From Halobacteriovoraceae bacterium (lineage in GTDB: Bacteria; Bdellovibrionota; Bacteriovoracia; Bacteriovoracales; Bacteriovoracaceae): a DNA stretch of 64,000 nt. The stretch is from the NCBI GenBank assembly GCA_002712005.1, contig PASP01000014.1, positions 372,001 through 436,000 on the forward strand, written 5' to 3'. This document shows, in pieces, positions 1 through 64,000 of the stretch (its first letter is position 1; each line of letters opens with the position of its first letter). Made by a program: the position numbers and the translations under genes. The notes under the pieces are model-generated. The model worked only from the letters and a program-made list of their open reading frames with translations. It did not search any database and was not told the DNA's origin.

Positions 1-1
1 G

Positions 2-1249
2 GGGATAGCAGGGATTTATCAAATCCAAATTAGAAATCCTAAAAAGCCAAGTGATGTTCTTCCTTATGAGATGTACGTTTCACCGGTAGAGTATTCGGGA
101 TTAAAACGAATAATGATTTTCTTTTATCCACTACGTAGTTTGGAAGAAACTATTGTTGAACAAACTAAAGCAATTGTAAGTCCTGTATCTAAAACCATCG
201 ATGCTCTTAGAGAAGGAAACTTTAAAACTGAGCTTAGAGAGAAATTAAGAAAAGATTATGACATTGCTGGAATCGGTGAAGTATACGACAAGTTTGTTGC
301 TTATGGCGATTCGATTGAAAAGCTGAAAATGGATTACTCTACAGAAATTCAAAACTTAGAAATTGCGGTAAGTGAACAAAATGAACTAATTGAAGAGTTT
401 GAGACAATTAGTACTCGTAAAATTAATTTAAATGATTCTATAAAGTCTGATTTCGAAAACTCTAAAGAAGCCATTATCCATACTATAGATTTAAGGTCTG
501 AGTTAGAAATGCTCTTCAATAAAGTTCATGAGCTTACTGTTGGAATGTTAAAAAATGAAAATATCCTACTTGAAGGAACGAAAAATTCGAATCGTGTGAT
601 CGATGAGAATTTTAAAGCTTTTGAAGCCGTCAACCGTACCAAGGAAGACTTTAAAGAGCTAAAACTTTCAATGGATGAGTTAAGAGTACGATTAAATCAG
701 TCTCTAGAGCAGACCATGATGAGTCTAAGAAAGAGAAGTGGAGGCGATTCACGTTTCGATGAAAATATTTCTGGAATTAGAAACGAGATGAAGTCCATTG
801 AAAAAGTACTTCAAGGTTTTACGGGAGTATTGAGAAACTTAGATGTTGGTTTAGGGAAAATGTCTTTGATCATTGAACAAGTTGAGAAGTTTGATACAGA
901 AGGTATCGAAGAATCCATGGTAGAAAATAAAAACTACTTAGAGGATATTCTATTTGAATATGGAAGGCTTTCTAAATCAAGTGAAGCGACGGATAACTCT
1001 GTTGTTGAAACGATGAAGTCAATGTTTGATACTTATACCTTAATGGCCCAGTTTGATAGAAGCTCTGAAGACTTATTAGATAAGTTTAGAGAAGAAGAAC
1101 TTGAAAAGAATGTTATTTTCACTGGTTCTACTGAATTAGAGGAGACGATCATGGATAGCGCTGAAAACTTTCCTGATCTCTCAAAAATAGACCTCAACAG
1201 TGTAAATGACAGAGATGATCTTGGTTCTCAACGTCAGCTTGAACACTAA
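2..1249 (+). CDS. Coiled-coil protein of unknown function (5' partial)
   Basis: The frame is open from base 2 without a stop, so the gene begins before the window; the first ATG inside is at 71, but the residues before it (ending PSDVLPYE) read as normal protein. After a short hydrophobic stretch (IMIFFYPL) the rest is a highly charged, Glu/Lys-rich, nearly uninterrupted helical protein with heptad-like spacing of Leu and Ile, typical of a long coiled coil. No enzymatic motif or signal peptide is visible in the part seen. It ends 4 bp before the convergent coaE gene. I do not recognise the family; a structural or membrane-associated scaffold is only a guess. Confidence 0.75.
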   Translation, partial: GIAGIYQIQIRNPKKPSDVLPYEMYVSPVEYSGLKRIMIFFYPLRSLEETIVEQTKAIVSPVSKTIDALREGNFKTELREKLRKDYDIAGIGEVYDKFVAYGDSIEKLKMDYSTEIQNLEIAVSEQNELIEEFETISTRKINLNDSIKSDFENSKEAIIHTIDLRSELEMLFNKVHELTVGMLKNENILLEGTKNSNRVIDENFKAFEAVNRTKEDFKELKLSMDELRVRLNQSLEQTMMSLRKRSGGDSRFDENISGIRNEMKSIEKVLQGFTGVLRNLDVGLGKMSLIIEQVEKFDTEGIEESMVENKNYLEDILFEYGRLSKSSEATDNSVVETMKSMFDTYTLMAQFDRSSEDLLDKFREEELEKNVIFTGSTELEETIMDSAENFPDLSKIDLNSVNDRDDLGSQRQLEH

Positions 1250-1253
1250 TTCA

Positions 1254-1910
1254 TTATTGTAAAATTTGATCTAATAATTCGAAGGCCCTTTTTCTTAATT
1301 GATCAGGGCCTTTGTTATTTTCAATACTATAATGAGCAAGCTCCTTTTTCTTTGAGAGTGGCCATTGAGCTTGGATGATTTTCTTATGGGTATCTAGATC
1401 GGTGCCATCTCTTAACGAGAGCCTCTCGAGCTGTGTCTGCTCACTGGTGTAGACTACGATAGTGAGATCAAATTGAGACTCCATTTGCTTTTCAAATAAC
1501 AAAGGAACATCGTAAACAACGACTTGTTTGGTATCACTAGGTAGCGCCTCTTTGAAAACCATAGGAAGTCTTGCGTAGAGAAAACTTTCCAGCTCTTTTT
1601 TAATCTCAGGTGAATTGAAAAAAGAAGTTCTTAAAACTTTAAAATCAATAGTGCCTTGAGATTGAATTGCCTGAGGGCAGAGAGAGGAGACTTTGTTGAG
1701 AGTCGCTTCTTCTCTATAGATTTGATGAATCAGCTGATCTGCACAAATTGGCCATAAACCCCTTTCTTTAAAGAGATGGGTAACTGTAGACTTACCAGTT
1801 GCTATGCCGCCGGTTAGACCAATTAAGGGGTTTGGGCAGCGATGTAGCCTGGTCTCTTGCGAGAGTTTAATTAGAGACTCTTTTAAATAGGAGGGAGGAG
1901 GATTGGCCAT
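1254..1910 (-). CDS. coaE: Dephospho-CoA kinase CoaE
   Basis: Last step of CoA synthesis: ATP-dependent phosphorylation of the 3' hydroxyl of dephospho-CoA in the cytoplasm. The P-loop GGIATGKST lies at residues 34-42, and the adenylate-kinase-like fold continues through the CADQL motif and YDVPLLFEK, both characteristic of CoaE. At 218 aa it is slightly longer than the usual ~200 because about 28 residues precede the first strand. It starts 13 bp after mazG, so the two are probably co-transcribed. Other CoA genes (coaBC, panC, coaX, panB) lie 26-32 kb away in the same window. The frame is intact. Confidence 0.93.
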   Translation of the reverse strand: MANPPPSYLKESLIKLSQETRLHRCPNPLIGLTGGIATGKSTVTHLFKERGLWPICADQLIHQIYREEATLNKVSSLCPQAIQSQGTIDFKVLRTSFFNSPEIKKELESFLYARLPMVFKEALPSDTKQVVVYDVPLLFEKQMESQFDLTIVVYTSEQTQLERLSLRDGTDLDTHKKIIQAQWPLSKKKELAHYSIENNKGPDQLRKRAFELLDQILQ

Positions 1911-1923
1911 TTCTTACTATTAC

Positions 1924-2715
1924 TTAGGATTTCTTAGCTTCATTCCAATAGGAGTCTAGCTGGGCTTGAGTCATATCTGTAAGCTCTTTTTGATCTGCCT
2001 TGACTAGGTCTTCCATCTTATAGAAACGCTTTAAAAATTTAATATTGGCCTGTCTTAAAATCTCTTCTGGGTCCAGATCAAGATGCCTGGCCAACTGAGC
2101 TGAAGAAAATAAAAAATCCCCCAATTCTTCTGCCACTCTATCTTTATTAATACGAGAGGGCATAAGTTCTTCTTTTAATTCCTGCCACTCTTCTTCTACT
2201 TTATAAGCGACTTGCTGAGCATCTTCCCAGTCAAAATTCAATTTTTCGGTTTTCTTTCCAATTTCGTAGGCGGAAGTTAAAGAGGGGGCGTTGAGAATTT
2301 TTTTCTTGATCGATCTTTTCTAATTTTGATCATTCTTTTCTGTAGCCTTGATATCATTCCATCGCTCTTTAACCTGTTCTTCAGTAATTTTCTCACCCTC
2401 CGGATTGTCAAATACATGAGGGTGGCGGCGGATGATTTTTTCTTTAATCGTCTTGGCGACATCATCGATATTAAATTTATTTTTTTCAGAGGCAAGTTGT
2501 GAATGAAGAACTACTTGTAACAGTACATCTCCAATTTCTTCTCGCATATGGTCATAGTCTTCATTATCTACAGACTCTTTGAATTCATAGGACTCCTCAA
2601 AAAGAAAACTTAGTAGGGTTTTATGGGTTTGTTTGAGATCCCAAGGACAACCAGTTTCTGGGTCTCTTAATGCCTTGACGACTTGTACCAATTCTTCAAA
2701 TTCACTATGGGCCAC
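1924..2715 (-). pseudogene. mazG: Nucleoside triphosphate pyrophosphohydrolase MazG, interrupted by in-frame TAG
   Basis: MazG hydrolyses NTPs to NMP and pyrophosphate as a house-cleaning enzyme. The first half (2320-2715) carries the conserved start DPETGCPWD, the metal-binding EESYE and EEIGD motifs and RRHPHVF. The second half (1924-2319) carries the second MazG repeat (EEEWQELKEE, AEELGDFLF). Both halves lie in one frame: the TAG at 2320-2322 (codon 132) is followed in frame by KRSIKKK and then APSLTSAYEIGKKTEKLNFDW without another stop. The combined length, about 263 codons, equals that of E. coli MazG. A single GAG-to-TAG change would explain the break, although the original residue is not certain. 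The first half alone might still fold as one MazG domain. Confidence 0.88.
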
Positions 2716-2866
2716 GTTGATCCTTTTATCCTATATTTAGAGGGTTTCCGTTCTAGTAGTATTCAACTATGAATGCTACCATAGCTTTATTAAAAATGAA
2801 TAATTTGCTTTGCGCCAATCTAGACTTGGTGCTAATTAAAATGAGAATGAGAAGGTTATACAGAAA

Positions 2867-3457
2867 ATGTCTACTGATGATTTATCAGACAATGAAAATT
2901 TCTTAGAGCTCCAGGCTACCGGAGTTGATCCTTCACTTTTTCAGGCTGAGTTAACCTGGAATATCGCTTCTGATGAGTGGCCTTTTGAGAAAGGATTTGA
3001 AAAGAAATTTAATCTTGCTCTTGGGGTTCTTCAACGTTTTATTTGTGAGGGGCATAAAGACTTTCCTGCTCTAAAGACTACGGAAAATTCTCTTGAATCG
3101 TTATTTCTCCATATTTCACTTTGTGATGACGAACAAATGATAGAGCTCAATCGAACCCATCGAAATAAAGATAAAACAACAGATGTTCTTTCTTTTCCTC
3201 TTTATGATGAGTTAAGAAGTGGAAAGGAAATGATTTTTTCTGAATTAGAATTCGGGGATATTATTATAAGCTTACCTGTAATGAAGAAACAGGCCGTGGA
3301 GTTTAATGTTTCACCAGAAGGTGAGTTTTTTCATCTTGTCACTCACGGGTTTTTGCACTTATGTGGTTACGACCATGAACTCTCTGAAAAAGAAGAAGAG
3401 CTCATGGAATATCACGAGCAAAGAATTATAAAAGAAATTTACGATTTAATTTATTAA
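2867..3457 (+). CDS. ybeY: Endoribonuclease YbeY (16S rRNA maturation / quality control)
   Basis: YbeY is a single-strand metallo-endoribonuclease used in 16S rRNA 3' processing and ribosome quality control. The zinc-binding signature is complete: HGFLHLCGYDH with His160, His164 and His170. The upstream family motif NRTHRNKDKTTDVLSFP is also present. The protein is 196 aa, about 40 residues longer than E. coli YbeY because of an acidic N-terminal extension. Start ATG 2867 follows a GAGAAGG ribosome site. It is divergent from mazG and lies 10 bp upstream of prfB, giving a translation-related pair. Confidence 0.92.
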   Translation: MSTDDLSDNENFLELQATGVDPSLFQAELTWNIASDEWPFEKGFEKKFNLALGVLQRFICEGHKDFPALKTTENSLESLFLHISLCDDEQMIELNRTHRNKDKTTDVLSFPLYDELRSGKEMIFSELEFGDIIISLPVMKKQAVEFNVSPEGEFFHLVTHGFLHLCGYDHELSEKEEELMEYHEQRIIKEIYDLIY

Positions 3458-3467
3458 AGGAATTGAT

Positions 3468-4608
3468 ATGAATACTGAGATCAAAATAAAGTTGGATGAA
3501 TGTCGATCTGAAATTAAAGAGTACTAAGATAAGTTGGCCACATTACGGAGGTCACTTTGAAATCGATAAGAAAAATGAACGCCTAGAAGAAATTGCTCAG
3601 ATGGAAGCCATGGCCGGCTTTTGGGATGATGCAGATAATGCCTCTAAAGTACAAAAAGAGAAGAGTCTCATTTCAGATGTTGTAGATACTTATAATCAAC
3701 TACAAGAATATCACGATGAGTTTGAAATCCTAACAGAGTTTGCTGAAAGCGATGATGAAGCAAGCGCTAGTGAGGCAATCACTGTCTTTGATCGTTTTAA
3801 GGAGAGCTTTCTAAAAGCAGAACAAAAAGTTTTACTTAGTGATGAAGCTGATCCAAACAATGCAATTATTAATATAAATTCTGGAGCAGGTGGAACCGAG
3901 TCGTGTGACTGGGCCAGTATGCTGCAAAGAATGGTTCAAAGATGGGCAGAGTCGAAGAAATTTAAAGTGAATATTCTAGACGTTCAAGCCGGAGATGGTG
4001 CGGGGATAAAGTCTGCAACGATGGTCATTGAGGGACCTTTTGCCTATGGTCTTATGAAATCAGAGACAGGGGTTCATCGATTGGTACGTATCTCTCCCTT
4101 TGATTCAAATGCGAGAAGACATACGTCATTTGCTTCACTCTTTGTTTCTCCCGAAGTTGATGATGACATAGAAATTGAAATTAATGATGCCGACTTAAGG
4201 ATAGATGTCTACCGTTCCGGTGGAGCTGGTGGTCAGTCTGTTAACACTACGGACTCTGCTGTTCGAATTACCCATGGTCCAACGGGGATAGTTGTCACCT
4301 GTCAGAATGAAAGATCTCAATTACAAAATAAATTGCAGGCCATGAAAGTTCTTCGGTCAAGGCTTTACGAACTTGAGCTTGAAAAACGAAGAGAGGCTGA
4401 AGCCGAAGCTGAGGCAGGTAAACAGAAGATTGAATGGGGAAGCCAGATTCGCTCTTATGTTTTACATCCCTATAAAATGGTTAAGGACCACAGAACTAAT
4501 TTTGAGAGCTCCCAAGCAGACAAGGTTCTCGATGGTGACCTTGATGGATTTATGGACGCCTATCTTAGGTGGAGTGTAATGGAATCAATCTCAGAAAACG
4601 AACAATAG
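3468..4608 (+). pseudogene. prfB: Peptide chain release factor 2 (RF2) with programmed +1 frameshift and an extra in-frame TAA
   Basis: RF2 terminates translation at UAA and UGA. The long frame has the RF2 codon-recognition motif SPF (VRISPFDSN) and the catalytic GGQ loop (SGGAGGQSVNTT). As in most bacteria, the N-terminus is in another frame: ATG 3468 (MNTEIKIKLDE...) runs to CTT-TGA at 3555-3560, where a +1 shift joins ...TLRRSL to EIDKKNERLEEI. In this short leader frame an additional TAA occurs at 3525-3527 (codon 20, KEY-stop-DKLATLR), before the frameshift site. Since the leader continues normally afterwards, a single GAA-to-TAA (or AAA/CAA) change or a sequencing error is likely. TTG 3534 as an alternative start in the leader is conceivable but has no good ribosome site. 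Confidence 0.88.
3546..3560 (+). promoter_or_regulatory. RF2 programmed +1 frameshift element
   Basis: The order is CGGAGG, three bases (TCA), then CTT TGA A. An internal Shine-Dalgarno-like GGAGG placed three bases before CUU-UGA is the same geometry as the classical E. coli prfB autoregulatory site. There, low RF2 makes ribosomes pause at UGA and slip +1 onto UUU. Slippage here leads into the frame that encodes the rest of RF2. Confidence 0.9.
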
Positions 4609-4626
4609 AAAAATTGGAGATTGATT

Positions 4627-5820
4627 TTGCTACCCCTTAATACCTTCACTAAAACCCTTATCTTTGACCGTTCAAACCTTAAGTTTGCGATTGGCGTTTG
4701 GTTAGGACTCTCGTTTTCGATCGCAGTCATTTTAAGCACGATTGGGATCATGGATGGTTTTACTAAAACGATGCGTTCTGGTCTTCAATCGAGTATGGGA
4801 GATTTATATTTCTATTCGCGCTCAGGTTTTTTTGAACTCACTCCAGATGAAGAGCAAACCATTGAAGACATTGGCTTGGTTGATTTAACAGGCTATATTG
4901 AGACTCAGGCATTTCTTGTCTATGAGGGAAGTTCTAAAGGTGTAGCCGTTAAAGGCATTGACCCCACTGAATTTTCTAACCTTTCAGGCCTTTCGATTTC
5001 TCCTGAGGAGGGAAAGGTCGCAATTGGCGCTCAGTTGGCGAAACAATTGAAGATTAAAGAAGGTGAAGAATTAGTGATTGTTTTGGCCAAAGGAAATAAA
5101 GGGATGGAAGGACTTCCTTCTTTAAATCGCTTTACGGTATCTGAGATCGTTAATCATGGAATTTATGAAAAAGATTTACGCTTTGTATATATGAACCGAG
5201 AAGAGTTGTCTCAAATTCTGGGAGTTACAGGAAAGAGAAATGTATACGCAGTAAATGTTAAAGACCGAAATCAGAAAAACTTAACAAATATAATTGAAAA
5301 CTTTCGTTTTCAGTTAGAGGACCAGCTTGGCCTTGACTATAGAGTGAAGCCTTATTGGTATGACTACGATACTTTATTGAAGGCGGTTGAAATACAGAAA
5401 CTCACCATTGGTCTCGTTCTTCAGATTATTGTCGTGGTTTCTATTTTTAATGTTCTTTCATTTATTACCTTTTTAGATGATCGGAAGTCTCAACAGATTT
5501 TTCTTTTCCAAGCCCTAGGCATGGGACCTAAGGATATTCGAAAAACTTGGTACACCGTAATTACTTTGCTTTGGGTTTGTAGTTGTGCTTTTTCTCAGGT
5601 TTTTGTTGAAATATTTAATTTTGCTCTTGGAAACTTATCTATCTTACAACTTCCAGGAAGTGTTTATAATTTAGAACGAATTGAACTAAGTATTGGAGCA
5701 AGTGATTATATTCTCGTTTTTGCTTCAACACTATTTTGGATGTTTTTAATCCTTTCATTTGCCTTGTATCGGATGTCAAAGAAATCGATATTGAGTGGCT
5801 TAAGAGAAGAATTTGCATGA
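4627..5820 (+). CDS. LolC/LolE-family ABC transporter permease
   Basis: Inner-membrane permease of the MacB/FtsX superfamily. It has one N-terminal membrane segment (about residues 15-40), a large periplasmic domain (MacB-PCD type, roughly 45-260) and three C-terminal membrane segments, the first being LTIGLVLQIIVVVSIFNVLSF. This matches the LolC/LolE layout that extracts lipoproteins for LolA. The motif FLFQALGMGPKDIRKT between the helices is the usual cytoplasmic coupling region. TTG 4627 is preferred because GGAG sits 7 bases upstream; TTG 4621 is also open. The ATPase partner begins 14 bp downstream. Only one permease is present here, so it may act as a LolF-type homodimer or have a partner elsewhere. 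Confidence 0.8.
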   Translation: MLPLNTFTKTLIFDRSNLKFAIGVWLGLSFSIAVILSTIGIMDGFTKTMRSGLQSSMGDLYFYSRSGFFELTPDEEQTIEDIGLVDLTGYIETQAFLVYEGSSKGVAVKGIDPTEFSNLSGLSISPEEGKVAIGAQLAKQLKIKEGEELVIVLAKGNKGMEGLPSLNRFTVSEIVNHGIYEKDLRFVYMNREELSQILGVTGKRNVYAVNVKDRNQKNLTNIIENFRFQLEDQLGLDYRVKPYWYDYDTLLKAVEIQKLTIGLVLQIIVVVSIFNVLSFITFLDDRKSQQIFLFQALGMGPKDIRKTWYTVITLLWVCSCAFSQVFVEIFNFALGNLSILQLPGSVYNLERIELSIGASDYILVFASTLFWMFLILSFALYRMSKKSILSGLREEFA

Positions 5821-5833
5821 TTAAGGAAATGAT

Positions 5834-6493
5834 ATGGCCTTCGTAGAAATTAAAGAAGTTTCAAAAACCTATGGTGAGCAGCATGCTTTAGATCAACTCT
5901 CTCTTTCCATGGAGTTAGGGAAGCAATATGCAATTGTGGGAGCTTCCGGCTCTTGAAAATCGACCTTACTCTATATGATGGGAGGGCTTGAGCGTCCAGA
6001 TCAAGGAAAGGTGATTATTGATGGTAAGAATCTTTCTTCCTTGGAAGATGGAGAGTTGGCCAAATATCGTAACCAAAATGTGGGTTTTATTTTTCAGTTT
6101 CATTTCTTACTCCCAAGTATTACCAACTTAAAGAATATTCTATTGCCTTGTGAAATTGGAGGGGGCGATAGTTCTCGTGTAAAAAAAATGGCTTTAGAAT
6201 TAGCAGATCATTTAAATGTTGCGCACTGTTTGAAGAAATATCCTTATCAGCTTTCTGGCGGGGAGCAGCAAAGAATTAATATTATAAGGGCCTTGTCCAT
6301 GCGCCCTAAGCTTTTATTGTGCGATGAGCCTACTGGGAATTTGGATTCTGAAAATAGTTCTAAAGTTACCGAATTATTGAAAAGCCTTGCCACTGAGTTT
6401 GGTTCAACTCTTGTGGTGGTTACTCATGACAGAGGCATTGCTCATTCTTTCACTGATAAATTTATTATGAAAGATGGAAGACTTAATTTGTAG
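5834..6493 (+). pseudogene. lolD: LolD-like ABC transporter ATPase, Walker A interrupted by TGA
   Basis: ATPase subunit expected to drive lipoprotein release with the preceding permease. It begins MAFVEIKEVSKTYG and has the Q-loop (GFIFQFHFLLPS), signature LSGGEQQR, Walker B (LLLCDEPTGNLDS) and H-loop (VVTHD). Codon 41 (TGA, 5954-5956) falls exactly on the glycine of the Walker A motif: G-A-S-G-S-stop-K-S-T, where GASGSGKST is required. One GGA-to-TGA change explains it. Restart at ATG 5975 would give a protein lacking the P-loop lysine and thus no ATPase. Everything else is intact at 219 residues, the normal LolD size, so the break is recent or artefactual. Confidence 0.9.
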
Positions 6494-6656
6494 AATGACG
6501 CATCTTGCATGCTGCCATAAAAGTTGACTCAAATAGTTGTAATCTGCCCTAATTATTGATAATTTTCATATCTATGTATTTCGAGATCAGGTGGGCTGAA
6601 CCATCTGAATTAAAAAGAATCTTCTGGCCTAAGGGCGGGAACAAGGACAATTCCAT

Positions 6657-8972
6657 TTGAGAGCAATTGAAGTGATGAAGTTTAGACCTTCCCTAAAACA
6701 GATTACCCTTATTCTATCTATTACCCTCGGCCTTTTTTCTTCAAAAATGATCTTTGCTTTAGAGGACTTGGGAAAGAAAGTAGAACTTTTTAAAGTTGAA
6801 GAAATTGTTATTGAAGGTCTTAAGAAAGTTGAGAAAGAAGCTATTTTGGAAAAAATAGGAACTCAAAAGGGAATGGTTCTCGACAATTATTTGTTAAAAA
6901 AAGATATCCAAAAAATATACGGGCTAAAGTATTTCGAATCTGTAGAAGCTCACCAAGAAGTTGTAAGAGGTAAGAACGCTCTAGTTTTCAAAGTAAAAGA
7001 AAAGCCAATCATTACAAATATTATTTTTCGTGGAAATGATGAGATTGACGCTGACGACCTTAAGGGTAGTTTAAAAACCAAAGAATACGCCATTTTAGAT
7101 GTAAACACGATTCAAAATGATGCTCAGGCCATTGTTAAGCAGTATGAAGAAAAGGGTTTTTACCTCGCTAAAGTTAAATATGATCTAGAAAAGATCAGCG
7201 ACGAGAATGTTAATCTGGTCTTTAATATCAAAGAATTTGATAAGGTTCTTGTGAAGAAAATTCTCTTTTTAGGAAATAAGGCCTTTCAAGATGACGAGTT
7301 AAAAGGAATTATGGAGACCCGTGAAGAAGGTCTCTTTTCTTTTATGTCGGGAAGTGGAAACTTTAAGGAATTCAACTTCCAGACAGATATTGAACGAATT
7401 AAGTACTTTTATAAAACGAAAGGATATCTCCAAGTTAATGTGGGAACTCCTGAAATTACCGTTTCTGAGGATAAGAAATGGGTTTTCATCACAATGAAAA
7501 TTAATGAAGGTCCTCAATTCTCAGTTAATAATATTAGTTTCCAAGGAGAGGTTCTCTTTCCAGAAGAAGAACTCTTAGACCGTATCCAACTCAAATCAGA
7601 AGCAATCTATTCAGAAGAACTCTTACGTCAGGACATTCAGGCCTTAACAGAAATGTACCAAGATAAAGGTTATGCTTTTGCCAACGTTCTCAGAACTCTT
7701 CAACTTGTTCCTGGTGAGAATAAGGTCGACGTTGAATTTTCATTTGAAAAAGGAAAGATCGCCTATTTTGGGAAAATCTCGGTTAAAGGGAATACGAAAA
7801 CAAGAGATAAAGTGGTTAGAAGGGAGTTATTCATTCATGAAGGAATGAAATTTTCTGGTTCACGTCTGAGAATGTCGAAAGAAGCCGTTAACCGACTTGG
7901 TTTCTTTGAGCCTAACTCAGTTCTCTTCAATACCGTATCTCCCCAAGGAAAAGATGATATTCTCGATGTTGAGATTCAAGTAAAAGAACGAAATACAGGG
8001 CAAATTAGTTTAGGTGCAGGTTATTCAACTGCTTCAAAAGGCTTCCTCCAAGCCTCGATTTCACAGAATAACTTTAGAGGACTAGGGCAGAACTTATCCT
8101 TCTCTCTGACTCTCTCTGGAGTTCAAAATACATTTAACCTTGGTTTCACTGAACCTTATCTCTTTGATACGAAGTGGACAGCTGGCGGTGATATCTTTAG
8201 AACGACCAATAGAAACTCTGACTTCTTTACCTATAAAAGAGAAGGTTTCAATTTAAGAGTAGGTTATCCCATTCTTAATTTTACGAGGCTCTTTGTTACT
8301 TATAAATTTGAAAATACGGAGATCAGTGAAACTCAAGACCCCACCATTAATACTGCCGTTGAAAATGGTGAAGCTTCAACGATTAGATTCTCTATTATTC
8401 GTGACCTAAGAAATAATGCTTTTGAGCCAAGTTCTGGTTACTATCTGTCTGCTGCTACGGAATACACGGGTCTAGGTTTTGAAAAGAAATGGTGGAAAAA
8501 TGAGCTCGATGCGAGATGGTATAAAGGGGTTTATGGAGACCTCGTTCTAAGAACAAGACTCTTTGCCAGTAAAATGGAGCGCATTGATGGAAGACCCATC
8601 CCACGTTCGGAGAAATTCTTCCTTGGTGGTTCTCGAAACCTAAGAGGTTATGACATTGAATTTATCGGGCCAAAAGAACTTGTGACATTAAATAATGGAC
8701 AACAAGTTCAAGTGAATCAACGTGGACTCTTTTCAACCTTTGCTACAATTGAATTTGAGCATCCTCTTGCTAGAGAAGCCGGACTTAAATGGGTGGTTTT
8801 TGCTGATGCGGGGCATGCTGGGGGAACGAGTGACTTTAAACTCTATAAAGACTATGGATTTGGTTTTAGATGGTTCTCCCCAATTGGTGTACTTCGTTTT
8901 GAATTCGGATACCCAATGGGAGATGAAGGAGAAGGTAGCCAATTCCATTTTGATATAGGACAATTATTCTAA
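6657..8972 (+). CDS. bamA: Outer membrane protein assembly factor BamA
   Basis: Core of the BAM complex that folds beta-barrel proteins into the outer membrane. After a signal peptide (ending near ..KMIFA) come five POTRA-type repeats (about residues 45-430), then a 16-strand barrel of the Omp85/bacterial surface antigen family from about residue 445 to the end. The conserved barrel-interior motif appears as LRGYDIEF near base 8640, and the C-terminus FHFDIGQLF ends in an aromatic residue as expected. Length 771 aa is normal for BamA (~800). TTG 6657 has an AAGGA ribosome site; GTG 6672 and ATG 6675 are alternatives that keep the signal peptide. It heads the envelope cluster, directly before skp. 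Confidence 0.95.
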   Translation: MRAIEVMKFRPSLKQITLILSITLGLFSSKMIFALEDLGKKVELFKVEEIVIEGLKKVEKEAILEKIGTQKGMVLDNYLLKKDIQKIYGLKYFESVEAHQEVVRGKNALVFKVKEKPIITNIIFRGNDEIDADDLKGSLKTKEYAILDVNTIQNDAQAIVKQYEEKGFYLAKVKYDLEKISDENVNLVFNIKEFDKVLVKKILFLGNKAFQDDELKGIMETREEGLFSFMSGSGNFKEFNFQTDIERIKYFYKTKGYLQVNVGTPEITVSEDKKWVFITMKINEGPQFSVNNISFQGEVLFPEEELLDRIQLKSEAIYSEELLRQDIQALTEMYQDKGYAFANVLRTLQLVPGENKVDVEFSFEKGKIAYFGKISVKGNTKTRDKVVRRELFIHEGMKFSGSRLRMSKEAVNRLGFFEPNSVLFNTVSPQGKDDILDVEIQVKERNTGQISLGAGYSTASKGFLQASISQNNFRGLGQNLSFSLTLSGVQNTFNLGFTEPYLFDTKWTAGGDIFRTTNRNSDFFTYKREGFNLRVGYPILNFTRLFVTYKFENTEISETQDPTINTAVENGEASTIRFSIIRDLRNNAFEPSSGYYLSAATEYTGLGFEKKWWKNELDARWYKGVYGDLVLRTRLFASKMERIDGRPIPRSEKFFLGGSRNLRGYDIEFIGPKELVTLNNGQQVQVNQRGLFSTFATIEFEHPLAREAGLKWVVFADAGHAGGTSDFKLYKDYGFGFRWFSPIGVLRFEFGYPMGDEGEGSQFHFDIGQLF

Positions 8973-8996
8973 CTTTTTAAACACTTTGGAGTGATC

Positions 8997-9494
8997 ATGA
9001 TGAAAAAACTACTATGTATTATAGCTTTGCTATCTCTTTCTTTTGGAGCGGCAGCAGCAAAAATTGCTAAAGTTGATGTTCAAAAAGTCCTACTTTCTGT
9101 AAAGGAAGGACAAAAAGTTCGTACAACATTGAAAAAGAAATTTGATGAAAAGCAAGAAATCATCAAAAAAGAAGAAGATAAGATCAAGAAGCTTCAGGAA
9201 GATTATCAGAAGCAAAGTGCGGTAATTGATCAAAAAACAAAACTTAAAAAAGAAAAAGAAATTCAAAGTAGAATTATGGCCCTTCAGCAAAAAACAATGG
9301 GCTTTCAAAAAGAAATCCAAAATCAAGAAAATGAATTGAAAAAGCCTATTCTTGAAAAAGTTCGTAAAGTAATTGAAAAGGTTTCTAAAGATGGAAATTA
9401 CGACATGGTATTTGAAGTAACGACTTCTCCTATTTATGTAAAAGAAGTGGATGATATCACTTCTAATGTCGTTAAGGCCTATGACAAGATGTAA
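8997..9494 (+). CDS. skp: Periplasmic chaperone Skp/OmpH family
   Basis: Skp holds unfolded outer-membrane proteins in the periplasm for BamA. The protein is a short signal peptide (hydrophobic core ending ..SFGAAAA) followed by a small beta segment (KIAKVDVQKVL), a long Lys/Glu-rich helical hairpin, and a closing segment that ends near YDMVFEVT...IYVKEVDDIT, the usual Skp layout at ~165 aa. ATG 8997 (or 9000) is chosen because the GGAG at 8988-8991 lies just upstream; the GTG at 8991 overlaps that ribosome site. It is 24 bp downstream of bamA and followed by a terminator. Confidence 0.92.
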   Translation: MMKKLLCIIALLSLSFGAAAAKIAKVDVQKVLLSVKEGQKVRTTLKKKFDEKQEIIKKEEDKIKKLQEDYQKQSAVIDQKTKLKKEKEIQSRIMALQQKTMGFQKEIQNQENELKKPILEKVRKVIEKVSKDGNYDMVFEVTTSPIYVKEVDDITSNVVKAYDKM

Positions 9495-9534
9495 TTTTAC
9501 GGCATGAATTAAAGCCTCACATGAGGTGAAATAG

Positions 9535-9569
9535 AAAGGGAACCTCTAATGCGTTCCCTTTTGTTTTTT
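9535..9569 (+). terminator. Rho-independent terminator after skp
   Basis: AAAGGGAAC (9535-9543) pairs with GTTCCCTTT (9553-9561) around a nine-base loop and is followed by TTGTTTTTT. It would end or attenuate the bamA-skp transcript before lpxD, whose ribosome site lies immediately after the T-run. Confidence 0.85.
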
Positions 9570-9582
9570 AATGGAGTCTGCA

Positions 9583-10614
9583 ATGCATATTTCCGAAATA
9601 TCACATTATGAAAGTTCATTTAATCTCATTAAAAATCAACGATCAGATGATTTTAGAATTGAGGGAATATGTGACCGCCACGGCTTCTCTAGTCACCATA
9701 TCTACTTTTGTGCTTCAAAACCTTTTTGGACACATTTAAGAGATGGAGCTCAGAAAGGAAAGATTAAAGATACCTTTATTATCTTCGATATTAAGTTTTT
9801 AAAATTAGTTGAATCTGAGTTTGATGAAGTTATGACTGATGTTGCTGGTTGGGGAAGTGTGGAGAGTGTTCCCCTTGCCATGTCGAATTTATCAAAGCCT
9901 TTTTATGACGATATAAGGGCAACTTTCAATGATGAGATCGATGGCAGAAAAATGGGGACGGCCAAAATCGATCCTACGGCTAAAATCGCTGATAATGTTT
10001 TCATAGGCGCTGATGTCGCTATTGGTGCCCACGTCGTGATACATTCCGGAGTGCGTATTCTTTCTCAATCTTCAATTGATGAAAATAGCGAAATCTATCC
10101 CAATGTCACACTAATGCCTAAAACTAAGATTGGAAAAGAGTGTAGAATTCACTCTGGTACAGTCATTGGCTCTGATGGTTTTGGTTACAACTTCGATGCT
10201 GGAATTCATAAAAAAGTCTGGCATATGGGGGGAGTTGTTGTTGGTGACCAAGTAGAAATGGGAAGTAATACTTGTATTGATCAAGGAACCTTTAGCCCGA
10301 CAGTTATAGGGGATGGTTCTAAACTCGATAATCAAGTTCAGGTTGGCCATAATGTACATCTTGGAAAAGGAGTCATTCTCTGTGGTCAAGTCGCCATTGC
10401 GGGTTCTACGATCATTGAAGATTACTGTGTCTTTGGTGGACAAGCTGGGGCTGCTCCCGATATTAGAATTGGAGCAGGTTCACAAGTAGCAGGTGGTGCG
10501 GGAGTAACTGGATCGCTTGAAGCAGGATCTACTGTTGGTGGGCATCCGGCACGTCCTGTAAAGGAATGGCTACGTACTCAAGCAACATTGAGAAAGTTAA
10601 GTTTAAAAAAATAG
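9583..10614 (+). CDS. lpxD: UDP-3-O-acyl-glucosamine N-acyltransferase LpxD
   Basis: Third step of lipid A synthesis: transfer of a hydroxyacyl chain from ACP to the 2-amino group of UDP-3-O-acyl-GlcN. The N-terminal ~100 residues form the uridine-binding region. The rest is a left-handed beta helix of hexapeptide repeats (AKIADNVFIGADVAIGAHV and similar). The catalytic-histidine region is seen as QVQVGHNVHLG, and the C-terminal helix follows HPARPVKEWLR. ATG 9583 is preferred because GGAG (9573-9576) lies 6 bases upstream; the ATG at 9571 overlaps the terminator tail. It is 49 bp upstream of fabZ. Confidence 0.94.
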   Translation: MHISEISHYESSFNLIKNQRSDDFRIEGICDRHGFSSHHIYFCASKPFWTHLRDGAQKGKIKDTFIIFDIKFLKLVESEFDEVMTDVAGWGSVESVPLAMSNLSKPFYDDIRATFNDEIDGRKMGTAKIDPTAKIADNVFIGADVAIGAHVVIHSGVRILSQSSIDENSEIYPNVTLMPKTKIGKECRIHSGTVIGSDGFGYNFDAGIHKKVWHMGGVVVGDQVEMGSNTCIDQGTFSPTVIGDGSKLDNQVQVGHNVHLGKGVILCGQVAIAGSTIIEDYCVFGGQAGAAPDIRIGAGSQVAGGAGVTGSLEAGSTVGGHPARPVKEWLRTQATLRKLSLKK

Positions 10615-10663
10615 TGGTTTATAAAGTTTAGTTGTAATACGTGTTATATGCGAGGGGCATAAA

Positions 10664-11152
10664 ATGGAAATTGAAATTGATGCAGTAAAGAGCTTTTTAC
10701 CTCACCGTGATCCTTTTCTTTTTGTAGATGGGGTTAAAGAAATCATTTTATCGGAAGAGTCAAAAGGAAAAGATGAACTTGAAATGAAGGATCTCATCGG
10801 CTCAACAGTTGTTGGTCTATATAAAACAAAGAAAGAGCATCCCATATTTGAAGGACATTTCCCGGGGAATCCTATTCTTCCTGGTGTTGTACAAATCGAA
10901 ATGATGGCGCAAGTTTCTTCATTTGCCTTAATGAAAGCTGTACCCAATTGGCGAGATATGAAAATGGATGTGATGTTACTTAGTGTAAATTCATCTAAGT
11001 TTAGAAAACCTGTTTTTCCTGAAATGGAATTAGAAATTCATACAAAATGTACGAAAATTCGTGGCCCTTTTATGACAAATGAATGTGTTGTTTATCATAA
11101 CGGTGAGGCCATGTCAGAAGCTTCAGTAATGGCTTCTGTGAAATTTGTTTAA
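10664..11152 (+). CDS. fabZ: 3-hydroxyacyl-ACP dehydratase FabZ
   Basis: Dehydrates beta-hydroxyacyl-ACP in type II fatty acid synthesis and competes with LpxA and LpxD for 3-hydroxyacyl-ACP, which explains its position between their genes. The hotdog-fold signature is complete: FLPHRDPFLFVD at the start, then HFPGNPILPGVVQIEMMAQ with the active-site His and Glu. Length 162 aa is close to the usual ~150, with a small insertion (SEESKGKDELEMKDL) in the first half. A GAGGGG ribosome site precedes ATG 10664, and lpxA follows after 14 bp. Confidence 0.94.
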   Translation: MEIEIDAVKSFLPHRDPFLFVDGVKEIILSEESKGKDELEMKDLIGSTVVGLYKTKKEHPIFEGHFPGNPILPGVVQIEMMAQVSSFALMKAVPNWRDMKMDVMLLSVNSSKFRKPVFPEMELEIHTKCTKIRGPFMTNECVVYHNGEAMSEASVMASVKFV

Positions 11153-11166
11153 AATAAGGATGTAAA

Positions 11167-11961
11167 ATGAAAGCCGAAATTCATGACTTGGCCATTGTAT
11201 CTCCAGAAGCAAAAATTGCTGAAGGAGTAAAGATTGGTCCTTTTTCTATTATTGGTCCTAATGTAGTTATTGGAAAAAATACGACGATAGACTCTCATGT
11301 GAAAATTGAAGGTCATACCATTCTTGGAGAAGGCAATAAAATTTCATCGTATTGTGCTATTGGAGCACCTCCGCAAGATAGCTCTTATAAAGGTGAGCCA
11401 ACTGAAACGATCCTTGGTGATAATAATATCATTAGAGAATACGTAAGTATTCACCGTGGTACGATGAAAGATAAGGCCAAGACTACAGTAGGCAGTAATA
11501 ACTTACTCATGTCCTATGTTCACCTCGGTCATGATGTTGTTTTTGGTAGTAACTGCATTATCGCCAATAGTACAAACTTCGCTGGTCATGTTCATGTTGG
11601 AGATAAGGTTATTATTGGAGGAGGATGTAATATTTCTCAATTTGTAAGTCTAGGATTAGGAAGTTACTTAGGTGGAGCCTCAGCTATCGATCGCGATATT
11701 CCTACTTATTGTACAGCTTATGGAAACCGTGTCCGTTTAAAAGGAATTAATATTATAGGAATGAGACGTGGTGGTCATTCTAAGCAAGTTATCTCCGAGG
11801 TTGTAGACTTTTATAGAGTGATGGAAGCCAATCCTCTGAGTCCTAGAGCATTTGTTAATCATAAGGAACTGATTGAAGAATATGAAAATAATCCTGTTAT
11901 TCAACAAATGATTGATGAAATCAATAAATCGGAAGTGGGTATAGCTCCTTTTATGTCTTAA
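11167..11961 (+). CDS. lpxA: UDP-GlcNAc-type acyltransferase LpxA
   Basis: First acylation of lipid A synthesis. It is a left-handed beta-helix of hexapeptide repeats followed by the LpxA C-terminal helical domain (MRRGGHSKQVISEVVDFYR). The catalytic region YVHLGHDV corresponds to the E. coli His122/His125 segment, and AGHVHVGD to His144. The His160 position of E. coli (AVHQF) appears to be Ser here (NISQF). Length 264 aa is standard. It is followed by an NAD-dependent oxidoreductase instead of directly by lpxB, which makes an amino-sugar (GlcNAc3N) substrate possible; the sequence alone does not decide this. Confidence 0.94.
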   Translation: MKAEIHDLAIVSPEAKIAEGVKIGPFSIIGPNVVIGKNTTIDSHVKIEGHTILGEGNKISSYCAIGAPPQDSSYKGEPTETILGDNNIIREYVSIHRGTMKDKAKTTVGSNNLLMSYVHLGHDVVFGSNCIIANSTNFAGHVHVGDKVIIGGGCNISQFVSLGLGSYLGGASAIDRDIPTYCTAYGNRVRLKGINIIGMRRGGHSKQVISEVVDFYRVMEANPLSPRAFVNHKELIEEYENNPVIQQMIDEINKSEVGIAPFMS

Positions 11962-11988
11962 TGAGTTATTTGAAATCAGGAGTAAGGA

Positions 11989-12942
11989 ATGATTAAAGTC
12001 GTAGTTTTTGGTTATGGTCATTTAGGAAGATGGCATGTGGATAAAGTCGTTGCTTTAAAAGAGGAAGGACTTTGCGAACTCGTAGGAGTGGTTGATCATC
12101 ATCCTGAAACAAAGAAGAAACTTTCCGATAAGGGTATTGAAGTTGCAACTTTCAAAAGCTTTGAAGAATGTAATGTCGAATATGATGCTGGAATTATTGT
12201 TACTCCTACCTCCACCCACTTTGAGCTGGCTTCGCAACTGATTGCGGCGAAGAAACATGTCTTTTGCGAAAAGCCGATGACTTCCACTTATGAGGAAGCG
12301 ACTCAGTTAAAGCAGATGATTGAAGAAGCTGGGATTAAATTACAAGTTGGACATAGTGAGCGCTATCACCAAATTTGGCCTGAATTAAAAGATAAAGTCG
12401 ACTATTTTAAAGGGACACCGATTTTAAGACTTGAAAGACAGGCTCCTTTTAAAGGAAGAGCTACTGATGTCGATGTGGTTCAAGATCTAATGATTCGCGA
12501 CATAGATCTCATGATGTTTATTTTGGGTGATAGACCAATCAGTGTTGAAGCTTTTGGAAAGAAGCAAAGAACAGATAAATGGGACTTTGTACGCGCTCTA
12601 TTCAAGTTTAACTCGGGTGCTGTTGCGACTATTTCTGTTGGTCGAAATCACACTGAAGAAATCAGAAACTTTGAAGTGGTTAATGACTTTGGATGTCTTC
12701 AAGTTGACCTCTTTAGAAGACAGCTTCGTGAAGCACGCTCTTCAGCTACAGAGGAAAGTGAGTTTGTAGTGACAAAAGAGTATCCTCCTCGAGATCATTT
12801 ATTAGAGGAGCAGAGACTTTTTTATAATTCTATTGCCGCAGATGAAAGAACTGTTGTTAATGAAGAAGATGGTCTTAATGCCGTTTATGTAGTGGAACAA
12901 GTCCTCAACTCTTTAGAATTAGAAAAGTCAGTTTCATGGTAG
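11989..12942 (+). CDS. Gfo/Idh/MocA-family NAD(P)-dependent oxidoreductase in the lpx cluster
   Basis: Sugar dehydrogenase-type protein with an N-terminal Rossmann fold (VVVFGYGHLGRWHV, residues ~3-16) and the family motif CEKPMTS near residue 95. A C-terminal alpha/beta substrate domain follows, with RDIDLMMF. It sits between lpxA and lpxB, overlapping lpxB by 7 bases, so a role in modifying the lipid A precursor is likely. GnnA of Acidithiobacillus and Leptospira belongs to this family and oxidises UDP-GlcNAc at C3 before transamination to UDP-GlcNAc3N, and Bdellovibrio lipid A is known to contain diaminoglucose. The aminotransferase partner GnnB is not in the window, so the GnnA assignment is inference. 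Confidence 0.8.
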   Translation: MIKVVVFGYGHLGRWHVDKVVALKEEGLCELVGVVDHHPETKKKLSDKGIEVATFKSFEECNVEYDAGIIVTPTSTHFELASQLIAAKKHVFCEKPMTSTYEEATQLKQMIEEAGIKLQVGHSERYHQIWPELKDKVDYFKGTPILRLERQAPFKGRATDVDVVQDLMIRDIDLMMFILGDRPISVEAFGKKQRTDKWDFVRALFKFNSGAVATISVGRNHTEEIRNFEVVNDFGCLQVDLFRRQLREARSSATEESEFVVTKEYPPRDHLLEEQRLFYNSIAADERTVVNEEDGLNAVYVVEQVLNSLELEKSVSW

Positions 12943-14093
12943 ATTCAAGCTGTTTAATCATAGCAGGGGAAAAGTCTGGAGAGGAACATGCTATGAGCTT
13001 TCTTCCGACCTTAATGGAATCTTCTCCAAAAATGAAATTCTTTGGTGTTGGTGGCGATGAAATGTCATCTTTAGGTGTCGAGAATTTATACCATTTGAAA
13101 GATTTTTCTTCATGGGGCTTTAGTGAAGTTATAGGTAAAATTCCATTATATTTTAAGGCCCTAAATCAAATCGTTGAAGAAGTAAAAAAACGTAAATGTA
13201 AATTTGCGATACTTATTGATTTTCAAGATTTTAATTTAAGACTTGCTAAGAGATTAAATCGTGAAGGTGTGCGTGTTTTTTATTATGTTGCCCCACAGGC
13301 CTGGGCATGGAAAGCTTGGAGAGCTAAAGCTCTAGAGGAGAATGTTGATACACTTTTTACTATTATTCCATTTGAGAAAAAATGGTTTGAGCAACGTGGA
13401 GTAAATCGTGTGAAATCAGTACCTCACCCTTTATGGTTCCATTATAAAGATCGAGTCCATCATGAAATTTTAGGAACAAAAGTGAAGTCCTTTCAAGCTT
13501 TACAAGAGAGAAAGAAAAGACTTCTCTTACTTCCAGGTTCTCGTAACTTCGAAGTTGCAAAGGTTCTCCCTATTTTTTACGAATACTTAAATAAAAGTAG
13601 AGAAGAGTTTGAAGTCGGACTTGTTCAGTCTCCAAATGTTCATATAGAAAACTATCGACCTTTTCTAGATAAAGTGACGAGAATTTATCAACATGATGAT
13701 ATTTCAGAAGCTCTAACCTGGTGTGATTTTTCTCTCGCCGCGAGTGGTACAGTTACTTTAACCTGTGCTCTTTTTGAAGTCCCTACAGTCGTTTGTTATG
13801 GATCGTCTCTATTAAATGAATTTATTTTCTATACTTTTCTTTCTTATGATGGACCTATTTCTTTGGCCAATATTGTTCATAATGAGAGAGTTTTCCCAGA
13901 ACTCGTTCAAAATGAATTGAGTGCTTATAATATTGAGAAAGAGTTGGAGAAATGGTTCACCTCTGAAAAAAGTTATACGGTCATAAAAGAGAAGTTAGCT
14001 AAAACATTAGAAATTATTGGTGGCGACTCTGAAAATGTAGGAACCATAATCCATCAACTCATGAACCAAGAAGGCTCAAAAGAAAAGGCTTAA
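12936..14093 (+). CDS. lpxB: Lipid-A-disaccharide synthase LpxB
   Basis: Glycosyltransferase that joins UDP-diacyl-glucosamine and lipid X into the lipid A disaccharide at the inner membrane. It belongs to family GT19. The N-terminal AGEKSGEEHAM motif (residues 10-20), WGFSEVIGK, and YVAPQAWAWK are LpxB hallmarks, and the C-terminal nucleotide-binding half has LLLPGSRNFEV and AASGTVTL. Length 385 aa is typical. Start ATG 12936 overlaps the oxidoreductase by 7 bases, indicating translational coupling. No LpxH or LpxI, needed to make lipid X, is in the window. Confidence 0.94.
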   Translation: MVDSSCLIIAGEKSGEEHAMSFLPTLMESSPKMKFFGVGGDEMSSLGVENLYHLKDFSSWGFSEVIGKIPLYFKALNQIVEEVKKRKCKFAILIDFQDFNLRLAKRLNREGVRVFYYVAPQAWAWKAWRAKALEENVDTLFTIIPFEKKWFEQRGVNRVKSVPHPLWFHYKDRVHHEILGTKVKSFQALQERKKRLLLLPGSRNFEVAKVLPIFYEYLNKSREEFEVGLVQSPNVHIENYRPFLDKVTRIYQHDDISEALTWCDFSLAASGTVTLTCALFEVPTVVCYGSSLLNEFIFYTFLSYDGPISLANIVHNERVFPELVQNELSAYNIEKELEKWFTSEKSYTVIKEKLAKTLEIIGGDSENVGTIIHQLMNQEGSKEKA

Positions 14094-14102
14094 GGAAATA
14101 TA

Positions 14103-15164
14103 ATGACTTGGAATAATCCTATTCTAAAATTTTTAATGATTCTCTTAACCCCCATCTCTTTTTTATGGGATGGAATCTATCGTTTAAGACGTTTTCTTTA
14201 TAGCTATAATTTTATCAAAGTGGATAAGTTTCAAGTTCCTATCATTTCTGTAGGAAATTTAACTTTTGGTGGTACGGGTAAGACACCTTTTACGATTTGG
14301 TTGAGTGAATATATTAATCAAAAAAATAAAAAAGTAATGATCTTATCTCGAGGCTATAAAGGAAATCTTGAAAATAGCAGCGGTATTCTACGCTCGGGGA
14401 AGAAGCTAGGTTTTAATCCTTTCGAATACGGAGATGAAGCTCTACTACTTGTTAGACGACTAAAGAATGCTGTCGTTGTTGTGGGAAAGAAGAGAAGAGA
14501 AAATCTAGAGTATTACTTCGATAAAGAACATCCAGACGTCGTGGTTTTAGATGACGGACATCAACACTTGAAACTTAAAAGAGATCTTAATATTGTTCTC
14601 TTTGATGCCTTAATGCCGCTTGATCGCTATAAAGTAGCGCCAAGAGGATATATGAGAGAAGGGTTTAGTGCGTTGAAAGATGCTGATCTCGTTGTCATCG
14701 GAAGGGCCAATCAAGCAGAAAGAGAGAAGGTTCTCAAGTTACAAGATATGATTAAGAAATACGCCCCTCCTCATATCAATTTTGCTCTTATGGATTATAG
14801 GCCTTCTGGTTTTTTTAATTCGTCTTATATCAAAAAGCTGTCTCTTGAAGAGATTCAAGGAAAGAAAGTCTTTTGTCTGGCCGGAATTGCTTCTCCTGAA
14901 TCCTTTTTCAATCTTGTCGAATCTCTAGGAGGAGATGTGATTGAGAATATAGTGTATCCGGATCACCACTTCTTTAAAGTTGAAGAAATTAATCAAATAC
15001 TTGAGAAGGCAATTGAGCAAGATGCTTATGTAATCACAACAGAGAAAGACATCGTAAAGATAAGAAGAATTATTGATGATCCAAGGCTTCTTTATTTAGA
15101 GATTCAGGTCGATTTTGTTGCGGGAAAAGAAGATACACTTAAGACAATTGATCAAGTAATCTAG
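14103..15164 (+). CDS. lpxK: Tetraacyldisaccharide 4'-kinase LpxK
   Basis: Phosphorylates the 4' position of the lipid A disaccharide with ATP at the cytoplasmic face of the inner membrane. An N-terminal membrane-associating helix precedes VGNLTFGGTGKTPF, whose Walker A GGTGKT is at residues 56-61. LDDGHQHLKLKRDLNIVLFD is the conserved LpxK Walker-B-like segment and TTEKDIVKI lies near the end. Length 353 aa is slightly above the usual ~330. Ribosome site AAGGAAATATAATG; 9 bp after lpxB. Since some Bdellovibrio lipid A lacks the 4'-phosphate, an intact lpxK is of interest for the chemistry of this lineage. Confidence 0.93.
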   Translation: MTWNNPILKFLMILLTPISFLWDGIYRLRRFLYSYNFIKVDKFQVPIISVGNLTFGGTGKTPFTIWLSEYINQKNKKVMILSRGYKGNLENSSGILRSGKKLGFNPFEYGDEALLLVRRLKNAVVVVGKKRRENLEYYFDKEHPDVVVLDDGHQHLKLKRDLNIVLFDALMPLDRYKVAPRGYMREGFSALKDADLVVIGRANQAEREKVLKLQDMIKKYAPPHINFALMDYRPSGFFNSSYIKKLSLEEIQGKKVFCLAGIASPESFFNLVESLGGDVIENIVYPDHHFFKVEEINQILEKAIEQDAYVITTEKDIVKIRRIIDDPRLLYLEIQVDFVAGKEDTLKTIDQVI

Positions 15165-15220
15165 GCGTTTGAAAACCTTACCGGTAGCTGCTTGATTCTC
15201 TCTAGAGTATAATTAAGCCT

Positions 15221-16444
15221 GTGAAATTAATAAAAAAAGATCCATTCCAAAAATATTTGATATCTCAAGACTGCTTTTCCATAGTGGTCTTTTCCCTTTT
15301 ACTTTTTCTTCATTCTTGTGCCACTAAGAAAGATACTGACTTTATCGATGTTGAGTCTAAGCAAGTCGAAAGTTCGCTAGGAATAGATGAGAAAAAGTTT
15401 AATAAATTTAAAGTTGAAGATGATGCTGATGAGTCTCAAAAAGAGAAAGTATCAGCAAAGAAGGTATCGAAATCTCATCCATCTAATGAGAAAGCTCTTA
15501 TTAAAAAGGATGATTCTAAGCTAAGAGATAAGGAAGCTTCTCCAAAAGAAAAATCTAAAGATAAGAAAGTAGTCAACGCTCCTTCTAAACCGACTTCCAA
15601 GAAAAGTCCTGAGAAAGAAAGTAGTTTGGACTCCGATAAAATGGAAGAGGGAAGTCTTAAGGAAGATGAATCAATAGACCCTTACCCTGAAGTCTTTTCC
15701 CAATATGATCGAATATCTAAGAAGATTTGGCCAAAAGCAAAACCTATAATTGATATAGGGGAGAAGTTTGTATTTCAAGTATCTTATTTAGGAATCACTG
15801 CGGGTCATATTCAAATGGAGACACGAAAGCCCGTAAAAATCGGAGGAGAAAAAGCTTATCATTTTAGCGCGAAACTTCGATCTGCTCGCTATTACAGTTA
15901 TATTTATACTCTTGATGACTCGCTTGATTCTTATGTGACTCAAACTGAATTTATCCCTATGAAGTATGTATTGGCCCAAAGGGAGAGCTCACAAACTGTG
16001 GATGATCTCCAACTTTTTGATAGGGAAGAACTTAAGACTTACCACTGGTATAAGAGAATCAAACACGGAAAGCTTAAAGAAGTTGAACTTACTAAGCATA
16101 TACCTCGATACTTTCAAGATTCTTTCTCGGCGCTACATTTTGTCAGATCCTTACCTCTCAAGAAAGGAGACCTCTATGAGTTTCCTATCGTAACAAGAGG
16201 AAAGATTTGGATACTCAAGCTTAAAGTCGAGAGAACGGAAACAATTGAAGTTATGGATGAAGACGTCTCGGCCATTCGAATCAATGCAGAAACACGCTTT
16301 CCAGGTGTTCTAGAAAAAAGAGGAGATATTCTTTTTTGGTTCTCTGCAGATGAGAAAAAGAAGTTATTAAAATTTGAAGCTCAAGTAAAAATAGGATCAG
16401 TTGCAGGAGAACTTGTTGAGTACAAAGCAGGAGAACCCCTCTAA
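15221..16444 (+). CDS. Lipoprotein with DUF3108-type C-terminal domain
   Basis: A signal peptide with lipobox LLFLHSC (Cys near residue 32) predicts a lipoprotein. It is followed by about 110 residues of low-complexity Lys/Ser/Asp/Glu-rich linker. The globular C-terminal half begins near GEKFVFQVSYLGITAGH and contains repeated beta-strand segments (LDSYVTQTEFIPMKYV, GDILFWFSADEKKKLLKFE) typical of DUF3108, a family of envelope proteins linked to LPS and outer-membrane biogenesis. GTG 15221 has only a weak ribosome site. It follows lpxK by 56 bp and overlaps the glycosyltransferase downstream, which supports an envelope role; the activity is unknown. Confidence 0.75.
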   Translation: MKLIKKDPFQKYLISQDCFSIVVFSLLLFLHSCATKKDTDFIDVESKQVESSLGIDEKKFNKFKVEDDADESQKEKVSAKKVSKSHPSNEKALIKKDDSKLRDKEASPKEKSKDKKVVNAPSKPTSKKSPEKESSLDSDKMEEGSLKEDESIDPYPEVFSQYDRISKKIWPKAKPIIDIGEKFVFQVSYLGITAGHIQMETRKPVKIGGEKAYHFSAKLRSARYYSYIYTLDDSLDSYVTQTEFIPMKYVLAQRESSQTVDDLQLFDREELKTYHWYKRIKHGKLKEVELTKHIPRYFQDSFSALHFVRSLPLKKGDLYEFPIVTRGKIWILKLKVERTETIEVMDEDVSAIRINAETRFPGVLEKRGDILFWFSADEKKKLLKFEAQVKIGSVAGELVEYKAGEPL

Positions 16445-17639
16445 ATTACCTTTTCAAGGACTTAATTTTTTCTATATGGGTCTCACAAAGAGGGGGGGAA
16501 CTGAAGAGAGAATGATCATTAAAGACTGTAGGCTTGCCTTAAAGGGTGGAGCTAAAGTCTATCTCTACACCTATAAGAATACTCGTTTACGAAATAAAGC
16601 TCGAGAACTTGGAGTAGAGTGCATCTATCACAAGGGTAAGTTTGCTTCTAAAATTTTCGAATGGCATAAGCTTAGAAAATTAAATCGTTTAATAGACCAA
16701 CTCAATATAAACGTAGTCCATTGCTATGATATAAAGGTTTTGTGGCCCCTTTGTTTCTATTTGAGACAAAAGAAACTAACTCCTCTTATCTACACGGTAA
16801 GTTCAGAACTCAAAAAATACTATAAAGACTTTTGGTATCGTCCTCTGTCTTCTCGAATTGATCAAGTCGTACTTCCGGTGCCGGATATGGTGGAAAATAT
16901 TTGGGGGCATTTGGGATTACCTCCGCGAAAAATTAATTTTGTAGGTATGGGCGTGAAAACTCGTGTCTTAGAAATTGATCGTCCTCCTTTTCGATACACT
17001 GAAGATCGTTGGTATATTGGGACAAACTTAAATGGAATAGAAACAAATACTAAATTTCTAGAGACTCTCTTTCACTCATTTAGAGTCATGATCGAGAGAA
17101 AACTTGAGGGGAAGAATTACACTTTCGCTCTATGCAATGAAAAGAGCTGGGCTGATACGAAGCTGACAGATGAGCTAAGAAGACAGGTTAAAGATTGGGG
17201 ATTGGAAGATCACGTGGCCTTTGTTGGCCCCTGCGATGTGGCGGAGCAGCAAAAGTGGGGAGACCTATGGCTTGGTCTACGCAGAAGAGAAGATCTAGAG
17301 GACTACGCCATTCAGTCTCTCATATCGGGAACACCTATTGTGGTTCCAAGAAGCTCTACCTCCATGGAGCTGTTGAGCTCCCATGGCCAAGTGGGAGAAA
17401 CCTACAAGCTTGGGGATTCACGTGAAATTAGAGAAAAGTGTGAAGTTGTTCTAAGAAATCTAAGTACTTATAAAGCTAATCTTCATAAGGCGAATCAGTT
17501 CCTCTGTGAGTCCTATGGCCATGACTTTTACGAAGAAGTTATGACCAAGTCCTACTCAAAACTCTTAGGCCGTAGAAGAAGGCTACAGAGGCTGAGGGCC
17601 AAACGAAGGAAATTTTTATCATTGGGAAAAAAGCCTTAA
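16401..17639 (+). CDS. Glycosyltransferase, GT4-like
   Basis: Two-domain GT-B-type enzyme. It has an N-terminal acceptor-like half with MGLTKRGGTEERMI (the glycine-rich first loop) and INVVHCYDIKVLWPL, and a C-terminal donor half containing EDYAIQSLISGTPIVVP, the E-x7-E-like signature of family GT4. The last ~30 residues are strongly basic (RRRRLQRLRAKRRK) and may bind phospholipid headgroups or membrane. TTG 16401 has AGGA four bases upstream and overlaps the preceding gene by 44 bases; ATG 16474 is a shorter alternative. Position after lpxK suggests LPS core or lipid A sugar addition (Bdellovibrio lipid A carries mannose), which is inference. It is not recognisably WaaA. Confidence 0.78.
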   Translation: MQENLLSTKQENPSKLPFQGLNFFYMGLTKRGGTEERMIIKDCRLALKGGAKVYLYTYKNTRLRNKARELGVECIYHKGKFASKIFEWHKLRKLNRLIDQLNINVVHCYDIKVLWPLCFYLRQKKLTPLIYTVSSELKKYYKDFWYRPLSSRIDQVVLPVPDMVENIWGHLGLPPRKINFVGMGVKTRVLEIDRPPFRYTEDRWYIGTNLNGIETNTKFLETLFHSFRVMIERKLEGKNYTFALCNEKSWADTKLTDELRRQVKDWGLEDHVAFVGPCDVAEQQKWGDLWLGLRRREDLEDYAIQSLISGTPIVVPRSSTSMELLSSHGQVGETYKLGDSREIREKCEVVLRNLSTYKANLHKANQFLCESYGHDFYEEVMTKSYSKLLGRRRRLQRLRAKRRKFLSLGKKP

Positions 17640-17652
17640 CATCATCTCTCTC

Positions 17653-17681
17653 TTAAGTTACACTCCGCGCGTGAATATAAA
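17653..17681 (+). promoter_or_regulatory. Possible sigma-70 promoter for rpsA
   Basis: TTAAGT and TATAAA are separated by 17 bases, about 105 bases before the rpsA start and upstream of the hairpin series. The -35 match is weak, so this is tentative. Confidence 0.35.
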
Positions 17682-17716
17682 TATATCTTTATGCTTACAG
17701 TAGTAAGGTGAAGGTG

Positions 17717-17772
17717 CTTAAGCATTGCTTAGGTTTAATGAAACCGAGTTTTAAATAAATAATTTAAAACTC
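17717..17772 (+). promoter_or_regulatory. rpsA leader with three adjacent hairpins
   Basis: Three stem-loops follow each other almost without gaps just before the rpsA ribosome site. CTTAAGC (17717-17723) pairs with GCTTAGG (17727-17733). GGTTT (17732-17736) pairs with AAACC (17741-17745). GAGTTTTAAAT (17746-17756) pairs perfectly with ATTTAAAACTC (17762-17772) around AAATA. The first two share bases, so they may alternate. E. coli rpsA has a similarly structured leader used for S1 autoregulation; function here is inferred. AAAAAGAGGTG follows, with ATG at 17788. Confidence 0.6.
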
Positions 17773-17787
17773 AAAAAGAGGTGTTTT

Positions 17788-19515
17788 ATGTCAACAGAGG
17801 ACATCAAACAAAAATGGATGCAGGACTTCGAAGTTGTTTTCGGCGAAGACGTTGAAACAAAGGAAAGTACTGAATTCTCAAAGCTTCTCGAGTCAGAGGA
17901 GACAAAAGATTTCACTGAAGGTGAAGTTTACAATGGAAAAGTAGTTAGCATTGGTCCTGACTACACAATGGTAGACATTGGTTACAAACAAGAAGGTCTA
18001 GTTTCAACTAGAGAATTCCAAAACTATGATGGGACTCTTAAGATTGAAGAAGGTCAAACTATCGAAGTTTACCTAGACAAGCTTGAGTCTGCTATGGGTA
18101 ACCTTGTTCTTTCTAAAGATAAGGCCGAAATTCTTAAAGCATGGGATAAAATCTCTGAAGCTTGTGAATCAGGTACTCCTCTTGAAGGGACTGTTGTTGC
18201 TAAGGTTAAGGGTGGTCTATCGGTTGATATCGGTGTTAAGGCTTTCCTTCCAGGATCTCAAATTGATCTACGTCCAACTCGCTACCTTGATAAGTACATT
18301 GGTAAGCGTATGGAATTCAAAGTTATCAAGTTCAACAAGAAACGTGGTAACATCGTTCTTTCTCGTCGTGCAATTCTTCAAGAAGAGCGTAATAAGATGA
18401 GAGGAGAAATCCTTGAACAAATGCAAGAAGGTATGATCGTTAAAGGTGTTGTTAAAAACATCACTGATTACGGTGCATTCATCGACCTTGGTGGTATCGA
18501 TGGTCTTCTTCACATCACTGATATGTCTTGGGGACGTGTTAAGCACCCAAGTAACCTACTTAATATGGGTGATGAAATCGAAGTTAAGATTCTTAAGTTC
18601 GACAAAGAAAAAGAAAGAGTTTCTCTTGGTCTTAAGCAAGTTCGGCCTAATCCTTGGGAAGATGCTCAATCTAAGTACGTTGCTGGTAAGCAAGTTTCTG
18701 GTGAAATCGTATCTGTTAAAGATTACGGTATCTTCATCGAGCTTGATGATGGGATCGAAGGTCTTATCCACGTATCTGAAATGTCTTGGACAAACAAAAT
18801 TAAGAACCCTGCTAAGCACTTCACTGTTGGTGAGAAAGTTGAAGCTCAGGTTCTTGATGTTGACGTTGAAAATAAGAGAATCTCTCTTGGTATTAAGCAA
18901 CTTCAAGAAAATCCATGGGATGAGCTTGAAGCTAAATACCCTGTAGGGAAGAAGGTTACTGGAAAAGTTAAGTCTGTTGTAGACTTTGGTGTTTTCCTTG
19001 ATCTTGGTGAAGAAGTAGATGCTCTTATTCACGTTTCTGACATCTCTTGGACTAAGAAGAATGTAAACCTTTCTGAAGAGTTCAAAGAAGGTCAAGAAAT
19101 TGAAGCGGCTGTTCTTTCTGTAGACAAAGAAAATCAAAAATTCTGTCTTGGTATCAAGCAATTAGAAGAAGATCCTTGGAAGAAGATTGAAGAAAGACTT
19201 CCTGTTGGAACTGTGATTGAAGCTGAAGTTGTACGTGTTACTGACTTTGGTGCTTTCGTAGAGCTAGAAACAGGAATCGAAGGTCTTATCCATATTTCTG
19301 AGCTTTCTGAAGACAGAGTAGAAAAACCAGAAGAAGTTGTTCAAAAGGGACAAGCTGTAAAAGCTATGGTTATCTCAATTGACAAAGACGCTAAGAAAAT
19401 TGCACTTTCAATGAAGTCTGCAGTAAACGCTGAAGCTAGCGGTTACGGTAAAGATGAAGTTGTTAAGTCTGCAACTCTTGCTGATAAGCTTGCTGGTTTT
19501 AAGGTTGACGAATAA
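17788..19515 (+). CDS. rpsA: 30S ribosomal protein S1
   Basis: S1 binds mRNA on the 30S subunit and helps translation initiation of structured messages. Six S1/OB repeats are visible. Those with the RNA-binding signature include TDYGAFIDLGGIDGLLHITDMSW and related copies such as DYGIFIEL, DFGVFLDL and DFGAFVEL. Each ends with a segment of the type KERVSLGLKQ followed by NPW or DPW. Length 575 aa is normal (E. coli 557). Codon use is markedly biased, with repetitive CTT, GGT and AAG, as expected of a highly expressed gene. It is monocistronic: hairpin leader upstream and terminator downstream. Confidence 0.97.
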   Translation: MSTEDIKQKWMQDFEVVFGEDVETKESTEFSKLLESEETKDFTEGEVYNGKVVSIGPDYTMVDIGYKQEGLVSTREFQNYDGTLKIEEGQTIEVYLDKLESAMGNLVLSKDKAEILKAWDKISEACESGTPLEGTVVAKVKGGLSVDIGVKAFLPGSQIDLRPTRYLDKYIGKRMEFKVIKFNKKRGNIVLSRRAILQEERNKMRGEILEQMQEGMIVKGVVKNITDYGAFIDLGGIDGLLHITDMSWGRVKHPSNLLNMGDEIEVKILKFDKEKERVSLGLKQVRPNPWEDAQSKYVAGKQVSGEIVSVKDYGIFIELDDGIEGLIHVSEMSWTNKIKNPAKHFTVGEKVEAQVLDVDVENKRISLGIKQLQENPWDELEAKYPVGKKVTGKVKSVVDFGVFLDLGEEVDALIHVSDISWTKKNVNLSEEFKEGQEIEAAVLSVDKENQKFCLGIKQLEEDPWKKIEERLPVGTVIEAEVVRVTDFGAFVELETGIEGLIHISELSEDRVEKPEEVVQKGQAVKAMVISIDKDAKKIALSMKSAVNAEASGYGKDEVVKSATLADKLAGFKVDE

Positions 19516-19542
19516 GCCTTAATTTAAAGCTACAAATAATGA

Positions 19543-19572
19543 GGGTCTAGTTTTACTAGGCCCTTTTTTTTT
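19543..19572 (+). terminator. Rho-independent terminator after rpsA
   Basis: GGGTCTAGT (19543-19551) pairs with ACTAGGCCC (19555-19563) with one G-T wobble, followed by nine T residues (19564-19572). Confidence 0.92.
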
Positions 19573-19693
19573 CTAAGTCCTTAATTTTATTATTCTCCCC
19601 GAAGGCTTCCTATATAATTTTCAAAATCCTACTAAATTTTTAGAAATTGAATATAATGCGCTGCGCACAAGCTGTTCAATCAGAGGATTTAAT

Positions 19694-21013
19694 ATGATTT
19701 CAAAAGCCTTAGTGGCCGTAACGGTCTTATCTTTTTCTCAACTTACTTTTGCTGGACCTTTCTGGAATCAGCTTATTAAAAGTAGTGGATATAATCCAGA
19801 TAACCATGCCTTCTGTTATACCGATAGCGAAGGAGGAATCTCTGGTGAAAATATTCATAAGAAGAGTTATTTGGCCTCTATTACAAAACTTGTAACGAGC
19901 TACGCTGCTGTTAAAAGCTTGGGAGCTGCTTTCAAGCTCACTACAAAACTTTACTATAATCCTGAGACTAAAGAGCTTCATATTAGTGGAGGAAAGGATC
20001 CTAATTATAGTAAGAGAAAACTCTTCTATCTTGTAAACCAATTGAATAATGCAGGCATTGAAGAAGTATCTAAAATTACTTTTGATGATCAGTTTACCGC
20101 ATGGGCACACTCTGAAAATACTGGTGTAGCTCAGAGAAGGCCTCATGAGCAGTCACGCTCAGATGTAGCAAAAACATTAAAAGCATATTTACACACACCC
20201 GAATGGGAATTAAATAAGAAGGCCTACACAGCCTTTATAGGGAGTAGTTCTCGCGACTGGTTGGATTTCTTACGAATGGAAAGAAATCCTGAGAACTTAA
20301 ATTTAAAGATCGGTCAGGTTGAATATAGCGAAAAAGCTCCATTTGATGTGAAATCAAATGGGGTTCGCTCATTCAACGTTTTATCGCCTCGAATTGAAGA
20401 TTATCTTAAATACACTAATATCCTTTCCCATAATTACTTTGCGGATGAGCTTTTCAGAACGGTTGGCAAGAATTAGGTTCAAAGGATTCTTTCTGAATTT
20501 ATGAATCAAAACTTTCCTAACTATAAAGAAACTAGAGTAGGGTTTAAAGATAGTGAGCCCACGATTATGATTCATAATGGTTCTGGATACCCGCTATCTA
20601 GTCCTCGAAGAGATAATTATGCAACATGTGCGATCATCGTAAAGATGATTGAAGAGATGGACCAAGAGCTGATTACAGCAGGTGAAGAAATTCAAAAATT
20701 AGTGGCCGTTACGGGTGTAGATGCAGGAACGATTCGTAGTCGCCTTCGTGGTGAGCAATTTGAAAATAAAGGTGTTGTTAAAACAGGGACAACAAATCCT
20801 GTGAGCGCCCTTGCTGGAATGTTAAGTACTAAGAGTGGCCGTCGTTATTTTGCAATTTTCAATCATCGCTGGGCCGGGTTGAGTTCGAGTCCCTTAAGAG
20901 CTTTTCAAAACAGAGTTGCGAGAAAACTTATGAGTGACTTTGGTGGGGGAGAAGCTTTTGATTATACACCTAAGAGTATCTACCCTGTAGATGAATTGAT
21001 GTCTGAACAATAG
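19694..21013 (+). pseudogene. D-alanyl-D-alanine carboxypeptidase / PBP4-like (S13 family), interrupted by in-frame TAG
   Basis: Periplasmic penicillin-binding protein trimming or cleaving peptidoglycan peptides. A signal peptide (..SFSQLTFA) precedes the catalytic SxxK motif SITK at residues 62-65. The HNGSGYPLS segment is in the position of the S13 second motif, and the third motif KTG occurs as GVVKTGTTNP in the second half. TAG at 20474-20476 (codon 261, VGKN-stop-VQRIL) separates the halves. They are in the same frame, and nothing else is damaged across about 439 codons. The second half could only restart at ATG 20501, leaving it without a signal peptide or the active-site serine. A GAG- or AAG-to-TAG change fits. 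Confidence 0.87.
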
Positions 21014-21027
21014 GACTTTTTAAAAAG

Positions 21028-21840
21028 ATGAAAAAGAGTACCTTAATTCCCCTTTTTCTAATCGTTGTTATGGGAGGCTATCTGTTGGTCTCCCTTGGCC
21101 AATCTCATTCTAATAGAGAAGACAATAAGCTTGTGGCGATGGATCATTCCAGTGAAGATTCTATAGCTAGAGAAGAAAAAAAGTCTCGTTTAGAAAAAAA
21201 ATCAATGAGCGAAGAAGAGAGAGAAGAAGTCGATAAGTCGAGTCTATCTAAGCTTTCTAAGGAATCTAAGGAAATCGAACTCTTTAATGCAATCGAAACT
21301 AATGAAATTGAAAAAATAGAATACCTTCTTTCTGACTCTTCGATTGATCTCAACGTAAGAGATGAGCAAGGAAATACTTTACTCCTTCGGGCCATGGATG
21401 AGGGGAAGCTAGACATTGCAAAAATCTTGCTTGAAAAAGGAGCCAATCCTTTGGTGGAAAATAAGAGAGGGCTCAGTGTGGCGACTGCTGCTGCTCTTCA
21501 GTTTGAGGCTGAACTTTTTAAAGATTTAGTCAAAAAGGGAGCAAAGGCAAATCCTTCTGTTTTGGGAAAAATGAATTTACTCATGAATCTTTCAATGGAA
21601 GGACAAAATGAACTTGTTTCATTTATAGCAGAGCAAAAGCCCGAAGATGTAAATCTACAAGATGAATTTGGAAACACAGCTTTGCACTATGCAGTTCAAG
21701 GCGGACATGAACAAGTTGTAAGAGAACTTATTCATCATCAAGCTCGAAATGATATCAGAAATGCTCAAGGAGATAGCCCATTAGATATGGCCAAGAACGA
21801 TGGTCATACTACAGTTATAAAGGCACTCTTGGAAAATTAG
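21028..21840 (+). CDS. Ankyrin-repeat protein with N-terminal membrane anchor
   Basis: An N-terminal hydrophobic helix (residues ~5-25) acts as an anchor or uncleaved signal. A charged Glu/Lys/Ser-rich stretch follows, then ankyrin repeats from about residue 85. The clear ones are DEQGNTLLLRAMDEGKLDIA and DEFGNTALHYAVQGGHEQVV, followed by QGDSPLDMAKNDGHTTVIKA. Such repeats mediate protein-protein contacts; the partner is unknown. It starts 14 bp after the carboxypeptidase gene and precedes nagZ in the same direction, so an envelope or murein-associated role is possible. Confidence 0.82.
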   Translation: MKKSTLIPLFLIVVMGGYLLVSLGQSHSNREDNKLVAMDHSSEDSIAREEKKSRLEKKSMSEEEREEVDKSSLSKLSKESKEIELFNAIETNEIEKIEYLLSDSSIDLNVRDEQGNTLLLRAMDEGKLDIAKILLEKGANPLVENKRGLSVATAAALQFEAELFKDLVKKGAKANPSVLGKMNLLMNLSMEGQNELVSFIAEQKPEDVNLQDEFGNTALHYAVQGGHEQVVRELIHHQARNDIRNAQGDSPLDMAKNDGHTTVIKALLEN

Positions 21841-21914
21841 TCTAAAGTTTAAACACCTGTGAAAATTATCCTATTTTGATGTTCTGGAAAACGTATTTGA
21901 CGTATGTTAGCGCC

Positions 21915-23048
21915 ATGAAAAAACGACTCCAAAGCTTACTGATTCTTATTATCTCACTATTTTATAGTACTTCTTCTTTCGCTTCTGCTGAGGGGGAGGT
22001 CGATAGTTTAATTCAAAAACTATCTTTAGAGGAAAAAGTTGGTCAGTTACTTCTTGTAGGCTTTAGAGGTTTTGGCGTTTCAGAAGAAGTCGAAACAGCA
22101 ATTAGAGATTATCATGTGGGCAGTGTTATATATTTTGATTATGACGTGGTAACAAAGTCGAGAAGAAGAAATATTAGGTCCTCCCATCAGCTTCGACTTC
22201 TAAGTGAAGATTTACAAGCAATATCTAATCTTCCTCTTTTTATCTCCGTTGATGAAGAAGGTGGAAAAGTATCCCGACTTAAATCACGTTATGGCTTTTC
22301 TAAAAAACCATCACCTGCAGAGTTAGGCCATAAGTTTCAATGGCAAGTTAGGCGAAGTGCCGAGAAGCTGGCAACTGAGCTTATTGATCATGGGATCAAC
22401 GTCAATTTTGCTCCTCTAGCCGATGTGAATACAAATCCCTACAATCCAGTTATTGGAAGCTTAGGGAGAAGTTTCTCAGAAGACCCTAAAGAAGTAGAAG
22501 ACTATTGTCGAAGCTTCATAGAGGGACAAAATAAGGCCGGGGTTATTTCTGTTTTAAAGCACTTTCCTGGTCATGGAAGTTCGCGTGGAGATAGTCATGA
22601 AGGTCTCGTAGATGTTTCTCAAACATGGAGTGAAAAAGAGCTTATTCCTTTTCAAAATCTCATCGCAAGTGGAGATGCCGATATGATTATGACGGCCCAC
22701 ATCTATAATAGAAATCTGGATATTAAATATCCTGCAACTCTTTCTAAGAGAACGATTCAAGGTTTATTGAGAAATCAACTTGGTTTTGAAGGTGTAATCA
22801 TAAGTGATGATATGAATATGGGAGCGATCTCAAAGCATTATGGTATGAGAGAGGCGATTGCCCTTTCCTTAAATGCTGGTGTCGATATCCTTCTTTTTGG
22901 AAATAATCTCGTCTATGACAAGAATATTGCTGCAAAAGCTCACGGAATAGTTGTCGATTTGGTAAAGAAGGGGACGGTTCCCTTAGCTCGCATCAACGAA
23001 AGTTTAAAAAGGGTACTTCTTCTCAAAAAGAAATCAGGAATTTTATAA
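21915..23048 (+). CDS. nagZ: Beta-N-acetylhexosaminidase NagZ (GH3)
   Basis: Releases N-acetylglucosamine from peptidoglycan fragments. The GH3 active-site loop KHFPGHGSSRGDSHEG is complete (its catalytic His/Asp pair), as are DEEGGKVSRL, GINVNFAPLADVN and the nucleophile region ISDDMNMGAI. Unlike cytoplasmic NagZ of enterobacteria, this protein has a signal peptide (LLILIISLFYSTSSFASA), so it likely acts in the periplasm or outside. For a predator that could serve prey-wall digestion, which is inference. ATG 21915 is chosen because the signal peptide then starts MKKRL; the frame is open further upstream. The 3' end overlaps the convergent permease gene by 6 bases. Confidence 0.92.
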   Translation: MKKRLQSLLILIISLFYSTSSFASAEGEVDSLIQKLSLEEKVGQLLLVGFRGFGVSEEVETAIRDYHVGSVIYFDYDVVTKSRRRNIRSSHQLRLLSEDLQAISNLPLFISVDEEGGKVSRLKSRYGFSKKPSPAELGHKFQWQVRRSAEKLATELIDHGINVNFAPLADVNTNPYNPVIGSLGRSFSEDPKEVEDYCRSFIEGQNKAGVISVLKHFPGHGSSRGDSHEGLVDVSQTWSEKELIPFQNLIASGDADMIMTAHIYNRNLDIKYPATLSKRTIQGLLRNQLGFEGVIISDDMNMGAISKHYGMREAIALSLNAGVDILLFGNNLVYDKNIAAKAHGIVVDLVKKGTVPLARINESLKRVLLLKKKSGIL

Positions 23049-23846
23049 ACTCAAAAATCTTGAAGCAGATTTAAGGGCAATGATCATGAGAAAAAGAGCA
23101 AATCCTTTTCTCATTTTTTGTTGAGGGAGTTTATAGGAGAGTTTGCTTCCAATTTTAGTAAATATAATGCCTGTCATACCAACTCCAATTAAAGCTGGAA
23201 TATATATAAATCCAATCGTTTGAGCTGGAAGTGTATAACCAGAAGTATCTTGAAAAAGACCTGTTAGAGTTCCACTAATCGCAATAATAAAACCTATGCA
23301 AGCAGAAACACCTACTGCTTTATGAATCGGAACTCCCTGCCAAGAAAGATAGGGAATTGAAATAGTGCCACCACCAATACCAAGAACAGCACTTTTTATT
23401 CCAATGATGGCCCCTACTATGTAGTTTAACATCGAGGATGGTTTTTGATCTTCATTCGCTTCTACAGAAAAACCAAACCACATCTTTAAAGAGACGGCCG
23501 TTACATAGAGAGTAAATATAATCTCTAAAACTTTGGGAGGAAGATAGGTGGATAGAAAAGAGCCTAGAACGGTTCCTATCAATACTCCAGGTCCTAATTC
23601 CTTAACAATGGACCAAGAAATGCGACTGATTTGATTGTGGGAGTAGACTGAGAGAGTAGAAGTTAAAATGATGATGGCCAGAGAACTCTTTATGGCCATG
23701 ACGATTGCTGTTGCATCACTTATACCTAATTGAGTGAGTACAAAAAAAGTGATGGGGACTGTTATAAGTCCCCCACCAATGCCAAAAAGGCCAGCTAAGG
23801 AGCCTACAAAGACTCCTACTAAAGAAAAGATTAACCAACTATTCAC
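23043..23846 (-). CDS. TauE/SafE-family membrane permease
   Basis: About eight hydrophobic segments across 267 aa fit the TauE/SafE (DUF81) family. The two characteristic glycine-rich repeats are present, GLFGIGGGLITVP in the first half and AVLGIGGGTISIPYLSW in the second. Family members export sulfonate, sulfite or other anions, but substrate cannot be read from sequence. GTG 23846 is the only reasonable start and has a weak ribosome site. It lies 9 bp downstream of the hydrolase-PilZ gene in the same direction, so the two may form an operon. Confidence 0.87.
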   Translation of the reverse strand: MNSWLIFSLVGVFVGSLAGLFGIGGGLITVPITFFVLTQLGISDATAIVMAIKSSLAIIILTSTLSVYSHNQISRISWSIVKELGPGVLIGTVLGSFLSTYLPPKVLEIIFTLYVTAVSLKMWFGFSVEANEDQKPSSMLNYIVGAIIGIKSAVLGIGGGTISIPYLSWQGVPIHKAVGVSACIGFIIAISGTLTGLFQDTSGYTLPAQTIGFIYIPALIGVGMTGIIFTKIGSKLSYKLPQQKMRKGFALFLMIIALKSASRFLSL

Positions 23847-23855
23847 CTAGTTAGT

Positions 23856-25109
23856 TTACAAGGAAATAGGTTGAAAAATACAGCTATTTTGGCCTAGACG
23901 CTCTGTAAATTTCTCAAGCTTATCATAGGTGTCAAAGTCATATCGTTTAAATATTCCTCTAATTCCATCACGTGTACTATCAAAGAAGATCGTATCGAGT
24001 TCAAAGCCTTCAGAAACAAATTCAATCTTACTATTTTGAAGCTTTTCTTGTGAAATGCGCTTATCGCCAATATCAACACATAATCCATAAGAATTGAGGT
24101 TGATTACATTCACATAATGTTCCCAAGTATTTTGAGGACATTTAAGTTTTACTTCACCTTGATAAGTCCATCTTGGTTCAAGAATTTTCTTCTCAAGAGG
24201 AATGTCTGTTTCTGTATAGCTGCTGATCCCTTCATTCTCTTCTAATTTTCCATGGAGAGAGAAGTTACGATAAGTATTAATCATAAGTTCTTTTTTTACA
24301 AAAGGAGCAAGGTGATCACAATTTCTAAGTATTCCAACAATTCTCTTTTCACAACGATTAGCAACTTCTAGACACTCCGAAGGAGTTGTAAAGTTATCGT
24401 ACTCACCTGCGATAATCAGGTTTTCACACTGAGGAGCCTTTTCGCCCAAGCCGTTAAGATTAAGAAGTCTCGTTGTGTTAACTAAGTAACGTAATTTATC
24501 TTCTTCGGTTAGACTTATAAGAGATTTATGAAATCCTCGAATTAAAAGTCGAGGAACCTTTGTACGTCTTCTTTGTGAATAGTTAAAAAGGTTGAGAATA
24601 ACGCCAGTTGAGAAGTCTTTCATTCTCCCTTCATTCATGGCCTGAATACTTTCTTCTAGTAGAATCCTTACAGACTTTCGTAGCTTGGGTGTTGTTCCAC
24701 CAAGGATAAGTCTGTGGGTTCTTTCTGGGTAATGAGCTGCAAAAGTAAAACCGATTGCAGAACCATAACTAAGAGCTACGGGAACAATTTTTTGAATTTG
24801 ATGATAGTCGAGAAAGTCTCGAAGGATTGTTGCGTAGTCTTCAAAGTTTAGCTCTTCTCCTAGTTGATCATTACTTCCTTGTCCTGGAAGGTCGACTAGA
24901 ATTACGGGCATGTCTTGGCAGAGAACTTCTACCTCTTTTTTGAAGCTGTGAAATTTTTGAAATGCACCACCGAGTATAACTAAAGGAGCTATTCCTTCGT
25001 TAGTATATTTGTCTAATGAAAAGCAAAGATAATTTACTTTCCAACCGCTTTTAAGCTCGATACTGTCGGGGTTGTGCAGATCGATATTTGAAAAGATTGA
25101 AAATTTCAT
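23856..25109 (-). CDS. Alpha/beta hydrolase fused to a PilZ-like domain
   Basis: Residues ~40-275 form an alpha/beta hydrolase: the oxyanion strand VILGGAF, VILVDLPGQGSND, the nucleophile elbow ALSYGSAIGF (Ser in S-Y-G), and a His candidate in RNCDHLAPF. Residues ~310-417 resemble a PilZ c-di-GMP-binding domain: an EPRWTYQG basic segment and INLNSYGLCVDI in place of the usual N/DxSxxG. The Ser of that motif is Asn, so c-di-GMP binding is uncertain. The fusion suggests an esterase or lipase regulated by c-di-GMP, or simply scaffolded by a PilZ fold. GGAGACG precedes ATG 25109, and the TauE permease follows. Confidence 0.72.
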   Translation of the reverse strand: MKFSIFSNIDLHNPDSIELKSGWKVNYLCFSLDKYTNEGIAPLVILGGAFQKFHSFKKEVEVLCQDMPVILVDLPGQGSNDQLGEELNFEDYATILRDFLDYHQIQKIVPVALSYGSAIGFTFAAHYPERTHRLILGGTTPKLRKSVRILLEESIQAMNEGRMKDFSTGVILNLFNYSQRRRTKVPRLLIRGFHKSLISLTEEDKLRYLVNTTRLLNLNGLGEKAPQCENLIIAGEYDNFTTPSECLEVANRCEKRIVGILRNCDHLAPFVKKELMINTYRNFSLHGKLEENEGISSYTETDIPLEKKILEPRWTYQGEVKLKCPQNTWEHYVNVINLNSYGLCVDIGDKRISQEKLQNSKIEFVSEGFELDTIFFDSTRDGIRGIFKRYDFDTYDKLEKFTERLGQNSCIFQPISL

Positions 25110-25365
25110 AGGACTCGTCTCCTAATTTGGGGCAATTAAATTTATTGCTTTGCCTGTCAACTCCCTCATGGAGTCTATGCTTTCACACATTGAAAATTAA
25201 TAGCATTAACTAATTCATAATAGAAATGCTTTTATGCCCTTAATCGAAAAATAACACTCAATGCTATTAAATGTTAGATATCGACGAAAATAAGTTTCCT
25301 TATGACACCATGTAAGTATTTGATATTAATAGAGTAAAGCAGTTATATATTGGGGTGAATTTTGT

Positions 25366-25638
25366 TTAATGACACGTTCCGCATTTCGTGTCAGATTGAT
25401 TGGGGAGATGGTCATCAATCTCATCTTGGAGCTCTTGATCAAGCTTATTGAGCTCACGCTGTTTAGCCCCTAAGCTTTCAGCTAAGGTTCTGGCCAAAGA
25501 AGGTTTTCTTATTTCAACCTCAATCTCCATAGCTTCCATTTGTTCCGCATATTCATAGGCCTTCTCCCACTGGTCTCGCTCAAACTCTTTGAGGGTAAAT
25601 CCATCTTGATCTACGATTTGAATTTTACTCTTACTCAT
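25366..25638 (-). CDS. Small acidic protein with C-terminal CxxCH
   Basis: 90 aa, mostly helical and charged, with no signal peptide; it begins MSKSKIQIVDQDG after a good AAGGTGATTTT ribosome site. The frame is open further upstream, but ATG 25638 is clearly best. The last residues are KCGTCH, a perfect CxxCH at the very C-terminus. In exported proteins this binds haem c, but a cytoplasmic protein would more likely use it to bind metal. The bases coding for it form part of an inverted repeat (TGACACG at 25370-25376 with CGTGTCA at 25387-25393). Function unknown. Confidence 0.72.
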   Translation of the reverse strand: MSKSKIQIVDQDGFTLKEFERDQWEKAYEYAEQMEAMEIEVEIRKPSLARTLAESLGAKQRELNKLDQELQDEIDDHLPNQSDTKCGTCH

Positions 25639-25757
25639 AAAATCACCTTTCTCTATGGGCTTGACAGCTATCAGGGAAGTGCTTAAGTTCCTCAGAGCAT
25701 AGCAAATATAAATCATGTCGAAAAAGAATTTCTGCGGAAATAGATAACCCTTAGGTG

Positions 25758-26096
25758 ATGAAAGTGAGAAAAGTTTTTCTATTAGAAAGTGATCCCTTGA
25801 TGTTTAAGGCATGGGAAGTGACTCTTAGAGAGAGCTCGTGGCAGCTCTATGCCCTAGACAGGGAAGAGGATTTCAACTTTAGAGTAGAAGAGTTTGGCCC
25901 AGATCTAGTTGTCATTAGCGATCAGGTCTCTTTAGCGTCACTTCAATTAGATACGCAGATTCCTGTTGTTCTATTAGGTCCCCTAAGCGAGGAGGCCAAA
26001 GGAAGCGGGATATCTCTTAATTTGGAAAAGCCTCTTGATATCAATAGGTTAGAGAATATTCTGGATGATCTTTTTACTCAGATTTCAAAGAATTAG
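25758..26096 (+). CDS. Degenerate receiver-like protein
   Basis: 113 aa or slightly fewer with the size and rhythm of a response-regulator receiver domain: KVFLLESDPLMFKAWEVTL (beta1-alpha1 with an acidic pair), PDLVVISDQVS (beta3), PVVLLGPLS (beta4) and LEKPLDINRLENIL with the conserved Lys-Pro. The phosphoacceptor Asp is shifted by one place or replaced by Ser, so it may be a non-phosphorylated pseudo-receiver. ATG 25758 is preferred; GTG 25755 is equally placed. It is divergent from the CxxCH protein and no output domain is attached. Confidence 0.6.
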   Translation: MKVRKVFLLESDPLMFKAWEVTLRESSWQLYALDREEDFNFRVEEFGPDLVVISDQVSLASLQLDTQIPVVLLGPLSEEAKGSGISLNLEKPLDINRLENILDDLFTQISKN

Positions 26097-26111
26097 ACCG
26101 ATAAAAGAAAT

Positions 26112-26204
26112 ATGGATCGAGATCAAATCGTCGTATATTTTGGCCTAGGGCTCGTTTTTGTTGTCTTCTCTGTAACACTCTACTTTAGAAGTGGAGCTTT
26201 CTAA
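26112..26204 (+). CDS. 30-residue single-helix membrane protein
   Basis: Short frame ATG 26112 to TAA 26204 encoding MDRDQIVVYFGLGLVFVVFS followed by VTLYFRSGAF. It is a charged N-terminus, one hydrophobic helix of ~18 residues and a basic end. It starts 15 bp after the receiver-like gene, with an AAAGAAAT sequence upstream. The composition is convincing for a membrane microprotein, but no homology can be judged at this length. Confidence 0.5.
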   Translation: MDRDQIVVYFGLGLVFVVFSVTLYFRSGAF

Positions 26205-26307
26205 TACTGTCTATTTAAATGACGGCCCCTGTAATCCTTTCGACTTAACTCCAATTTCTTTCTCTCTATTCTAAAATGGGACAAACCCCATCAAAAGGAT
26301 AGATATT

Positions 26308-26784
26308 ATGAAGAGCCTACTCTTTGCTATGACCCTTGTTTTAACTTTTTCTTCCTTTGGTCAAAATTTAAATATTTCAGAAGACCAAGGTTACTATGAT
26401 TCAACTCAAGATTTTTGCGCTCAAACCTACTTAGAAGCATTTCTAGAGCTAGAAGATATTTCAGAAACATTTAATAAAGATGTTTATTATACGGATGCCG
26501 AGTTTATCGCTGATTACACAGGACATTCAGGAAAACTAAAAATTAGAAATACTTCGTGTAAATTTAAACTTACGAAAAAAGAGAAAAGAGATATCCAAGA
26601 CTGTAATCATGCTCTTAAGAATATCTACGATGATCTAAGTGACCGCATTAGTATCACAAGAACAATTTTTGGTGGAAGCAGCAGTGTTGAGGAAATAGAT
26701 ATGCCTTCAAAGTGGAAAACAAGAGCACTTCTTGTTAAAGCTACAGCGATCTGTGCTGCTGATGGAATTATCCTCGATATCTAA
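26308..26784 (+). CDS. Secreted protein of unknown function
   Basis: 158 aa. A typical signal peptide (MKSLLFAMTLVLTFSSFG, cleavage near Gln) is followed by a soluble, helix-rich domain with four cysteines (DFCAQTY, NTSCKF, QDCNHAL, TAICAAD), which could form two disulfides in the periplasm. A good ribosome site (AAAAGGATAG) precedes ATG 26308. It is convergent with hflX, overlapping its end by 4 bases. I do not recognise the family. Confidence 0.72.
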   Translation: MKSLLFAMTLVLTFSSFGQNLNISEDQGYYDSTQDFCAQTYLEAFLELEDISETFNKDVYYTDAEFIADYTGHSGKLKIRNTSCKFKLTKKEKRDIQDCNHALKNIYDDLSDRISITRTIFGGSSSVEEIDMPSKWKTRALLVKATAICAADGIILDI

Positions 26785-28115
26785 AAGGTATCTTTTGCAT
26801 TGGAGAAGTGATCAGCTTCTTCTGGTCTTAATACAAAATTGTGGAGTCCTAGCTGATTGAAAATGAAGTCTGGGACTCTCACTCTATAGAAAATTCCTTT
26901 CTCATGATTACTTGTTTTAATAATATTTGTTTTCGAAGCAACTGCTGAATGAGCTGCACCTTCTTCATAAGGAATGAAGAGGTCATATTTTTGCTGTTTG
27001 TTGAGAAAATAATTAATGATTTCAGATCTCAAGTTTTTCATATCATCTTGATCAAATGAACTGACGACATAAGAATTAGGATGAACTCTCTTAACAATTT
27101 TTGCTTTGATAGGGTCGTTAAGGAGATCTTTCTTGTTAAATACAGTTACTTTTTCTGTGTCATGAACGCCTAGTTCATTAAGTACTTCTTCGGTAACTTG
27201 AAGATGTTTCTTATAATTCGGATCAGAAATATCACATACTATAATCAGTAAATCAGCCTCAAGTGCCGATTCTAGGGTTGTTTTAAAACCATCAATCAAA
27301 GTATTGGGCAGGTTAGAAATAAATCCAACGGTATCAATCATGATCATGGGTGGATGAGTATCAGGATTTAAGGTACGAAAAGTAGAATCGAGAGTTGCAA
27401 AGAGTTTATTCTCTTCTTTTATATCAACTTGGCACAGGCGATTCATAAGTGAAGACTTTCCTGCGTTTGTGTAGCCAACAAGTGCTGCTGTTACGGCTTG
27501 GTTTTGTCTTTTCTTTTTCTGTTGTTCTCTAGATTTTGCAATGAGCTTTAATTCCTTTTTATAAAACTCAATCCTTTGACGAATAATACGTCTATCGAGC
27601 TCAATTTGCTTTTCACCTTCACCACCGCGAACACCAATTCCACCTCTTTGTCGTCCTAGGTGAGACCAAAAGCCTGAAAGACGAGGAAGTACATATTGAA
27701 GACGTGAGATTTCAATTTGTATTTTGGCATCCCGAGTTCGAGCATGTTTGGCAAAGATTTCTAAAATAACATGAACTCTATCTACAACAGCGAGACCGGT
27801 TATTTTTCTTATATTTCTAATTTGCGAAGCCGTTAATTCAAAATCAAAAACCAGAAGAGTGGAACCTTCATCCTTAGCTTGGTCTGCAATTTCTTTGAGT
27901 TTACCAGAACCTAAAATGGTCGCTGGATCTAATGAGTTTCTGGTCTGCACATACTGGTAACCCGCTTCAATATCTAAAGTGCGCAGTAATTCTCTTAACT
28001 CAGTTAAAGAGCGTCCCGTTTCTATTTCTGATTTATGCTCTTCAAAACGAGGGCAAATGATAGAAACCAGAGAAGCTCGAGCATCTTGAGAAATATGAAA
28101 TTCATTATCTAACAT
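26781..28115 (-). CDS. hflX: GTPase HflX
   Basis: Ribosome-splitting GTPase. The N-terminal HflX domain contains LDPATILGSGKL, and the glycine-rich linker SHLGRQRGGIGVRGGEGEKQ precedes the G domain. G1 is GYTNAGKSS, G3 DTVGF and G4 FNKKD. Start ATG 28115 (second of TTG-ATG) is chosen because AGGA lies 7 bases upstream. It follows panC by 8 bases in the same operon, which begins with coaBC. Length 444 aa is typical. Confidence 0.94.
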   Translation of the reverse strand: MLDNEFHISQDARASLVSIICPRFEEHKSEIETGRSLTELRELLRTLDIEAGYQYVQTRNSLDPATILGSGKLKEIADQAKDEGSTLLVFDFELTASQIRNIRKITGLAVVDRVHVILEIFAKHARTRDAKIQIEISRLQYVLPRLSGFWSHLGRQRGGIGVRGGEGEKQIELDRRIIRQRIEFYKKELKLIAKSREQQKKKRQNQAVTAALVGYTNAGKSSLMNRLCQVDIKEENKLFATLDSTFRTLNPDTHPPMIMIDTVGFISNLPNTLIDGFKTTLESALEADLLIIVCDISDPNYKKHLQVTEEVLNELGVHDTEKVTVFNKKDLLNDPIKAKIVKRVHPNSYVVSSFDQDDMKNLRSEIINYFLNKQQKYDLFIPYEEGAAHSAVASKTNIIKTSNHEKGIFYRVRVPDFIFNQLGLHNFVLRPEEADHFSNAKDTF

Positions 28116-28123
28116 CAAATATC

Positions 28124-28966
28124 CTAAATTAAGAGGTTATCTATAAGTCGAGTATCTCCCAGGATAAAAGCCCCTGCAACTACAACTTTACCATATCCTT
28201 CATAGCTAGTGGGGATATTTCCCGTTAAGCTCTGAGTTTCTAGTAATTCAATATATTGGAATCTTAGATCTTCTTGAAGGGTGACATCTCGGAAGCTAAT
28301 CGCTGAACTCTTTCCTTGATTCTTATATACGTTTGCGATTTCATTTAGTTTTTGGTTGAGTTTAACCGCTTCCTCTCTTTGAGTACTATTTAAGTACTGA
28401 TTTCGGCTCGATAGGGCCAACCCATCTTCCTCTCTAATAATGGGACACATGTGAAGTCGAATGGGAAGCATAAGGTCTTTGGCCATTCTTTCAATGATCT
28501 TAAATTGTTGAAAATCTTTTTGACCAAAATAGGCTTGATCTGCTTTAGTTAGAGCGAAGAGTTGATAGACTACTGTCGTAACTCCCGAGAAGTGGCCATC
28601 TCTGAAGCGGCCACAAAGTACTTTATCGAGTCCATTTACACTAATAGATGTTTGGAAGTTTTCAGGATAGATTTCATCATTACTTTCAGGATTAAAAATG
28701 ATCAGGCGATCACTTCCTTCGAGAGTGGCGAGTTTATTGAGATCTTCCTCAAGTGTTCTTGGATATTGGTCGAAGTCTTCATTAGGGCCAAATTGCTTAG
28801 GATTAACAAATATAGTGACGACTACATTTTCATTTTCGTTAAGGGCCCTCTGAGTTAATGATAAATGCCCTTGATGGAGATTACCCATCGTGGGAACTAG
28901 TCCAAGCGTAGACTTAAGGTCGTTTCTCCAGTTAAGAAATTCAATTCTTTTTCGAAAGAGTTTCAT
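28124..28966 (-). CDS. panC: Pantoate-beta-alanine ligase PanC
   Basis: Joins pantoate and beta-alanine with ATP to make pantothenate. It has the nucleotidyltransferase HIGH-like motif TMGNLHQGHLSL, then VVTIFVNPKQFGPNEDF, QAYFGQKDFQQF and LALSSRNQYL. At 280 aa it has standard length. The reading frame runs further upstream into coaBC, but ATG 28966 has a GAGGATCA ribosome site and gives the expected N-terminus (LGLVPTMG after a short beta strand). It lies 7 bp after coaBC and upstream of hflX. Confidence 0.95.
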   Translation of the reverse strand: MKLFRKRIEFLNWRNDLKSTLGLVPTMGNLHQGHLSLTQRALNENENVVVTIFVNPKQFGPNEDFDQYPRTLEEDLNKLATLEGSDRLIIFNPESNDEIYPENFQTSISVNGLDKVLCGRFRDGHFSGVTTVVYQLFALTKADQAYFGQKDFQQFKIIERMAKDLMLPIRLHMCPIIREEDGLALSSRNQYLNSTQREEAVKLNQKLNEIANVYKNQGKSSAISFRDVTLQEDLRFQYIELLETQSLTGNIPTSYEGYGKVVVAGAFILGDTRLIDNLLI

Positions 28967-28973
28967 TGATCCT

Positions 28974-30212
28974 CTATTGTAAAATTTGGTTGAGTACTTG
29001 GTTGGCCATTTCTGACTTTGAAAGAGTTTGAGCAGGAGAGAGTTTACCTTGATTATTAACAAAGCGATAAAGAGCCTCTTGAGTTCCAAAGCCCCTTTGC
29101 TCCCCATCTTTGTTGATAAGCCCTGTGGATACTTGGGTGCCAACAAGAAAATCAACAGGCTTACGATTATACTTTTCTGCTAAAACTTCATCGGTTAATT
29201 CAGTCTCTGCTGCGAATCCAACAATCTTCTGATTGGGTGATTTAATCTCTAAGACAGATTTTAAAATATCTTGGGATTGAGCAATTTCTAAACTATTTCC
29301 GAGTGTCGCTTTTTTGAGTTTATTTTCTGATTGAGAGACACTTGGAAAATAGAAGTCACCAATTGCCGCTGTAGAAATATAGTAATCACATTCTTTGAAG
29401 TGGAAGTGGACTCGGTCATGCATTTGATCGGTCGTCGTCACTCTTTCTAGCTCGAAAAGAGGATGTTCGGAAAAACGATCTAAATCACGGGTTGCGTACT
29501 TTCCTGCAATGACAGTTGTACGAATACCTCTTGCCAGGGATTCTTTTATGAATGGAACAGCCGTTTGGCCGGTGCTTGCATTAGTGAGATAGCGAACAGA
29601 ATCAAGAGGAGCTAAAGTTGCACCTGTTGTAAGAAGTAGTTTCTTATTTTGGTCTTTTAAAGTGAAACTTTCAGTCAATGCAGCAATCGTCTCAATATCT
29701 TGAAGTTTACCTTCTCCTTCATCACCACAGGCCAATTTTCCTGAACTCGTATTTCCAACAAAGACGTAGGGCAGAGTGTTTAAACGTTTTAAATTTTCTG
29801 AAGTGAAGGGATGAGTAAGCATTAATGTATTCATAGCAGGAAAAACGAGAAGAGGTTTCTCTTTATTCCAGGCCAAGAACATTGATGTTATTAAATTTGA
29901 AGCTTTACCGTGGGAAAAGTCTGAAAGCGTATTTGCACTTAAGGGAGCTACGACCATAACGTCTGCCCACTTAATAAGGTTGATATGTAAAACCGGGCCT
30001 TCTCCTTGATCTAGATTTTGCATGGTAAAGTCATCTTGAGGACCATAGACTTTTGTAGCACCTAGGTAACTGAAGGTCTCGAGTTTGATAAATTTAAGTG
30101 CCCCTGAAGAAAGAATGACTCTAACTTCATGGCCGGCTTTTACATATTGTCGTGTGAGGTCATAGGCTTTGTAGGCGCTAATAGACCCAGTGACACAAAG
30201 GGTTATTTTCAT
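28974..30212 (-). CDS. coaBC: Bifunctional phosphopantothenoylcysteine synthetase/decarboxylase CoaBC
   Basis: Converts 4'-phosphopantothenate and cysteine to 4'-phosphopantetheine. The N-terminal flavoprotein decarboxylase (CoaC) begins ITLCVTGSISAYKA and has PAMNTLML (substrate-binding PxMN) and the catalytic-cysteine motif ACGDEGEGKL. The C-terminal synthetase (CoaB) starts at LLTTGATLAPLDSVRYLTN and contains VGFAAET. Length 412 aa is typical of the fusion. It is the first gene of coaBC-panC-hflX. Confidence 0.95.
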   Translation of the reverse strand: MKITLCVTGSISAYKAYDLTRQYVKAGHEVRVILSSGALKFIKLETFSYLGATKVYGPQDDFTMQNLDQGEGPVLHINLIKWADVMVVAPLSANTLSDFSHGKASNLITSMFLAWNKEKPLLVFPAMNTLMLTHPFTSENLKRLNTLPYVFVGNTSSGKLACGDEGEGKLQDIETIAALTESFTLKDQNKKLLLTTGATLAPLDSVRYLTNASTGQTAVPFIKESLARGIRTTVIAGKYATRDLDRFSEHPLFELERVTTTDQMHDRVHFHFKECDYYISTAAIGDFYFPSVSQSENKLKKATLGNSLEIAQSQDILKSVLEIKSPNQKIVGFAAETELTDEVLAEKYNRKPVDFLVGTQVSTGLINKDGEQRGFGTQEALYRFVNNQGKLSPAQTLSKSEMANQVLNQILQ

Positions 30213-30334
30213 GCCCCCAATATTCCATAGAATTTAAAGGACGTCCATACTTTTAGAAGGAAATATAAGGGGTTAAGGTATTGTTTATATTATAGTTTAA
30301 ATGAAAAGAGATTGAGAAAAACAAAGGTTTTAAT

Positions 30335-32380
30335 TTGAAGAAGACACATCTCATACCATGGGTGATTTTACTTTTTTTATATTCGGCATTCTGCATGTGG
30401 GGACCACGAATTTATATCTTTGAGCAGTCGGTAAAAGAATACGGTTTAAATAAGAAGAATGACTTTCTTTTTCCTGTGAATCTAGACGAGGTTTCTGGAT
30501 TAAAGCTAAAGGAAATTCCAGCCTTTTCAAAGGCTCATAAATTTATGCCTCTCATCCTTCACTCAAAGAAATGGTCTTTTATAGGTTGGAATTATAAGAG
30601 GCAACTCATTTTTACGGACAAACTAGGTTTTCTTAATTTCTATAATTTAGACAGCTTAAAAATGGAGAAGAAAGTTAGAATGACCTCAGGTAGTCCAACC
30701 TCTAACTATTTGCTTAGTGAAAAAAATGAAGAAATTTATTTAAAAGTTAAAAAGGACAAAGATTCTTTTCAAATCATAAGTGTATATGATTTTGAAGGAA
30801 ATCTAAAAAGAGAAATAGAGATCGATCTCAAAAACCTCTATGAAAGGAGAAGACGTGGGACAGGTGATTGGGTTGAAGATAAAGTATGGTGTAAAACAGG
30901 ATTAAGCCTAAATAAGTCTGAGAATACTCTATTTTTCGGTTGTTCAATAAAGTCTCAAGTCTATGACTTAAAAAGAGAGCTTAAATTCTACGGAACTCAT
31001 CAAGGTGTGAATGGGTCCATTGTGCAAGTTGATATAAAAGAAGGAGATAAAAAGAGAATTTTTCTCACTTCAAAAAAGACTGAGCTAAAAGGAAGTGGTC
31101 TGGATACTGGAATTTATTTATCCGGAGGAAGTCTTCCTATTGTGGATGAGAAGATATTTGCAGCCACAGGAAATGGACCTATCGAGAGTAACTTGAATCA
31201 CGGTTGCTCACTCTTACGGCTTAACTCTGAAAATCTATTTTACGAAGAGAAGCTACTTCCTCATCCCTTTTATGATAATGAATGTCACTCTCTTAATTTG
31301 GATATGGCGAGTTCTTCTCCTGTTTTTACAAAAGATGATAACTCTAATAAAGACTATGGATTCATTGTAAATAAAAGTGGTGAACTCATTGCTTTTGACA
31401 CCCAAAGTATGGGTCGTAATTTTCAAAAAAGACTTCAGGTGAGTGAGCTTCCCCACTATGCTCAAGGTGCTATCGGAAAAATACCTTATCAGGTAAAACA
31501 AAGTGCAGCCTTTTTTACTCATTTTAGAAAAACGAATCGAGGTGTTGTAAGCTTTTATTCCACAGGAGCATTATTTCAAGAAGATTTTTTTCAGAAACAA
31601 GGCTTCAAAAAAGATCGTTGTATTGGAGAATTATCAGAGGGTGATTATCAACTCTTATATTCTGGAAGACTGAGAGATAATTTCTTGATTGTACCAAAAG
31701 GCAAGGTGTCGAATTCTTTGCAAGAAAGAATAACTCCAGAATTTATTCCACGGCATCCTCCTTTTCTCTATCCCACGAAGGGATTATGGCCATATTACAA
31801 ATTAGTGGATGAATTCACGATCAATTATAAGGATCGAAGCGAAGAGCAGAATTTGTCTCAATCCTTGGGGAGAAAGCTGACTCTGTATTTTATGGATCGT
31901 GATGAAGAAAGTTTTATTTTATCCTCTGACTTCCGTTCCTTACAAAATATAAGTAAAGAAGGTTGGGATAAACTCACCGATTTCAATTCTATGATTCGAT
32001 CATCCCGTTGTGATTCAGACTATTCATTATGGGTCTACAAGAAAGAGGTGGAGACCAAAGATACTCATGGAGTAAAGGGGTTTGTCGTTTCAGATCAAAG
32101 ATTTAAAGAAGTCTTTACTTATGAATCTTTAAAATATCCTCGAATTGAAGCTTCTAAGCACCCTGTCGTTCTTTTTAAAAGAAGAGGGGAACTTCATCTT
32201 CTTTATATTTATCGGACAGATAAGAAGTCCTTTTTGGAAATGATTAACTTTGAAACGAAGCAGACTATTTTTGAAAAAAGTTTCGATGGAATTATTCATT
32301 TTTCAGCTCCTCTCATAACAGAGCATGAGGTTCTAATACCTACAAAAGATAAGGGAATGATTTATTTTGAATTTGAATGA
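30335..32380 (+). CDS. Large membrane-anchored beta-propeller-like protein of unknown function
   Basis: 681 aa. One N-terminal hydrophobic helix (residues ~7-25, no clear cleavage site) suggests an inner-membrane anchor with a periplasmic body. The body is rich in short beta strands with repeated aromatic and glycine turns, for example GFLNFYNLDSLKMEKKVRM, GSIVQVDIKEGD and GELIAFDTQSMGRN, resembling PQQ-type or WD-like propeller blades. No catalytic motif stands out. TTG 30335 has an AAAGG ribosome site. It is divergent from coaBC and its 3' end overlaps the convergent coaX by 19 bases. Unrecognised family. Confidence 0.65.
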   Translation: MKKTHLIPWVILLFLYSAFCMWGPRIYIFEQSVKEYGLNKKNDFLFPVNLDEVSGLKLKEIPAFSKAHKFMPLILHSKKWSFIGWNYKRQLIFTDKLGFLNFYNLDSLKMEKKVRMTSGSPTSNYLLSEKNEEIYLKVKKDKDSFQIISVYDFEGNLKREIEIDLKNLYERRRRGTGDWVEDKVWCKTGLSLNKSENTLFFGCSIKSQVYDLKRELKFYGTHQGVNGSIVQVDIKEGDKKRIFLTSKKTELKGSGLDTGIYLSGGSLPIVDEKIFAATGNGPIESNLNHGCSLLRLNSENLFYEEKLLPHPFYDNECHSLNLDMASSSPVFTKDDNSNKDYGFIVNKSGELIAFDTQSMGRNFQKRLQVSELPHYAQGAIGKIPYQVKQSAAFFTHFRKTNRGVVSFYSTGALFQEDFFQKQGFKKDRCIGELSEGDYQLLYSGRLRDNFLIVPKGKVSNSLQERITPEFIPRHPPFLYPTKGLWPYYKLVDEFTINYKDRSEEQNLSQSLGRKLTLYFMDRDEESFILSSDFRSLQNISKEGWDKLTDFNSMIRSSRCDSDYSLWVYKKEVETKDTHGVKGFVVSDQRFKEVFTYESLKYPRIEASKHPVVLFKRRGELHLLYIYRTDKKSFLEMINFETKQTIFEKSFDGIIHFSAPLITEHEVLIPTKDKGMIYFEFE

Positions 32381-33126
32381 TGATGAATAGCAATACTAAA
32401 AAGACTTTGATGAATTAGGTGAGGATAATAATTTTCTAAGGAAAAGACTTCCGACAGGATCTTACCTGTTCCACCGGTGATCACTGGTGTATGGGAAGAG
32501 TACTCGCCAAGAATATAGGTAAGTATCGATTTAAGATATACCTTTGTTGCCTCTAAGATGGCATCCTCTGTATTGTGAGGGAGATCTTCTTCTAAAGAAG
32601 AGAGTGCCTTATTTAATTGAGGTAGTTTTTGACCTCGGTTATAAGAACTGAGAAAAGCATTTATCCCTGGAAGGATGAAGCCCCCTTGAAAACCGTCTTG
32701 ATCAATGAGGTCAATCGTTATGAATGTCCCAGCATCAATAAGAAGAATTCTTTCTTGAGGAAAGAGTTTGTGGATAAAGTAACTTTGATAAAGTCTATCT
32801 TCGCCCAAAGTCTTAGAATAGTGAACAGGCATATCTATAAATGCTCTCTCTGTTCTCAGATGGTCCAGTCTATTACTTTGATCAATATTCATTCGGGTTA
32901 CATTTGAGCTGACCCAGTTCATTTCTTTTGTAAAAGAGGAGAGTCCTTTTTCAGGAGAAAGAGGAGAGACTGAGATAAGTTCTCCTTTTTGAAATTCACC
33001 AATATGGGGATGACTATTTCCTAAGTCTACGGTGTACCAAGGTTCTTTTGCCAAATTATGGCAAGCAATTAAATTTTGAAAGTGATCAAAAATTCTTTGA
33101 TCAATGGAGGCTTTCGTTACTTTCAT
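32362..33126 (-). CDS. coaX: Type III pantothenate kinase CoaX
   Basis: Phosphorylates pantothenate, the committing step of CoA synthesis. Type III features are present: the phosphate-binding DLGNSH near residues 34-39, the pantothenate-site GEDRLYQSYF, catalytic-Asp segment LLIDAGTFITIDLI, GGFILPG, and TGGTGKIL near the end. There is a ~33-residue N-terminal extension before the first strand, unusual for CoaX. ATG 33126 overlaps panB by 26 bases and lacks a strong ribosome site, so coupling to panB is likely. The gene ends inside the 3' end of the convergent propeller-like gene. Confidence 0.9.
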   Translation of the reverse strand: MKVTKASIDQRIFDHFQNLIACHNLAKEPWYTVDLGNSHPHIGEFQKGELISVSPLSPEKGLSSFTKEMNWVSSNVTRMNIDQSNRLDHLRTERAFIDMPVHYSKTLGEDRLYQSYFIHKLFPQERILLIDAGTFITIDLIDQDGFQGGFILPGINAFLSSYNRGQKLPQLNKALSSLEEDLPHNTEDAILEATKVYLKSILTYILGEYSSHTPVITGGTGKILSEVFSLENYYPHLIHQSLFSIAIHHHSNSK

Positions 33127-33922
33127 CGTTATTTGAATTTTCCTCATTCTTAAAACGAGCAAGATACTTATTAAGCACTTCTTTCTTCACTTCAAAGAGA
33201 TCGGCCATGGGCTTGCAGAAACTAGGAGGTTGGTTAGGGCCTAGTTTTAAAAGATCATTGATAACGAGAACTTGACCGTCTGTTTTTTGGCCACTTCCAA
33301 TTCCAACTGTAGGAATTTTAAGATTTTCAGAAATTCTTTGAGCAAGAGTCTCTTCTACAAATTCAAGAACAATGGCAAAGCAGCCCGCTTTTTCAAGTTC
33401 CATCGCCTCTTTATAGATACGGGCTTCGGAAGCATTTGTTTTACCATGGACATAATATCCCCCTTGTTGATGAACGCTTTGGGGGGTTAGTCCAATATGT
33501 CCCATTACGGGGATACCGACTTCAGTAAGTCTTGTAATTAATTCTAAAAAAATAGGGGATGCGCCTTCAAGCTTTACGGCTTCAGCCTTTGTTTTTTGAA
33601 AAATTTCGATGGCACTCTCTAGTCCTTTATCAATAGTGGCATAAGAACCAAAAGGAAGGTCTATAACGGTGAATTTTGAGGGGGCTCCTCTCTTAACGGC
33701 AGCTCCAAAGGTGATCATGTCATTTAACGTAACTTCTACAGTCGTGTCATAGCCTAGAACTACATTTCCGACAGAGTCTCCCACAAGAATCATGTCCAGT
33801 TCAGTTTGGTCTAGCAGTTGAGCTGTTTGAAAGTCGTATGCCGTGAGCATGGATAAAGGGGCGGCGCCTTTGTGGAGTTTTCTTTTTTTAATTTTTCTCT
33901 TATTGAGAGAGGGAGCTTTCAT
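33101..33922 (-). CDS. panB: 3-methyl-2-oxobutanoate hydroxymethyltransferase PanB
   Basis: Transfers a hydroxymethyl group from methylene-THF to 2-ketoisovalerate, giving ketopantoate. Family motifs are intact: MLTAYDFQTAQLLDQ, LVGDSVGNVVLGYDTTVEVTL, PVMGHIGLTPQSVHQQGGY, VPTVGIGSGQKTDGQVLVIND. Length 273 aa is typical. It overlaps coaX by 26 bases and follows the KARI-like gene by 63 bp, forming a minus-strand pantothenate set. Confidence 0.95.
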   Translation of the reverse strand: MKAPSLNKRKIKKRKLHKGAAPLSMLTAYDFQTAQLLDQTELDMILVGDSVGNVVLGYDTTVEVTLNDMITFGAAVKRGAPSKFTVIDLPFGSYATIDKGLESAIEIFQKTKAEAVKLEGASPIFLELITRLTEVGIPVMGHIGLTPQSVHQQGGYYVHGKTNASEARIYKEAMELEKAGCFAIVLEFVEETLAQRISENLKIPTVGIGSGQKTDGQVLVINDLLKLGPNQPPSFCKPMADLFEVKKEVLNKYLARFKNEENSNNDESNESLH

Positions 33923-33985
33923 GTTGTTTTCTCTTCGTTTTTCTCTTCGTTTTTTTCTTTATCGATTTTCTTTCTTATATTGTGC

Positions 33986-34924
33986 CTATTTGGGAATGAG
34001 GTCTTTTTTTAGTTGGTTAAAGGTATCTTGGATCTCAGACGAGGACCACCGTTGGAGAACCCTAGTTCGAACCGCTTCGATATCTGTTTCTTGGACCTCT
34101 TTAAAAAAGTCACCATTCCAAATGTTATGACGCATATCTTCTATGATTCTTTGCTGTTCTTTGTCAAAAATTCTTTCTTGGGCAAACTCGCTTCCTACCA
34201 ATGCATGGGGACTTATGAGTTTAAAGAACTCTTCAGGTCCCATTTTTACCATGGCATCGGCTATAAGCTTGACTTCGAGCCAACACTCCATAAAGGCCAA
34301 TTCCTTAGGTATATCGTGGGATCTCAATAGGTCATAGGACTGCTTTGCTGCATAGGGAAGAAGCCCACAGAGCAGGGATTGTTCACTAAAGAGATCTGCA
34401 CGGGCCTCTTGTTCAAAAGTGACTTCAAAAGGGCCGGCAGTTACACCTAGAGCTTGAGATAGCTTTAAAATGAGCTCTTTACTGGGTTTAGGGCCCTCAA
34501 GATCATTAGGAGATAAGCAATAAACAGCCCCCAGTTTTCCTTTTTGTTCGTATTGATAGCGAATTTCGCTAGCGATGGCCTTGATGGCCAAAAGATTAAA
34601 ACTCCATTGAGGAAAGAGCTCTGGAAGAGAGTGCTCAGTAATACTTGCGCCATGAGCGACAATTATGACAGCTCCTTGGGAAATTTGATCTTTATAAGTC
34701 TGTAAAAAGTTTAAATGCTCAGCATCAGGAATAAGGAGAAAAATGAGCTTACTCGATTTGAGGTCTTCACATAGAGAAAACCCCTTTTGAGAAACGAGCT
34801 CATAAGAGGAACTGTCTTTTCTTAGAAAAACTTGAGCCTCGATATTAGAGTCTCTTAAATTTGAAATCCATGCTCGAGTTTGTGAACCAAAGCCTATAAA
34901 GGTAGGATTCATTTGAGCTAACAT
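33986..34924 (-). CDS. Ketol-acid reductoisomerase-like protein (candidate ketopantoate reductase)
   Basis: A Rossmann domain starts at TFIGFGSQTRAWI, and a knotted helical domain contains FEVTFEQEARADLFSEQSLLCG, the metal-binding region diagnostic of acetohydroxyacid isomeroreductase (IlvC). Class I length (~330 aa). Two possible starts are ATG 34924 and ATG 34912; the frame also opens at 34969. No other ilv gene is nearby; the neighbours are panB and coaX. KARI enzymes can reduce ketopantoate, and no PanE is visible in the window. The likely role is therefore ketopantoate to pantoate, alone or together with branched-chain synthesis. The motifs place the family firmly; the substrate is inference. 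Confidence 0.8.
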   Translation of the reverse strand: MLAQMNPTFIGFGSQTRAWISNLRDSNIEAQVFLRKDSSSYELVSQKGFSLCEDLKSSKLIFLLIPDAEHLNFLQTYKDQISQGAVIIVAHGASITEHSLPELFPQWSFNLLAIKAIASEIRYQYEQKGKLGAVYCLSPNDLEGPKPSKELILKLSQALGVTAGPFEVTFEQEARADLFSEQSLLCGLLPYAAKQSYDLLRSHDIPKELAFMECWLEVKLIADAMVKMGPEEFFKLISPHALVGSEFAQERIFDKEQQRIIEDMRHNIWNGDFFKEVQETDIEAVRTRVLQRWSSSEIQDTFNQLKKDLIPK

Positions 34925-34988
34925 ATTCACACCATTGATTTGAAGATATAATGGTGCAGTATTTACCATAATTTATTAACGAGATCGA

Positions 34989-35861
34989 ATGATTAGTGTA
35001 AGCCCGTCACTACATTTATTAGATGGAAGAAGTCCAAATCGAGAAGATATTGGCCTTTTGTTGGAAAACTCAGCCTATTTATGGGGCAGCTCTGTTTTTA
35101 CAACAGCTCTTATTCACAAAGGAAATCTAGCCTTTCATGACTATCATTTGAAAAGATTGATAGAAAGCGCGAAATGGTTGTGGAGTAAGGATTACTTAGA
35201 AGAATGGATTACAAATTCTTGGAATGAATCTTTTCTCCATCTTAGAGAGCAGCATTTTAAAGAAGAATTTTATAAGCTGCGATTTACTCTCTTTAAAGAT
35301 CCACAAAATGAAATCCATTCGCATCTTTGTCTGTCTCCATTTTCGAAGGGGACGATGGGAGTAGAACTCGAATTAACTCCTGTACCCATCTTCTTTCCTC
35401 GAAGAGAAGAGGAGCTAACCTTTGATCCTAAAGTCGGGTCTTATTTAGAAACCTTTCGTTCTTGGAGCCAAGCTCAGGCCATGCCTCTTTTTTATGATAA
35501 AGAGGGCCTAGTCTTAGAAACTCCAATTTCAAATATTTTCTTTTACAATAAAAAGAGTAAAGAAGACGTATTTATATACCCTTATGTGAAAGGACAAATG
35601 CTGTTGGGGATTGGACTTGAGCAGGGATTAAAGGGATTATCACTAAGACAGGAGAGTCTAAATATTGAACAACTCGATAAGTTCACCCATGCCTTTGTAA
35701 TCAACTCTTTAAGGGGTCCTCAACCTGTGCTAAGTTTAGGAAAGTCATTTCTTTGGAAAGAGGACGATATAAGTAAAAACCTTTTTCAAAGAGTCTTGAA
35801 GCAATTTAATCAAAATATTGAAAAAAGTCAGAGGAAATTATGGCCAATGGAAAAGTGCTAA
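34989..35861 (+). CDS. Class IV aminotransferase / aminodeoxychorismate lyase-like
   Basis: PLP-dependent fold-type IV protein. It begins near LLLENSAYLWGSSVFTTALIHKG and FHDYHLKRLIESAK, contains the PLP-lysine region DPKVGSYLE (usually K-x3-Y) and ETPISNIFFYN, the phosphate-binding loop, and ends with VINSLRGPQPV. Length 290 aa is typical of PabC, branched-chain or D-amino-acid members; the substrate cannot be assigned. It is divergent from the KARI-like gene and overlaps yacG by 22 bases. Confidence 0.83.
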   Translation: MISVSPSLHLLDGRSPNREDIGLLLENSAYLWGSSVFTTALIHKGNLAFHDYHLKRLIESAKWLWSKDYLEEWITNSWNESFLHLREQHFKEEFYKLRFTLFKDPQNEIHSHLCLSPFSKGTMGVELELTPVPIFFPRREEELTFDPKVGSYLETFRSWSQAQAMPLFYDKEGLVLETPISNIFFYNKKSKEDVFIYPYVKGQMLLGIGLEQGLKGLSLRQESLNIEQLDKFTHAFVINSLRGPQPVLSLGKSFLWKEDDISKNLFQRVLKQFNQNIEKSQRKLWPMEKC

Positions 35862-36070
35862 ATGTAGCTTGTCCTAAATGCAAAGAATCTTTCAATTATT
35901 ACGAGTCAAGTTTTCGTCCCTTTTGTAGTGAAAGATGTAAAGAAGTTGATTTAGGTCTTTGGTTTACTGAAACTTATAAAGTGGCTTCGAAAGAACAACT
36001 TAATTAAGAAGATATGCAAGCTGTGATCTCTAACTTGGAAGAGTCTAATCAAGGTGGTCATAATGAGTAA
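35840..36070 (+). pseudogene. yacG: DNA gyrase inhibitor / zinc-ribbon protein YacG, probably interrupted by TAA
   Basis: ATG 35840 encodes MANGKVLNVACPKCKESFNY followed by FRPFCSERCKEVDLGLWF. The CxxC...CxxxC zinc pattern and the FRPFCSERC-x3-DLG-x-W signature are diagnostic of YacG. It ends at TAA 36005-36007 (55 aa), but the same frame stays open through EDMQAVISNLEESNQ to TAA 36068-36070. That second stop overlaps the suhB start by 8 bases (ATGAGTAA), a typical coupling arrangement. The first TAA is therefore probably a GAA-to-TAA change; a naturally short YacG cannot be excluded because the zinc core is complete either way. Confidence 0.75.
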
Positions 36071-36938
36071 GTTTCCTCTCACTCAAGGTGAACTAAAAAA
36101 TATTTTAAATAAGACACTGGAAGCTTCAGAAAAAACGGGAAAGAAACTCCTTAAACATCAAAGAAAGTTAGGTGATCTTAAAATTAGCTCAAAGCAAGCC
36201 CAGGGAGTTGTTTCCAATGCAGATGTTGAAGCAGAGAACTTCCTGATTAAACAATTAAAGCCTCTCGTAAAAGATGCAGAGTTTCTCGCTGAAGAGAGTG
36301 CCTTTGAAAAGTTTGGAGGTCGCTCAGATGCTTATCAAGCTTATCAGAAGGTTCCTTTTGCTTGGATTATTGATCCTCTAGATGGAACCACTAATTATCT
36401 CAACAATATGGACTACTATGGAGTATGTGTTTGTCTTGTCCATTATGGTGAGCCGATCCTTGCTGTCATTCATCGCCCTAGAACCTCACAAAGTTACTAC
36501 GTCATCAAGAACAAAGGCTCTTTTCTTTTAACAAAGTTAGAAACTTTAAAAGGACCAAAAGTTAAGAAAACAAAACTTGAACTGGGAAAGGGGAGTAAAA
36601 AGCTAAGGAACTCCTTGCTCGTAACGGGTTTTGCTTGTGAAAAGGGCCAAGAGTTTAAAACAGAGTTCGAAATCTTTTTAACGATGATGAAATCCGCAAG
36701 AGGGATTCGTCGTATGGGAAGTGCTGCTCTCGATATGTGCCTTGTGGCTGAGGGAATTTTTGACGGATTCTGGGAAAGAGGTCTCTCTCCATGGGATATG
36801 GCCGCCTCATCTTTAATTGCTTCTGAAGCTGGCGCTTTTGTATCTGACTATAATGGAAAGGCATTCAATCCATTTTTGTCGACTATTGTAGTAGGACATA
36901 AGAAGATAAAAAAAGAGCTTCTTAACAATTTGAAATAA
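36063..36938 (+). CDS. Inositol monophosphatase family protein (SuhB-like)
   Basis: Mg-dependent phosphatase fold. The metal-binding signature WIIDPLDGTTNYLNN is complete, with upstream FLAEES and the second motif SPWDMAASSLIASEAGA. Members hydrolyse inositol phosphates, fructose-1,6-bisphosphate or PAP; SuhB also binds RNA polymerase in E. coli. ATG 36063 has AAGGTGG five bases upstream; GTG 36054 overlaps that site. Coupled to yacG. Length 291 aa is slightly longer than SuhB because of a Lys-rich insertion (LKGPKVKKTKLELGKGSKK). Confidence 0.9.
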   Translation: MSKFPLTQGELKNILNKTLEASEKTGKKLLKHQRKLGDLKISSKQAQGVVSNADVEAENFLIKQLKPLVKDAEFLAEESAFEKFGGRSDAYQAYQKVPFAWIIDPLDGTTNYLNNMDYYGVCVCLVHYGEPILAVIHRPRTSQSYYVIKNKGSFLLTKLETLKGPKVKKTKLELGKGSKKLRNSLLVTGFACEKGQEFKTEFEIFLTMMKSARGIRRMGSAALDMCLVAEGIFDGFWERGLSPWDMAASSLIASEAGAFVSDYNGKAFNPFLSTIVVGHKKIKKELLNNLK

Positions 36939-36961
36939 CGAGATAGGAAGAGCCTTGCTCG

Positions 36962-36991
36962 TTGACACGAATTCATAGTAACCATTATAAT
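36962..36991 (+). promoter_or_regulatory. Perfect consensus sigma-70 promoter
   Basis: TTGACA (36962-36967) and TATAAT (36986-36991) are both exact consensus, with an 18-base spacer. Transcription would begin near 36998, about 50 bases before GTG 37049. Confidence 0.85.
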
Positions 36992-37048
36992 TCTATATAG
37001 TTGTATATTGCTCGGAGAGCGATTTAATTTTATTCCAAGGATGGAAGT

Positions 37049-38044
37049 GTGGAATCTATAAGATTAGTCTTAACACAATTTACTGATGAGACCATGAGCA
37101 TAGTCATTGCTATTTTGGTTTTAGTATTCTCAGTTCTTGTGGCCTATTGGTACTACAATCGTAGAAAGTTTCATCAACTCTCGCATCAAATTCCAGCTTC
37201 CGTTGTTAAGAATTATTTGGATTCTATAATCGCAAATTCAAATGCATTAAAATCTTCTCTCTTTAGAGGTGGTGGATTAGAAGTGGGGGAAGGCGTTCCC
37301 GCAATCCTACCTACCAGTGATCTTCCTACAGGTGGTATTTCAGTTGGTGGCGCTAGTAGCGAAGAACTCGCTCAAAAGAATGCAGAGATCGCTAATCTTA
37401 AATCTCTACTTTCACAAAAAGATGCAACGATAGCAGAGCTTGAAAAAATGCTAGAGGCTGCAAGATCGAGTAATGGTGGCGGTGTTTCGCAAGAAGAATA
37501 TGATATCGTTAAATCTGAAGTGGCCAGCTTAAAGAATCAACTCGAAGAAGCAAATAAAGCACTTGAAGAGGAAAAATCATCAGGTGGTGCTGGAGATCCT
37601 GAAGCTGCTGCAAAATTAGAGCAAGTTTCTTCTGAGAGAGATGAGCTAAGAGAAAGGTTAATGGAATACGAGATCATTGAAGAAGATCTTGCTAATCTAA
37701 AAAAATACCAACAAGAAAATGAACAGTTAAAGAAAACAATTGAGGAACTTCAAACTGGTGGAGCATCTAGCCCGGCACCAGAACAGGCGAGTGAGCCCCA
37801 GGCTCAGGAAGAAGCTGTTGCTGAAGCTCCTGTCGCTGAAGAAGCTCCACAAGAAGCTAGTGAACCAGAAGCTGCTGCTGAACCAGTAGAGCCACCACCG
37901 GAAGTAACTGCAGAAGAAAATCCTGCTGCCGATGACGGAGCTACTCAAGCAGCTGCAGAAGAAATGCCGGATGTTCCTTCCAATGGTGGAGATCAAAAAT
38001 CGGCTGATGAGCTTCTGAGTGAATTTGAAAAAATGTTAGGATAA
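37049..38044 (+). CDS. Membrane-anchored coiled-coil protein with acidic Ala/Pro-rich tail
   Basis: 331 aa. One transmembrane helix (VIAILVLVFSVLVAYWYYN, about residues 20-40), a basic RRKFHQL stop-transfer, a Gly-rich linker, then a coiled coil (about 105-235: AEIANLKSLLSQKDATIAELE and so on). The tail of ~80 residues is dominated by Ala, Glu and Pro (APVAEEAPQEA), with a closing amphipathic helix ADELLSEFEKMLG. GTG 37049 has an AAGGATGGAAG ribosome site; ATG 37094 would still keep the helix. The gene is led by a perfect consensus promoter, so it is probably abundant. The layout fits a cytoplasm-facing scaffold; the family is not recognised. Confidence 0.75.
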   Translation: MESIRLVLTQFTDETMSIVIAILVLVFSVLVAYWYYNRRKFHQLSHQIPASVVKNYLDSIIANSNALKSSLFRGGGLEVGEGVPAILPTSDLPTGGISVGGASSEELAQKNAEIANLKSLLSQKDATIAELEKMLEAARSSNGGGVSQEEYDIVKSEVASLKNQLEEANKALEEEKSSGGAGDPEAAAKLEQVSSERDELRERLMEYEIIEEDLANLKKYQQENEQLKKTIEELQTGGASSPAPEQASEPQAQEEAVAEAPVAEEAPQEASEPEAAAEPVEPPPEVTAEENPAADDGATQAAAEEMPDVPSNGGDQKSADELLSEFEKMLG

Positions 38045-38084
38045 TTTTTTAATCAAATTAAAATTAAGAATAAGGATTACACTT

Positions 38085-38885
38085 ATGTTAACCAAGTCTG
38101 CATTACTATTGTCCGTATTAGTACTCCTTCCTTATTCAAATCTTTCATTTGCAGGTCAAAAGGCTCCAAATCTAAATAAAGTCATGGTGAAAACTCCAAG
38201 GACTCAGTCTGCTGTGAAAGAGGTCATCCTTTCTGAATTTAAAAAAGAACTTTCTAATAAAGAAGTTTTAAATTTGAAAAAGCAGGTTCTTTCCTATTCA
38301 GGAAAGGCCATTCCTGCCCTAATCGATGTTATGAAAACAGGTACCTATCCTGATAAAAATCGCTGGATCGCGACTTTTCTCGTGGGAAGAATTATGGGGA
38401 AGAAGAGTAGTCCTTTTCTCGCAAAATTCTTAAAACATCCCAACTGGGTCTTAAGAATGGCCTCTTTGAAGACTTTATTGGCCCTTAAAGAAAAAAAATA
38501 TTCTTCTCTGTATGGAAAGGCCCTAAAAGATAATAGCTTCATCGTAAGAAAACAGGCCCTTGATAATATTCGCTTGCTTAATGCTAAAGACCAAGCTCCA
38601 TACGTATGGAGCATGCTCTATGACAAAAGAAATTATTACGCTCCAAAAGATGGTACTAAGAAAAGAACAAATCTTATCAAGCAGGCCATACGTACTGTTG
38701 GAGAACTTAAATTTGAAAAAGCTAAAAAGCCTCTTCTTAGCATGATCCAAAAGAAAAAATACGAAGATATTTTTAATGCGATCGATTACAGTCTTACAAA
38801 AATTACGGGTAAGAAATCTCCAGAAGAACACAATTTAAAAATGCGTTTTTGGAAGAGAATAGCGCTTTCTGAAGTTACTCTATAA
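38085..38885 (+). CDS. Secreted HEAT-repeat-like protein
   Basis: A signal peptide (LLLSVLVLLPYSNLSFAG) is followed by an all-helical domain with HEAT-like repeats: SGKAIPALIDVMK, SSPFLAKFLKHPNWVLRMASLKTLLAL, DNSFIVRKQALDNIRLL and FEKAKKPLLSMIQ. Very basic. Such repeats form protein-binding solenoids. AAGGATTACACTT precedes ATG 38085, and the gene lies 40 bp after the coiled-coil protein gene, likely on the same transcript. It is convergent with the lipoprotein gene that follows. Partner unknown. Confidence 0.75.
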   Translation: MLTKSALLLSVLVLLPYSNLSFAGQKAPNLNKVMVKTPRTQSAVKEVILSEFKKELSNKEVLNLKKQVLSYSGKAIPALIDVMKTGTYPDKNRWIATFLVGRIMGKKSSPFLAKFLKHPNWVLRMASLKTLLALKEKKYSSLYGKALKDNSFIVRKQALDNIRLLNAKDQAPYVWSMLYDKRNYYAPKDGTKKRTNLIKQAIRTVGELKFEKAKKPLLSMIQKKKYEDIFNAIDYSLTKITGKKSPEEHNLKMRFWKRIALSEVTL

Positions 38886-38915
38886 AAGCGACTCTTTCCT
38901 CGTCAAAGGTCAGTT

Positions 38916-39497
38916 TTAGAAGTTCGCTTCTAGTTCTTTGGCCTTTTGTTCTTCAATCTTCTTAAGTTTTCCAGCGATAGCGAGATTTCGTTCTATACGA
39001 TAGAGAATTGTTTTTTCAAGAATTCCATCACTTGGGATAACCTTCCAGCCTTGAAGAAAGTCTTGTTCGATCATCTGTCGACGGTAAACAGTAACCTTAG
39101 CGACTTCACGTTTACTGCGATAGCCTTTAACGACGTTGATGATAAGTTTATACTTAGCGGCTTTTACAGCATCACTAGAGCCAAAGCTGTCTGCAAAGTT
39201 AACCTCTAGAGTATTGTCGGTCCATCGAGTTTTGATGACACCAGCTTCTTGATTGGTTACTTCTAGATTGTACTTTGTCATAACTTGTAAAACGGCGAGC
39301 CAAGTTTGATTGTAGTCATTTTTAAAGACTTTCTGAGGGATTTCGAATTCTTCTGTGATATAGCGAAATTGCTCGTAGCTACTGCATGTTGATAATGACC
39401 CTAATAGGGAAAGGTAGATTAGAGTAAGAGATAGGAGTTTACCAGTTCTGGAAGTTTGGAATATTTGGAAAATATAGATAAATGACTTCATTTTCAT
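38916..39497 (-). CDS. Lipoprotein with BamC-like features
   Basis: A signal peptide with lipobox LLGSLSTC predicts a lipoprotein, and the domain begins VFKNDYNQTWLAVLQVMTKY, then VIKTRWTDNTLEVNF and KLIINVVKGYRSKREVAKVTVYRR. The order 'TW-x-AV...T-x-W...beta strands' resembles the helix-grip domain of BamC/NlpB, but similarity is too weak to be firm. ATG 39497 is chosen because AGGATT lies 8 bases upstream. It ends with a Glu/Lys helix (KKIEEQKAKELEANF). Confidence 0.65.
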   Translation of the reverse strand: MKMKSFIYIFQIFQTSRTGKLLSLTLIYLSLLGSLSTCSSYEQFRYITEEFEIPQKVFKNDYNQTWLAVLQVMTKYNLEVTNQEAGVIKTRWTDNTLEVNFADSFGSSDAVKAAKYKLIINVVKGYRSKREVAKVTVYRRQMIEQDFLQGWKVIPSDGILEKTILYRIERNLAIAGKLKKIEEQKAKELEANF

Positions 39498-39672
39498 TAA
39501 AATAATCCTAAAAAGAATAGAGGCATTCTTTAAGTTGAGCATTTATCCCTATCGATTAAATTTAGCATTGTGGAAAATTGGGATAAAGCTTTGTATACTT
39601 CTTCTATTGTAACCTGTGTAAGATAGAGTGCAAATTACTAGCCTCATTTTCCTCTTGGTGGAGTAAATAATT

Positions 39673-40668
39673 ATGAGTGATATCAAAGGTCAAAGTGCTG
39701 TAGAGATTATGGCAAATGTTTTAAGTATAGAAGCTTATGCCATTAATAAAGCTGCAGATCGGTTGAGTGAGGACTCTGCTCATCAACTCATGAACTTATT
39801 CCAAGAACTGATTGTTCAAAAAGGAAGTTTGATATTTTGTGGAGTGGGGAAGTCAGGGATTATTGGCCAAAAGTTAGCGGCTACTTTCTCATCACTAGGT
39901 CTTCCTAGCTTTTTTCTTCATCCTACAGAAGCTCTTCATGGAGACTTGGGAATGGTTCGATCAGAGGATGCAATTGTTCTGATTTCCTATTCGGGAACAG
40001 CAGAAGAAATTCTAAAACTGATTCCTTTTTTAAAAATTGAAAAAAATAAGAGAGTGGCACTGGTTGGGAAAGAGGATTCTCCGATTGTTAAAGAGAGTGG
40101 GATTTTTCTAGATTGCTATGTGAATAAAGAAGCATGTGTGAATAATCAAGCTCCTACAACGAGCTCTACTTTAACGATGGCGATGGGTGATGCTATGGCC
40201 GTTTTATATGAAAATATTATTGGTCTCTCTAGAGAAGGTTTTGCTCTCAATCATCCAGGGGGAAGACTAGGAAAGTCTTTGAGGTTGAAAGTTGGTGACC
40301 TTATGATTGCCAAAGATAAGTGCCCATGTTTGAGCCCAAAACAAACCTTAAAAGAAGCGATTGTGGCCATGACTGATCGTCCAGTAGGAGCCTGTTTTGT
40401 TTTAAATGATAAAGAAGAAATCGAAGGTTTACTTGTCGATGGTGATATTAAGAGATTCTTCTCTAAAGATAATCTCAATCTTGAGTCTGATATTCTTTCT
40501 CTAATGAATAAAAGTCCGATTACTATTTCTCAGGATGAATTGGCCGTTGAAGGACTTAAATTGATGGAAGAAGGAAAGCGACCATTTTCACTTCTTCCAG
40601 TTGTAGATGCTGATCAAAAATTTGTTGGAGTTCTACGGCTTCATGATCTTTTTAAAGAGGGCCTGTAG
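39673..40668 (+). CDS. kdsD: Arabinose-5-phosphate isomerase KdsD/KpsF
   Basis: Converts ribulose 5-phosphate to arabinose 5-phosphate, the precursor of Kdo for LPS core. A SIS domain (about residues 35-185) has CGVGKSGIIGQKLAATFSS, HPTEALHGDLGM and LISYSGTAEEI. Two CBS domains follow (about 205-330: KEAIVAMTDRPVGACFVL, LVDGDIKRF, PVVDADQKFVGVLRLHDL). Length 331 aa matches the family. A GGTGGAG ribosome site precedes ATG 39673. Its 3' end overlaps the convergent lnt gene by 28 bases. Confidence 0.94.
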   Translation: MSDIKGQSAVEIMANVLSIEAYAINKAADRLSEDSAHQLMNLFQELIVQKGSLIFCGVGKSGIIGQKLAATFSSLGLPSFFLHPTEALHGDLGMVRSEDAIVLISYSGTAEEILKLIPFLKIEKNKRVALVGKEDSPIVKESGIFLDCYVNKEACVNNQAPTTSSTLTMAMGDAMAVLYENIIGLSREGFALNHPGGRLGKSLRLKVGDLMIAKDKCPCLSPKQTLKEAIVAMTDRPVGACFVLNDKEEIEGLLVDGDIKRFFSKDNLNLESDILSLMNKSPITISQDELAVEGLKLMEEGKRPFSLLPVVDADQKFVGVLRLHDLFKEGL

Positions 40669-42290
40669 ATTTTTGTTTCAAAAATCAGCGCAAATAAGAA
40701 GCAAAGAATCGCAATGATAAAGAAACTCAAGAATCCATAGCTTTGCCATAGTGTAGGACTACGCTCTGGAGTGTGAAGATCAATATCTAAAACTGATTCC
40801 GTAAATAGTTTTAAACGTCGAGATTCTGAGCCATCTGGATAAAGTAGACTTGAAATTCCCGTATTTGTCATTCTTACAATAGGGATATTGAATTCTACCG
40901 CCCTCCAATGCGTGAGGAATTGATGTTGAAAGGGTTCACTTGTTCTTCCATACCAGCTGTCGTTGGTTAAATTAATAAGGAAATCCGTGTCTCTTTGTTC
41001 ATTTAAAAAATCTCTAATATAAGAAGAGAATAAGATCTCATAGCAGATTGCTGCAATAAATGTTTTCTTATTCTCTAATTTAAATTGAGTGAATCTATTT
41101 CCGCGGGCGAAGTAAGAAATATTTTTAATAACTTTGGCCAAATAAGGATTGAGTGGGCCAAAAGGTAGTCCTTCTCCAAAAGGAATGAGCAGTTGTTTAT
41201 GATAGACATCATTAAACGTTCCTTCCTTGTTAATGAGAAAAGCAGCATTATATTCTGTCTCGTAGTAATTGCCATCTTCTTCTTTAGATTTGTCATATCC
41301 ACCAAAGAATAGTGGAGCGACAGAAAGGCTTGTGGTTTGCTGTACCAGACTAGGAACAAAGCTTGGATTCATTCGTAAAATAGCAGAGTTTAATAGCTGG
41401 GGGTAAGCCGTTTCTGGCCAAATAACGAGGTCAATTGGCGCTTGTGCACCCCTGGTACTTAGGTTGAGATAGGATTTATAGATTTCCTGAATAGACCTTT
41501 GATCACCTGATTCAGACTGAAGCTTCATAAAGTTTCCAACATTCGCTTGAACTAATCTTAAGCGTGTTGGAGAGGAGTCATTTTCTGGATTCCATTGAAG
41601 AGGAAAAATAAAGTTTAGAATAACAAAACAAAGAAAAGCTCCGATGGCCAAAAAATCAATCTTCTTTGTTCTCCATAGTGAAGTAAAGGAGAGAATAAAC
41701 CAATAGCTCATAAAACTAAAAAGAGGTACTCCAAAAAGAGGAGCTAACCCTAAGTTAGGTGCAAGGCTTAGCCAAGTATGACCAATATGAGCAGGAAATT
41801 GTTGAGGAATAAAACGATCTAGTAAGGTGAACAGAAGAGCAAGTAGAACATTTCGGGAATAGATATTGCCGGCCAATTTTGAACTTTTAAAATTAAGTTT
41901 ACTCCACATATGAATCAATAGAATAAAAACTAAAAGTTGAGGCATAATTATAAGAGAGAAGAGCAAGCCTAAGAGAGTATTGATAGGAAATGGAACGGAT
42001 CCGAATTCATTAAGGGTATAAGGAATCCAATAGTATCCACTTAAGCAGTGACCAGCACAAAAGACGAGGCCAGTGAGAAGTTTTTGATAGAGCTTTCTCT
42101 CATAAAGTTTTTGCGAAGCCTCTCGTGAATAGGGGAGCGAAAGGGAAATAAAGAGAAAGAATATTCCAAGGAAGCTATAACCCATGAAATGGGGGAGATC
42201 CTTCATAGGGAAACCCATAGAATAGAGAAGGCCCCCTACAAAAGGTAAGAGATAGAATAAAATCCAAGGCTTTAAAAAAAATGAACTCAT
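40641..42290 (-). CDS. lnt: Apolipoprotein N-acyltransferase Lnt
   Basis: Adds the third acyl chain to lipoproteins in the inner membrane. About six hydrophobic segments span the first ~220 residues, and a nitrilase-like periplasmic domain carries the Glu-Lys-Cys triad. Glu lies in VIWPETAYPQ (about residue 295), Lys in YHKQLLIPFGE and Cys in AAICYEILFSSY. A last hydrophobic helix lies near the C-terminus. ATG 42290 has CAGG upstream; TTG 42302 is an alternative. With the LolC/D pair and several lipoproteins, the window covers much of the lipoprotein pathway. Confidence 0.93.
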   Translation of the reverse strand: MSSFFLKPWILFYLLPFVGGLLYSMGFPMKDLPHFMGYSFLGIFFLFISLSLPYSREASQKLYERKLYQKLLTGLVFCAGHCLSGYYWIPYTLNEFGSVPFPINTLLGLLFSLIIMPQLLVFILLIHMWSKLNFKSSKLAGNIYSRNVLLALLFTLLDRFIPQQFPAHIGHTWLSLAPNLGLAPLFGVPLFSFMSYWFILSFTSLWRTKKIDFLAIGAFLCFVILNFIFPLQWNPENDSSPTRLRLVQANVGNFMKLQSESGDQRSIQEIYKSYLNLSTRGAQAPIDLVIWPETAYPQLLNSAILRMNPSFVPSLVQQTTSLSVAPLFFGGYDKSKEEDGNYYETEYNAAFLINKEGTFNDVYHKQLLIPFGEGLPFGPLNPYLAKVIKNISYFARGNRFTQFKLENKKTFIAAICYEILFSSYIRDFLNEQRDTDFLINLTNDSWYGRTSEPFQHQFLTHWRAVEFNIPIVRMTNTGISSLLYPDGSESRRLKLFTESVLDIDLHTPERSPTLWQSYGFLSFFIIAILCFLFALIFETKIYRPSLKRS

Positions 42291-42380
42291 GAAAACCTGC
42301 AATAAACGTGTTCACAAAGAAAGGCCTTCACGTTATTCTCTATAGAGAGGGAGTGAAATCCTACACTTTATAACTATATC

Positions 42381-43097
42381 TTGCAGAGGTATCATTTGCT
42401 AGAGCCCCATATAAATTCTCAAAAAAAGAAAAAGGTTCTCTATATTGATGACCCTTTGCGTCTTGGGGAGAAGATTGAGGTAAAGGATATATGTCCCTCC
42501 TGCCACTCTCTTCATATTACCAAGTCTCATTGTGAATCTTGTGGCCTCCAGTTTTGGATAGATATTATCGGGGAGCCTTTTGGTGCTCGTAGTTTCTTTA
42601 CTTTGAAGGACGACTTTTCTTTAGAGTTGTCTCGTATGAATTACATTCATTGGAAACTTTCTATAGAGAGCTTTAAAAAGAAGTCTGAGGTTCAGAGGTA
42701 TTTAAGACATAGTTTGAAGCGCTATAGAGATTTGATTCAATTCTTTTCACAGCTTGAAGAGCATTCGATTGAAAGTGATCAGTTACGACTCTTTATTTAT
42801 GAAACGAAAGAGTTGATGCACGAATATAATAAGTTTAAAGGTGATTTATCCGCTCTTTTTATTCCCTTACAATCAGCTTCTTTTGATTCGTCTTTAGCGA
42901 TGGCCGTAGAAAAGGAACTTTCTTCGTTTCTTAATCAAATGGAGCGTTGGGAAGATCATTCAAGCAATGGACAGAGTCCTAAACGAGGCTTTTCTTCATG
43001 GACTCTGCTTAAAAGAGGTTTTCTATTTGAGGCTTTGGCCAGTATTGGAGCTGTGACATTAGCCTCTTATCTTGTTATGCGTTTTCTTGTATCTTAA
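42381..43097 (+). CDS. Zinc-ribbon protein with C-terminal membrane helix
   Basis: 238 aa. An N-terminal four-cysteine ribbon (ICPSCHSLHITKSHCESCGL) is followed by a helical middle (residues ~80-190) and a C-terminal hydrophobic helix (ASIGAVTLASYLVMRFLVS) that would anchor it in the membrane with the ribbon in the cytoplasm. TTG 42381 is a weak start; TTG 42396 is also possible. Convergent with the subtilase, overlapping by 4 bases. Unrecognised family. Confidence 0.65.
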   Translation: MQRYHLLEPHINSQKKKKVLYIDDPLRLGEKIEVKDICPSCHSLHITKSHCESCGLQFWIDIIGEPFGARSFFTLKDDFSLELSRMNYIHWKLSIESFKKKSEVQRYLRHSLKRYRDLIQFFSQLEEHSIESDQLRLFIYETKELMHEYNKFKGDLSALFIPLQSASFDSSLAMAVEKELSSFLNQMERWEDHSSNGQSPKRGFSSWTLLKRGFLFEALASIGAVTLASYLVMRFLVS

Positions 43098-44332
43098 TTT
43101 GCTTTTCTGTAAATAATTTTTCCAGGAACAACTCTCTTGGCCTTTCTTTTCTTACTAACCTGAGCAACTTCTCTATTCTTAGTTGCAAGACCACGAGTTT
43201 TCTTAGCTTTTAGGTATTGAGCTGCAAATACTTGAGCATGACCAGCATCAAGTCTTCCACCACTTGAACATTTTGCCATTAGTGTTGCTTCTTGTTTAGC
43301 AGATTGCTTAATCACTTCTTTAACTTCTTCTGTTGAAAGTTCTGGATATTGACTCATAATGAGAGCCGCTGCTCCTGATACAAAAGCGGTTGCTTGACTT
43401 GTTCCTGTTAAGTAACCTGATCTTCCTTTCGGTAGAGCTGAACGAATTCTGTAACCTGGTGCAGAGATATCAACACTCTTTTTTCCCCAATTAGAAGAAC
43501 CAAGCATTTGAAGTTGTTTATTATGAGCCGTTACAGTAATAATATTCTTAAGTCCGTAACTTGCTGGATAGTATGCATTAGAACGAATATCAATATTTGA
43601 TTCTTCATTTCCTGCTGCTGCAACAACAAGGATTCCTTTTCTTTCAGCTTCTTTTAAAATCTTAAGCTCCTCAAGTGCTGGCTCTGGACCTCCACCTGAA
43701 TAATTGATGACATCAACATTTTGTTCAACAGCATATCTTAGAGCTTCAATAGTAGAGTCAAGATTATCTTGTCCTGATGCCTTAGGGTTATAATATTTAA
43801 GAGATAGAATCTTAACATTTGGATAAACACTTTTGATAATTCCTGAAACGTGAGTACCGTGTCCGTGATCATCAAATGGTTGGCCAGCGTTCTTTCTATT
43901 TTTTGAAAAATCAATTCCATAATTCATTACAGAAGGTGAACCTTTCGTTACATAAATATTATCTTTTAAGAAGGGATGCTTAGGATCGATACCTGTATCA
44001 ATAACAGCAACCACAATATCTTTCTTTTTTCTAAATGTTTTCCAAGCAGGAACAAGATTGATAGATGAAGTTCTGTTACTTGGTTCAACACCCCAGCTCG
44101 AGTATTCAGATGTAAGTACACTGGGGTCAAAAGAGAGACGAATCTTCTTCTTTTCTTGTTTCTTTTTATCGGATTGAAATTGCTTTTTAATAACTTTATT
44201 CATCATGTGCTGAGGAAGAGATGACTTTCTCTGTACTGTTTTGGCCATAGTTGTAGCACTGAAACCAGTAAGAGTGATCAAAGTGGAAACGAAGATCTTA
44301 TCCATTTTGGTCTTGTTCTTTTTGTTCATCAT
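43094..44332 (-). CDS. Secreted subtilisin-family serine protease (S8)
   Basis: A signal peptide (residues ~11-30) and a basic pro-region are followed by a complete S8 domain. Asp112 lies in VAVIDTGID, His158 in DDHGHGTHVSG, the oxyanion Asn242 in AAAGNEE, and Ser312 in LTGTSQATAFVSG. The first ~100 residues are very Lys/Gln-rich and too short for a canonical inhibitor I9 domain. The C-terminal ~45 residues are again basic (KKRKAKRVVPG). Extracellular or periplasmic proteolysis is expected. In a predator this would suit prey digestion, which is inference. Confidence 0.93.
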   Translation of the reverse strand: MMNKKNKTKMDKIFVSTLITLTGFSATTMAKTVQRKSSLPQHMMNKVIKKQFQSDKKKQEKKKIRLSFDPSVLTSEYSSWGVEPSNRTSSINLVPAWKTFRKKKDIVVAVIDTGIDPKHPFLKDNIYVTKGSPSVMNYGIDFSKNRKNAGQPFDDHGHGTHVSGIIKSVYPNVKILSLKYYNPKASGQDNLDSTIEALRYAVEQNVDVINYSGGGPEPALEELKILKEAERKGILVVAAAGNEESNIDIRSNAYYPASYGLKNIITVTAHNKQLQMLGSSNWGKKSVDISAPGYRIRSALPKGRSGYLTGTSQATAFVSGAAALIMSQYPELSTEEVKEVIKQSAKQEATLMAKCSSGGRLDAGHAQVFAAQYLKAKKTRGLATKNREVAQVSKKRKAKRVVPGKIIYRKAN

Positions 44333-44707
44333 GTTTTCTTCCTACTTAATAAAGTTATTATTACTACGAATTTCTCTCTGTTATAGAAGCAAGGATTGGG
44401 CCAAGTTAAACTAAGTGATATTAGATATTTAGGGCGGCATTTTGCCGGGGGATGCGTTTATTTATTTGTGGGCCGTATAAAATTTAAACAATTTGAAGCA
44501 GGAAGAAGAAAGTTGAGTGATAAATCTGTAAAAGCTTTAAACAAACGCTAAGGGATACAGTCCCTGGAAACCTTGTAATATCAGGTGCTTATAAAATGTT
44601 AGATAGAATAGGGAGTCTAGGGCTTCTTAAGGGCCTTTAGGAGCGAAATCAGTATAATTTGAGTTGAAATGATATTAAAAAATTGGATTGAGAACCCCGG
44701 AGGGAAA
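44333..44707. other. Intergenic region without a convincing gene
   Basis: 375 bases between the divergent subtilase and aldehyde dehydrogenase genes. The longest open frame (TTG-initiated, about 45 codons, ending at a TAA just before GGGATACAG near 44550) has no ribosome site and unremarkable composition. Short inverted sequences such as AGGGATACAGTCCCT around 44551-44566 could give a small stem in a leader RNA. I cannot assign a known riboswitch or sRNA. The GGAGG ribosome site of the dehydrogenase is at the right edge. Confidence 0.5.
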
Positions 44708-46162
44708 ATGGATACTTACTCATTTGATGAATTGATTTTTAGCTCTTCTTATATAGGTGGGGAGTTTAAGAAATTCTCAGATAAGGTTTTCCCTGTAAAT
44801 AACCCGGCCAATAGCGAAAAGTGGGCTGAAGTTAGTGATGATGGAGTAGAGGGAGTTGAAAAAGCTATTGAGGAGGCCAAGGAGGCCTACCCAGAATGGG
44901 CCAGTTTAACGGCGAAAGAAAGAGCTGAAGTCCTTGAAAAGTGGAATGATCTCATTCTTGCTCATAAAGAAACACTTGCTCAGATTATGACTCTTGAAAG
45001 TGGTAAACCCATTAAAGAGAGTCGCGGAGAAGTCGAATATGGTTCTTCTTTTATTAAGTGGTTTGCCGAGGAAGGAAAGAGAACATATGGAGATATTATC
45101 CCAACTCCTTCTGCGGATAAGAGAATTCTAACGATTAAACAACCCATAGGTGTCGTAGGCGCAATCACTCCATGGAATTTTCCCTTGGCCATGATTACCA
45201 GAAAAATTGCTCCTGCACTTGCCGCTGGATGTACCGTTGTCGTTAGACCAAGCGAACAGACACCTCTAACGGCACTGGCAATTGCGCGACTTTCAAAAGA
45301 TGCAGGCTTTCCAAAGGGAGTAATTAATATATGCATGGGTAGTGATTCTTCTGGAATGGGGAAGGCCATTTGTGAGTCGGAAGTGGTAAAGAAAATATCC
45401 TTCACTGGTTCAACTCGAGTTGGTCAAATTCTAATGTCGCAAAGTAGTGATACTTTGAAAAAGATGAGTTTAGAGTTAGGGGGGAATGCTCCATTTATTG
45501 TCTTTAAAGATGCCGACCTTGATAAAGCCGTTGAAGGTCTCATTGCTGCCAAATTTAGAAACTCTGGTCAAACCTGTGTGTGTGTAAATCGAATATTTAT
45601 TCAAGATGAAGTCTTTGATGAGTTCACAAAGAAATTTGTAAAAAAAGTAAGAGAATTAAAAATTGGGCCTGGTATGGAGGAAGAGAATCATATTGGACCC
45701 CTTATACATGAAGATGCCGTTAAGAAAGCTGAAAACTTTGTTAAAGATGCCCTTAAGAAAGGAGGAGAACTCCTAACAGGAGGGGAGGTCGAAACAGGAC
45801 AATTTTTTAAACCAACGGTTATTTCTAAAGCTACAGAAGAAATGAATTTCTTCAGAGAAGAAACATTTTCTCCGATCGCCCCTTTATTTAAATTTTCATC
45901 AGAGTAAGAAGTAATCAGAAAAGCAAACGATACAGAGTTTGGATTGGCTTCTTATTTCTTTTCTAAAAATATGAATCGCATTTGGAGAGTGAGCGAAGCT
46001 TTAGAATATGGAATGGTGGGAGTTAATACAGGGATCATTTCAAATGAAGTTGCACCTTTTGGTGGAGTGAAGTTTTCAGGAATGGGAAGGGAAGGTTCAA
46101 AGTATGGAATCTCTGACTTCATGGAAATTAAATATATCTGCTTAGGTGGAATGGATAGATAA
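44708..46162 (+). pseudogene. Aldehyde dehydrogenase (succinate-semialdehyde dehydrogenase-like), interrupted by TAA
   Basis: NAD(P)-dependent aldehyde oxidation. Cofactor and active-site motifs are intact: TPWNFPLAM, FTGSTRVGQ, general-base Glu256 in LELGGNAP, and catalytic Cys290 in FRNSGQTCVCVNR, closely GabD-like. The cofactor-binding Lys of KPxxxTP is Arg180 here (RPSEQTP). TAA 45905-45907 (codon 400) interrupts FKFSSE-stop-EVIRKANDTEFGLA, where the family has a run of Glu, so GAA-to-TAA is the obvious source. The rest continues in the same frame to 46162 (PFGGVKFSGMGREGS, the conserved C-terminal segment), and the full length of 484 matches the family. ATG 44708 has GGAGG upstream. Confidence 0.88.
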
Positions 46163-46167
46163 AAAAA

Positions 46168-46191
46168 AAGCCTATCGTGTAAGATAGGCTT
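46168..46191. terminator. Bidirectional terminator between the aldehyde dehydrogenase and dksA-like genes
   Basis: AAGCCTATC (46168-46176) pairs perfectly with GATAGGCTT (46183-46191) around GTGTAA. It is preceded by a run of A and followed by T-rich sequence, so it can terminate from both sides of this convergent pair. Confidence 0.9.
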
Positions 46192-46212
46192 AATTCTTTA
46201 TTTAAAATAGAA

Positions 46213-46584
46213 TTATCCGTGCTTTAAAAATCTCATCTGCTCTCTTTCTGCTTCTTCTGCATGTTCAATACAAAGATTAGCGAAAGGTTGATTATTTAAT
46301 CTCTTGAAACCAATACTGTCCCCACATTCTTCGCATTCACCATAGGTTCCATTTTCGATACGGTGAAGAGCTTCATCGATTGCTCTTAGCTTGGTAAGCT
46401 CTCTATGTCTCATATTGAAAGATACCTGTTGATTAATTACGTTGGTGGCCAGGTCAGCTTCATCAGGAAGGTCATCACTCGTAACGTGAAGATCTTCTTT
46501 TGAAGTTAGGTAAGAACCGTTGAGAACTTCCTCTTTCATTTTAATTAGTTTTGCTTTTAGTTCATCGAGTTGTTCTTGCTTCAT
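46213..46584 (-). CDS. DksA/TraR-family zinc-finger transcription factor
   Basis: 123 aa. The N-terminal coiled coil (about residues 1-85, with the tip sequence DLPDEADLATNV holding acidic residues as in DksA) enters the RNA polymerase secondary channel in known members. The zinc finger is CEECGDSIGFKRLNNQP...CIEH: Cys-Cys-Cys plus His in place of the fourth Cys. The loss of one Cys may change redox sensing or metal affinity. An AAGGAGACGAA ribosome site precedes ATG 46584. It likely modulates rRNA and stress promoters together with ppGpp, by family knowledge. Confidence 0.88.
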   Translation of the reverse strand: MKQEQLDELKAKLIKMKEEVLNGSYLTSKEDLHVTSDDLPDEADLATNVINQQVSFNMRHRELTKLRAIDEALHRIENGTYGECEECGDSIGFKRLNNQPFANLCIEHAEEAEREQMRFLKHG

Positions 46585-46928
46585 TTCGTCTCCTTAAAGG
46601 CCTACTTGTTTTTTAGACTTTCTATGACTTTAACCAATTCCACTCCAATATTTTAAAGGAGTTGGATAATCGGCAACAAGTAAAAAATTATGCCTTGAGT
46701 TGAGCCCTCTTTTTTTAGGCCCATCATTCAAGGTACGTCTTAGCTTTTCGGAAGATCATTAGGGGAACATAAATCTTTTTTTAGATACTAAGTGGTTGAA
46801 TTTAAAAGATTTTAGAGGTTTTTTATTGGATTCTGATTCCAGCTACTTAGAATGAATATGACAAGAGGGGAGAAGAAGTTCTGAGCAGGAGGAGTAAGGG
46901 AAAATCCTTCCTCCTGCCGGCCAAATAC
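46585..46928. other. Intergenic region (dksA-like promoter side / mltG 3' end)
   Basis: 344 bases without a supported gene; the longest frames on either strand are under 25 codons. The right end holds the mltG terminator, and the left end holds the dksA-like gene's ribosome site and presumably its promoter. No clear -35/-10 pair was found. Confidence 0.5.
46885..46917 (-). terminator. Likely terminator hairpin after mltG
   Basis: GCAGGAGGA (46885-46893) pairs exactly with TCCTCCTGC (46909-46917), 12 bases after the mltG stop. Inner bases (CCT/AGG) can extend the stem. The tail on the minus strand is only moderately T-rich. Confidence 0.6.
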
Positions 46929-47972
46929 TTACTGTTTGAGATCGCGCCAACTCTTTCCTTGTCTCGCTCTTCTGTTTTTTTGAAACTTTTCTACGGCCCT
47001 TCTGTGCTGAGCATAGGTTTCAGAGAAGATATGAGTCCCATCATTTTGGGATACAAAATAGAGGTAATTATGCTTCTTTGGAAAGAGCACAGCTTTTATA
47101 GAGCTTAAGCCTGGATTAGAAATGGGCCCTTTGGGAAGAGCAGGAATTTTATAGGTGTTATAAGGGGTTTTTTCCAATAGATGTTTCTTTCTTAAATTGC
47201 CATTGAAGTTTTCCCATATTCCGTAGATCGTCGTTGGGTCGGACTGGAGTCTCATTCTCTTTTTTAGACGGTTAATGAAGACGCCAGCAATCATTGGTCG
47301 CTCGAAAGATGCACCTGTCTCTTTTTCTACAACACTAGCTAGAATGACAACTTCATGCTTACTTAGGCCAAGGGGAGCTGCTGTGAAGTCTAGGCCTTTC
47401 GTTTTCTCATTAAAGACATCCACCATGGCCTTGATGACATCTTCTGGTTTTGAGCCTGGAGTGAATTTGTAAGTCTCAGGATAAAGATAGCCTTCAACTC
47501 GGTCTGCTTGAATTCCCAATTGAGAAGCAAATTGAGCGCTCTTTGCTAAGGAAATAAATTCGCTAGATTTACCTTTTTCAATTATTTTTTCTTCTTCCAT
47601 AATTGCAGAAATTTGAAAAAGGTTCTTTCCTTCTGGGATCGTCACTGGGGCAGTGATGCTTTGTCCATGAATAAGAGTATCAAAGACGTCGAGCATGGTT
47701 GAGCCTTGATTGATTTCAAACTTCCCAGCTTTGAACTTGGTCATGAGTCCATTCATCTGAGCATAGCGATGAAAAATTTTAGCACTACTGATAAGGTCCT
47801 GATTATGAAGTCTACCGTTTATGCGAGAAAAGCCTTCTCCTGGATGAACTTCGAAAACGACATCTTTTCCTTGGTATTGCCAAACACCTACCATGTAGTA
47901 AATCATTACACCGGCCATAAAAAGAGCAAGGGCTGGGGCTGCTAATACAAATACCCACCAATATTTTTTCAT
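46929..47972 (-). CDS. mltG: Endolytic murein transglycosylase MltG
   Basis: Cleaves nascent glycan strands and so sets their length at the inner membrane. It has one N-terminal transmembrane helix (about residues 7-30), a LysM-like segment near 38-110 and the YceG catalytic domain. The catalytic Glu216 is in ILASVVEKETG, followed by FERPMIAGVFINRL, MRLQSDPTTIYG and the C-terminal LPKGPISNPGLSSI. Length 347 aa is typical. AAAGG precedes ATG 47972, 14 bp after ruvX in the same direction, the same pairing seen in many bacteria. Confidence 0.94.
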   Translation of the reverse strand: MKKYWWVFVLAAPALALFMAGVMIYYMVGVWQYQGKDVVFEVHPGEGFSRINGRLHNQDLISSAKIFHRYAQMNGLMTKFKAGKFEINQGSTMLDVFDTLIHGQSITAPVTIPEGKNLFQISAIMEEEKIIEKGKSSEFISLAKSAQFASQLGIQADRVEGYLYPETYKFTPGSKPEDVIKAMVDVFNEKTKGLDFTAAPLGLSKHEVVILASVVEKETGASFERPMIAGVFINRLKKRMRLQSDPTTIYGIWENFNGNLRKKHLLEKTPYNTYKIPALPKGPISNPGLSSIKAVLFPKKHNYLYFVSQNDGTHIFSETYAQHRRAVEKFQKNRRARQGKSWRDLKQ

Positions 47973-47986
47973 GATGAAACCTTTAT

Positions 47987-48445
47987 TTATTTTTCTTGTA
48001 GGAATGATTCAATAATAATGGATGCAGATAAGGCGTCAATTTTTTTAAGGTCGACTTGAAAATTGAAGCGAGGATCATTCTTCATTCTCTCCTGCGCTTC
48101 AAATGTTGAAAGGGTCTCGTCCTGATAGTATAGACTAACTGCGCTAGGGATTTTCTCCTCTAAACTTTGGCCAATTTTTCTAATTTTAACGGTCATTTCG
48201 GACTCTTTTCCATCGGTAAAATAGGGCACGCCCCACACAACAATATCTATGAACTCATCTTCAATGATTTGGAGTAGGTCTTGAAGAATGTCTTGGGATT
48301 GCTCTGTAATTATCCTACCAAAGAGAAGGGGAAAGGGTTCTATTCCAACTTTATACGTGGAGAGCCCGATGACTTTTTCTCCGTAATCGACACCGAGGAT
48401 ATTTTTGCCATGAAATGAACTTACTTTATCATCTGAATTTGCCAT
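47987..48445 (-). CDS. ruvX: Holliday junction resolvase-like protein YqgF/RuvX
   Basis: RNase H-like fold protein (152 aa) used in 16S rRNA 5' maturation and possibly recombination. The first strand ILGVDYGEKVIGLS has the catalytic Asp; the middle IDIVVWGVPYFTDG is the VVGLP-like motif; the last catalytic region is KKIDALSASIIIESFL with the closing Asp. It is followed by mltG. Start ATG 48445 with AAAGAAG upstream. Confidence 0.9.
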   Translation of the reverse strand: MANSDDKVSSFHGKNILGVDYGEKVIGLSTYKVGIEPFPLLFGRIITEQSQDILQDLLQIIEDEFIDIVVWGVPYFTDGKESEMTVKIRKIGQSLEEKIPSAVSLYYQDETLSTFEAQERMKNDPRFNFQVDLKKIDALSASIIIESFLQEK

Positions 48446-48543
48446 ATTTTCTTCTTTAAATTACTGCATATCGCTGTTCACTTTGAGCCAGCAATAGGGA
48501 GCTCAGAAGCGTTAAAAAGACCAATAAATGGGGATAAGTTACC

Positions 48544-48571
48544 TTGACTTACTGTCCAACTAGGTTAATAC
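48544..48571 (+). promoter_or_regulatory. Probable sigma-70 promoter of rho
   Basis: TTGACT (48544-48549), a 16-base spacer and TAATAC (48566-48571) would start RNA near 48579. That leaves a leader of ~115 bases before ATG 48694, room for the autogenous attenuation known for rho in other bacteria. Confidence 0.6.
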
Positions 48572-48693
48572 TATCAAAGTCTACATACCTCAATTTATAT
48601 AATCAATAATACATATATTTCCTTGAGAGGATTTAACCAATACATTCTTATTAATCAATCATCATATAATTAATTTTAGCGGGGTAAAACTCA

Positions 48694-49941
48694 ATGCATC
48701 TTAACGATCTAAGAGAAATGGAAATCAAGAAGCTCAACAAGTTAGCTACTGAGCTTAAAGTTGAAAACTCGAGTGCTATGAAAAAGCACGAAGTTATCTT
48801 TGCGGTACTTAAAGCTAAGGCCAGCAATGATGAAGAAATCTTTGGTGGTGGAGTTCTTGAAATTCTTCCGGATGGTTTCGGTTTTCTTCGTTCACCAGGT
48901 TACAACTATCTTCCTGGTGCTGATGATATCTACGTAAGCCCTAGCCAGATTAGAAGATTTGGACTTAAGAAAGGGGACTCCATTGAAGGTCAAATTCGCC
49001 CTCCAAAAGATGGGGAAAGATACTTTGCTCTTCTAAAAGTAAGTACGGTTAATGACCAAACTCCTGAAAAGCATAAGAAAACAGTTCTCTTTGATAACCT
49101 CACTCCGCTATATCCCGATAGAAAAATTAACCTTGAATCAAAGCCTACGAATTATTCTACTCGTATTATTGATCTCTTTGTTCCTCAAGGTTTTGGACAG
49201 AGATGTCTTATTGTTGCTCCTCCAAAAGCAGGTAAAACAGTACTTCTTCAAGATATCGCTAATTCAATTACGGACAACCATCCAGAGTCTGTACTTATTG
49301 TTCTTCTTATCGATGAGCGTCCAGAAGAAGTTACAGATATGAAGAGAAATGTTAACGCTGAAGTTGTTTCTTCAACATTTGATGAACCGGCAAATCGTCA
49401 CGTTCAAGTTGCAGAAATGGTTCTTGAAAAGGCCAAGCGTTTAACCGAAGCAGGAAAAGATGTTATTATTCTTCTCGACTCCATTACACGTCTTGCTCGT
49501 GCCTATAACACGGTAGTTCCACCATCTGGTAAAATTCTATCTGGTGGGGTTGATTCTAATGCCCTTCACAGACCTAAGCGTTTCTTTGGAGCAGCTAGAA
49601 ATATTGAAGAGGGTGGTTCTCTTACAATTATTGCAACGGCTCTTATTGATACTGGTTCAAGAATGGATGAAGTTATCTTTGAAGAATTCAAAGGTACTGG
49701 TAACTCTGAAATTCAACTAGATAGAAAACTTCTAGAGAAGAGAATTTTCCCTGCTCTAGATATTAATAAATCTTCTACTCGTAAAGAAGACTTACTGATG
49801 GATCCGAATGACCTTCCTCGTACTTATGTACTTAGGAAAGTTCTTCACCCTATGAATACAATTGATGCTATGGAATTCATTCTCAACCGAGTAACAAAGT
49901 CTAAGACAAATGCTGAATTCCTAGACTCTATGAACGGTTAG
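48694..49941 (+). CDS. rho: Transcription termination factor Rho
   Basis: Hexameric RNA-dependent ATPase that ends transcription. It has the N-terminal Rho helix bundle ([19 protein letters not shown]) and the cold-shock-like RNA-binding fold ([31 protein letters not shown]). The Walker A is VAPPKAGKT, Walker [17 protein letters not shown], and the secondary-site loops [21 protein letters not shown] follow. Length 415 aa is standard. Just before Walker A it reads [10 protein letters not shown], where a small Gly or Ala normally stands; GGT-to-TGT would be another G-to-T change, though natural variation is possible. First gene of rho-prfA-prmC-murA. Confidence 0.96.
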
Positions 49942-49962
49942 CTTAAAAGTTAGTTTTATCTG

Positions 49963-50009
49963 AACCCTCTCGTTTCTCTAATTTTTTAATTGTGAGAACG
50001 AGAGGGGTT
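49963..50009 (+). terminator. Hairpin terminator / attenuator between rho and prfA
   Basis: AACCCTCTCGTT (49963-49974) pairs with AACGAGAGGGGTT (49997-50009), and the pairing continues inward as TTCTC with GAGAA around an AT-rich loop. The following tail is short (TTTG), so attenuation more than full termination is likely and prfA may still be co-transcribed. Confidence 0.65.
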
Positions 50010-50064
50010 TGTACGTTTAAGGGAATTAATTTTTAAAAGAGTTTAGAAAAAATAGGATAGGAAA

Positions 50065-51138
50065 ATGTCGATATTTAATAAATTAGATGCAGTCGTTGAG
50101 AGATTCAATACACTGACAGAGAAAATGGGAGATCCCACTCTCTATGAAAGACAAGATGAATATCAGGCGATTACAAAAGAGCGTTCGAACCTTGAAGAGA
50201 TAGTCGCCGCTTATAAAGAATATAAGCAAGTAAAGGCCGATGTCGAAGAAGCAAAAGAAATTTTAAAGAATGAAAAAGACGAAGATATGAGAGAGATGGC
50301 CAAAGAGGAGATCTCTGAAAAAGAATCTGAGATTCCTGTATGGGAAGATCGATTGAAGATTCTTCTACTTCCAAAAGACCCACTCGATAATAAGAACGTA
50401 ATTGTTGAAATTAGAGCTGGGGCAGGGGGAGATGAAGCCTCTATCTTTGTTGGAGATGTCTATCGTCTTTATCAAAACTATTGTCGTTCTCTAGGGTTTA
50501 AAACTGAGAATATTAGTTTCTCTGGTGGTGACGAGGGGATTAAAGAAGTTATTTTCTCTGTATCTGGAGATAAGGTTTATTCAAAGCTTAAATACGAATC
50601 AGGTGTGCATAGAGTTCAACGTGTTCCCAAGACTGAGTCACAAGGACGTATTCATACTTCAACGATCACAGTTGCTGTTATGCCTGAAGCCGAAGATATC
50701 GATTTCAAGCTAGATATGAATGATGTGAGGGTTGATGTATATCGCTCTTCTGGAGCTGGTGGACAATCGGTTAACACTACAGATTCCGCTGTTAGGATGA
50801 CTCACATTCCTACAGGTGAAGTGGTAGCCTGTCAGGATGAAAGAAGTCAGCTTAAGAACAAGGATAAGGCCCTTAAAATTCTAACGGCTAGAATTTACGA
50901 TAAAATGGTTCAAGAGAAGAACGATAAAGAAGCTGCCGAACGAAAAGGACTTGTTGGGACAGGGGATCGTTCTGAACGTATTCGAACTTACAACTATCCT
51001 CAAGGAAGATGTACGGACCATAGAATTGGTTTAACACTTTATAACTTAGATAAAATCATGGAAGGTGAACTCGGTGATGTCACAGACGCCCTTATCGCCC
51101 ACAATCAAGCAGAACTCCTTAAGGGACAAGAAGAATAA
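50065..51138 (+). CDS. prfA: Peptide chain release factor 1 (RF1)
   Basis: Terminates translation at UAA and UAG. The codon-recognition segment is VPKTESQGR (PxT-type, RF1) and the peptidyl-hydrolysis loop is SSGAGGQSVNTTDSAVRMTH. Length 357 aa matches E. coli RF1 (360). AGGATAGGAAA precedes ATG 50065. Its last ~60 bases overlap prmC, whose product methylates the GGQ glutamine, a common gene pair. Unlike prfB in this window, the frame is intact. Confidence 0.96.
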   Translation: MSIFNKLDAVVERFNTLTEKMGDPTLYERQDEYQAITKERSNLEEIVAAYKEYKQVKADVEEAKEILKNEKDEDMREMAKEEISEKESEIPVWEDRLKILLLPKDPLDNKNVIVEIRAGAGGDEASIFVGDVYRLYQNYCRSLGFKTENISFSGGDEGIKEVIFSVSGDKVYSKLKYESGVHRVQRVPKTESQGRIHTSTITVAVMPEAEDIDFKLDMNDVRVDVYRSSGAGGQSVNTTDSAVRMTHIPTGEVVACQDERSQLKNKDKALKILTARIYDKMVQEKNDKEAAERKGLVGTGDRSERIRTYNYPQGRCTDHRIGLTLYNLDKIMEGELGDVTDALIAHNQAELLKGQEE

Positions 51139-52030
51139 TCTTTATTCTCATCTTGAAAAGAGTTTTGAAGAATATGGTGAGACCTGGCAGAGTTTCTATC
51201 CGGGTCTTAGCTTTTCTTTTTTCATAAATCATTTCTACGAATATTGTGGAAATCGTTTTCCTCGTGATAGCTTTTTTAATCAATGGTTTGGTGGGCTCAT
51301 CGAATTAAAATGGAAGAGATATTCGTCTCTTCTCGACTTAGGAAAACCTCTTTCCTACATCACTAAAAGTGGCTATTTCTTTGAAACTGAATTCTACGTT
51401 GACGAAAGAGTTCTGATTCCTCGCTTTGAAACGGAGGTTTTACTGGAGGAAATTATAAAAGAATTGAATCAGCTAGATAAGAAGTCTCAACAAGTGATTG
51501 AAATGGCCGAAGTTGGTGTTGGACCAGGCACTCTTTCACTTAGTGTCGCTCAGCTGAATTATAAAAATGGATTAAATATAGTCGCAGGAGATCTATCCCA
51601 AGATGCGTTGGATGTTTGTCGATTAAACTTATTCCGCCTTGGTTTCTCAATTCCTAATAAGAATAGAGTCAGTCTTATTTGCTCTGATCGTTTAGCTAAA
51701 ATGAAAGGAAGTTATGATCTCATTTATAGCAACCCTCCTTATATAAAGAGACAAGGGGATCTAGAGGATGTTCATAATAATGTAGTTAAGAATGAGCCGG
51801 AGGTGGCCCTCTTTCTTGAAGATGAAGAATATGAAAATTGGTTTCAGCTCTTTTTTGAACAAGTAAATACATGTTTGAAGGAAGGAGGTCTTTTTTTGAT
51901 GGAAGGTCATGAAAAGCATCTCCAAAGTTTACTCAAAAAAATAAAGGAGACGTTCTCCTGTGAAGGTTCTGTAATTCAGGATCTAAACGGTAGAGATCGT
52001 CTATTAAAGATAAGGAAAATAAATGGATAA
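51077..52030 (+). CDS. prmC: Release factor glutamine methyltransferase PrmC
   Basis: SAM-dependent methyltransferase that modifies Gln of the GGQ loop of RF1 and RF2. A helical substrate domain (up to about residue 105, with FFETEFYVDERVLIPRFETE, the linker of the family) is followed by the SAM fold VIEMAEVGVGPGTLSLSVAQ and the catalytic DLIYSNPPYIKR. The usual start would be within prfA: ATG 51077 (GTG 51065 is another) overlaps prfA by 62 bases, suggesting coupling. It overlaps murA by 8 bases. Length ~317 aa is slightly longer than usual. Confidence 0.9.
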   Translation: MSQTPLSPTIKQNSLRDKKNNLYSHLEKSFEEYGETWQSFYPGLSFSFFINHFYEYCGNRFPRDSFFNQWFGGLIELKWKRYSSLLDLGKPLSYITKSGYFFETEFYVDERVLIPRFETEVLLEEIIKELNQLDKKSQQVIEMAEVGVGPGTLSLSVAQLNYKNGLNIVAGDLSQDALDVCRLNLFRLGFSIPNKNRVSLICSDRLAKMKGSYDLIYSNPPYIKRQGDLEDVHNNVVKNEPEVALFLEDEEYENWFQLFFEQVNTCLKEGGLFLMEGHEKHLQSLLKKIKETFSCEGSVIQDLNGRDRLLKIRKING

Positions 52031-53273
52031 GTTATTAATTAAGGGACCAGTAAAGCTCAACGGAGAAGTAACCATTTCTAAAGCTAAAAATGCATATCTA
52101 CCTTTGATGGCAGCTTGTATATTAGCGGAGGAAGAAGTTCGCTTTAAAGAAGTTCCTAAATTAAGAGATATTGGAACGATGAATAAGCTTCTTTCTCATT
52201 TAGGGGTTGAGATCAAAGAGGAGGGGAGTGATATTTGTTATCATCTCAATGAACTCAAAAGTGATGAAGCACCCTACGAATTAGTTAAAACGATGAGGGC
52301 TTCTATATGTGTTCTAGGGCCTATGCTTTCGCGATTTAAAAAAGGTAAGGTGAGTTTACCTGGAGGATGTGCAATTGGAACACGTCCTATAGATCTTCAC
52401 TTGAAAAATTTGGAAAAAATGGGGGCCCACATTGAATTGAAAGGTGGCTATGTTGAAGCAACTACTGATGGACTGAAAGGGACACATCTTACCTTAGATT
52501 TTCCTTCAGTAGGAGCTACTGAGAATCTCATGATGGCAGCAGTGTTGGCAGAAGGGGAAACAATTATAGAAAATGCAGCACTAGAGCCTGAGATTACAGA
52601 TTTAGGTAATTTCTTAAATTCTCTAGGCGCTAAAATTTCTGGACTAGACACAAAAACGATAAAAATTGAATGAGTTCAATCTCTCAAGGGTGGTGAATAT
52701 ACCGCTATAGGGGATAGAATTGAAGCAGCTACCTATATAATGGCAGCCTTAATGACGGGCTCACAATTGAAAGTAAAGGGATTTGATCCTGGGCATATTG
52801 ATGCAGTATTAGAAAAACTTGAATCTATGGGTGCAAGTCTTGAAAGGTTTGATAATGGGGTAGAAGTATTTCCTTCAGACTTAAAGGGCGTTGATATTGA
52901 TACGGCCCCTTATCCAGGTTTTCCCACGGATGTTCAAGCTCAAATGATGGCCTTGGCCACTCAAGCAAAAGGCTCATCAATTATTACGGAACATATTTTT
53001 GAAAATAGATTTATGCATGTTCCTGAATTGATTCGTCTTGGAGCTGATATTACAATTAAAGGAAATTCTGCCATCGTAAAAGGTGGTAAAGATTTAAAAG
53101 GTGCCCCTGTCATGTGTACTGATCTTCGTGCATCAGCTGCATTAGTTATGGCAGCCCTTTGTAGTGAGGGAGAGAGTGAAGTCAGAAGGGTTTATCATTT
53201 AGATAGAGGATATGAGAAATTAGATAATAAACTGAAAAATATAGGTGCAGTTGTAGAAAGAACAAATGAATAA
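52023..53273 (+). pseudogene. murA: UDP-N-acetylglucosamine 1-carboxyvinyltransferase MurA, interrupted by TGA
   Basis: First committed step of peptidoglycan synthesis: enolpyruvyl transfer from PEP to UDP-GlcNAc. The PEP and substrate residues Lys22-Asn23 (SKAKNA) and the catalytic Cys116 in LPGGCAIGTRP are intact. TGA 52671-52673 (codon 217) interrupts IKIE-stop-VQSLKGGEYTAIGDRIEA, where the family reads IEGV; GGA-to-TGA is a single G-to-T. The frame continues cleanly to 53273 with DLRASAALVMAAL, the conserved C-terminal motif. The full length of 416 matches MurA (419). Because murA is normally essential unless a second copy exists, the stop is probably not fixed in a living cell or is a sequence error. 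Confidence 0.92.
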
Positions 53274-53289
53274 TTCATGAGGAGAATTT

Positions 53290-53634
53290 ATGAGTGATTG
53301 TTTATTTTGCAAATTTGTTAATAAAGAAATCGAAACGGAAGTTGTCTTTGAAAATGAAAATGTAATGGCTTTTAAGGATCTTTATCCTCAGGCCAAGAAG
53401 CACTTTCTCTTTATACACAAAAGGCATACGACACATATAAACGAACTTATAGAGCAAGACCCTAAGCAACTCACTCATATTTTTACGGCGATTCAAGAAT
53501 TCACTCAAAGTAATAATTTAGGAAGAGATGGATTTAGAATTGTAAATAATTGTGGTTCTCATGGTGGGCAAACCATTTTTCACACTCATTTTCATGTCTT
53601 AGGTGGTGAGTCTCTATCTCAATTTGGAAGCTAG
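53290..53634 (+). CDS. HIT-family nucleotide hydrolase (HinT-like)
   Basis: Hydrolyses adenosine 5'-phosphoramidates and related nucleotides. The histidine triad is FHTHFHV (His98, His100, His102), preceded by HGGQTIF and the dimer-core motif MAFKDLYPQAKKHFLFIHKRH. The N-terminal SDCLFC pair resembles the zinc site of some HIT proteins. 114 aa, typical of HinT. ATGAGGAGAATTT precedes ATG 53290, 16 bp after murA in the same direction; it closes the rho-prfA-prmC-murA series and is convergent with the next gene. Confidence 0.92.
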   Translation: MSDCLFCKFVNKEIETEVVFENENVMAFKDLYPQAKKHFLFIHKRHTTHINELIEQDPKQLTHIFTAIQEFTQSNNLGRDGFRIVNNCGSHGGQTIFHTHFHVLGGESLSQFGS

Positions 53635-53651
53635 TTTATTATTTGACTGCA

Positions 53652-55265
53652 TTAAAGCTTTAACTCATCGATTTTTAGATTGATATTATAATGATCTATC
53701 CTCAATTTGAGATATTCCAAGTATTGAGCGGATGGGGTGTCTGTTGCACCCTTACCCCTTAAATCACCTTCCAATTGACGAATGGCCTTCGTCAATTCTC
53801 TAGCTTGATCGATATCATAAATTTGACCTCTCTTTTCGAAATCGGAGAGAACTTTAACGGCTTCAGCTGCATTCCTCTTTCCCGTTATGCCACCAATCGC
53901 TCTTGAAACTTGGCTTGAACTCCATTGGCGAGATAATTCAAAGGGAAGTTTAGTATGGTCTCTAGAGCCTGTTAATTGTCTAATCTCTGATATAACTTGC
54001 GTACGAGCATGGGTCATTCTTCTGGTTAAGATTGAATTTTCAGTTAAGTCCCCAACTCTCTCAAAAATGGCTTGATCTTCTATAGAGCGAGGATTTCCTT
54101 CTCTCTTATCAATAATTTCTCTGATGTGGGCAATGGCCCGTTTATCGCTTTGACTAAGAGTTCTACCGGTTCCTGCAAGTAGGCCTTCTAGATTATCTTC
54201 AATGGTTTCTACTTCATGTTGCCTGAGAGGAGAATATTTTCTCATGATATCATCTTGCCTAGAGGTGACTTCAATCATTTCATCAATCGTTAAGCTTCTG
54301 GAGTCCAGCTGAGCTTGCAAACGAAGATACTCTTCTTGATCTGTTTTATGCATGGCCTCTCTTGCCATGGCATTTACTTTTGCTTGTGCTCTTTGTTCGG
54401 TTGTGAGATCGGAGTACCTTGATGAGCTAAGAATTCCTCCTTCTCCACTCAAGTCATTACCATCATATGTCAAACTATCTGCTCTTACCTCTCGATGTAT
54501 AATTCTGCCATCCGAAGTTTTTACTCTGATTCGAACTCTATCATCTAACTGATTTTGAGGGATGTGCTCAACAACCGAAACCTCTTCAAGATCCCCTGTA
54601 ATTGGATTTCTTCTATGAGCAGTTAAAGGTGAAATTTCACTTACAGAATGTAAATCAGTGATAAGGTTATCGTATGAGCTTCGTTGACCTCTTGTGATCA
54701 TGGGTTGTTTTAAGAGATTTGAAAAGGCATCAAGATCATCTTGAGTGGCGTCACCTAAGTCAGGTGCTTCAAACTGAGTCGCATCTTCACGGAGAGAGTT
54801 TCCTGCTAGTCTTCCTTCTAATGCATCAATATCTACTTCTTGAGGCGTATCTGAAAGAGTTGTTCTTGGCGTTACTTTTTGTCCCATGATGAGTTTATAG
54901 AAGTCTGAATCCTCTTCTGAGTCAACGGACTGAGCAACCCTCTCGTCGATTTCTATTTGTTCTCTTTCTGATCTTAATCGATCTAATCTTCGTTCCGCAC
55001 TTCGCTTTTCTGCAGGTGTTGATCTGTAGTCTGACTGAATTTTCTCTAAATCACTTTGTGCTGATTGTATTTCGTTATCTAATACTTCAGAACGAGTTGG
55101 AGTTGGAGCACTGTCTACTCGAGGAGTAACAGGCTGCTGAAGCATTCTTTTAAGATCTGGATCATTAATAAGATCACTTAAGCTGCTACTAGGTGTGCAA
55201 GTAGCAAAGGTACTTTGAGTTGCGAGCATTACAAAAGTGAGAATCGCTATGAAGGAATTCGACAT
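53652..55265 (-). CDS. Secreted helical protein of unknown function (orphan cluster)
   Basis: 537 aa. Signal peptide (IAILTFVMLATQSTFA), then a largely hydrophilic, helix-rich protein with Gln/Glu/Arg-rich stretches and a Ser/Thr-rich N-terminus. A small beta region near SVVEHIPQNQLDDRVRIRVK interrupts the helices. No known domain is recognised. The start ATG 55265 has AAGGAGG three bases upstream, lying inside the 3' end of the next gene upstream (overlap 19 bases), so the two are coupled and probably work together. Confidence 0.65.
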   Translation of the reverse strand: MSNSFIAILTFVMLATQSTFATCTPSSSLSDLINDPDLKRMLQQPVTPRVDSAPTPTRSEVLDNEIQSAQSDLEKIQSDYRSTPAEKRSAERRLDRLRSEREQIEIDERVAQSVDSEEDSDFYKLIMGQKVTPRTTLSDTPQEVDIDALEGRLAGNSLREDATQFEAPDLGDATQDDLDAFSNLLKQPMITRGQRSSYDNLITDLHSVSEISPLTAHRRNPITGDLEEVSVVEHIPQNQLDDRVRIRVKTSDGRIIHREVRADSLTYDGNDLSGEGGILSSSRYSDLTTEQRAQAKVNAMAREAMHKTDQEEYLRLQAQLDSRSLTIDEMIEVTSRQDDIMRKYSPLRQHEVETIEDNLEGLLAGTGRTLSQSDKRAIAHIREIIDKREGNPRSIEDQAIFERVGDLTENSILTRRMTHARTQVISEIRQLTGSRDHTKLPFELSRQWSSSQVSRAIGGITGKRNAAEAVKVLSDFEKRGQIYDIDQARELTKAIRQLEGDLRGKGATDTPSAQYLEYLKLRIDHYNINLKIDELKL

Positions 55266-57391
55266 ACGCCTCCTTCTAGCTCATTGGCCTTATCAATGAG
55301 TCTCTGAACAAATAAGGCCTTCTTTTGATCATCAAGTCTTTCAAATTGAGTTAAAAATTCGAGAGTTTTACTATTTTCATTATTTTGAAGAAGAGAAATG
55401 ACTTTGGTGATCTCTTCATCAGAATGTCGATTTGTACTCAAGATTTTCATGAGGCTCGCCTTTTGCGACTCATTCGCCTTGGATAGTAGGTCAGCTATTT
55501 TTTGATTGTCTCTAATAAGGCCATTGGCATTATCCCCATTTCTAAGAAGAAAAGCACTTCTTAGTCGAGACGTAAGTTTTGTTGCGCCTGAGACAGAGCC
55601 CATACCGGCTAAGGCCAATCCTGCAACGGCTAAAGTCATATTTCGATCACTATCAAGATAGCTCTGGCAGAGGCTTTCATCACCTTCTTCGCATGCATTA
55701 GCAAGGGCCAGATCACGTGCGTGAGTCATTGAGTCTAAGATAGAAACCGTGTCTGCCCCGGCCAGGGCAAGATTGGAAACTCTTAAACCCTTGGCCAAAA
55801 CTCCAGTTCCCTTAACCATCATTCCTCCCACCCCTGTGAACATAGAGAGGGCCGATGCTATTTCGATGGCCGTATTAACATTTTCTTGGTTTCTTAAAGC
55901 TTTGAATGAGTCACAAAAAGCACTCAATGCCATAGGGTTGGTGATTAAGCTATTCATTCCCGCTTTAGGATTGGCCATAAGTAAAAGAGCTATATCCACT
56001 TCTTTAGAATCACCTAAACTTGTCAAAGATTGAGCAGCATCTCCCGCTAGATTGAGAAGATTTTCGGTCGTTGATTCCGACTCTGTTCCATATACTCTTC
56101 TTCCCATATGGTTGATAAAGCCAACCATTCCTTCAAGTGATTTAGTATGAGACTCTTTAATTCCATTTTCAGTATAGGCATCTAAGTAACTTCTTGTATC
56201 TAAGGTTTCTCTTCCATGAGGAGTGTAAACATTATTGGGATCAGACCCTAAATTTCCTAAACTCATTACGACATGGGAGCCTTCTATTTCAATCTGTTCG
56301 GCAACACCTCTTTCTAGAGATTCTGAGTCTAAGGCCCTACCGTAGCGATCCATATTTGGAGTGACTCCTGAAAAGCCATTTTTAAGCGTAATACATTGAG
56401 GCTCACTGGAAAAACCTAATTCTTCATAGCTCTCATTCATTTTCTCATCTTGAGAAATGATTCCTGATAGACCCATTTGAAACGATTTAGACTGGAGTTG
56501 ACTAAAGTGTTGGGAGGCTCTTTCTTGTAGAGATTTAATTTCATTAACTCTTGATAAGCAGTTTTGAATTTCATTTTCAACTTCTTGTGAGCCTCTATTT
56601 TGGTAGCCACTACCATACAAATGAGGGGCATTGACATCTTCACCTTCATTACCTGGTGTATAGACTTCTTTCCAACGATCAGATAAAGCTGCTTGTGCTC
56701 TATCACCATAGGTAGCTTCATATAAGTCTTGGATGGGACCAAGTACTTCTGTCGACGACTCTTTGTAAGTTAAAGCCGAGTCTCCATTTGATTCATTAAG
56801 AGCTCTCTTTCTTTCTGGAAGCATGGGAAAAAGTTCATTAGCAGAAGCTAAGAACTTTGGATCCGTATCTTTGAATTTTGAACGTGAACGATTAAACGAA
56901 TCCATCAAAGAGGGAAGGGATTGCTCAAAGAGATCCTTACGTAAATCTTCAACATTGTAATTATCATTCTTTACTACATCTAAAATGGAATCGGCATCAG
57001 AGGATAGCTCTTCAATTGCTTCATTTGAAAAAACTTGTCCCAAACAGTCAGAGGAGGCGGCAGCGATGAAGAGAGCATCGATTCCTTTATTTATTTTTTC
57101 ATGACCTGTATCGACACATTCTTTAAGCTTTTTTACGATTACGGAAGATCGAACAAGTCCTATGAGCTCTCTTTTTAACGAAGGGTTTTCTAGGGAATTT
57201 AACGTATTCTTATTATTTTCATAGAGGCGAAGAATCTTATCGTGAATGGTATCTGAGTATCCTCTAACTTGGACTTCGTTCTTAATATTTTCCATTTCCA
57301 CAAATAGCTCTGCTTCGCGAGCAAAGCAGATCGTTATCAAGGACAAACAAATAGAAAAGAAGAGAGTTTTCACTCTCGTCTTATCGGTCAT
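55247..57391 (-). CDS. Large secreted protein of unknown function (orphan cluster)
   Basis: 714 aa. An N-terminal signal peptide (TLFFSICLSLITICFA) is followed by a long helical region. Around residues 500-620 lies a conspicuous Gly/Ala-rich, membrane-prone stretch (SALSMFTGVGGMMVKGTGVL, TLAVAGLALAGMGSVSGATK) separated by a Cys-containing loop (NACEEGDESLCQSYL). The C-terminus is helical again and ends CRIPS. Such small-residue segments occur in pore-like or pre-toxin proteins, but nothing here proves it. Coupled to the 537-aa secreted gene. Unrecognised family, possibly specific to this lineage. Confidence 0.65.
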   Translation of the reverse strand: MTDKTRVKTLFFSICLSLITICFAREAELFVEMENIKNEVQVRGYSDTIHDKILRLYENNKNTLNSLENPSLKRELIGLVRSSVIVKKLKECVDTGHEKINKGIDALFIAAASSDCLGQVFSNEAIEELSSDADSILDVVKNDNYNVEDLRKDLFEQSLPSLMDSFNRSRSKFKDTDPKFLASANELFPMLPERKRALNESNGDSALTYKESSTEVLGPIQDLYEATYGDRAQAALSDRWKEVYTPGNEGEDVNAPHLYGSGYQNRGSQEVENEIQNCLSRVNEIKSLQERASQHFSQLQSKSFQMGLSGIISQDEKMNESYEELGFSSEPQCITLKNGFSGVTPNMDRYGRALDSESLERGVAEQIEIEGSHVVMSLGNLGSDPNNVYTPHGRETLDTRSYLDAYTENGIKESHTKSLEGMVGFINHMGRRVYGTESESTTENLLNLAGDAAQSLTSLGDSKEVDIALLLMANPKAGMNSLITNPMALSAFCDSFKALRNQENVNTAIEIASALSMFTGVGGMMVKGTGVLAKGLRVSNLALAGADTVSILDSMTHARDLALANACEEGDESLCQSYLDSDRNMTLAVAGLALAGMGSVSGATKLTSRLRSAFLLRNGDNANGLIRDNQKIADLLSKANESQKASLMKILSTNRHSDEEITKVISLLQNNENSKTLEFLTQFERLDDQKKALFVQRLIDKANELEGGVCRIPS

Positions 57392-57439
57392 TTATAGAAA
57401 ATAGTAAGTCTTTATTTACAGCTAAGTATAGGAAATAAT

Positions 57440-58195
57440 TTACTTTTGGAGACCATCAAATAAGCTTTTGAGAAGGGCTTGCTGAAGCTTAGTTATTTCA
57501 TGTGTCTCGGCCATAATAATAATAGGACTATTGTTTATTGAGCCTAAAATAACGAGTTTTCCTGTTTCAGGATCAAAGCTATGGATATTAAAAAGCTCAG
57601 TGAATTGACCTTGATAGTTGGTAAAAAGAGCATCTCCCAACTCTTTATTTTCTGTTGGATTGGGAAGCTTCTTACCTTCAATTACAACACGAATCAGCTG
57701 ATTCTTTTCAGTGTCTTTCTTTGCTTTTTGTAGATGATTATAGGCTAGCTTTAAGTTCTTTGTTCCAAGATTATTTTTTAAGAGATGCCATAATTCTTCA
57801 AAGAAAGTTGTACGGTCATTTGGCCATAGTGCTTTTAAGTGATGAATATTCTCAAAGAGATTTTCAAGCAGATTGAGATTATTTTGAAGTACCCAAGTTG
57901 TCGTAACTTTTCTGGTGAGAACCATGGCCTGATCCTCTTTTAAAGTTTCAAAGAGGTCAATATTGAGCTCTTCGGACGAAATGGGTTTAACAGGGGTAAA
58001 TTTAGATTCTTTCGATATCTTCTCCAGAACCTCTTCATTATCAAGGAGCTCTGTTGGTATGAAAATCGTATCTGTTTCTCTATTTTCTAATTCTTCAATT
58101 TCAAAAATTTGAGCACGTGAAGACTCATCGGATTGAGAGTAGTCGTGGTACATGACTTGGTTTTCATTTTTCACAAAAGCTATCGCTAAATTCAT
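57440..58195 (-). CDS. Cytoplasmic protein of unknown function (orphan cluster)
   Basis: 251 aa, no signal peptide. The N-terminal third is beta-rich (NLAIAFVKNENQVMYHDY, REGTD-like FIPTEL), the middle helical (NNLNLLENLFENIHHLKALW), and the end is a two-strand hairpin plus amphipathic helix (GKLVILGSINNSPIIIMAET, KLQQALLKSLFDGLQK). An AGGAATTTAG ribosome site precedes ATG 58195. It is upstream of the 714-aa secreted gene, 48 bp away in the same direction. Function unknown. Confidence 0.6.
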   Translation of the reverse strand: MNLAIAFVKNENQVMYHDYSQSDESSRAQIFEIEELENRETDTIFIPTELLDNEEVLEKISKESKFTPVKPISSEELNIDLFETLKEDQAMVLTRKVTTTWVLQNNLNLLENLFENIHHLKALWPNDRTTFFEELWHLLKNNLGTKNLKLAYNHLQKAKKDTEKNQLIRVVIEGKKLPNPTENKELGDALFTNYQGQFTELFNIHSFDPETGKLVILGSINNSPIIIMAETHEITKLQQALLKSLFDGLQK

Positions 58196-58323
58196 CTAAA
58201 TTCCTATTCTATATCTAATATCTGACTTTCGCAGACTGTTATTCTATCGAATGAAAGGGGCCTTTGAAAAGGCTTCTTTTGCCACTTAAGGTCTTCAAAT
58301 GACGATAATGTTAGAATAGAAAT

Positions 58324-58962
58324 ATGAGATTTTTGCTGTGCGTATTAATCATTCTTTCCTCTATTTCAGTACGGTCCCAAGATGAACGGGTCTTTAGAGA
58401 ACTCCTTACCCATAAGATTCAAGAAGATAAAGAGAGAAGCCGTAAGCCCGAGTATGACTACAAAGCGAGGGGACACCGATATTATCTTGATTTGAATGGT
58501 GATGAACTCCCTGAGAGTTTCTTTATTTCTAAAAAAGATGGTGGAGATTGGCTCCAACTTTTTGATCGTGCAGGCGAGAAAATTTACGACTATAAATTCG
58601 ATACTATTGGTTCTTGGAGTCGAGTATTTAAATTACAAATGAGAAATATATCAGGTGAAGCAAAGCTGGTGATCTTATACTTCTATGAAGGCATTACTCG
58701 TTATGTAAACTTTCAGGGGACGGCCAGAGTCTATTTCTTAACCTGGGACAATAACGATTTATCAACTCTATCTATGTATAAAGGTCCTTATGTTTGGGAT
58801 GAGAAAAGAGATTTTAGAAATCACTATCATCAAAGAAAATTTGAATTAAGTATGTTCGACTTTGATGATGATTACACACGTGAGATCGCGATTAGATATG
58901 GCAGTATAACTCGAGTCTATAAGTATATGGGCAAGGGGAAATGGGGAAGCTATACGAGGTAA
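58324..58962 (+). CDS. Secreted beta-rich protein of unknown function
   Basis: 212 aa. A signal peptide (LLCVLIILSSISVRS) is followed by a beta-rich domain with many Tyr, Trp and Phe. The repeated unit DLNGDELPESFFISKKDGGD recalls FG-GAP or calcium-binding DxDGxxE repeats, with a later FDFDDDYTREIAI of the same style, so integrin-like propeller repeats or Ca-dependent surface adhesion are possible. 58324 is the only ATG with a fitting signal peptide. Divergent from the orphan cluster and convergent with the small membrane gene. Confidence 0.65.
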   Translation: MRFLLCVLIILSSISVRSQDERVFRELLTHKIQEDKERSRKPEYDYKARGHRYYLDLNGDELPESFFISKKDGGDWLQLFDRAGEKIYDYKFDTIGSWSRVFKLQMRNISGEAKLVILYFYEGITRYVNFQGTARVYFLTWDNNDLSTLSMYKGPYVWDEKRDFRNHYHQRKFELSMFDFDDDYTREIAIRYGSITRVYKYMGKGKWGSYTR

Positions 58963-58977
58963 CTTCCCTGTAGTGAA

Positions 58978-59412
58978 TTAAGAAGCCTTATCCACTTTTT
59001 CTGTGGAACTTTGATCTTTGGACTCTTCTCTCTTTGATCTTTCTGCAGCAAGATCAATCGTTACTGATTGATGACCAGTATTTTCAGGTTGGCTTGGGGT
59101 ACTTGGAAAAGATTTCATCAAGGCAAACCACATGGCCAAAGGAAATGCTGCTAAGGCTGCGAAAAAAAGTAGTGTAGTCGTAACAGAGCTTGCTGAGCTG
59201 TAGTCCGACTTCTTACCCATTAATCTAATATGTTTACTTTGATCTTGATCCCATTTGAATCCAGGGTCGTTCTTTGGGTCAACTTCACGATATTGATCAA
59301 TAGATATACCAGTGACAGGCTCAACTGCTGGACTCCTTCCCATTGTAGAATAGGAGAAGAGTAAAGAAGCTATGAATAAGAAAAAGATTTTAGTATTTGT
59401 TTTTGAATTCAT
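58978..59412 (-). CDS. Small membrane protein of unknown function
   Basis: 144 aa. Signal peptide (IFFLFIASLLFSYSTMG), an acidic extracytoplasmic segment (PVTGISIDQYREVDPKNDPG) and a second hydrophobic helix (TTLLFFAALAAFPLAMWFALM). A charged, Ser/Glu/Lys-rich tail follows (RSKREESKDQSSTEKVDKAS), probably cytoplasmic. AAGGGTAACTAC precedes ATG 59412. Unrecognised. Confidence 0.62.
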   Translation of the reverse strand: MNSKTNTKIFFLFIASLLFSYSTMGRSPAVEPVTGISIDQYREVDPKNDPGFKWDQDQSKHIRLMGKKSDYSSASSVTTTLLFFAALAAFPLAMWFALMKSFPSTPSQPENTGHQSVTIDLAAERSKREESKDQSSTEKVDKAS

Positions 59413-59526
59413 TGTAGTTACCCTTATAGAGATTCCTTACTCTTTATCGGACGAATTTCCTCAATCCTTTAATGCAAAAATAGTGAAGTTCTTGAAAGTA
59501 ATCTTCGTAAATATAACTACTTAGCT

Positions 59527-60504
59527 CTAGAATAAATTCCTTTTCTGAGCCTCTCTAATAATTATAGCATCAATATCTTCTGCATAACGAGCTTCGAGTT
59601 CTCTATATTGAGATATTTTCTTATTTATGGCCGTGGGTGAAAGTCCCAACTTCTTTCGTATATTATCGTGAAGGGCTTGAGCATATTTTGAGATATCGGG
59701 ATGAGCATAGGGACCCATTTTTTTGAGCAGGTAACCTTGCTTGGCCAATCTCCACTCCATACGTGTAAGAAAATTTTCTTCTTTAACTAGACCGTCTTGG
59801 ACTGCCTTAAATCGATCAAAGACATTGAAGAGCTTATCTATCAAGCTCGCATTAAGTAACGCCCTATCTTGATTTTGATTAAAGTAGAAAAACTCAATTT
59901 GTCTCCCGTATCCAACGACTTCGATCATGGAGTATGGGATATCCTTGGAAATAGGAATTTCTTCAATATTAGGCTCAACCAACTTATAGGCTGCTTGGGC
60001 AATATAGGGGTGCTCTGGAAAATAACGGGAGAGCCACTCAAGTGACTCTGGTGCAGTTGAACGGCCCTCTTCTAATACATCGTGAATCATGGTGTAGAGA
60101 TAGGTTCGTTCGGCTTCTGATGAACTATCTCCAATTAGATATTCAGATAGGTAAGAGAGTTTTAAAGGGTGGGTGGCGTATGGGATCCCCTCTCCTCGTC
60201 TTATGCCTCTCATCTCTTCTAGATTTATTTGAGTGGCGAGTGCCTGCAGAGGTGTTTTTGGTGATCGCGGAAGAGTCTGGAATTCGTAGTATTGAATTGA
60301 CTCGTGCATCGCTTTGTCTTCAAGCTGGCGCAGATTTTTGTTTTGTTTTCGATAGCTTAACCGCGAGCTTAGAATAGAAGAGAGGAGTTCTTTGCAATTA
60401 AAGAGAGAACTAGGAGTTCTTGTCTGAGATTGATGAGAACATGAACTTATAGATAAGATCATAATTATCAAAAGGGTATAAATCTTAAATTGATGAGTTC
60501 TCAA
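59527..60504 (-). CDS. Lipoprotein with SpoT-like HD domain
   Basis: 325 aa. Lipobox LSISSC (Cys22) makes it a lipoprotein. Residues ~95-240 resemble the (p)ppGpp hydrolase HD domain of RelA/SpoT: IRRGEGIPYATHP (His112), MIHDVLEEG (His141-Asp142, with Glu145-Glu146) and SLIDKLFNVFDRF (Asp223, in the place of the usual ADRLHN). All four metal or catalytic positions of the HD set are present. There is no synthetase, TGS or ACT domain. A periplasmic or surface-exposed HD phosphohydrolase acting on nucleotides is the most economical reading; ppGpp as substrate is inference. TTG 60504 with an AGGAAA ribosome site. Confidence 0.72.
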   Translation of the reverse strand: MRTHQFKIYTLLIIMILSISSCSHQSQTRTPSSLFNCKELLSSILSSRLSYRKQNKNLRQLEDKAMHESIQYYEFQTLPRSPKTPLQALATQINLEEMRGIRRGEGIPYATHPLKLSYLSEYLIGDSSSEAERTYLYTMIHDVLEEGRSTAPESLEWLSRYFPEHPYIAQAAYKLVEPNIEEIPISKDIPYSMIEVVGYGRQIEFFYFNQNQDRALLNASLIDKLFNVFDRFKAVQDGLVKEENFLTRMEWRLAKQGYLLKKMGPYAHPDISKYAQALHDNIRKKLGLSPTAINKKISQYRELEARYAEDIDAIIIREAQKRNLF

Positions 60505-60557
60505 TAGATTTCCTAAGCTTAAACTTGTGAATCTTATCGGAGAATAGGAGAGAATTC

Positions 60558-61403
60558 TTAGTTCGTAAGGATTTTAAAATGCATATGGGGATCACAGACA
60601 ACCATTTCACCTAATTTTAGGGGGTGCCAAATATTTTCACCGACTAGGGGCTCACTAGAAAAAATGAGATGGTTAATGACTCCAGTTTGAGTAGGAGCTT
60701 CACATTCGGGTGAGAAGCTTGGACAAATATCTCTTTCCTGGCATCTATTCTTGTAAGTAGAGTAGTGCAGGTTTTTACTACCCTGGAAAGCAATCATGAT
60801 TTTTCCATTGGTAATAATGAAAGTATAATAAGTGGCATCTGCACCGGAGTTATCTTTCTTAGCGGGCTCGCCAGCAATAGAAATTAATTTATTGATGGCC
60901 TCTCTTAAAGTTTTTGCGAATTTTTGTGTATCAATATCATGAGCATTCAGGTCATGTTCATCTTCTAAATAACTAAGAAGAAAATAGAAAATCAGTTCCG
61001 AGTCGGTGTCTCCTAATATGAAACGCCTAAACTTGGGAGAAACTTCTGCTAAAATAGAGTCTCTCTTGTCCTTATAGTCAGTGATATTCCCATTATGAGC
61101 AAATACCCAACTTCCATATTGAAAGGGGTGAGTGTTGAGAATATTATTATTACCAATTGTTGTTTTTCGAATATGGGCCAAAACCGTTTCTGAAGAAACA
61201 ATACCTGAAACCTTTTTAAAAATGGCATCACCAATTGCTGCTTTCGCGGACTTTACAACATGCGGACTATTTTGAACGTAATAGGCAACCCCCCAACCAT
61301 CGGGATGATCATTACTCTGGATTCCGAGAGCATTTTCAGCATCTACTAAACTTGAATGAACTTGACTTTGAATAACGGATCTAAAACCAAATAGCCTACA
61401 CAT
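60558..61403 (-). CDS. Class II glutamine amidotransferase (YafJ-like)
   Basis: Ntn-hydrolase domain: after Met removal the N-terminal Cys2 of MCRLFGFRS is the nucleophile. The family continues with DGWGVAYY, HIRKTT, NTHPFQYGSWVFAHNGNI and GDTDSELIFYF. At 281 aa it is of YafJ/EgtC type, without a synthetase domain; the substrate is unknown. The reading frame extends upstream to 61472, but only ATG 61403 exposes the catalytic Cys at position 2. Confidence 0.9.
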   Translation of the reverse strand: MCRLFGFRSVIQSQVHSSLVDAENALGIQSNDHPDGWGVAYYVQNSPHVVKSAKAAIGDAIFKKVSGIVSSETVLAHIRKTTIGNNNILNTHPFQYGSWVFAHNGNITDYKDKRDSILAEVSPKFRRFILGDTDSELIFYFLLSYLEDEHDLNAHDIDTQKFAKTLREAINKLISIAGEPAKKDNSGADATYYTFIITNGKIMIAFQGSKNLHYSTYKNRCQERDICPSFSPECEAPTQTGVINHLIFSSEPLVGENIWHPLKLGEMVVCDPHMHFKILTN

Positions 61404-61448
61404 AAGATCTATTATAACACTATTTGAAGAGGGAGAGGGGGAAGATAA

Positions 61449-61474
61449 AAGTGCCGGTTTTAAAACCGGCACTT
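61449..61474 (-). terminator. Terminator hairpin after the RND pump
   Basis: A perfect 26-base palindrome, AAGTGCCGGTTTT / AAAACCGGCACTT. On the minus strand it is followed by TTATC, a weak T-tail. It lies between the pump stop and the amidotransferase start. Confidence 0.75.
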
Positions 61475-61478
61475 AGAT

Positions 61479-64000
61479 TTAATATTTCTCAGAGGTTAAA
61501 TATTTATAAACTCGAGTATTTGAAACCTTTTCCATGAAATCTTCAATGATTCCAAAACCTGCAGGTACCCAAATTAGAGTTAATATGGTTCCTGTGGTAA
61601 GTCCCCAGGCCATGGCCATGGTTATAGGAACTAACATAGAGTCTGAACCACCAATACCATAGGCTGTAGGAAAGAGTCCTCCCATTGTTGTAATGGAAGA
61701 GGCCATAACAGGTTTAAGTCTAGTAACGGAAGCATGAACCAGAATCTCTTGCAAGGACATTTTTCCTTCTTCTTTCATTTGATTAATATAATCAATGAGA
61801 ATAATCCCGTTGTTCACGATAATACCGGCAAGTCCGATAATCCCAATCATTGCAAGGAAACTAATTGGACGATCATGGAGATAGAAAGATACTGATATCC
61901 CTAATAGTCCTAGAGGAATTGTCGTTACAATCAACGCAGGTGCCAGATAGGAACCAAAGATATAAACCATAATTCCATAGATTCCAATTACGGCGAGAAC
62001 CATTGCTGAAGCTAGAGAGTTAAGAGATTCTTTTGTACTTTCTTGCTCTCCACCATAGACTACAGATACATCATGGAATTCATCCTGAATTTCTTTCCAG
62101 TAGTCTGAAACAATTTTATTCGCTTGAATTGAAGTGATTTTCTCAACATCAACTGATGCCATTACCGTCTTAGCTCGCTTGTAATCGTAACGCTTAACCT
62201 GTGCTGCTCCATCCTTAATTTTGAAGTCAGCAAGAAGAGATAGAGGAACTAAGTTTCCTTTTGGGTCAGTCACTGTAATCTTTTTAAGATCTTCAATACT
62301 TGATTTAGATACATTTCCAAATTCTACTTTGAGATCAATTTCTTTATTGAGCAAAGTAACATTGGAAACAATAGATCCTGTTAGAGCAGTTCTAATAGTA
62401 TTTCCAATTTGAGATGCCGAAAGTCCAAGCCTAGAGATATAATCATTATTGAGATCAACAACCACCTCGTCAGGACCAAAAACATCATCAATCTTTTCAT
62501 CAAAAACGCCATCGACTTCTTCAAGCTTTTTGATCATCATATCGACTACTTTTTGCAAGTTTTCATCATTAGAAGAACGGAAAGTAACATTAACGGCTGT
62601 CCCAACTGGAGGCCCATTAATCTTTTCTTCAATAATGATAGTCTCTGCTTCTGGTATTTCCAGTTTTCTTAACTCTTTTAAGAAGTCAGTGTAGTGAACA
62701 TTGTATTTAGCATAGTCTGAAGCCATGACTTTTATAAGGAATACATTGTCCCCAACTTGTCCTCTTTGGTCTAAAAGGTTGACGAGTGTATAACCTGAGA
62801 AGGCAATTGTTTCTTGCAGCCATTTCTTCTCAATGGTTTCTTCAACTCTTTTAGATACTTTTTGAGCGATACTATCTGTATATTCTAGTGAACTATTTAC
62901 TGGGAGTTCTACTCTAATATCGTATTCTTCAGTTTGTTCAGCGGGAAATAAGATAAACTTATTAAATACAATCATAACCACAAATGAGAAGGCGATGATT
63001 AGAATCCCACCTAATGCTGAAATGTATCGATGCTTAACAACAACTTGCATAAGCTTTTCAAACTTTTTCGCAAATTTTTCGTACCATCCATTTGTTTCAT
63101 CCGTTTTCTTTTCAAGCTTAATATTTCTTCCCACAAAGTGAAGCCTCATAGGTAAGAGAATAAAACATTCAAGCAGACAGAAGAGTAATGCAGCGGTTAC
63201 AACAATCGGAATTGGAGTAATAAATCGCCCCATAATACCTGTGGTGGCAAGCATAGGTAAGAATGCAGATACAGTCGTCATGGCCGTCGCTGTAATTGGA
63301 ATCCATAAGTTAACAACGGAATCAATAGCAGCGTCGAGTGATTTCTGACCTTCCTCTCTTCTTCTTATATATTCTTCACTAATAACAACGGCATTATCAA
63401 CCAGCATACCCATTGCGATAATAAGGGCCAAGATTGAAATAGAGTTAAAGGTTAGACCAAAGCTTGGCATAAGCCCCACAGCTGCGAATAAACTCGTTGG
63501 TAGAGAGATGGCAACCATAAGTCCGATTCGTCCTGGCATAAAGAACATAAGTACTAAAATAACGACCACGATACCTGTAACACCATTGGAAGATAGAACG
63601 GCAAGTTTATCTTTAACTTTGATCCCTTCATCAGTGTAGACAAAGAATTCAAGGTCATTCTTGTATCGTTTTTCGTAAGTCTTAAGAATTTGTTTTACAT
63701 CTCTTACGAGCTCTAAAGTATCAGCACCCGCTTTCTTTTGAACACTTAAAAGAGTAGCTGCTTTGCCATTGTACCGCGTTTTGATGGTCGCATCTTCTTC
63801 TCCGTCTATAACGGTCGCGATATCCTTTAGTCTAATCTTCTTTCCAGAGAAAGAGGACCTCACAACGGTTTCACCCAATTCTTCCGCTGTTTCCACTTTA
63901 TTATCAATAGTAACAAGTTTTTGTTCTTTACCTAATTCTAGGTCTCCACCTGGGATATTGATATTTCGTGAAATGACAGCTTTTGTTACCTCATCTACAG
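61479..64000 (-). CDS. RND efflux permease (AcrB/HAE-like), 5' partial
   Basis: Inner-membrane proton-driven pump of the resistance-nodulation-division superfamily. The frame is open to the window edge (about 34 codons upstream of GTG 63896 read SRNINIPGGDLELGKEQKL, a normal RND segment), so the first ~200 residues are missing. The TM4 proton-relay motif is GMLVDNAVVISEEYIRRR (Asp followed by Asn, where AcrB has Asp-Asp), then porter-domain repeats and a second set of hydrophobic helices ending LMAWGLTTGTILTLIWVPAG. Drug, metal or lipid substrate cannot be inferred; the adaptor and outer-membrane channel would lie further right. Confidence 0.92.
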   Translation of the reverse strand, partial: VDEVTKAVISRNINIPGGDLELGKEQKLVTIDNKVETAEELGETVVRSSFSGKKIRLKDIATVIDGEEDATIKTRYNGKAATLLSVQKKAGADTLELVRDVKQILKTYEKRYKNDLEFFVYTDEGIKVKDKLAVLSSNGVTGIVVVILVLMFFMPGRIGLMVAISLPTSLFAAVGLMPSFGLTFNSISILALIIAMGMLVDNAVVISEEYIRRREEGQKSLDAAIDSVVNLWIPITATAMTTVSAFLPMLATTGIMGRFITPIPIVVTAALLFCLLECFILLPMRLHFVGRNIKLEKKTDETNGWYEKFAKKFEKLMQVVVKHRYISALGGILIIAFSFVVMIVFNKFILFPAEQTEEYDIRVELPVNSSLEYTDSIAQKVSKRVEETIEKKWLQETIAFSGYTLVNLLDQRGQVGDNVFLIKVMASDYAKYNVHYTDFLKELRKLEIPEAETIIIEEKINGPPVGTAVNVTFRSSNDENLQKVVDMMIKKLEEVDGVFDEKIDDVFGPDEVVVDLNNDYISRLGLSASQIGNTIRTALTGSIVSNVTLLNKEIDLKVEFGNVSKSSIEDLKKITVTDPKGNLVPLSLLADFKIKDGAAQVKRYDYKRAKTVMASVDVEKITSIQANKIVSDYWKEIQDEFHDVSVVYGGEQESTKESLNSLASAMVLAVIGIYGIMVYIFGSYLAPALIVTTIPLGLLGISVSFYLHDRPISFLAMIGIIGLAGIIVNNGIILIDYINQMKEEGKMSLQEILVHASVTRLKPVMASSITTMGGLFPTAYGIGGSDSMLVPITMAMAWGLTTGTILTLIWVPAGFGIIEDFMEKVSNTRVYKYLTSEKY

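Follow-up and report, generated by a model that had tools for sequence, protein, structure and literature searches.

The window analyzed here is a 64,000-nucleotide stretch from a member of the Bacteriovoracaceae (source assembly of 3.96 Mb in 20 contigs), a species that, judging from its family, presumably preys on bacteria. At positions 59527..60504 on its minus strand lies a gene (P0001) encoding a 325-amino-acid lipoprotein with an HD domain, hereafter the HD-lipoprotein; all features located by coordinates within this gene or its two borders are likewise on the minus strand. The open reading frame starts with TTG, and an AGGA lies about six bases 5' of the start. Scans for a promoter and a terminator of this gene returned chance-level results. 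Because its GC content (0.40) is near that of the window (0.377), the gene is not clearly foreign by composition.

The gene sits between a class-II glutamine amidotransferase gene (60558..61472; Pfam GATase_4, 2.4e-29) and a gene for a 144-amino-acid secreted protein (58978..59412), and synteny identified these two conserved genes as the borders of an insertion site. In five genus mates the amidotransferase gene is followed directly by the 144-amino-acid gene and then by a gene for a 212-amino-acid protein, with no HD gene at the junction, which is interrupted in the source genome only. No orthologues of the HD-lipoprotein were found in 6 genus, 129 family, and 369 phylum genomes, and scans for close relatives in collections of genome contigs and viral contigs also found none. 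Since the conserved junction lacks the gene in the genus mates and no orthologue exists, we interpret the gene as a lineage-specific gain; for want of orthologues, purifying selection cannot be shown. The preliminary description had placed the gene in a cluster of secreted orphan genes, a view of the whole neighborhood that synteny ruled out, as the 144- and 212-amino-acid neighbors are conserved in genus mates and the HD gene alone is unique to this genome. No immunity gene adjoins the HD gene, both neighbors being conserved in the genus. A mobile-element origin was pursued by looking for flanking direct repeats, and the single 8-mer recovered was not meaningful.

Two other features of this neighborhood were recorded. 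The genes for the 212- and 144-amino-acid secreted proteins (window 58324-59412) form a conserved pair beside the amidotransferase in most genus mates and have no Pfam match. On the other side of the locus (window 61397-61479), the genes for an RND pump and the glutamine amidotransferase are adjacent, and a TetR-like regulator gene that stands between these two genes in five genus mates is missing from the position.

In the N-terminus of the HD-lipoprotein, MRTHQFKIYTLLIIMILSISSC|S, a basic n-region and a hydrophobic core precede the lipobox I-S-S-C22, with Ser at +2; together they form a lipoprotein signal peptide at residues 1-22 (60439..60504). We regard the protein as very probably an exported lipoprotein. 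Seven residues after the lipidated Cys, an R-T-P-S-S motif occupies residues 29-33 (60406..60420), as identified by motif enrichment and a module profile (A3). It is followed by a second Cys (C37) and a short amphipathic helix, CKELLSSI (60373..60396), which sequence comparison showed to be common to lipoproteins carrying Fic, WHH, and amidoligase domains.

Comparisons within the family drew attention to this N-terminal region. When the whole protein was searched against 129 family genomes, the top non-self matches lay at residues 5-84 and not in the HD domain; they were L002, which has a Fic domain, L003, which has WHH nuclease domains, and L085, all of them lipoproteins. The common layout is a lipobox followed about seven residues past the Cys (further in L003) by R-x-P-[AS]-S, often with a second Cys and an amphipathic helix after it. 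We therefore defined a set of RxP[AS]S lipoproteins by a lipobox Cys and an R-x-P-[AS]-S motif about 5-18 residues further on; the portion in common among them is about 25 amino acids after the Cys. With its spacing from C22 to R29, the HD-lipoprotein fits this definition, and we assign it to the set with high confidence.

To remove selection bias, we scanned for R.P[AS]S alone in ORFs from 1.24 Mb of the source genome and 0.8 Mb of the family genome G086, counting an occurrence as behind a lipobox when it fell within 26 residues after the lipobox Cys. Three of 20 occurrences in the source genome were directly behind a lipobox, where 0.08 were expected, as were 6 of 11 in G086 (0.06 expected), giving nine against about 0.14 expected for both genomes. 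None of seven control motifs, made up of permutations and a Lys variant, occurred behind lipoboxes. The contigs of G086 had been picked for profile matches, and hence the test lies in the positional contrast and not in how many occurrences each genome has. At an E-value of 1e-5 the module profile found matches in 36 genomes, all from the window's own family, Bacteriovoracaceae, and gave no significant match in other families among the 369 phylum genomes.

The domains that follow the module are diverse. Among about 47 module-bearing proteins, Pfam identified Fic, WHH (two), Peptidase_C92 (two), papain, Amidoligase_2 (two), and PLD (two) domains, as well as calcineurin-like phosphoesterase, animal haem peroxidase, glutamate-synthase-like, catalase-like, and ricin-B lectin domains, and many had no Pfam domain. 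Some of these proteins, such as those with haem peroxidase or glutamate-synthase-like domains, are not obvious toxins. The Fic and WHH proteins are patchy in occurrence, the former being present in 33 of 129 family genomes and the latter in 3 of 129. The Bacteriovoracaceae lipoproteins that combine the module with Fic, WHH nuclease, amidoligase, papain, C92, phospholipase-D, or ricin-B-lectin domains (L002, L003, L110, L104, L281, L107, L008, L101, L114, L115, and L112) may represent a catalog of predator effectors. A further RxPSS lipoprotein, of 708 amino acids, is encoded on contig C7 of the source genome (L341:17451-19622, minus strand) and carries an animal-type haem peroxidase domain (E 3.4e-86).

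We then considered the remainder of the protein, where an HD domain appears to span residues 85-245, approximately, in which the H/HD/D metal site is complete and Glu145 is present. The preliminary description had proposed an exported lipoprotein with a SpoT-like HD domain and had named its key residues; translation placed H112, H141, D142, and D223 exactly at the positions given, and the lipobox Cys at residue 22. For comparison we used 75 diverse HD_4 proteins taken from viral contigs, which we take to be alarmone hydrolases because a profile of their alignment, searched against the PDB, retrieved MESH1, Rel catalytic domains (among them Rel_Seq), small alarmone hydrolases, and a (p)ppApp hydrolase. 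The invariant columns of this alignment hold R102, P108, Y109, H112, H141, D142, E145, and D223 in the HD-lipoprotein. Thus all four ligand positions of the H/HD/D metal set are present in an RSH sequence context: His112 at metal-ligand position 1 (60169..60171; GIPYATHP) and the dyad His141-Asp142 (60079..60084), both supported by HMMs and the alignment, and Asp223 at position 4 (59836..59838; LIDKLFN). Arg102 (60199..60201) is invariant in the HD_4 family, and we take it to be the equivalent of the guanine-stacking Arg44 of Rel; Asn227 (59824..59826) is 99% conserved. The check on histidine conservation came out in favor of the proposal, with the qualification that, no orthologues existing, the comparison was with distant HD_4 proteins.

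Profile searches agreed with this alignment. HMMs trained on SpoT-like HD proteins of phages and a plasmid and on Rel/SpoT proteins of the phylum scored the HD-lipoprotein at 17-24 bits, against top scores of 5.7-8.3 among 2000 shuffles. When 3592 ORFs from 1.24 Mb of the source genome were ranked, it came second (E 7e-6), behind the genome's own Rel/SpoT, and the next non-SpoT ORF had an E-value of 0.39. Searches of phages and plasmids with tblastn gave weak matches (E 0.1-1), of which the relevant ones were SpoT-like HD proteins aligned to residues 87-237 and came from unrelated sources, namely Vibrio phages, the Burkholderia phages BcepSauron and BcepSaruman, and a Polaromonas plasmid. Matches to lambdoid CI repressors (tblastn) and to AmpC-like proteins (phmmer) were discarded as chance similarities in the wrong region. 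Pfam, NCBIfam, PHROG, PADLOC, and a phmmer search of the PDB with the single protein gave nothing relevant or significant. The curated Pfam HD_4 model did not match the HD-lipoprotein at E-values up to 10, and a PF13328 search of the genome found Rel/SpoT only. Another HD_4 protein was noted in genome G059 (L074; G059:C34:106000-107400), a cytoplasmic-looking protein of 195 amino acids of the W..RK..Y / DKxHN subtype, which also occurs on phages and a plasmid.

The domain also departs from the HD_4 family. The catalytic E-D pair after the HD dyad, invariant in the family, is Glu145-Glu146 here (60067..60072), with Glu146 at the Asp82-equivalent position that holds Asp in 75 of 75 proteins. Neither the His of AHxGQ (column 73; His in 75 of 75) nor its conserved Gln (Q100) is found at the aligned position, and the K202 position, usually a basic residue on the substrate side, is a Gln. 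The RelA/SpoT spacing that had been claimed holds in its general form and is looser in detail, with 29 residues from H to HD and 81 from HD to D compared with 24 and 66 in E. coli SpoT (24-32 and 45-76 in the viral HD_4 set). Because these changes lie about the metal site and on the side of the substrate, fold and metal binding are safer claims than any particular substrate. An HD_4-type fold with a metal site is, in our judgment, highly likely. Hydrolysis of alarmones is possible, and it is doubtful that an alarmone is the true substrate.

Given the HD_4 alignment, AlphaFold2 returned a helical, HD-like model (pLDDT 78, pTM 0.75) that is not independent evidence, as it was steered by the supplied alignment; from the single sequence without an alignment, confidence was low (pLDDT 43, pTM 0.27). 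Foldseek against a viral structure library gave probabilities of 0.99-1.00 for the first five matches, the sole functionally named one being a phosphohydrolase. Against the PDB no match had E < 0.001; E-values were not significant, and S. aureus Rel had the highest probability among the matches listed (Rel 7oiw: probability 0.63, E 1.6). As far as a steered model and weak PDB matches allow, the HD-like model and the viral HD matches speak against a non-HD fold, the outcome that would have counted against the original proposal. Together, the lipobox, HMM scores, and HD_4 alignment support the view that the protein is an exported lipoprotein and that its HD domain is of the alarmone-hydrolase type.

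Several other explanations of these data were weighed. The motif set could be a coincidence in an orphan helical lipoprotein that is not an HD protein at all, as the lack of Pfam, NCBIfam, and PADLOC matches and of significant PHROG or phmmer matches would allow, together with the low-confidence single-sequence model. We think this very improbable, given the gap between the HD-lipoprotein and the next non-SpoT ORF in the own-genome search and the agreement of both the PY-H-HD-E and D-K-L-x-N blocks with HD_4. A pseudo-enzyme or binding protein, in which an HD fold, its catalysis lost or altered, was kept after gene gain, would account for the missing invariant His and conserved Gln, the Asp-to-Glu change, the longer spacing, and the absence of orthologues. 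Yet where identity is otherwise about 12-22%, the protein has retained R102, E145, and N227 along with all four metal ligands, which would be unlikely without selection for catalysis, and we consider this explanation unlikely.

A third possibility retains catalysis and changes its purpose. MESH1 dephosphorylates NADPH, and the HD-lipoprotein could be a periplasmic or surface phosphohydrolase that strips phosphate from nucleotides of lysed prey (NADPH, nucleoside polyphosphates) for uptake, rather than an effector. Export as a lipoprotein and an intact metal site would fit this nutrient scavenging, and several module-bearing proteins are housekeeping-like (haem peroxidase, calcineurin-like phosphoesterase, glutamate synthase-like). 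The gene is, however, an insertion in a single genome rather than a conserved scavenging gene, and nuclease, Fic, protease, or phospholipase domains are found in many of its sister proteins, so that scavenging seems to us a rather weak contender. The reading we prefer, tentatively, is that the HD-lipoprotein is one member of a modular set of exported lipoproteins, is probably directed at prey, and carries a diverged domain resembling those of alarmone hydrolases.

Known systems offer partial parallels for such a protein. With the small alarmone hydrolases, MESH1, and the Rel-SpoT hydrolase domain (HD_4, PF13328) it shares R-x(5)-P-Y-x-x-H, HDxxE, and DKLxN in order and all metal ligands; it differs in being exported, in having about 80 residues before and about 80 after the domain, in its EE for ED, in lacking the His and Gln of AHxGQ, and in going undetected by Pfam HD_4. 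Exported alarmone synthetases, RSH-family enzymes with a Sec signal peptide (PMC12691689), are similar as exported RSH-type enzymes encoded by isolated genes without a neighboring immunity gene, but have a synthetase domain where the HD-lipoprotein has a hydrolase-type domain and a lipid anchor. The main text of that report mentions neither lipoproteins nor Bdellovibrio. The SitA lipoprotein toxins of myxobacteria (PMC8546572) resemble the present set, by description, in combining a common N-terminal part with interchangeable C-terminal domains, which in SitA are toxin domains. SitA proteins, however, have escort domains of about 375 amino acids rather than a short RxP[AS]S module (in a protein of 325 amino acids in all), have cognate SitI immunity genes, of which the HD-lipoprotein gene has none, and use TraA-dependent outer-membrane exchange. 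The predicted predator effectors of Bdellovibrionota in a survey of the lipocone (PMC12419801) are likewise secreted, diverse, immunity-less, and proposed to act on prey; the lipocone is another domain, and no RxP[AS]S lipoprotein module was seen in the passages of that survey consulted here. In the open-access literature we found no description of an exported alarmone hydrolase or of a lipobox and RxP[AS]S lipoprotein motif.

Under the preferred reading, the lipobox and RxP[AS]S module would target the protein to the envelope or cell surface by the route of the family-specific Bacteriovoracaceae lipoproteins, a helical linker would follow, and the diverged HD domain would be displayed on, or released from, the predator toward prey. 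The short stretch after the anchor could serve as a sorting or cleavage site; by analogy with SitA, for which the post-lipobox stretch was proposed as a cleavage site (PMC8546572), the module may send the protein to the envelope's outer face or allow its release. The metal-dependent phosphohydrolase could then act on a nucleotide inside the prey or derived from it, whether (p)ppGpp, (p)ppApp, or some other. Homology makes alarmones the obvious candidates, and exported alarmone synthetases exist (PMC12691689). The presence of the module with effector-like C-termini in related lipoproteins strengthens the idea, already raised in the preliminary description, that the protein acts on prey, with delivery as the inferred step, and we put forward a prey-directed effector as a tentative assignment. 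More speculative, and in our estimate improbable as a whole, is that the lipobox and RxP[AS]S form a dedicated sorting or release tag through which the Bacteriovoracaceae send an arsenal of enzymes to their prey, with the HD member as an alarmone or nucleotide hydrolase that switches off the prey's stringent response, a counterpart of the exported synthetases.

The main interest of the HD-lipoprotein is that it belongs to a family-specific set of modular exported lipoproteins. Inside cells, enzymes of the HD_4-type fold ordinarily break down ppGpp, a signal of starvation. Before exported synthetases were described, alarmone enzymes were regarded as cytoplasmic; a hydrolase-type domain that is exported would supply the other half, missing so far. 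For the family, the RxP[AS]S module provides a sequence handle with which to list the exported enzyme repertoire of these predators, and its five residues, through tagging and mutation, offer a direct way of testing by what means predators place enzymes in or on their prey.
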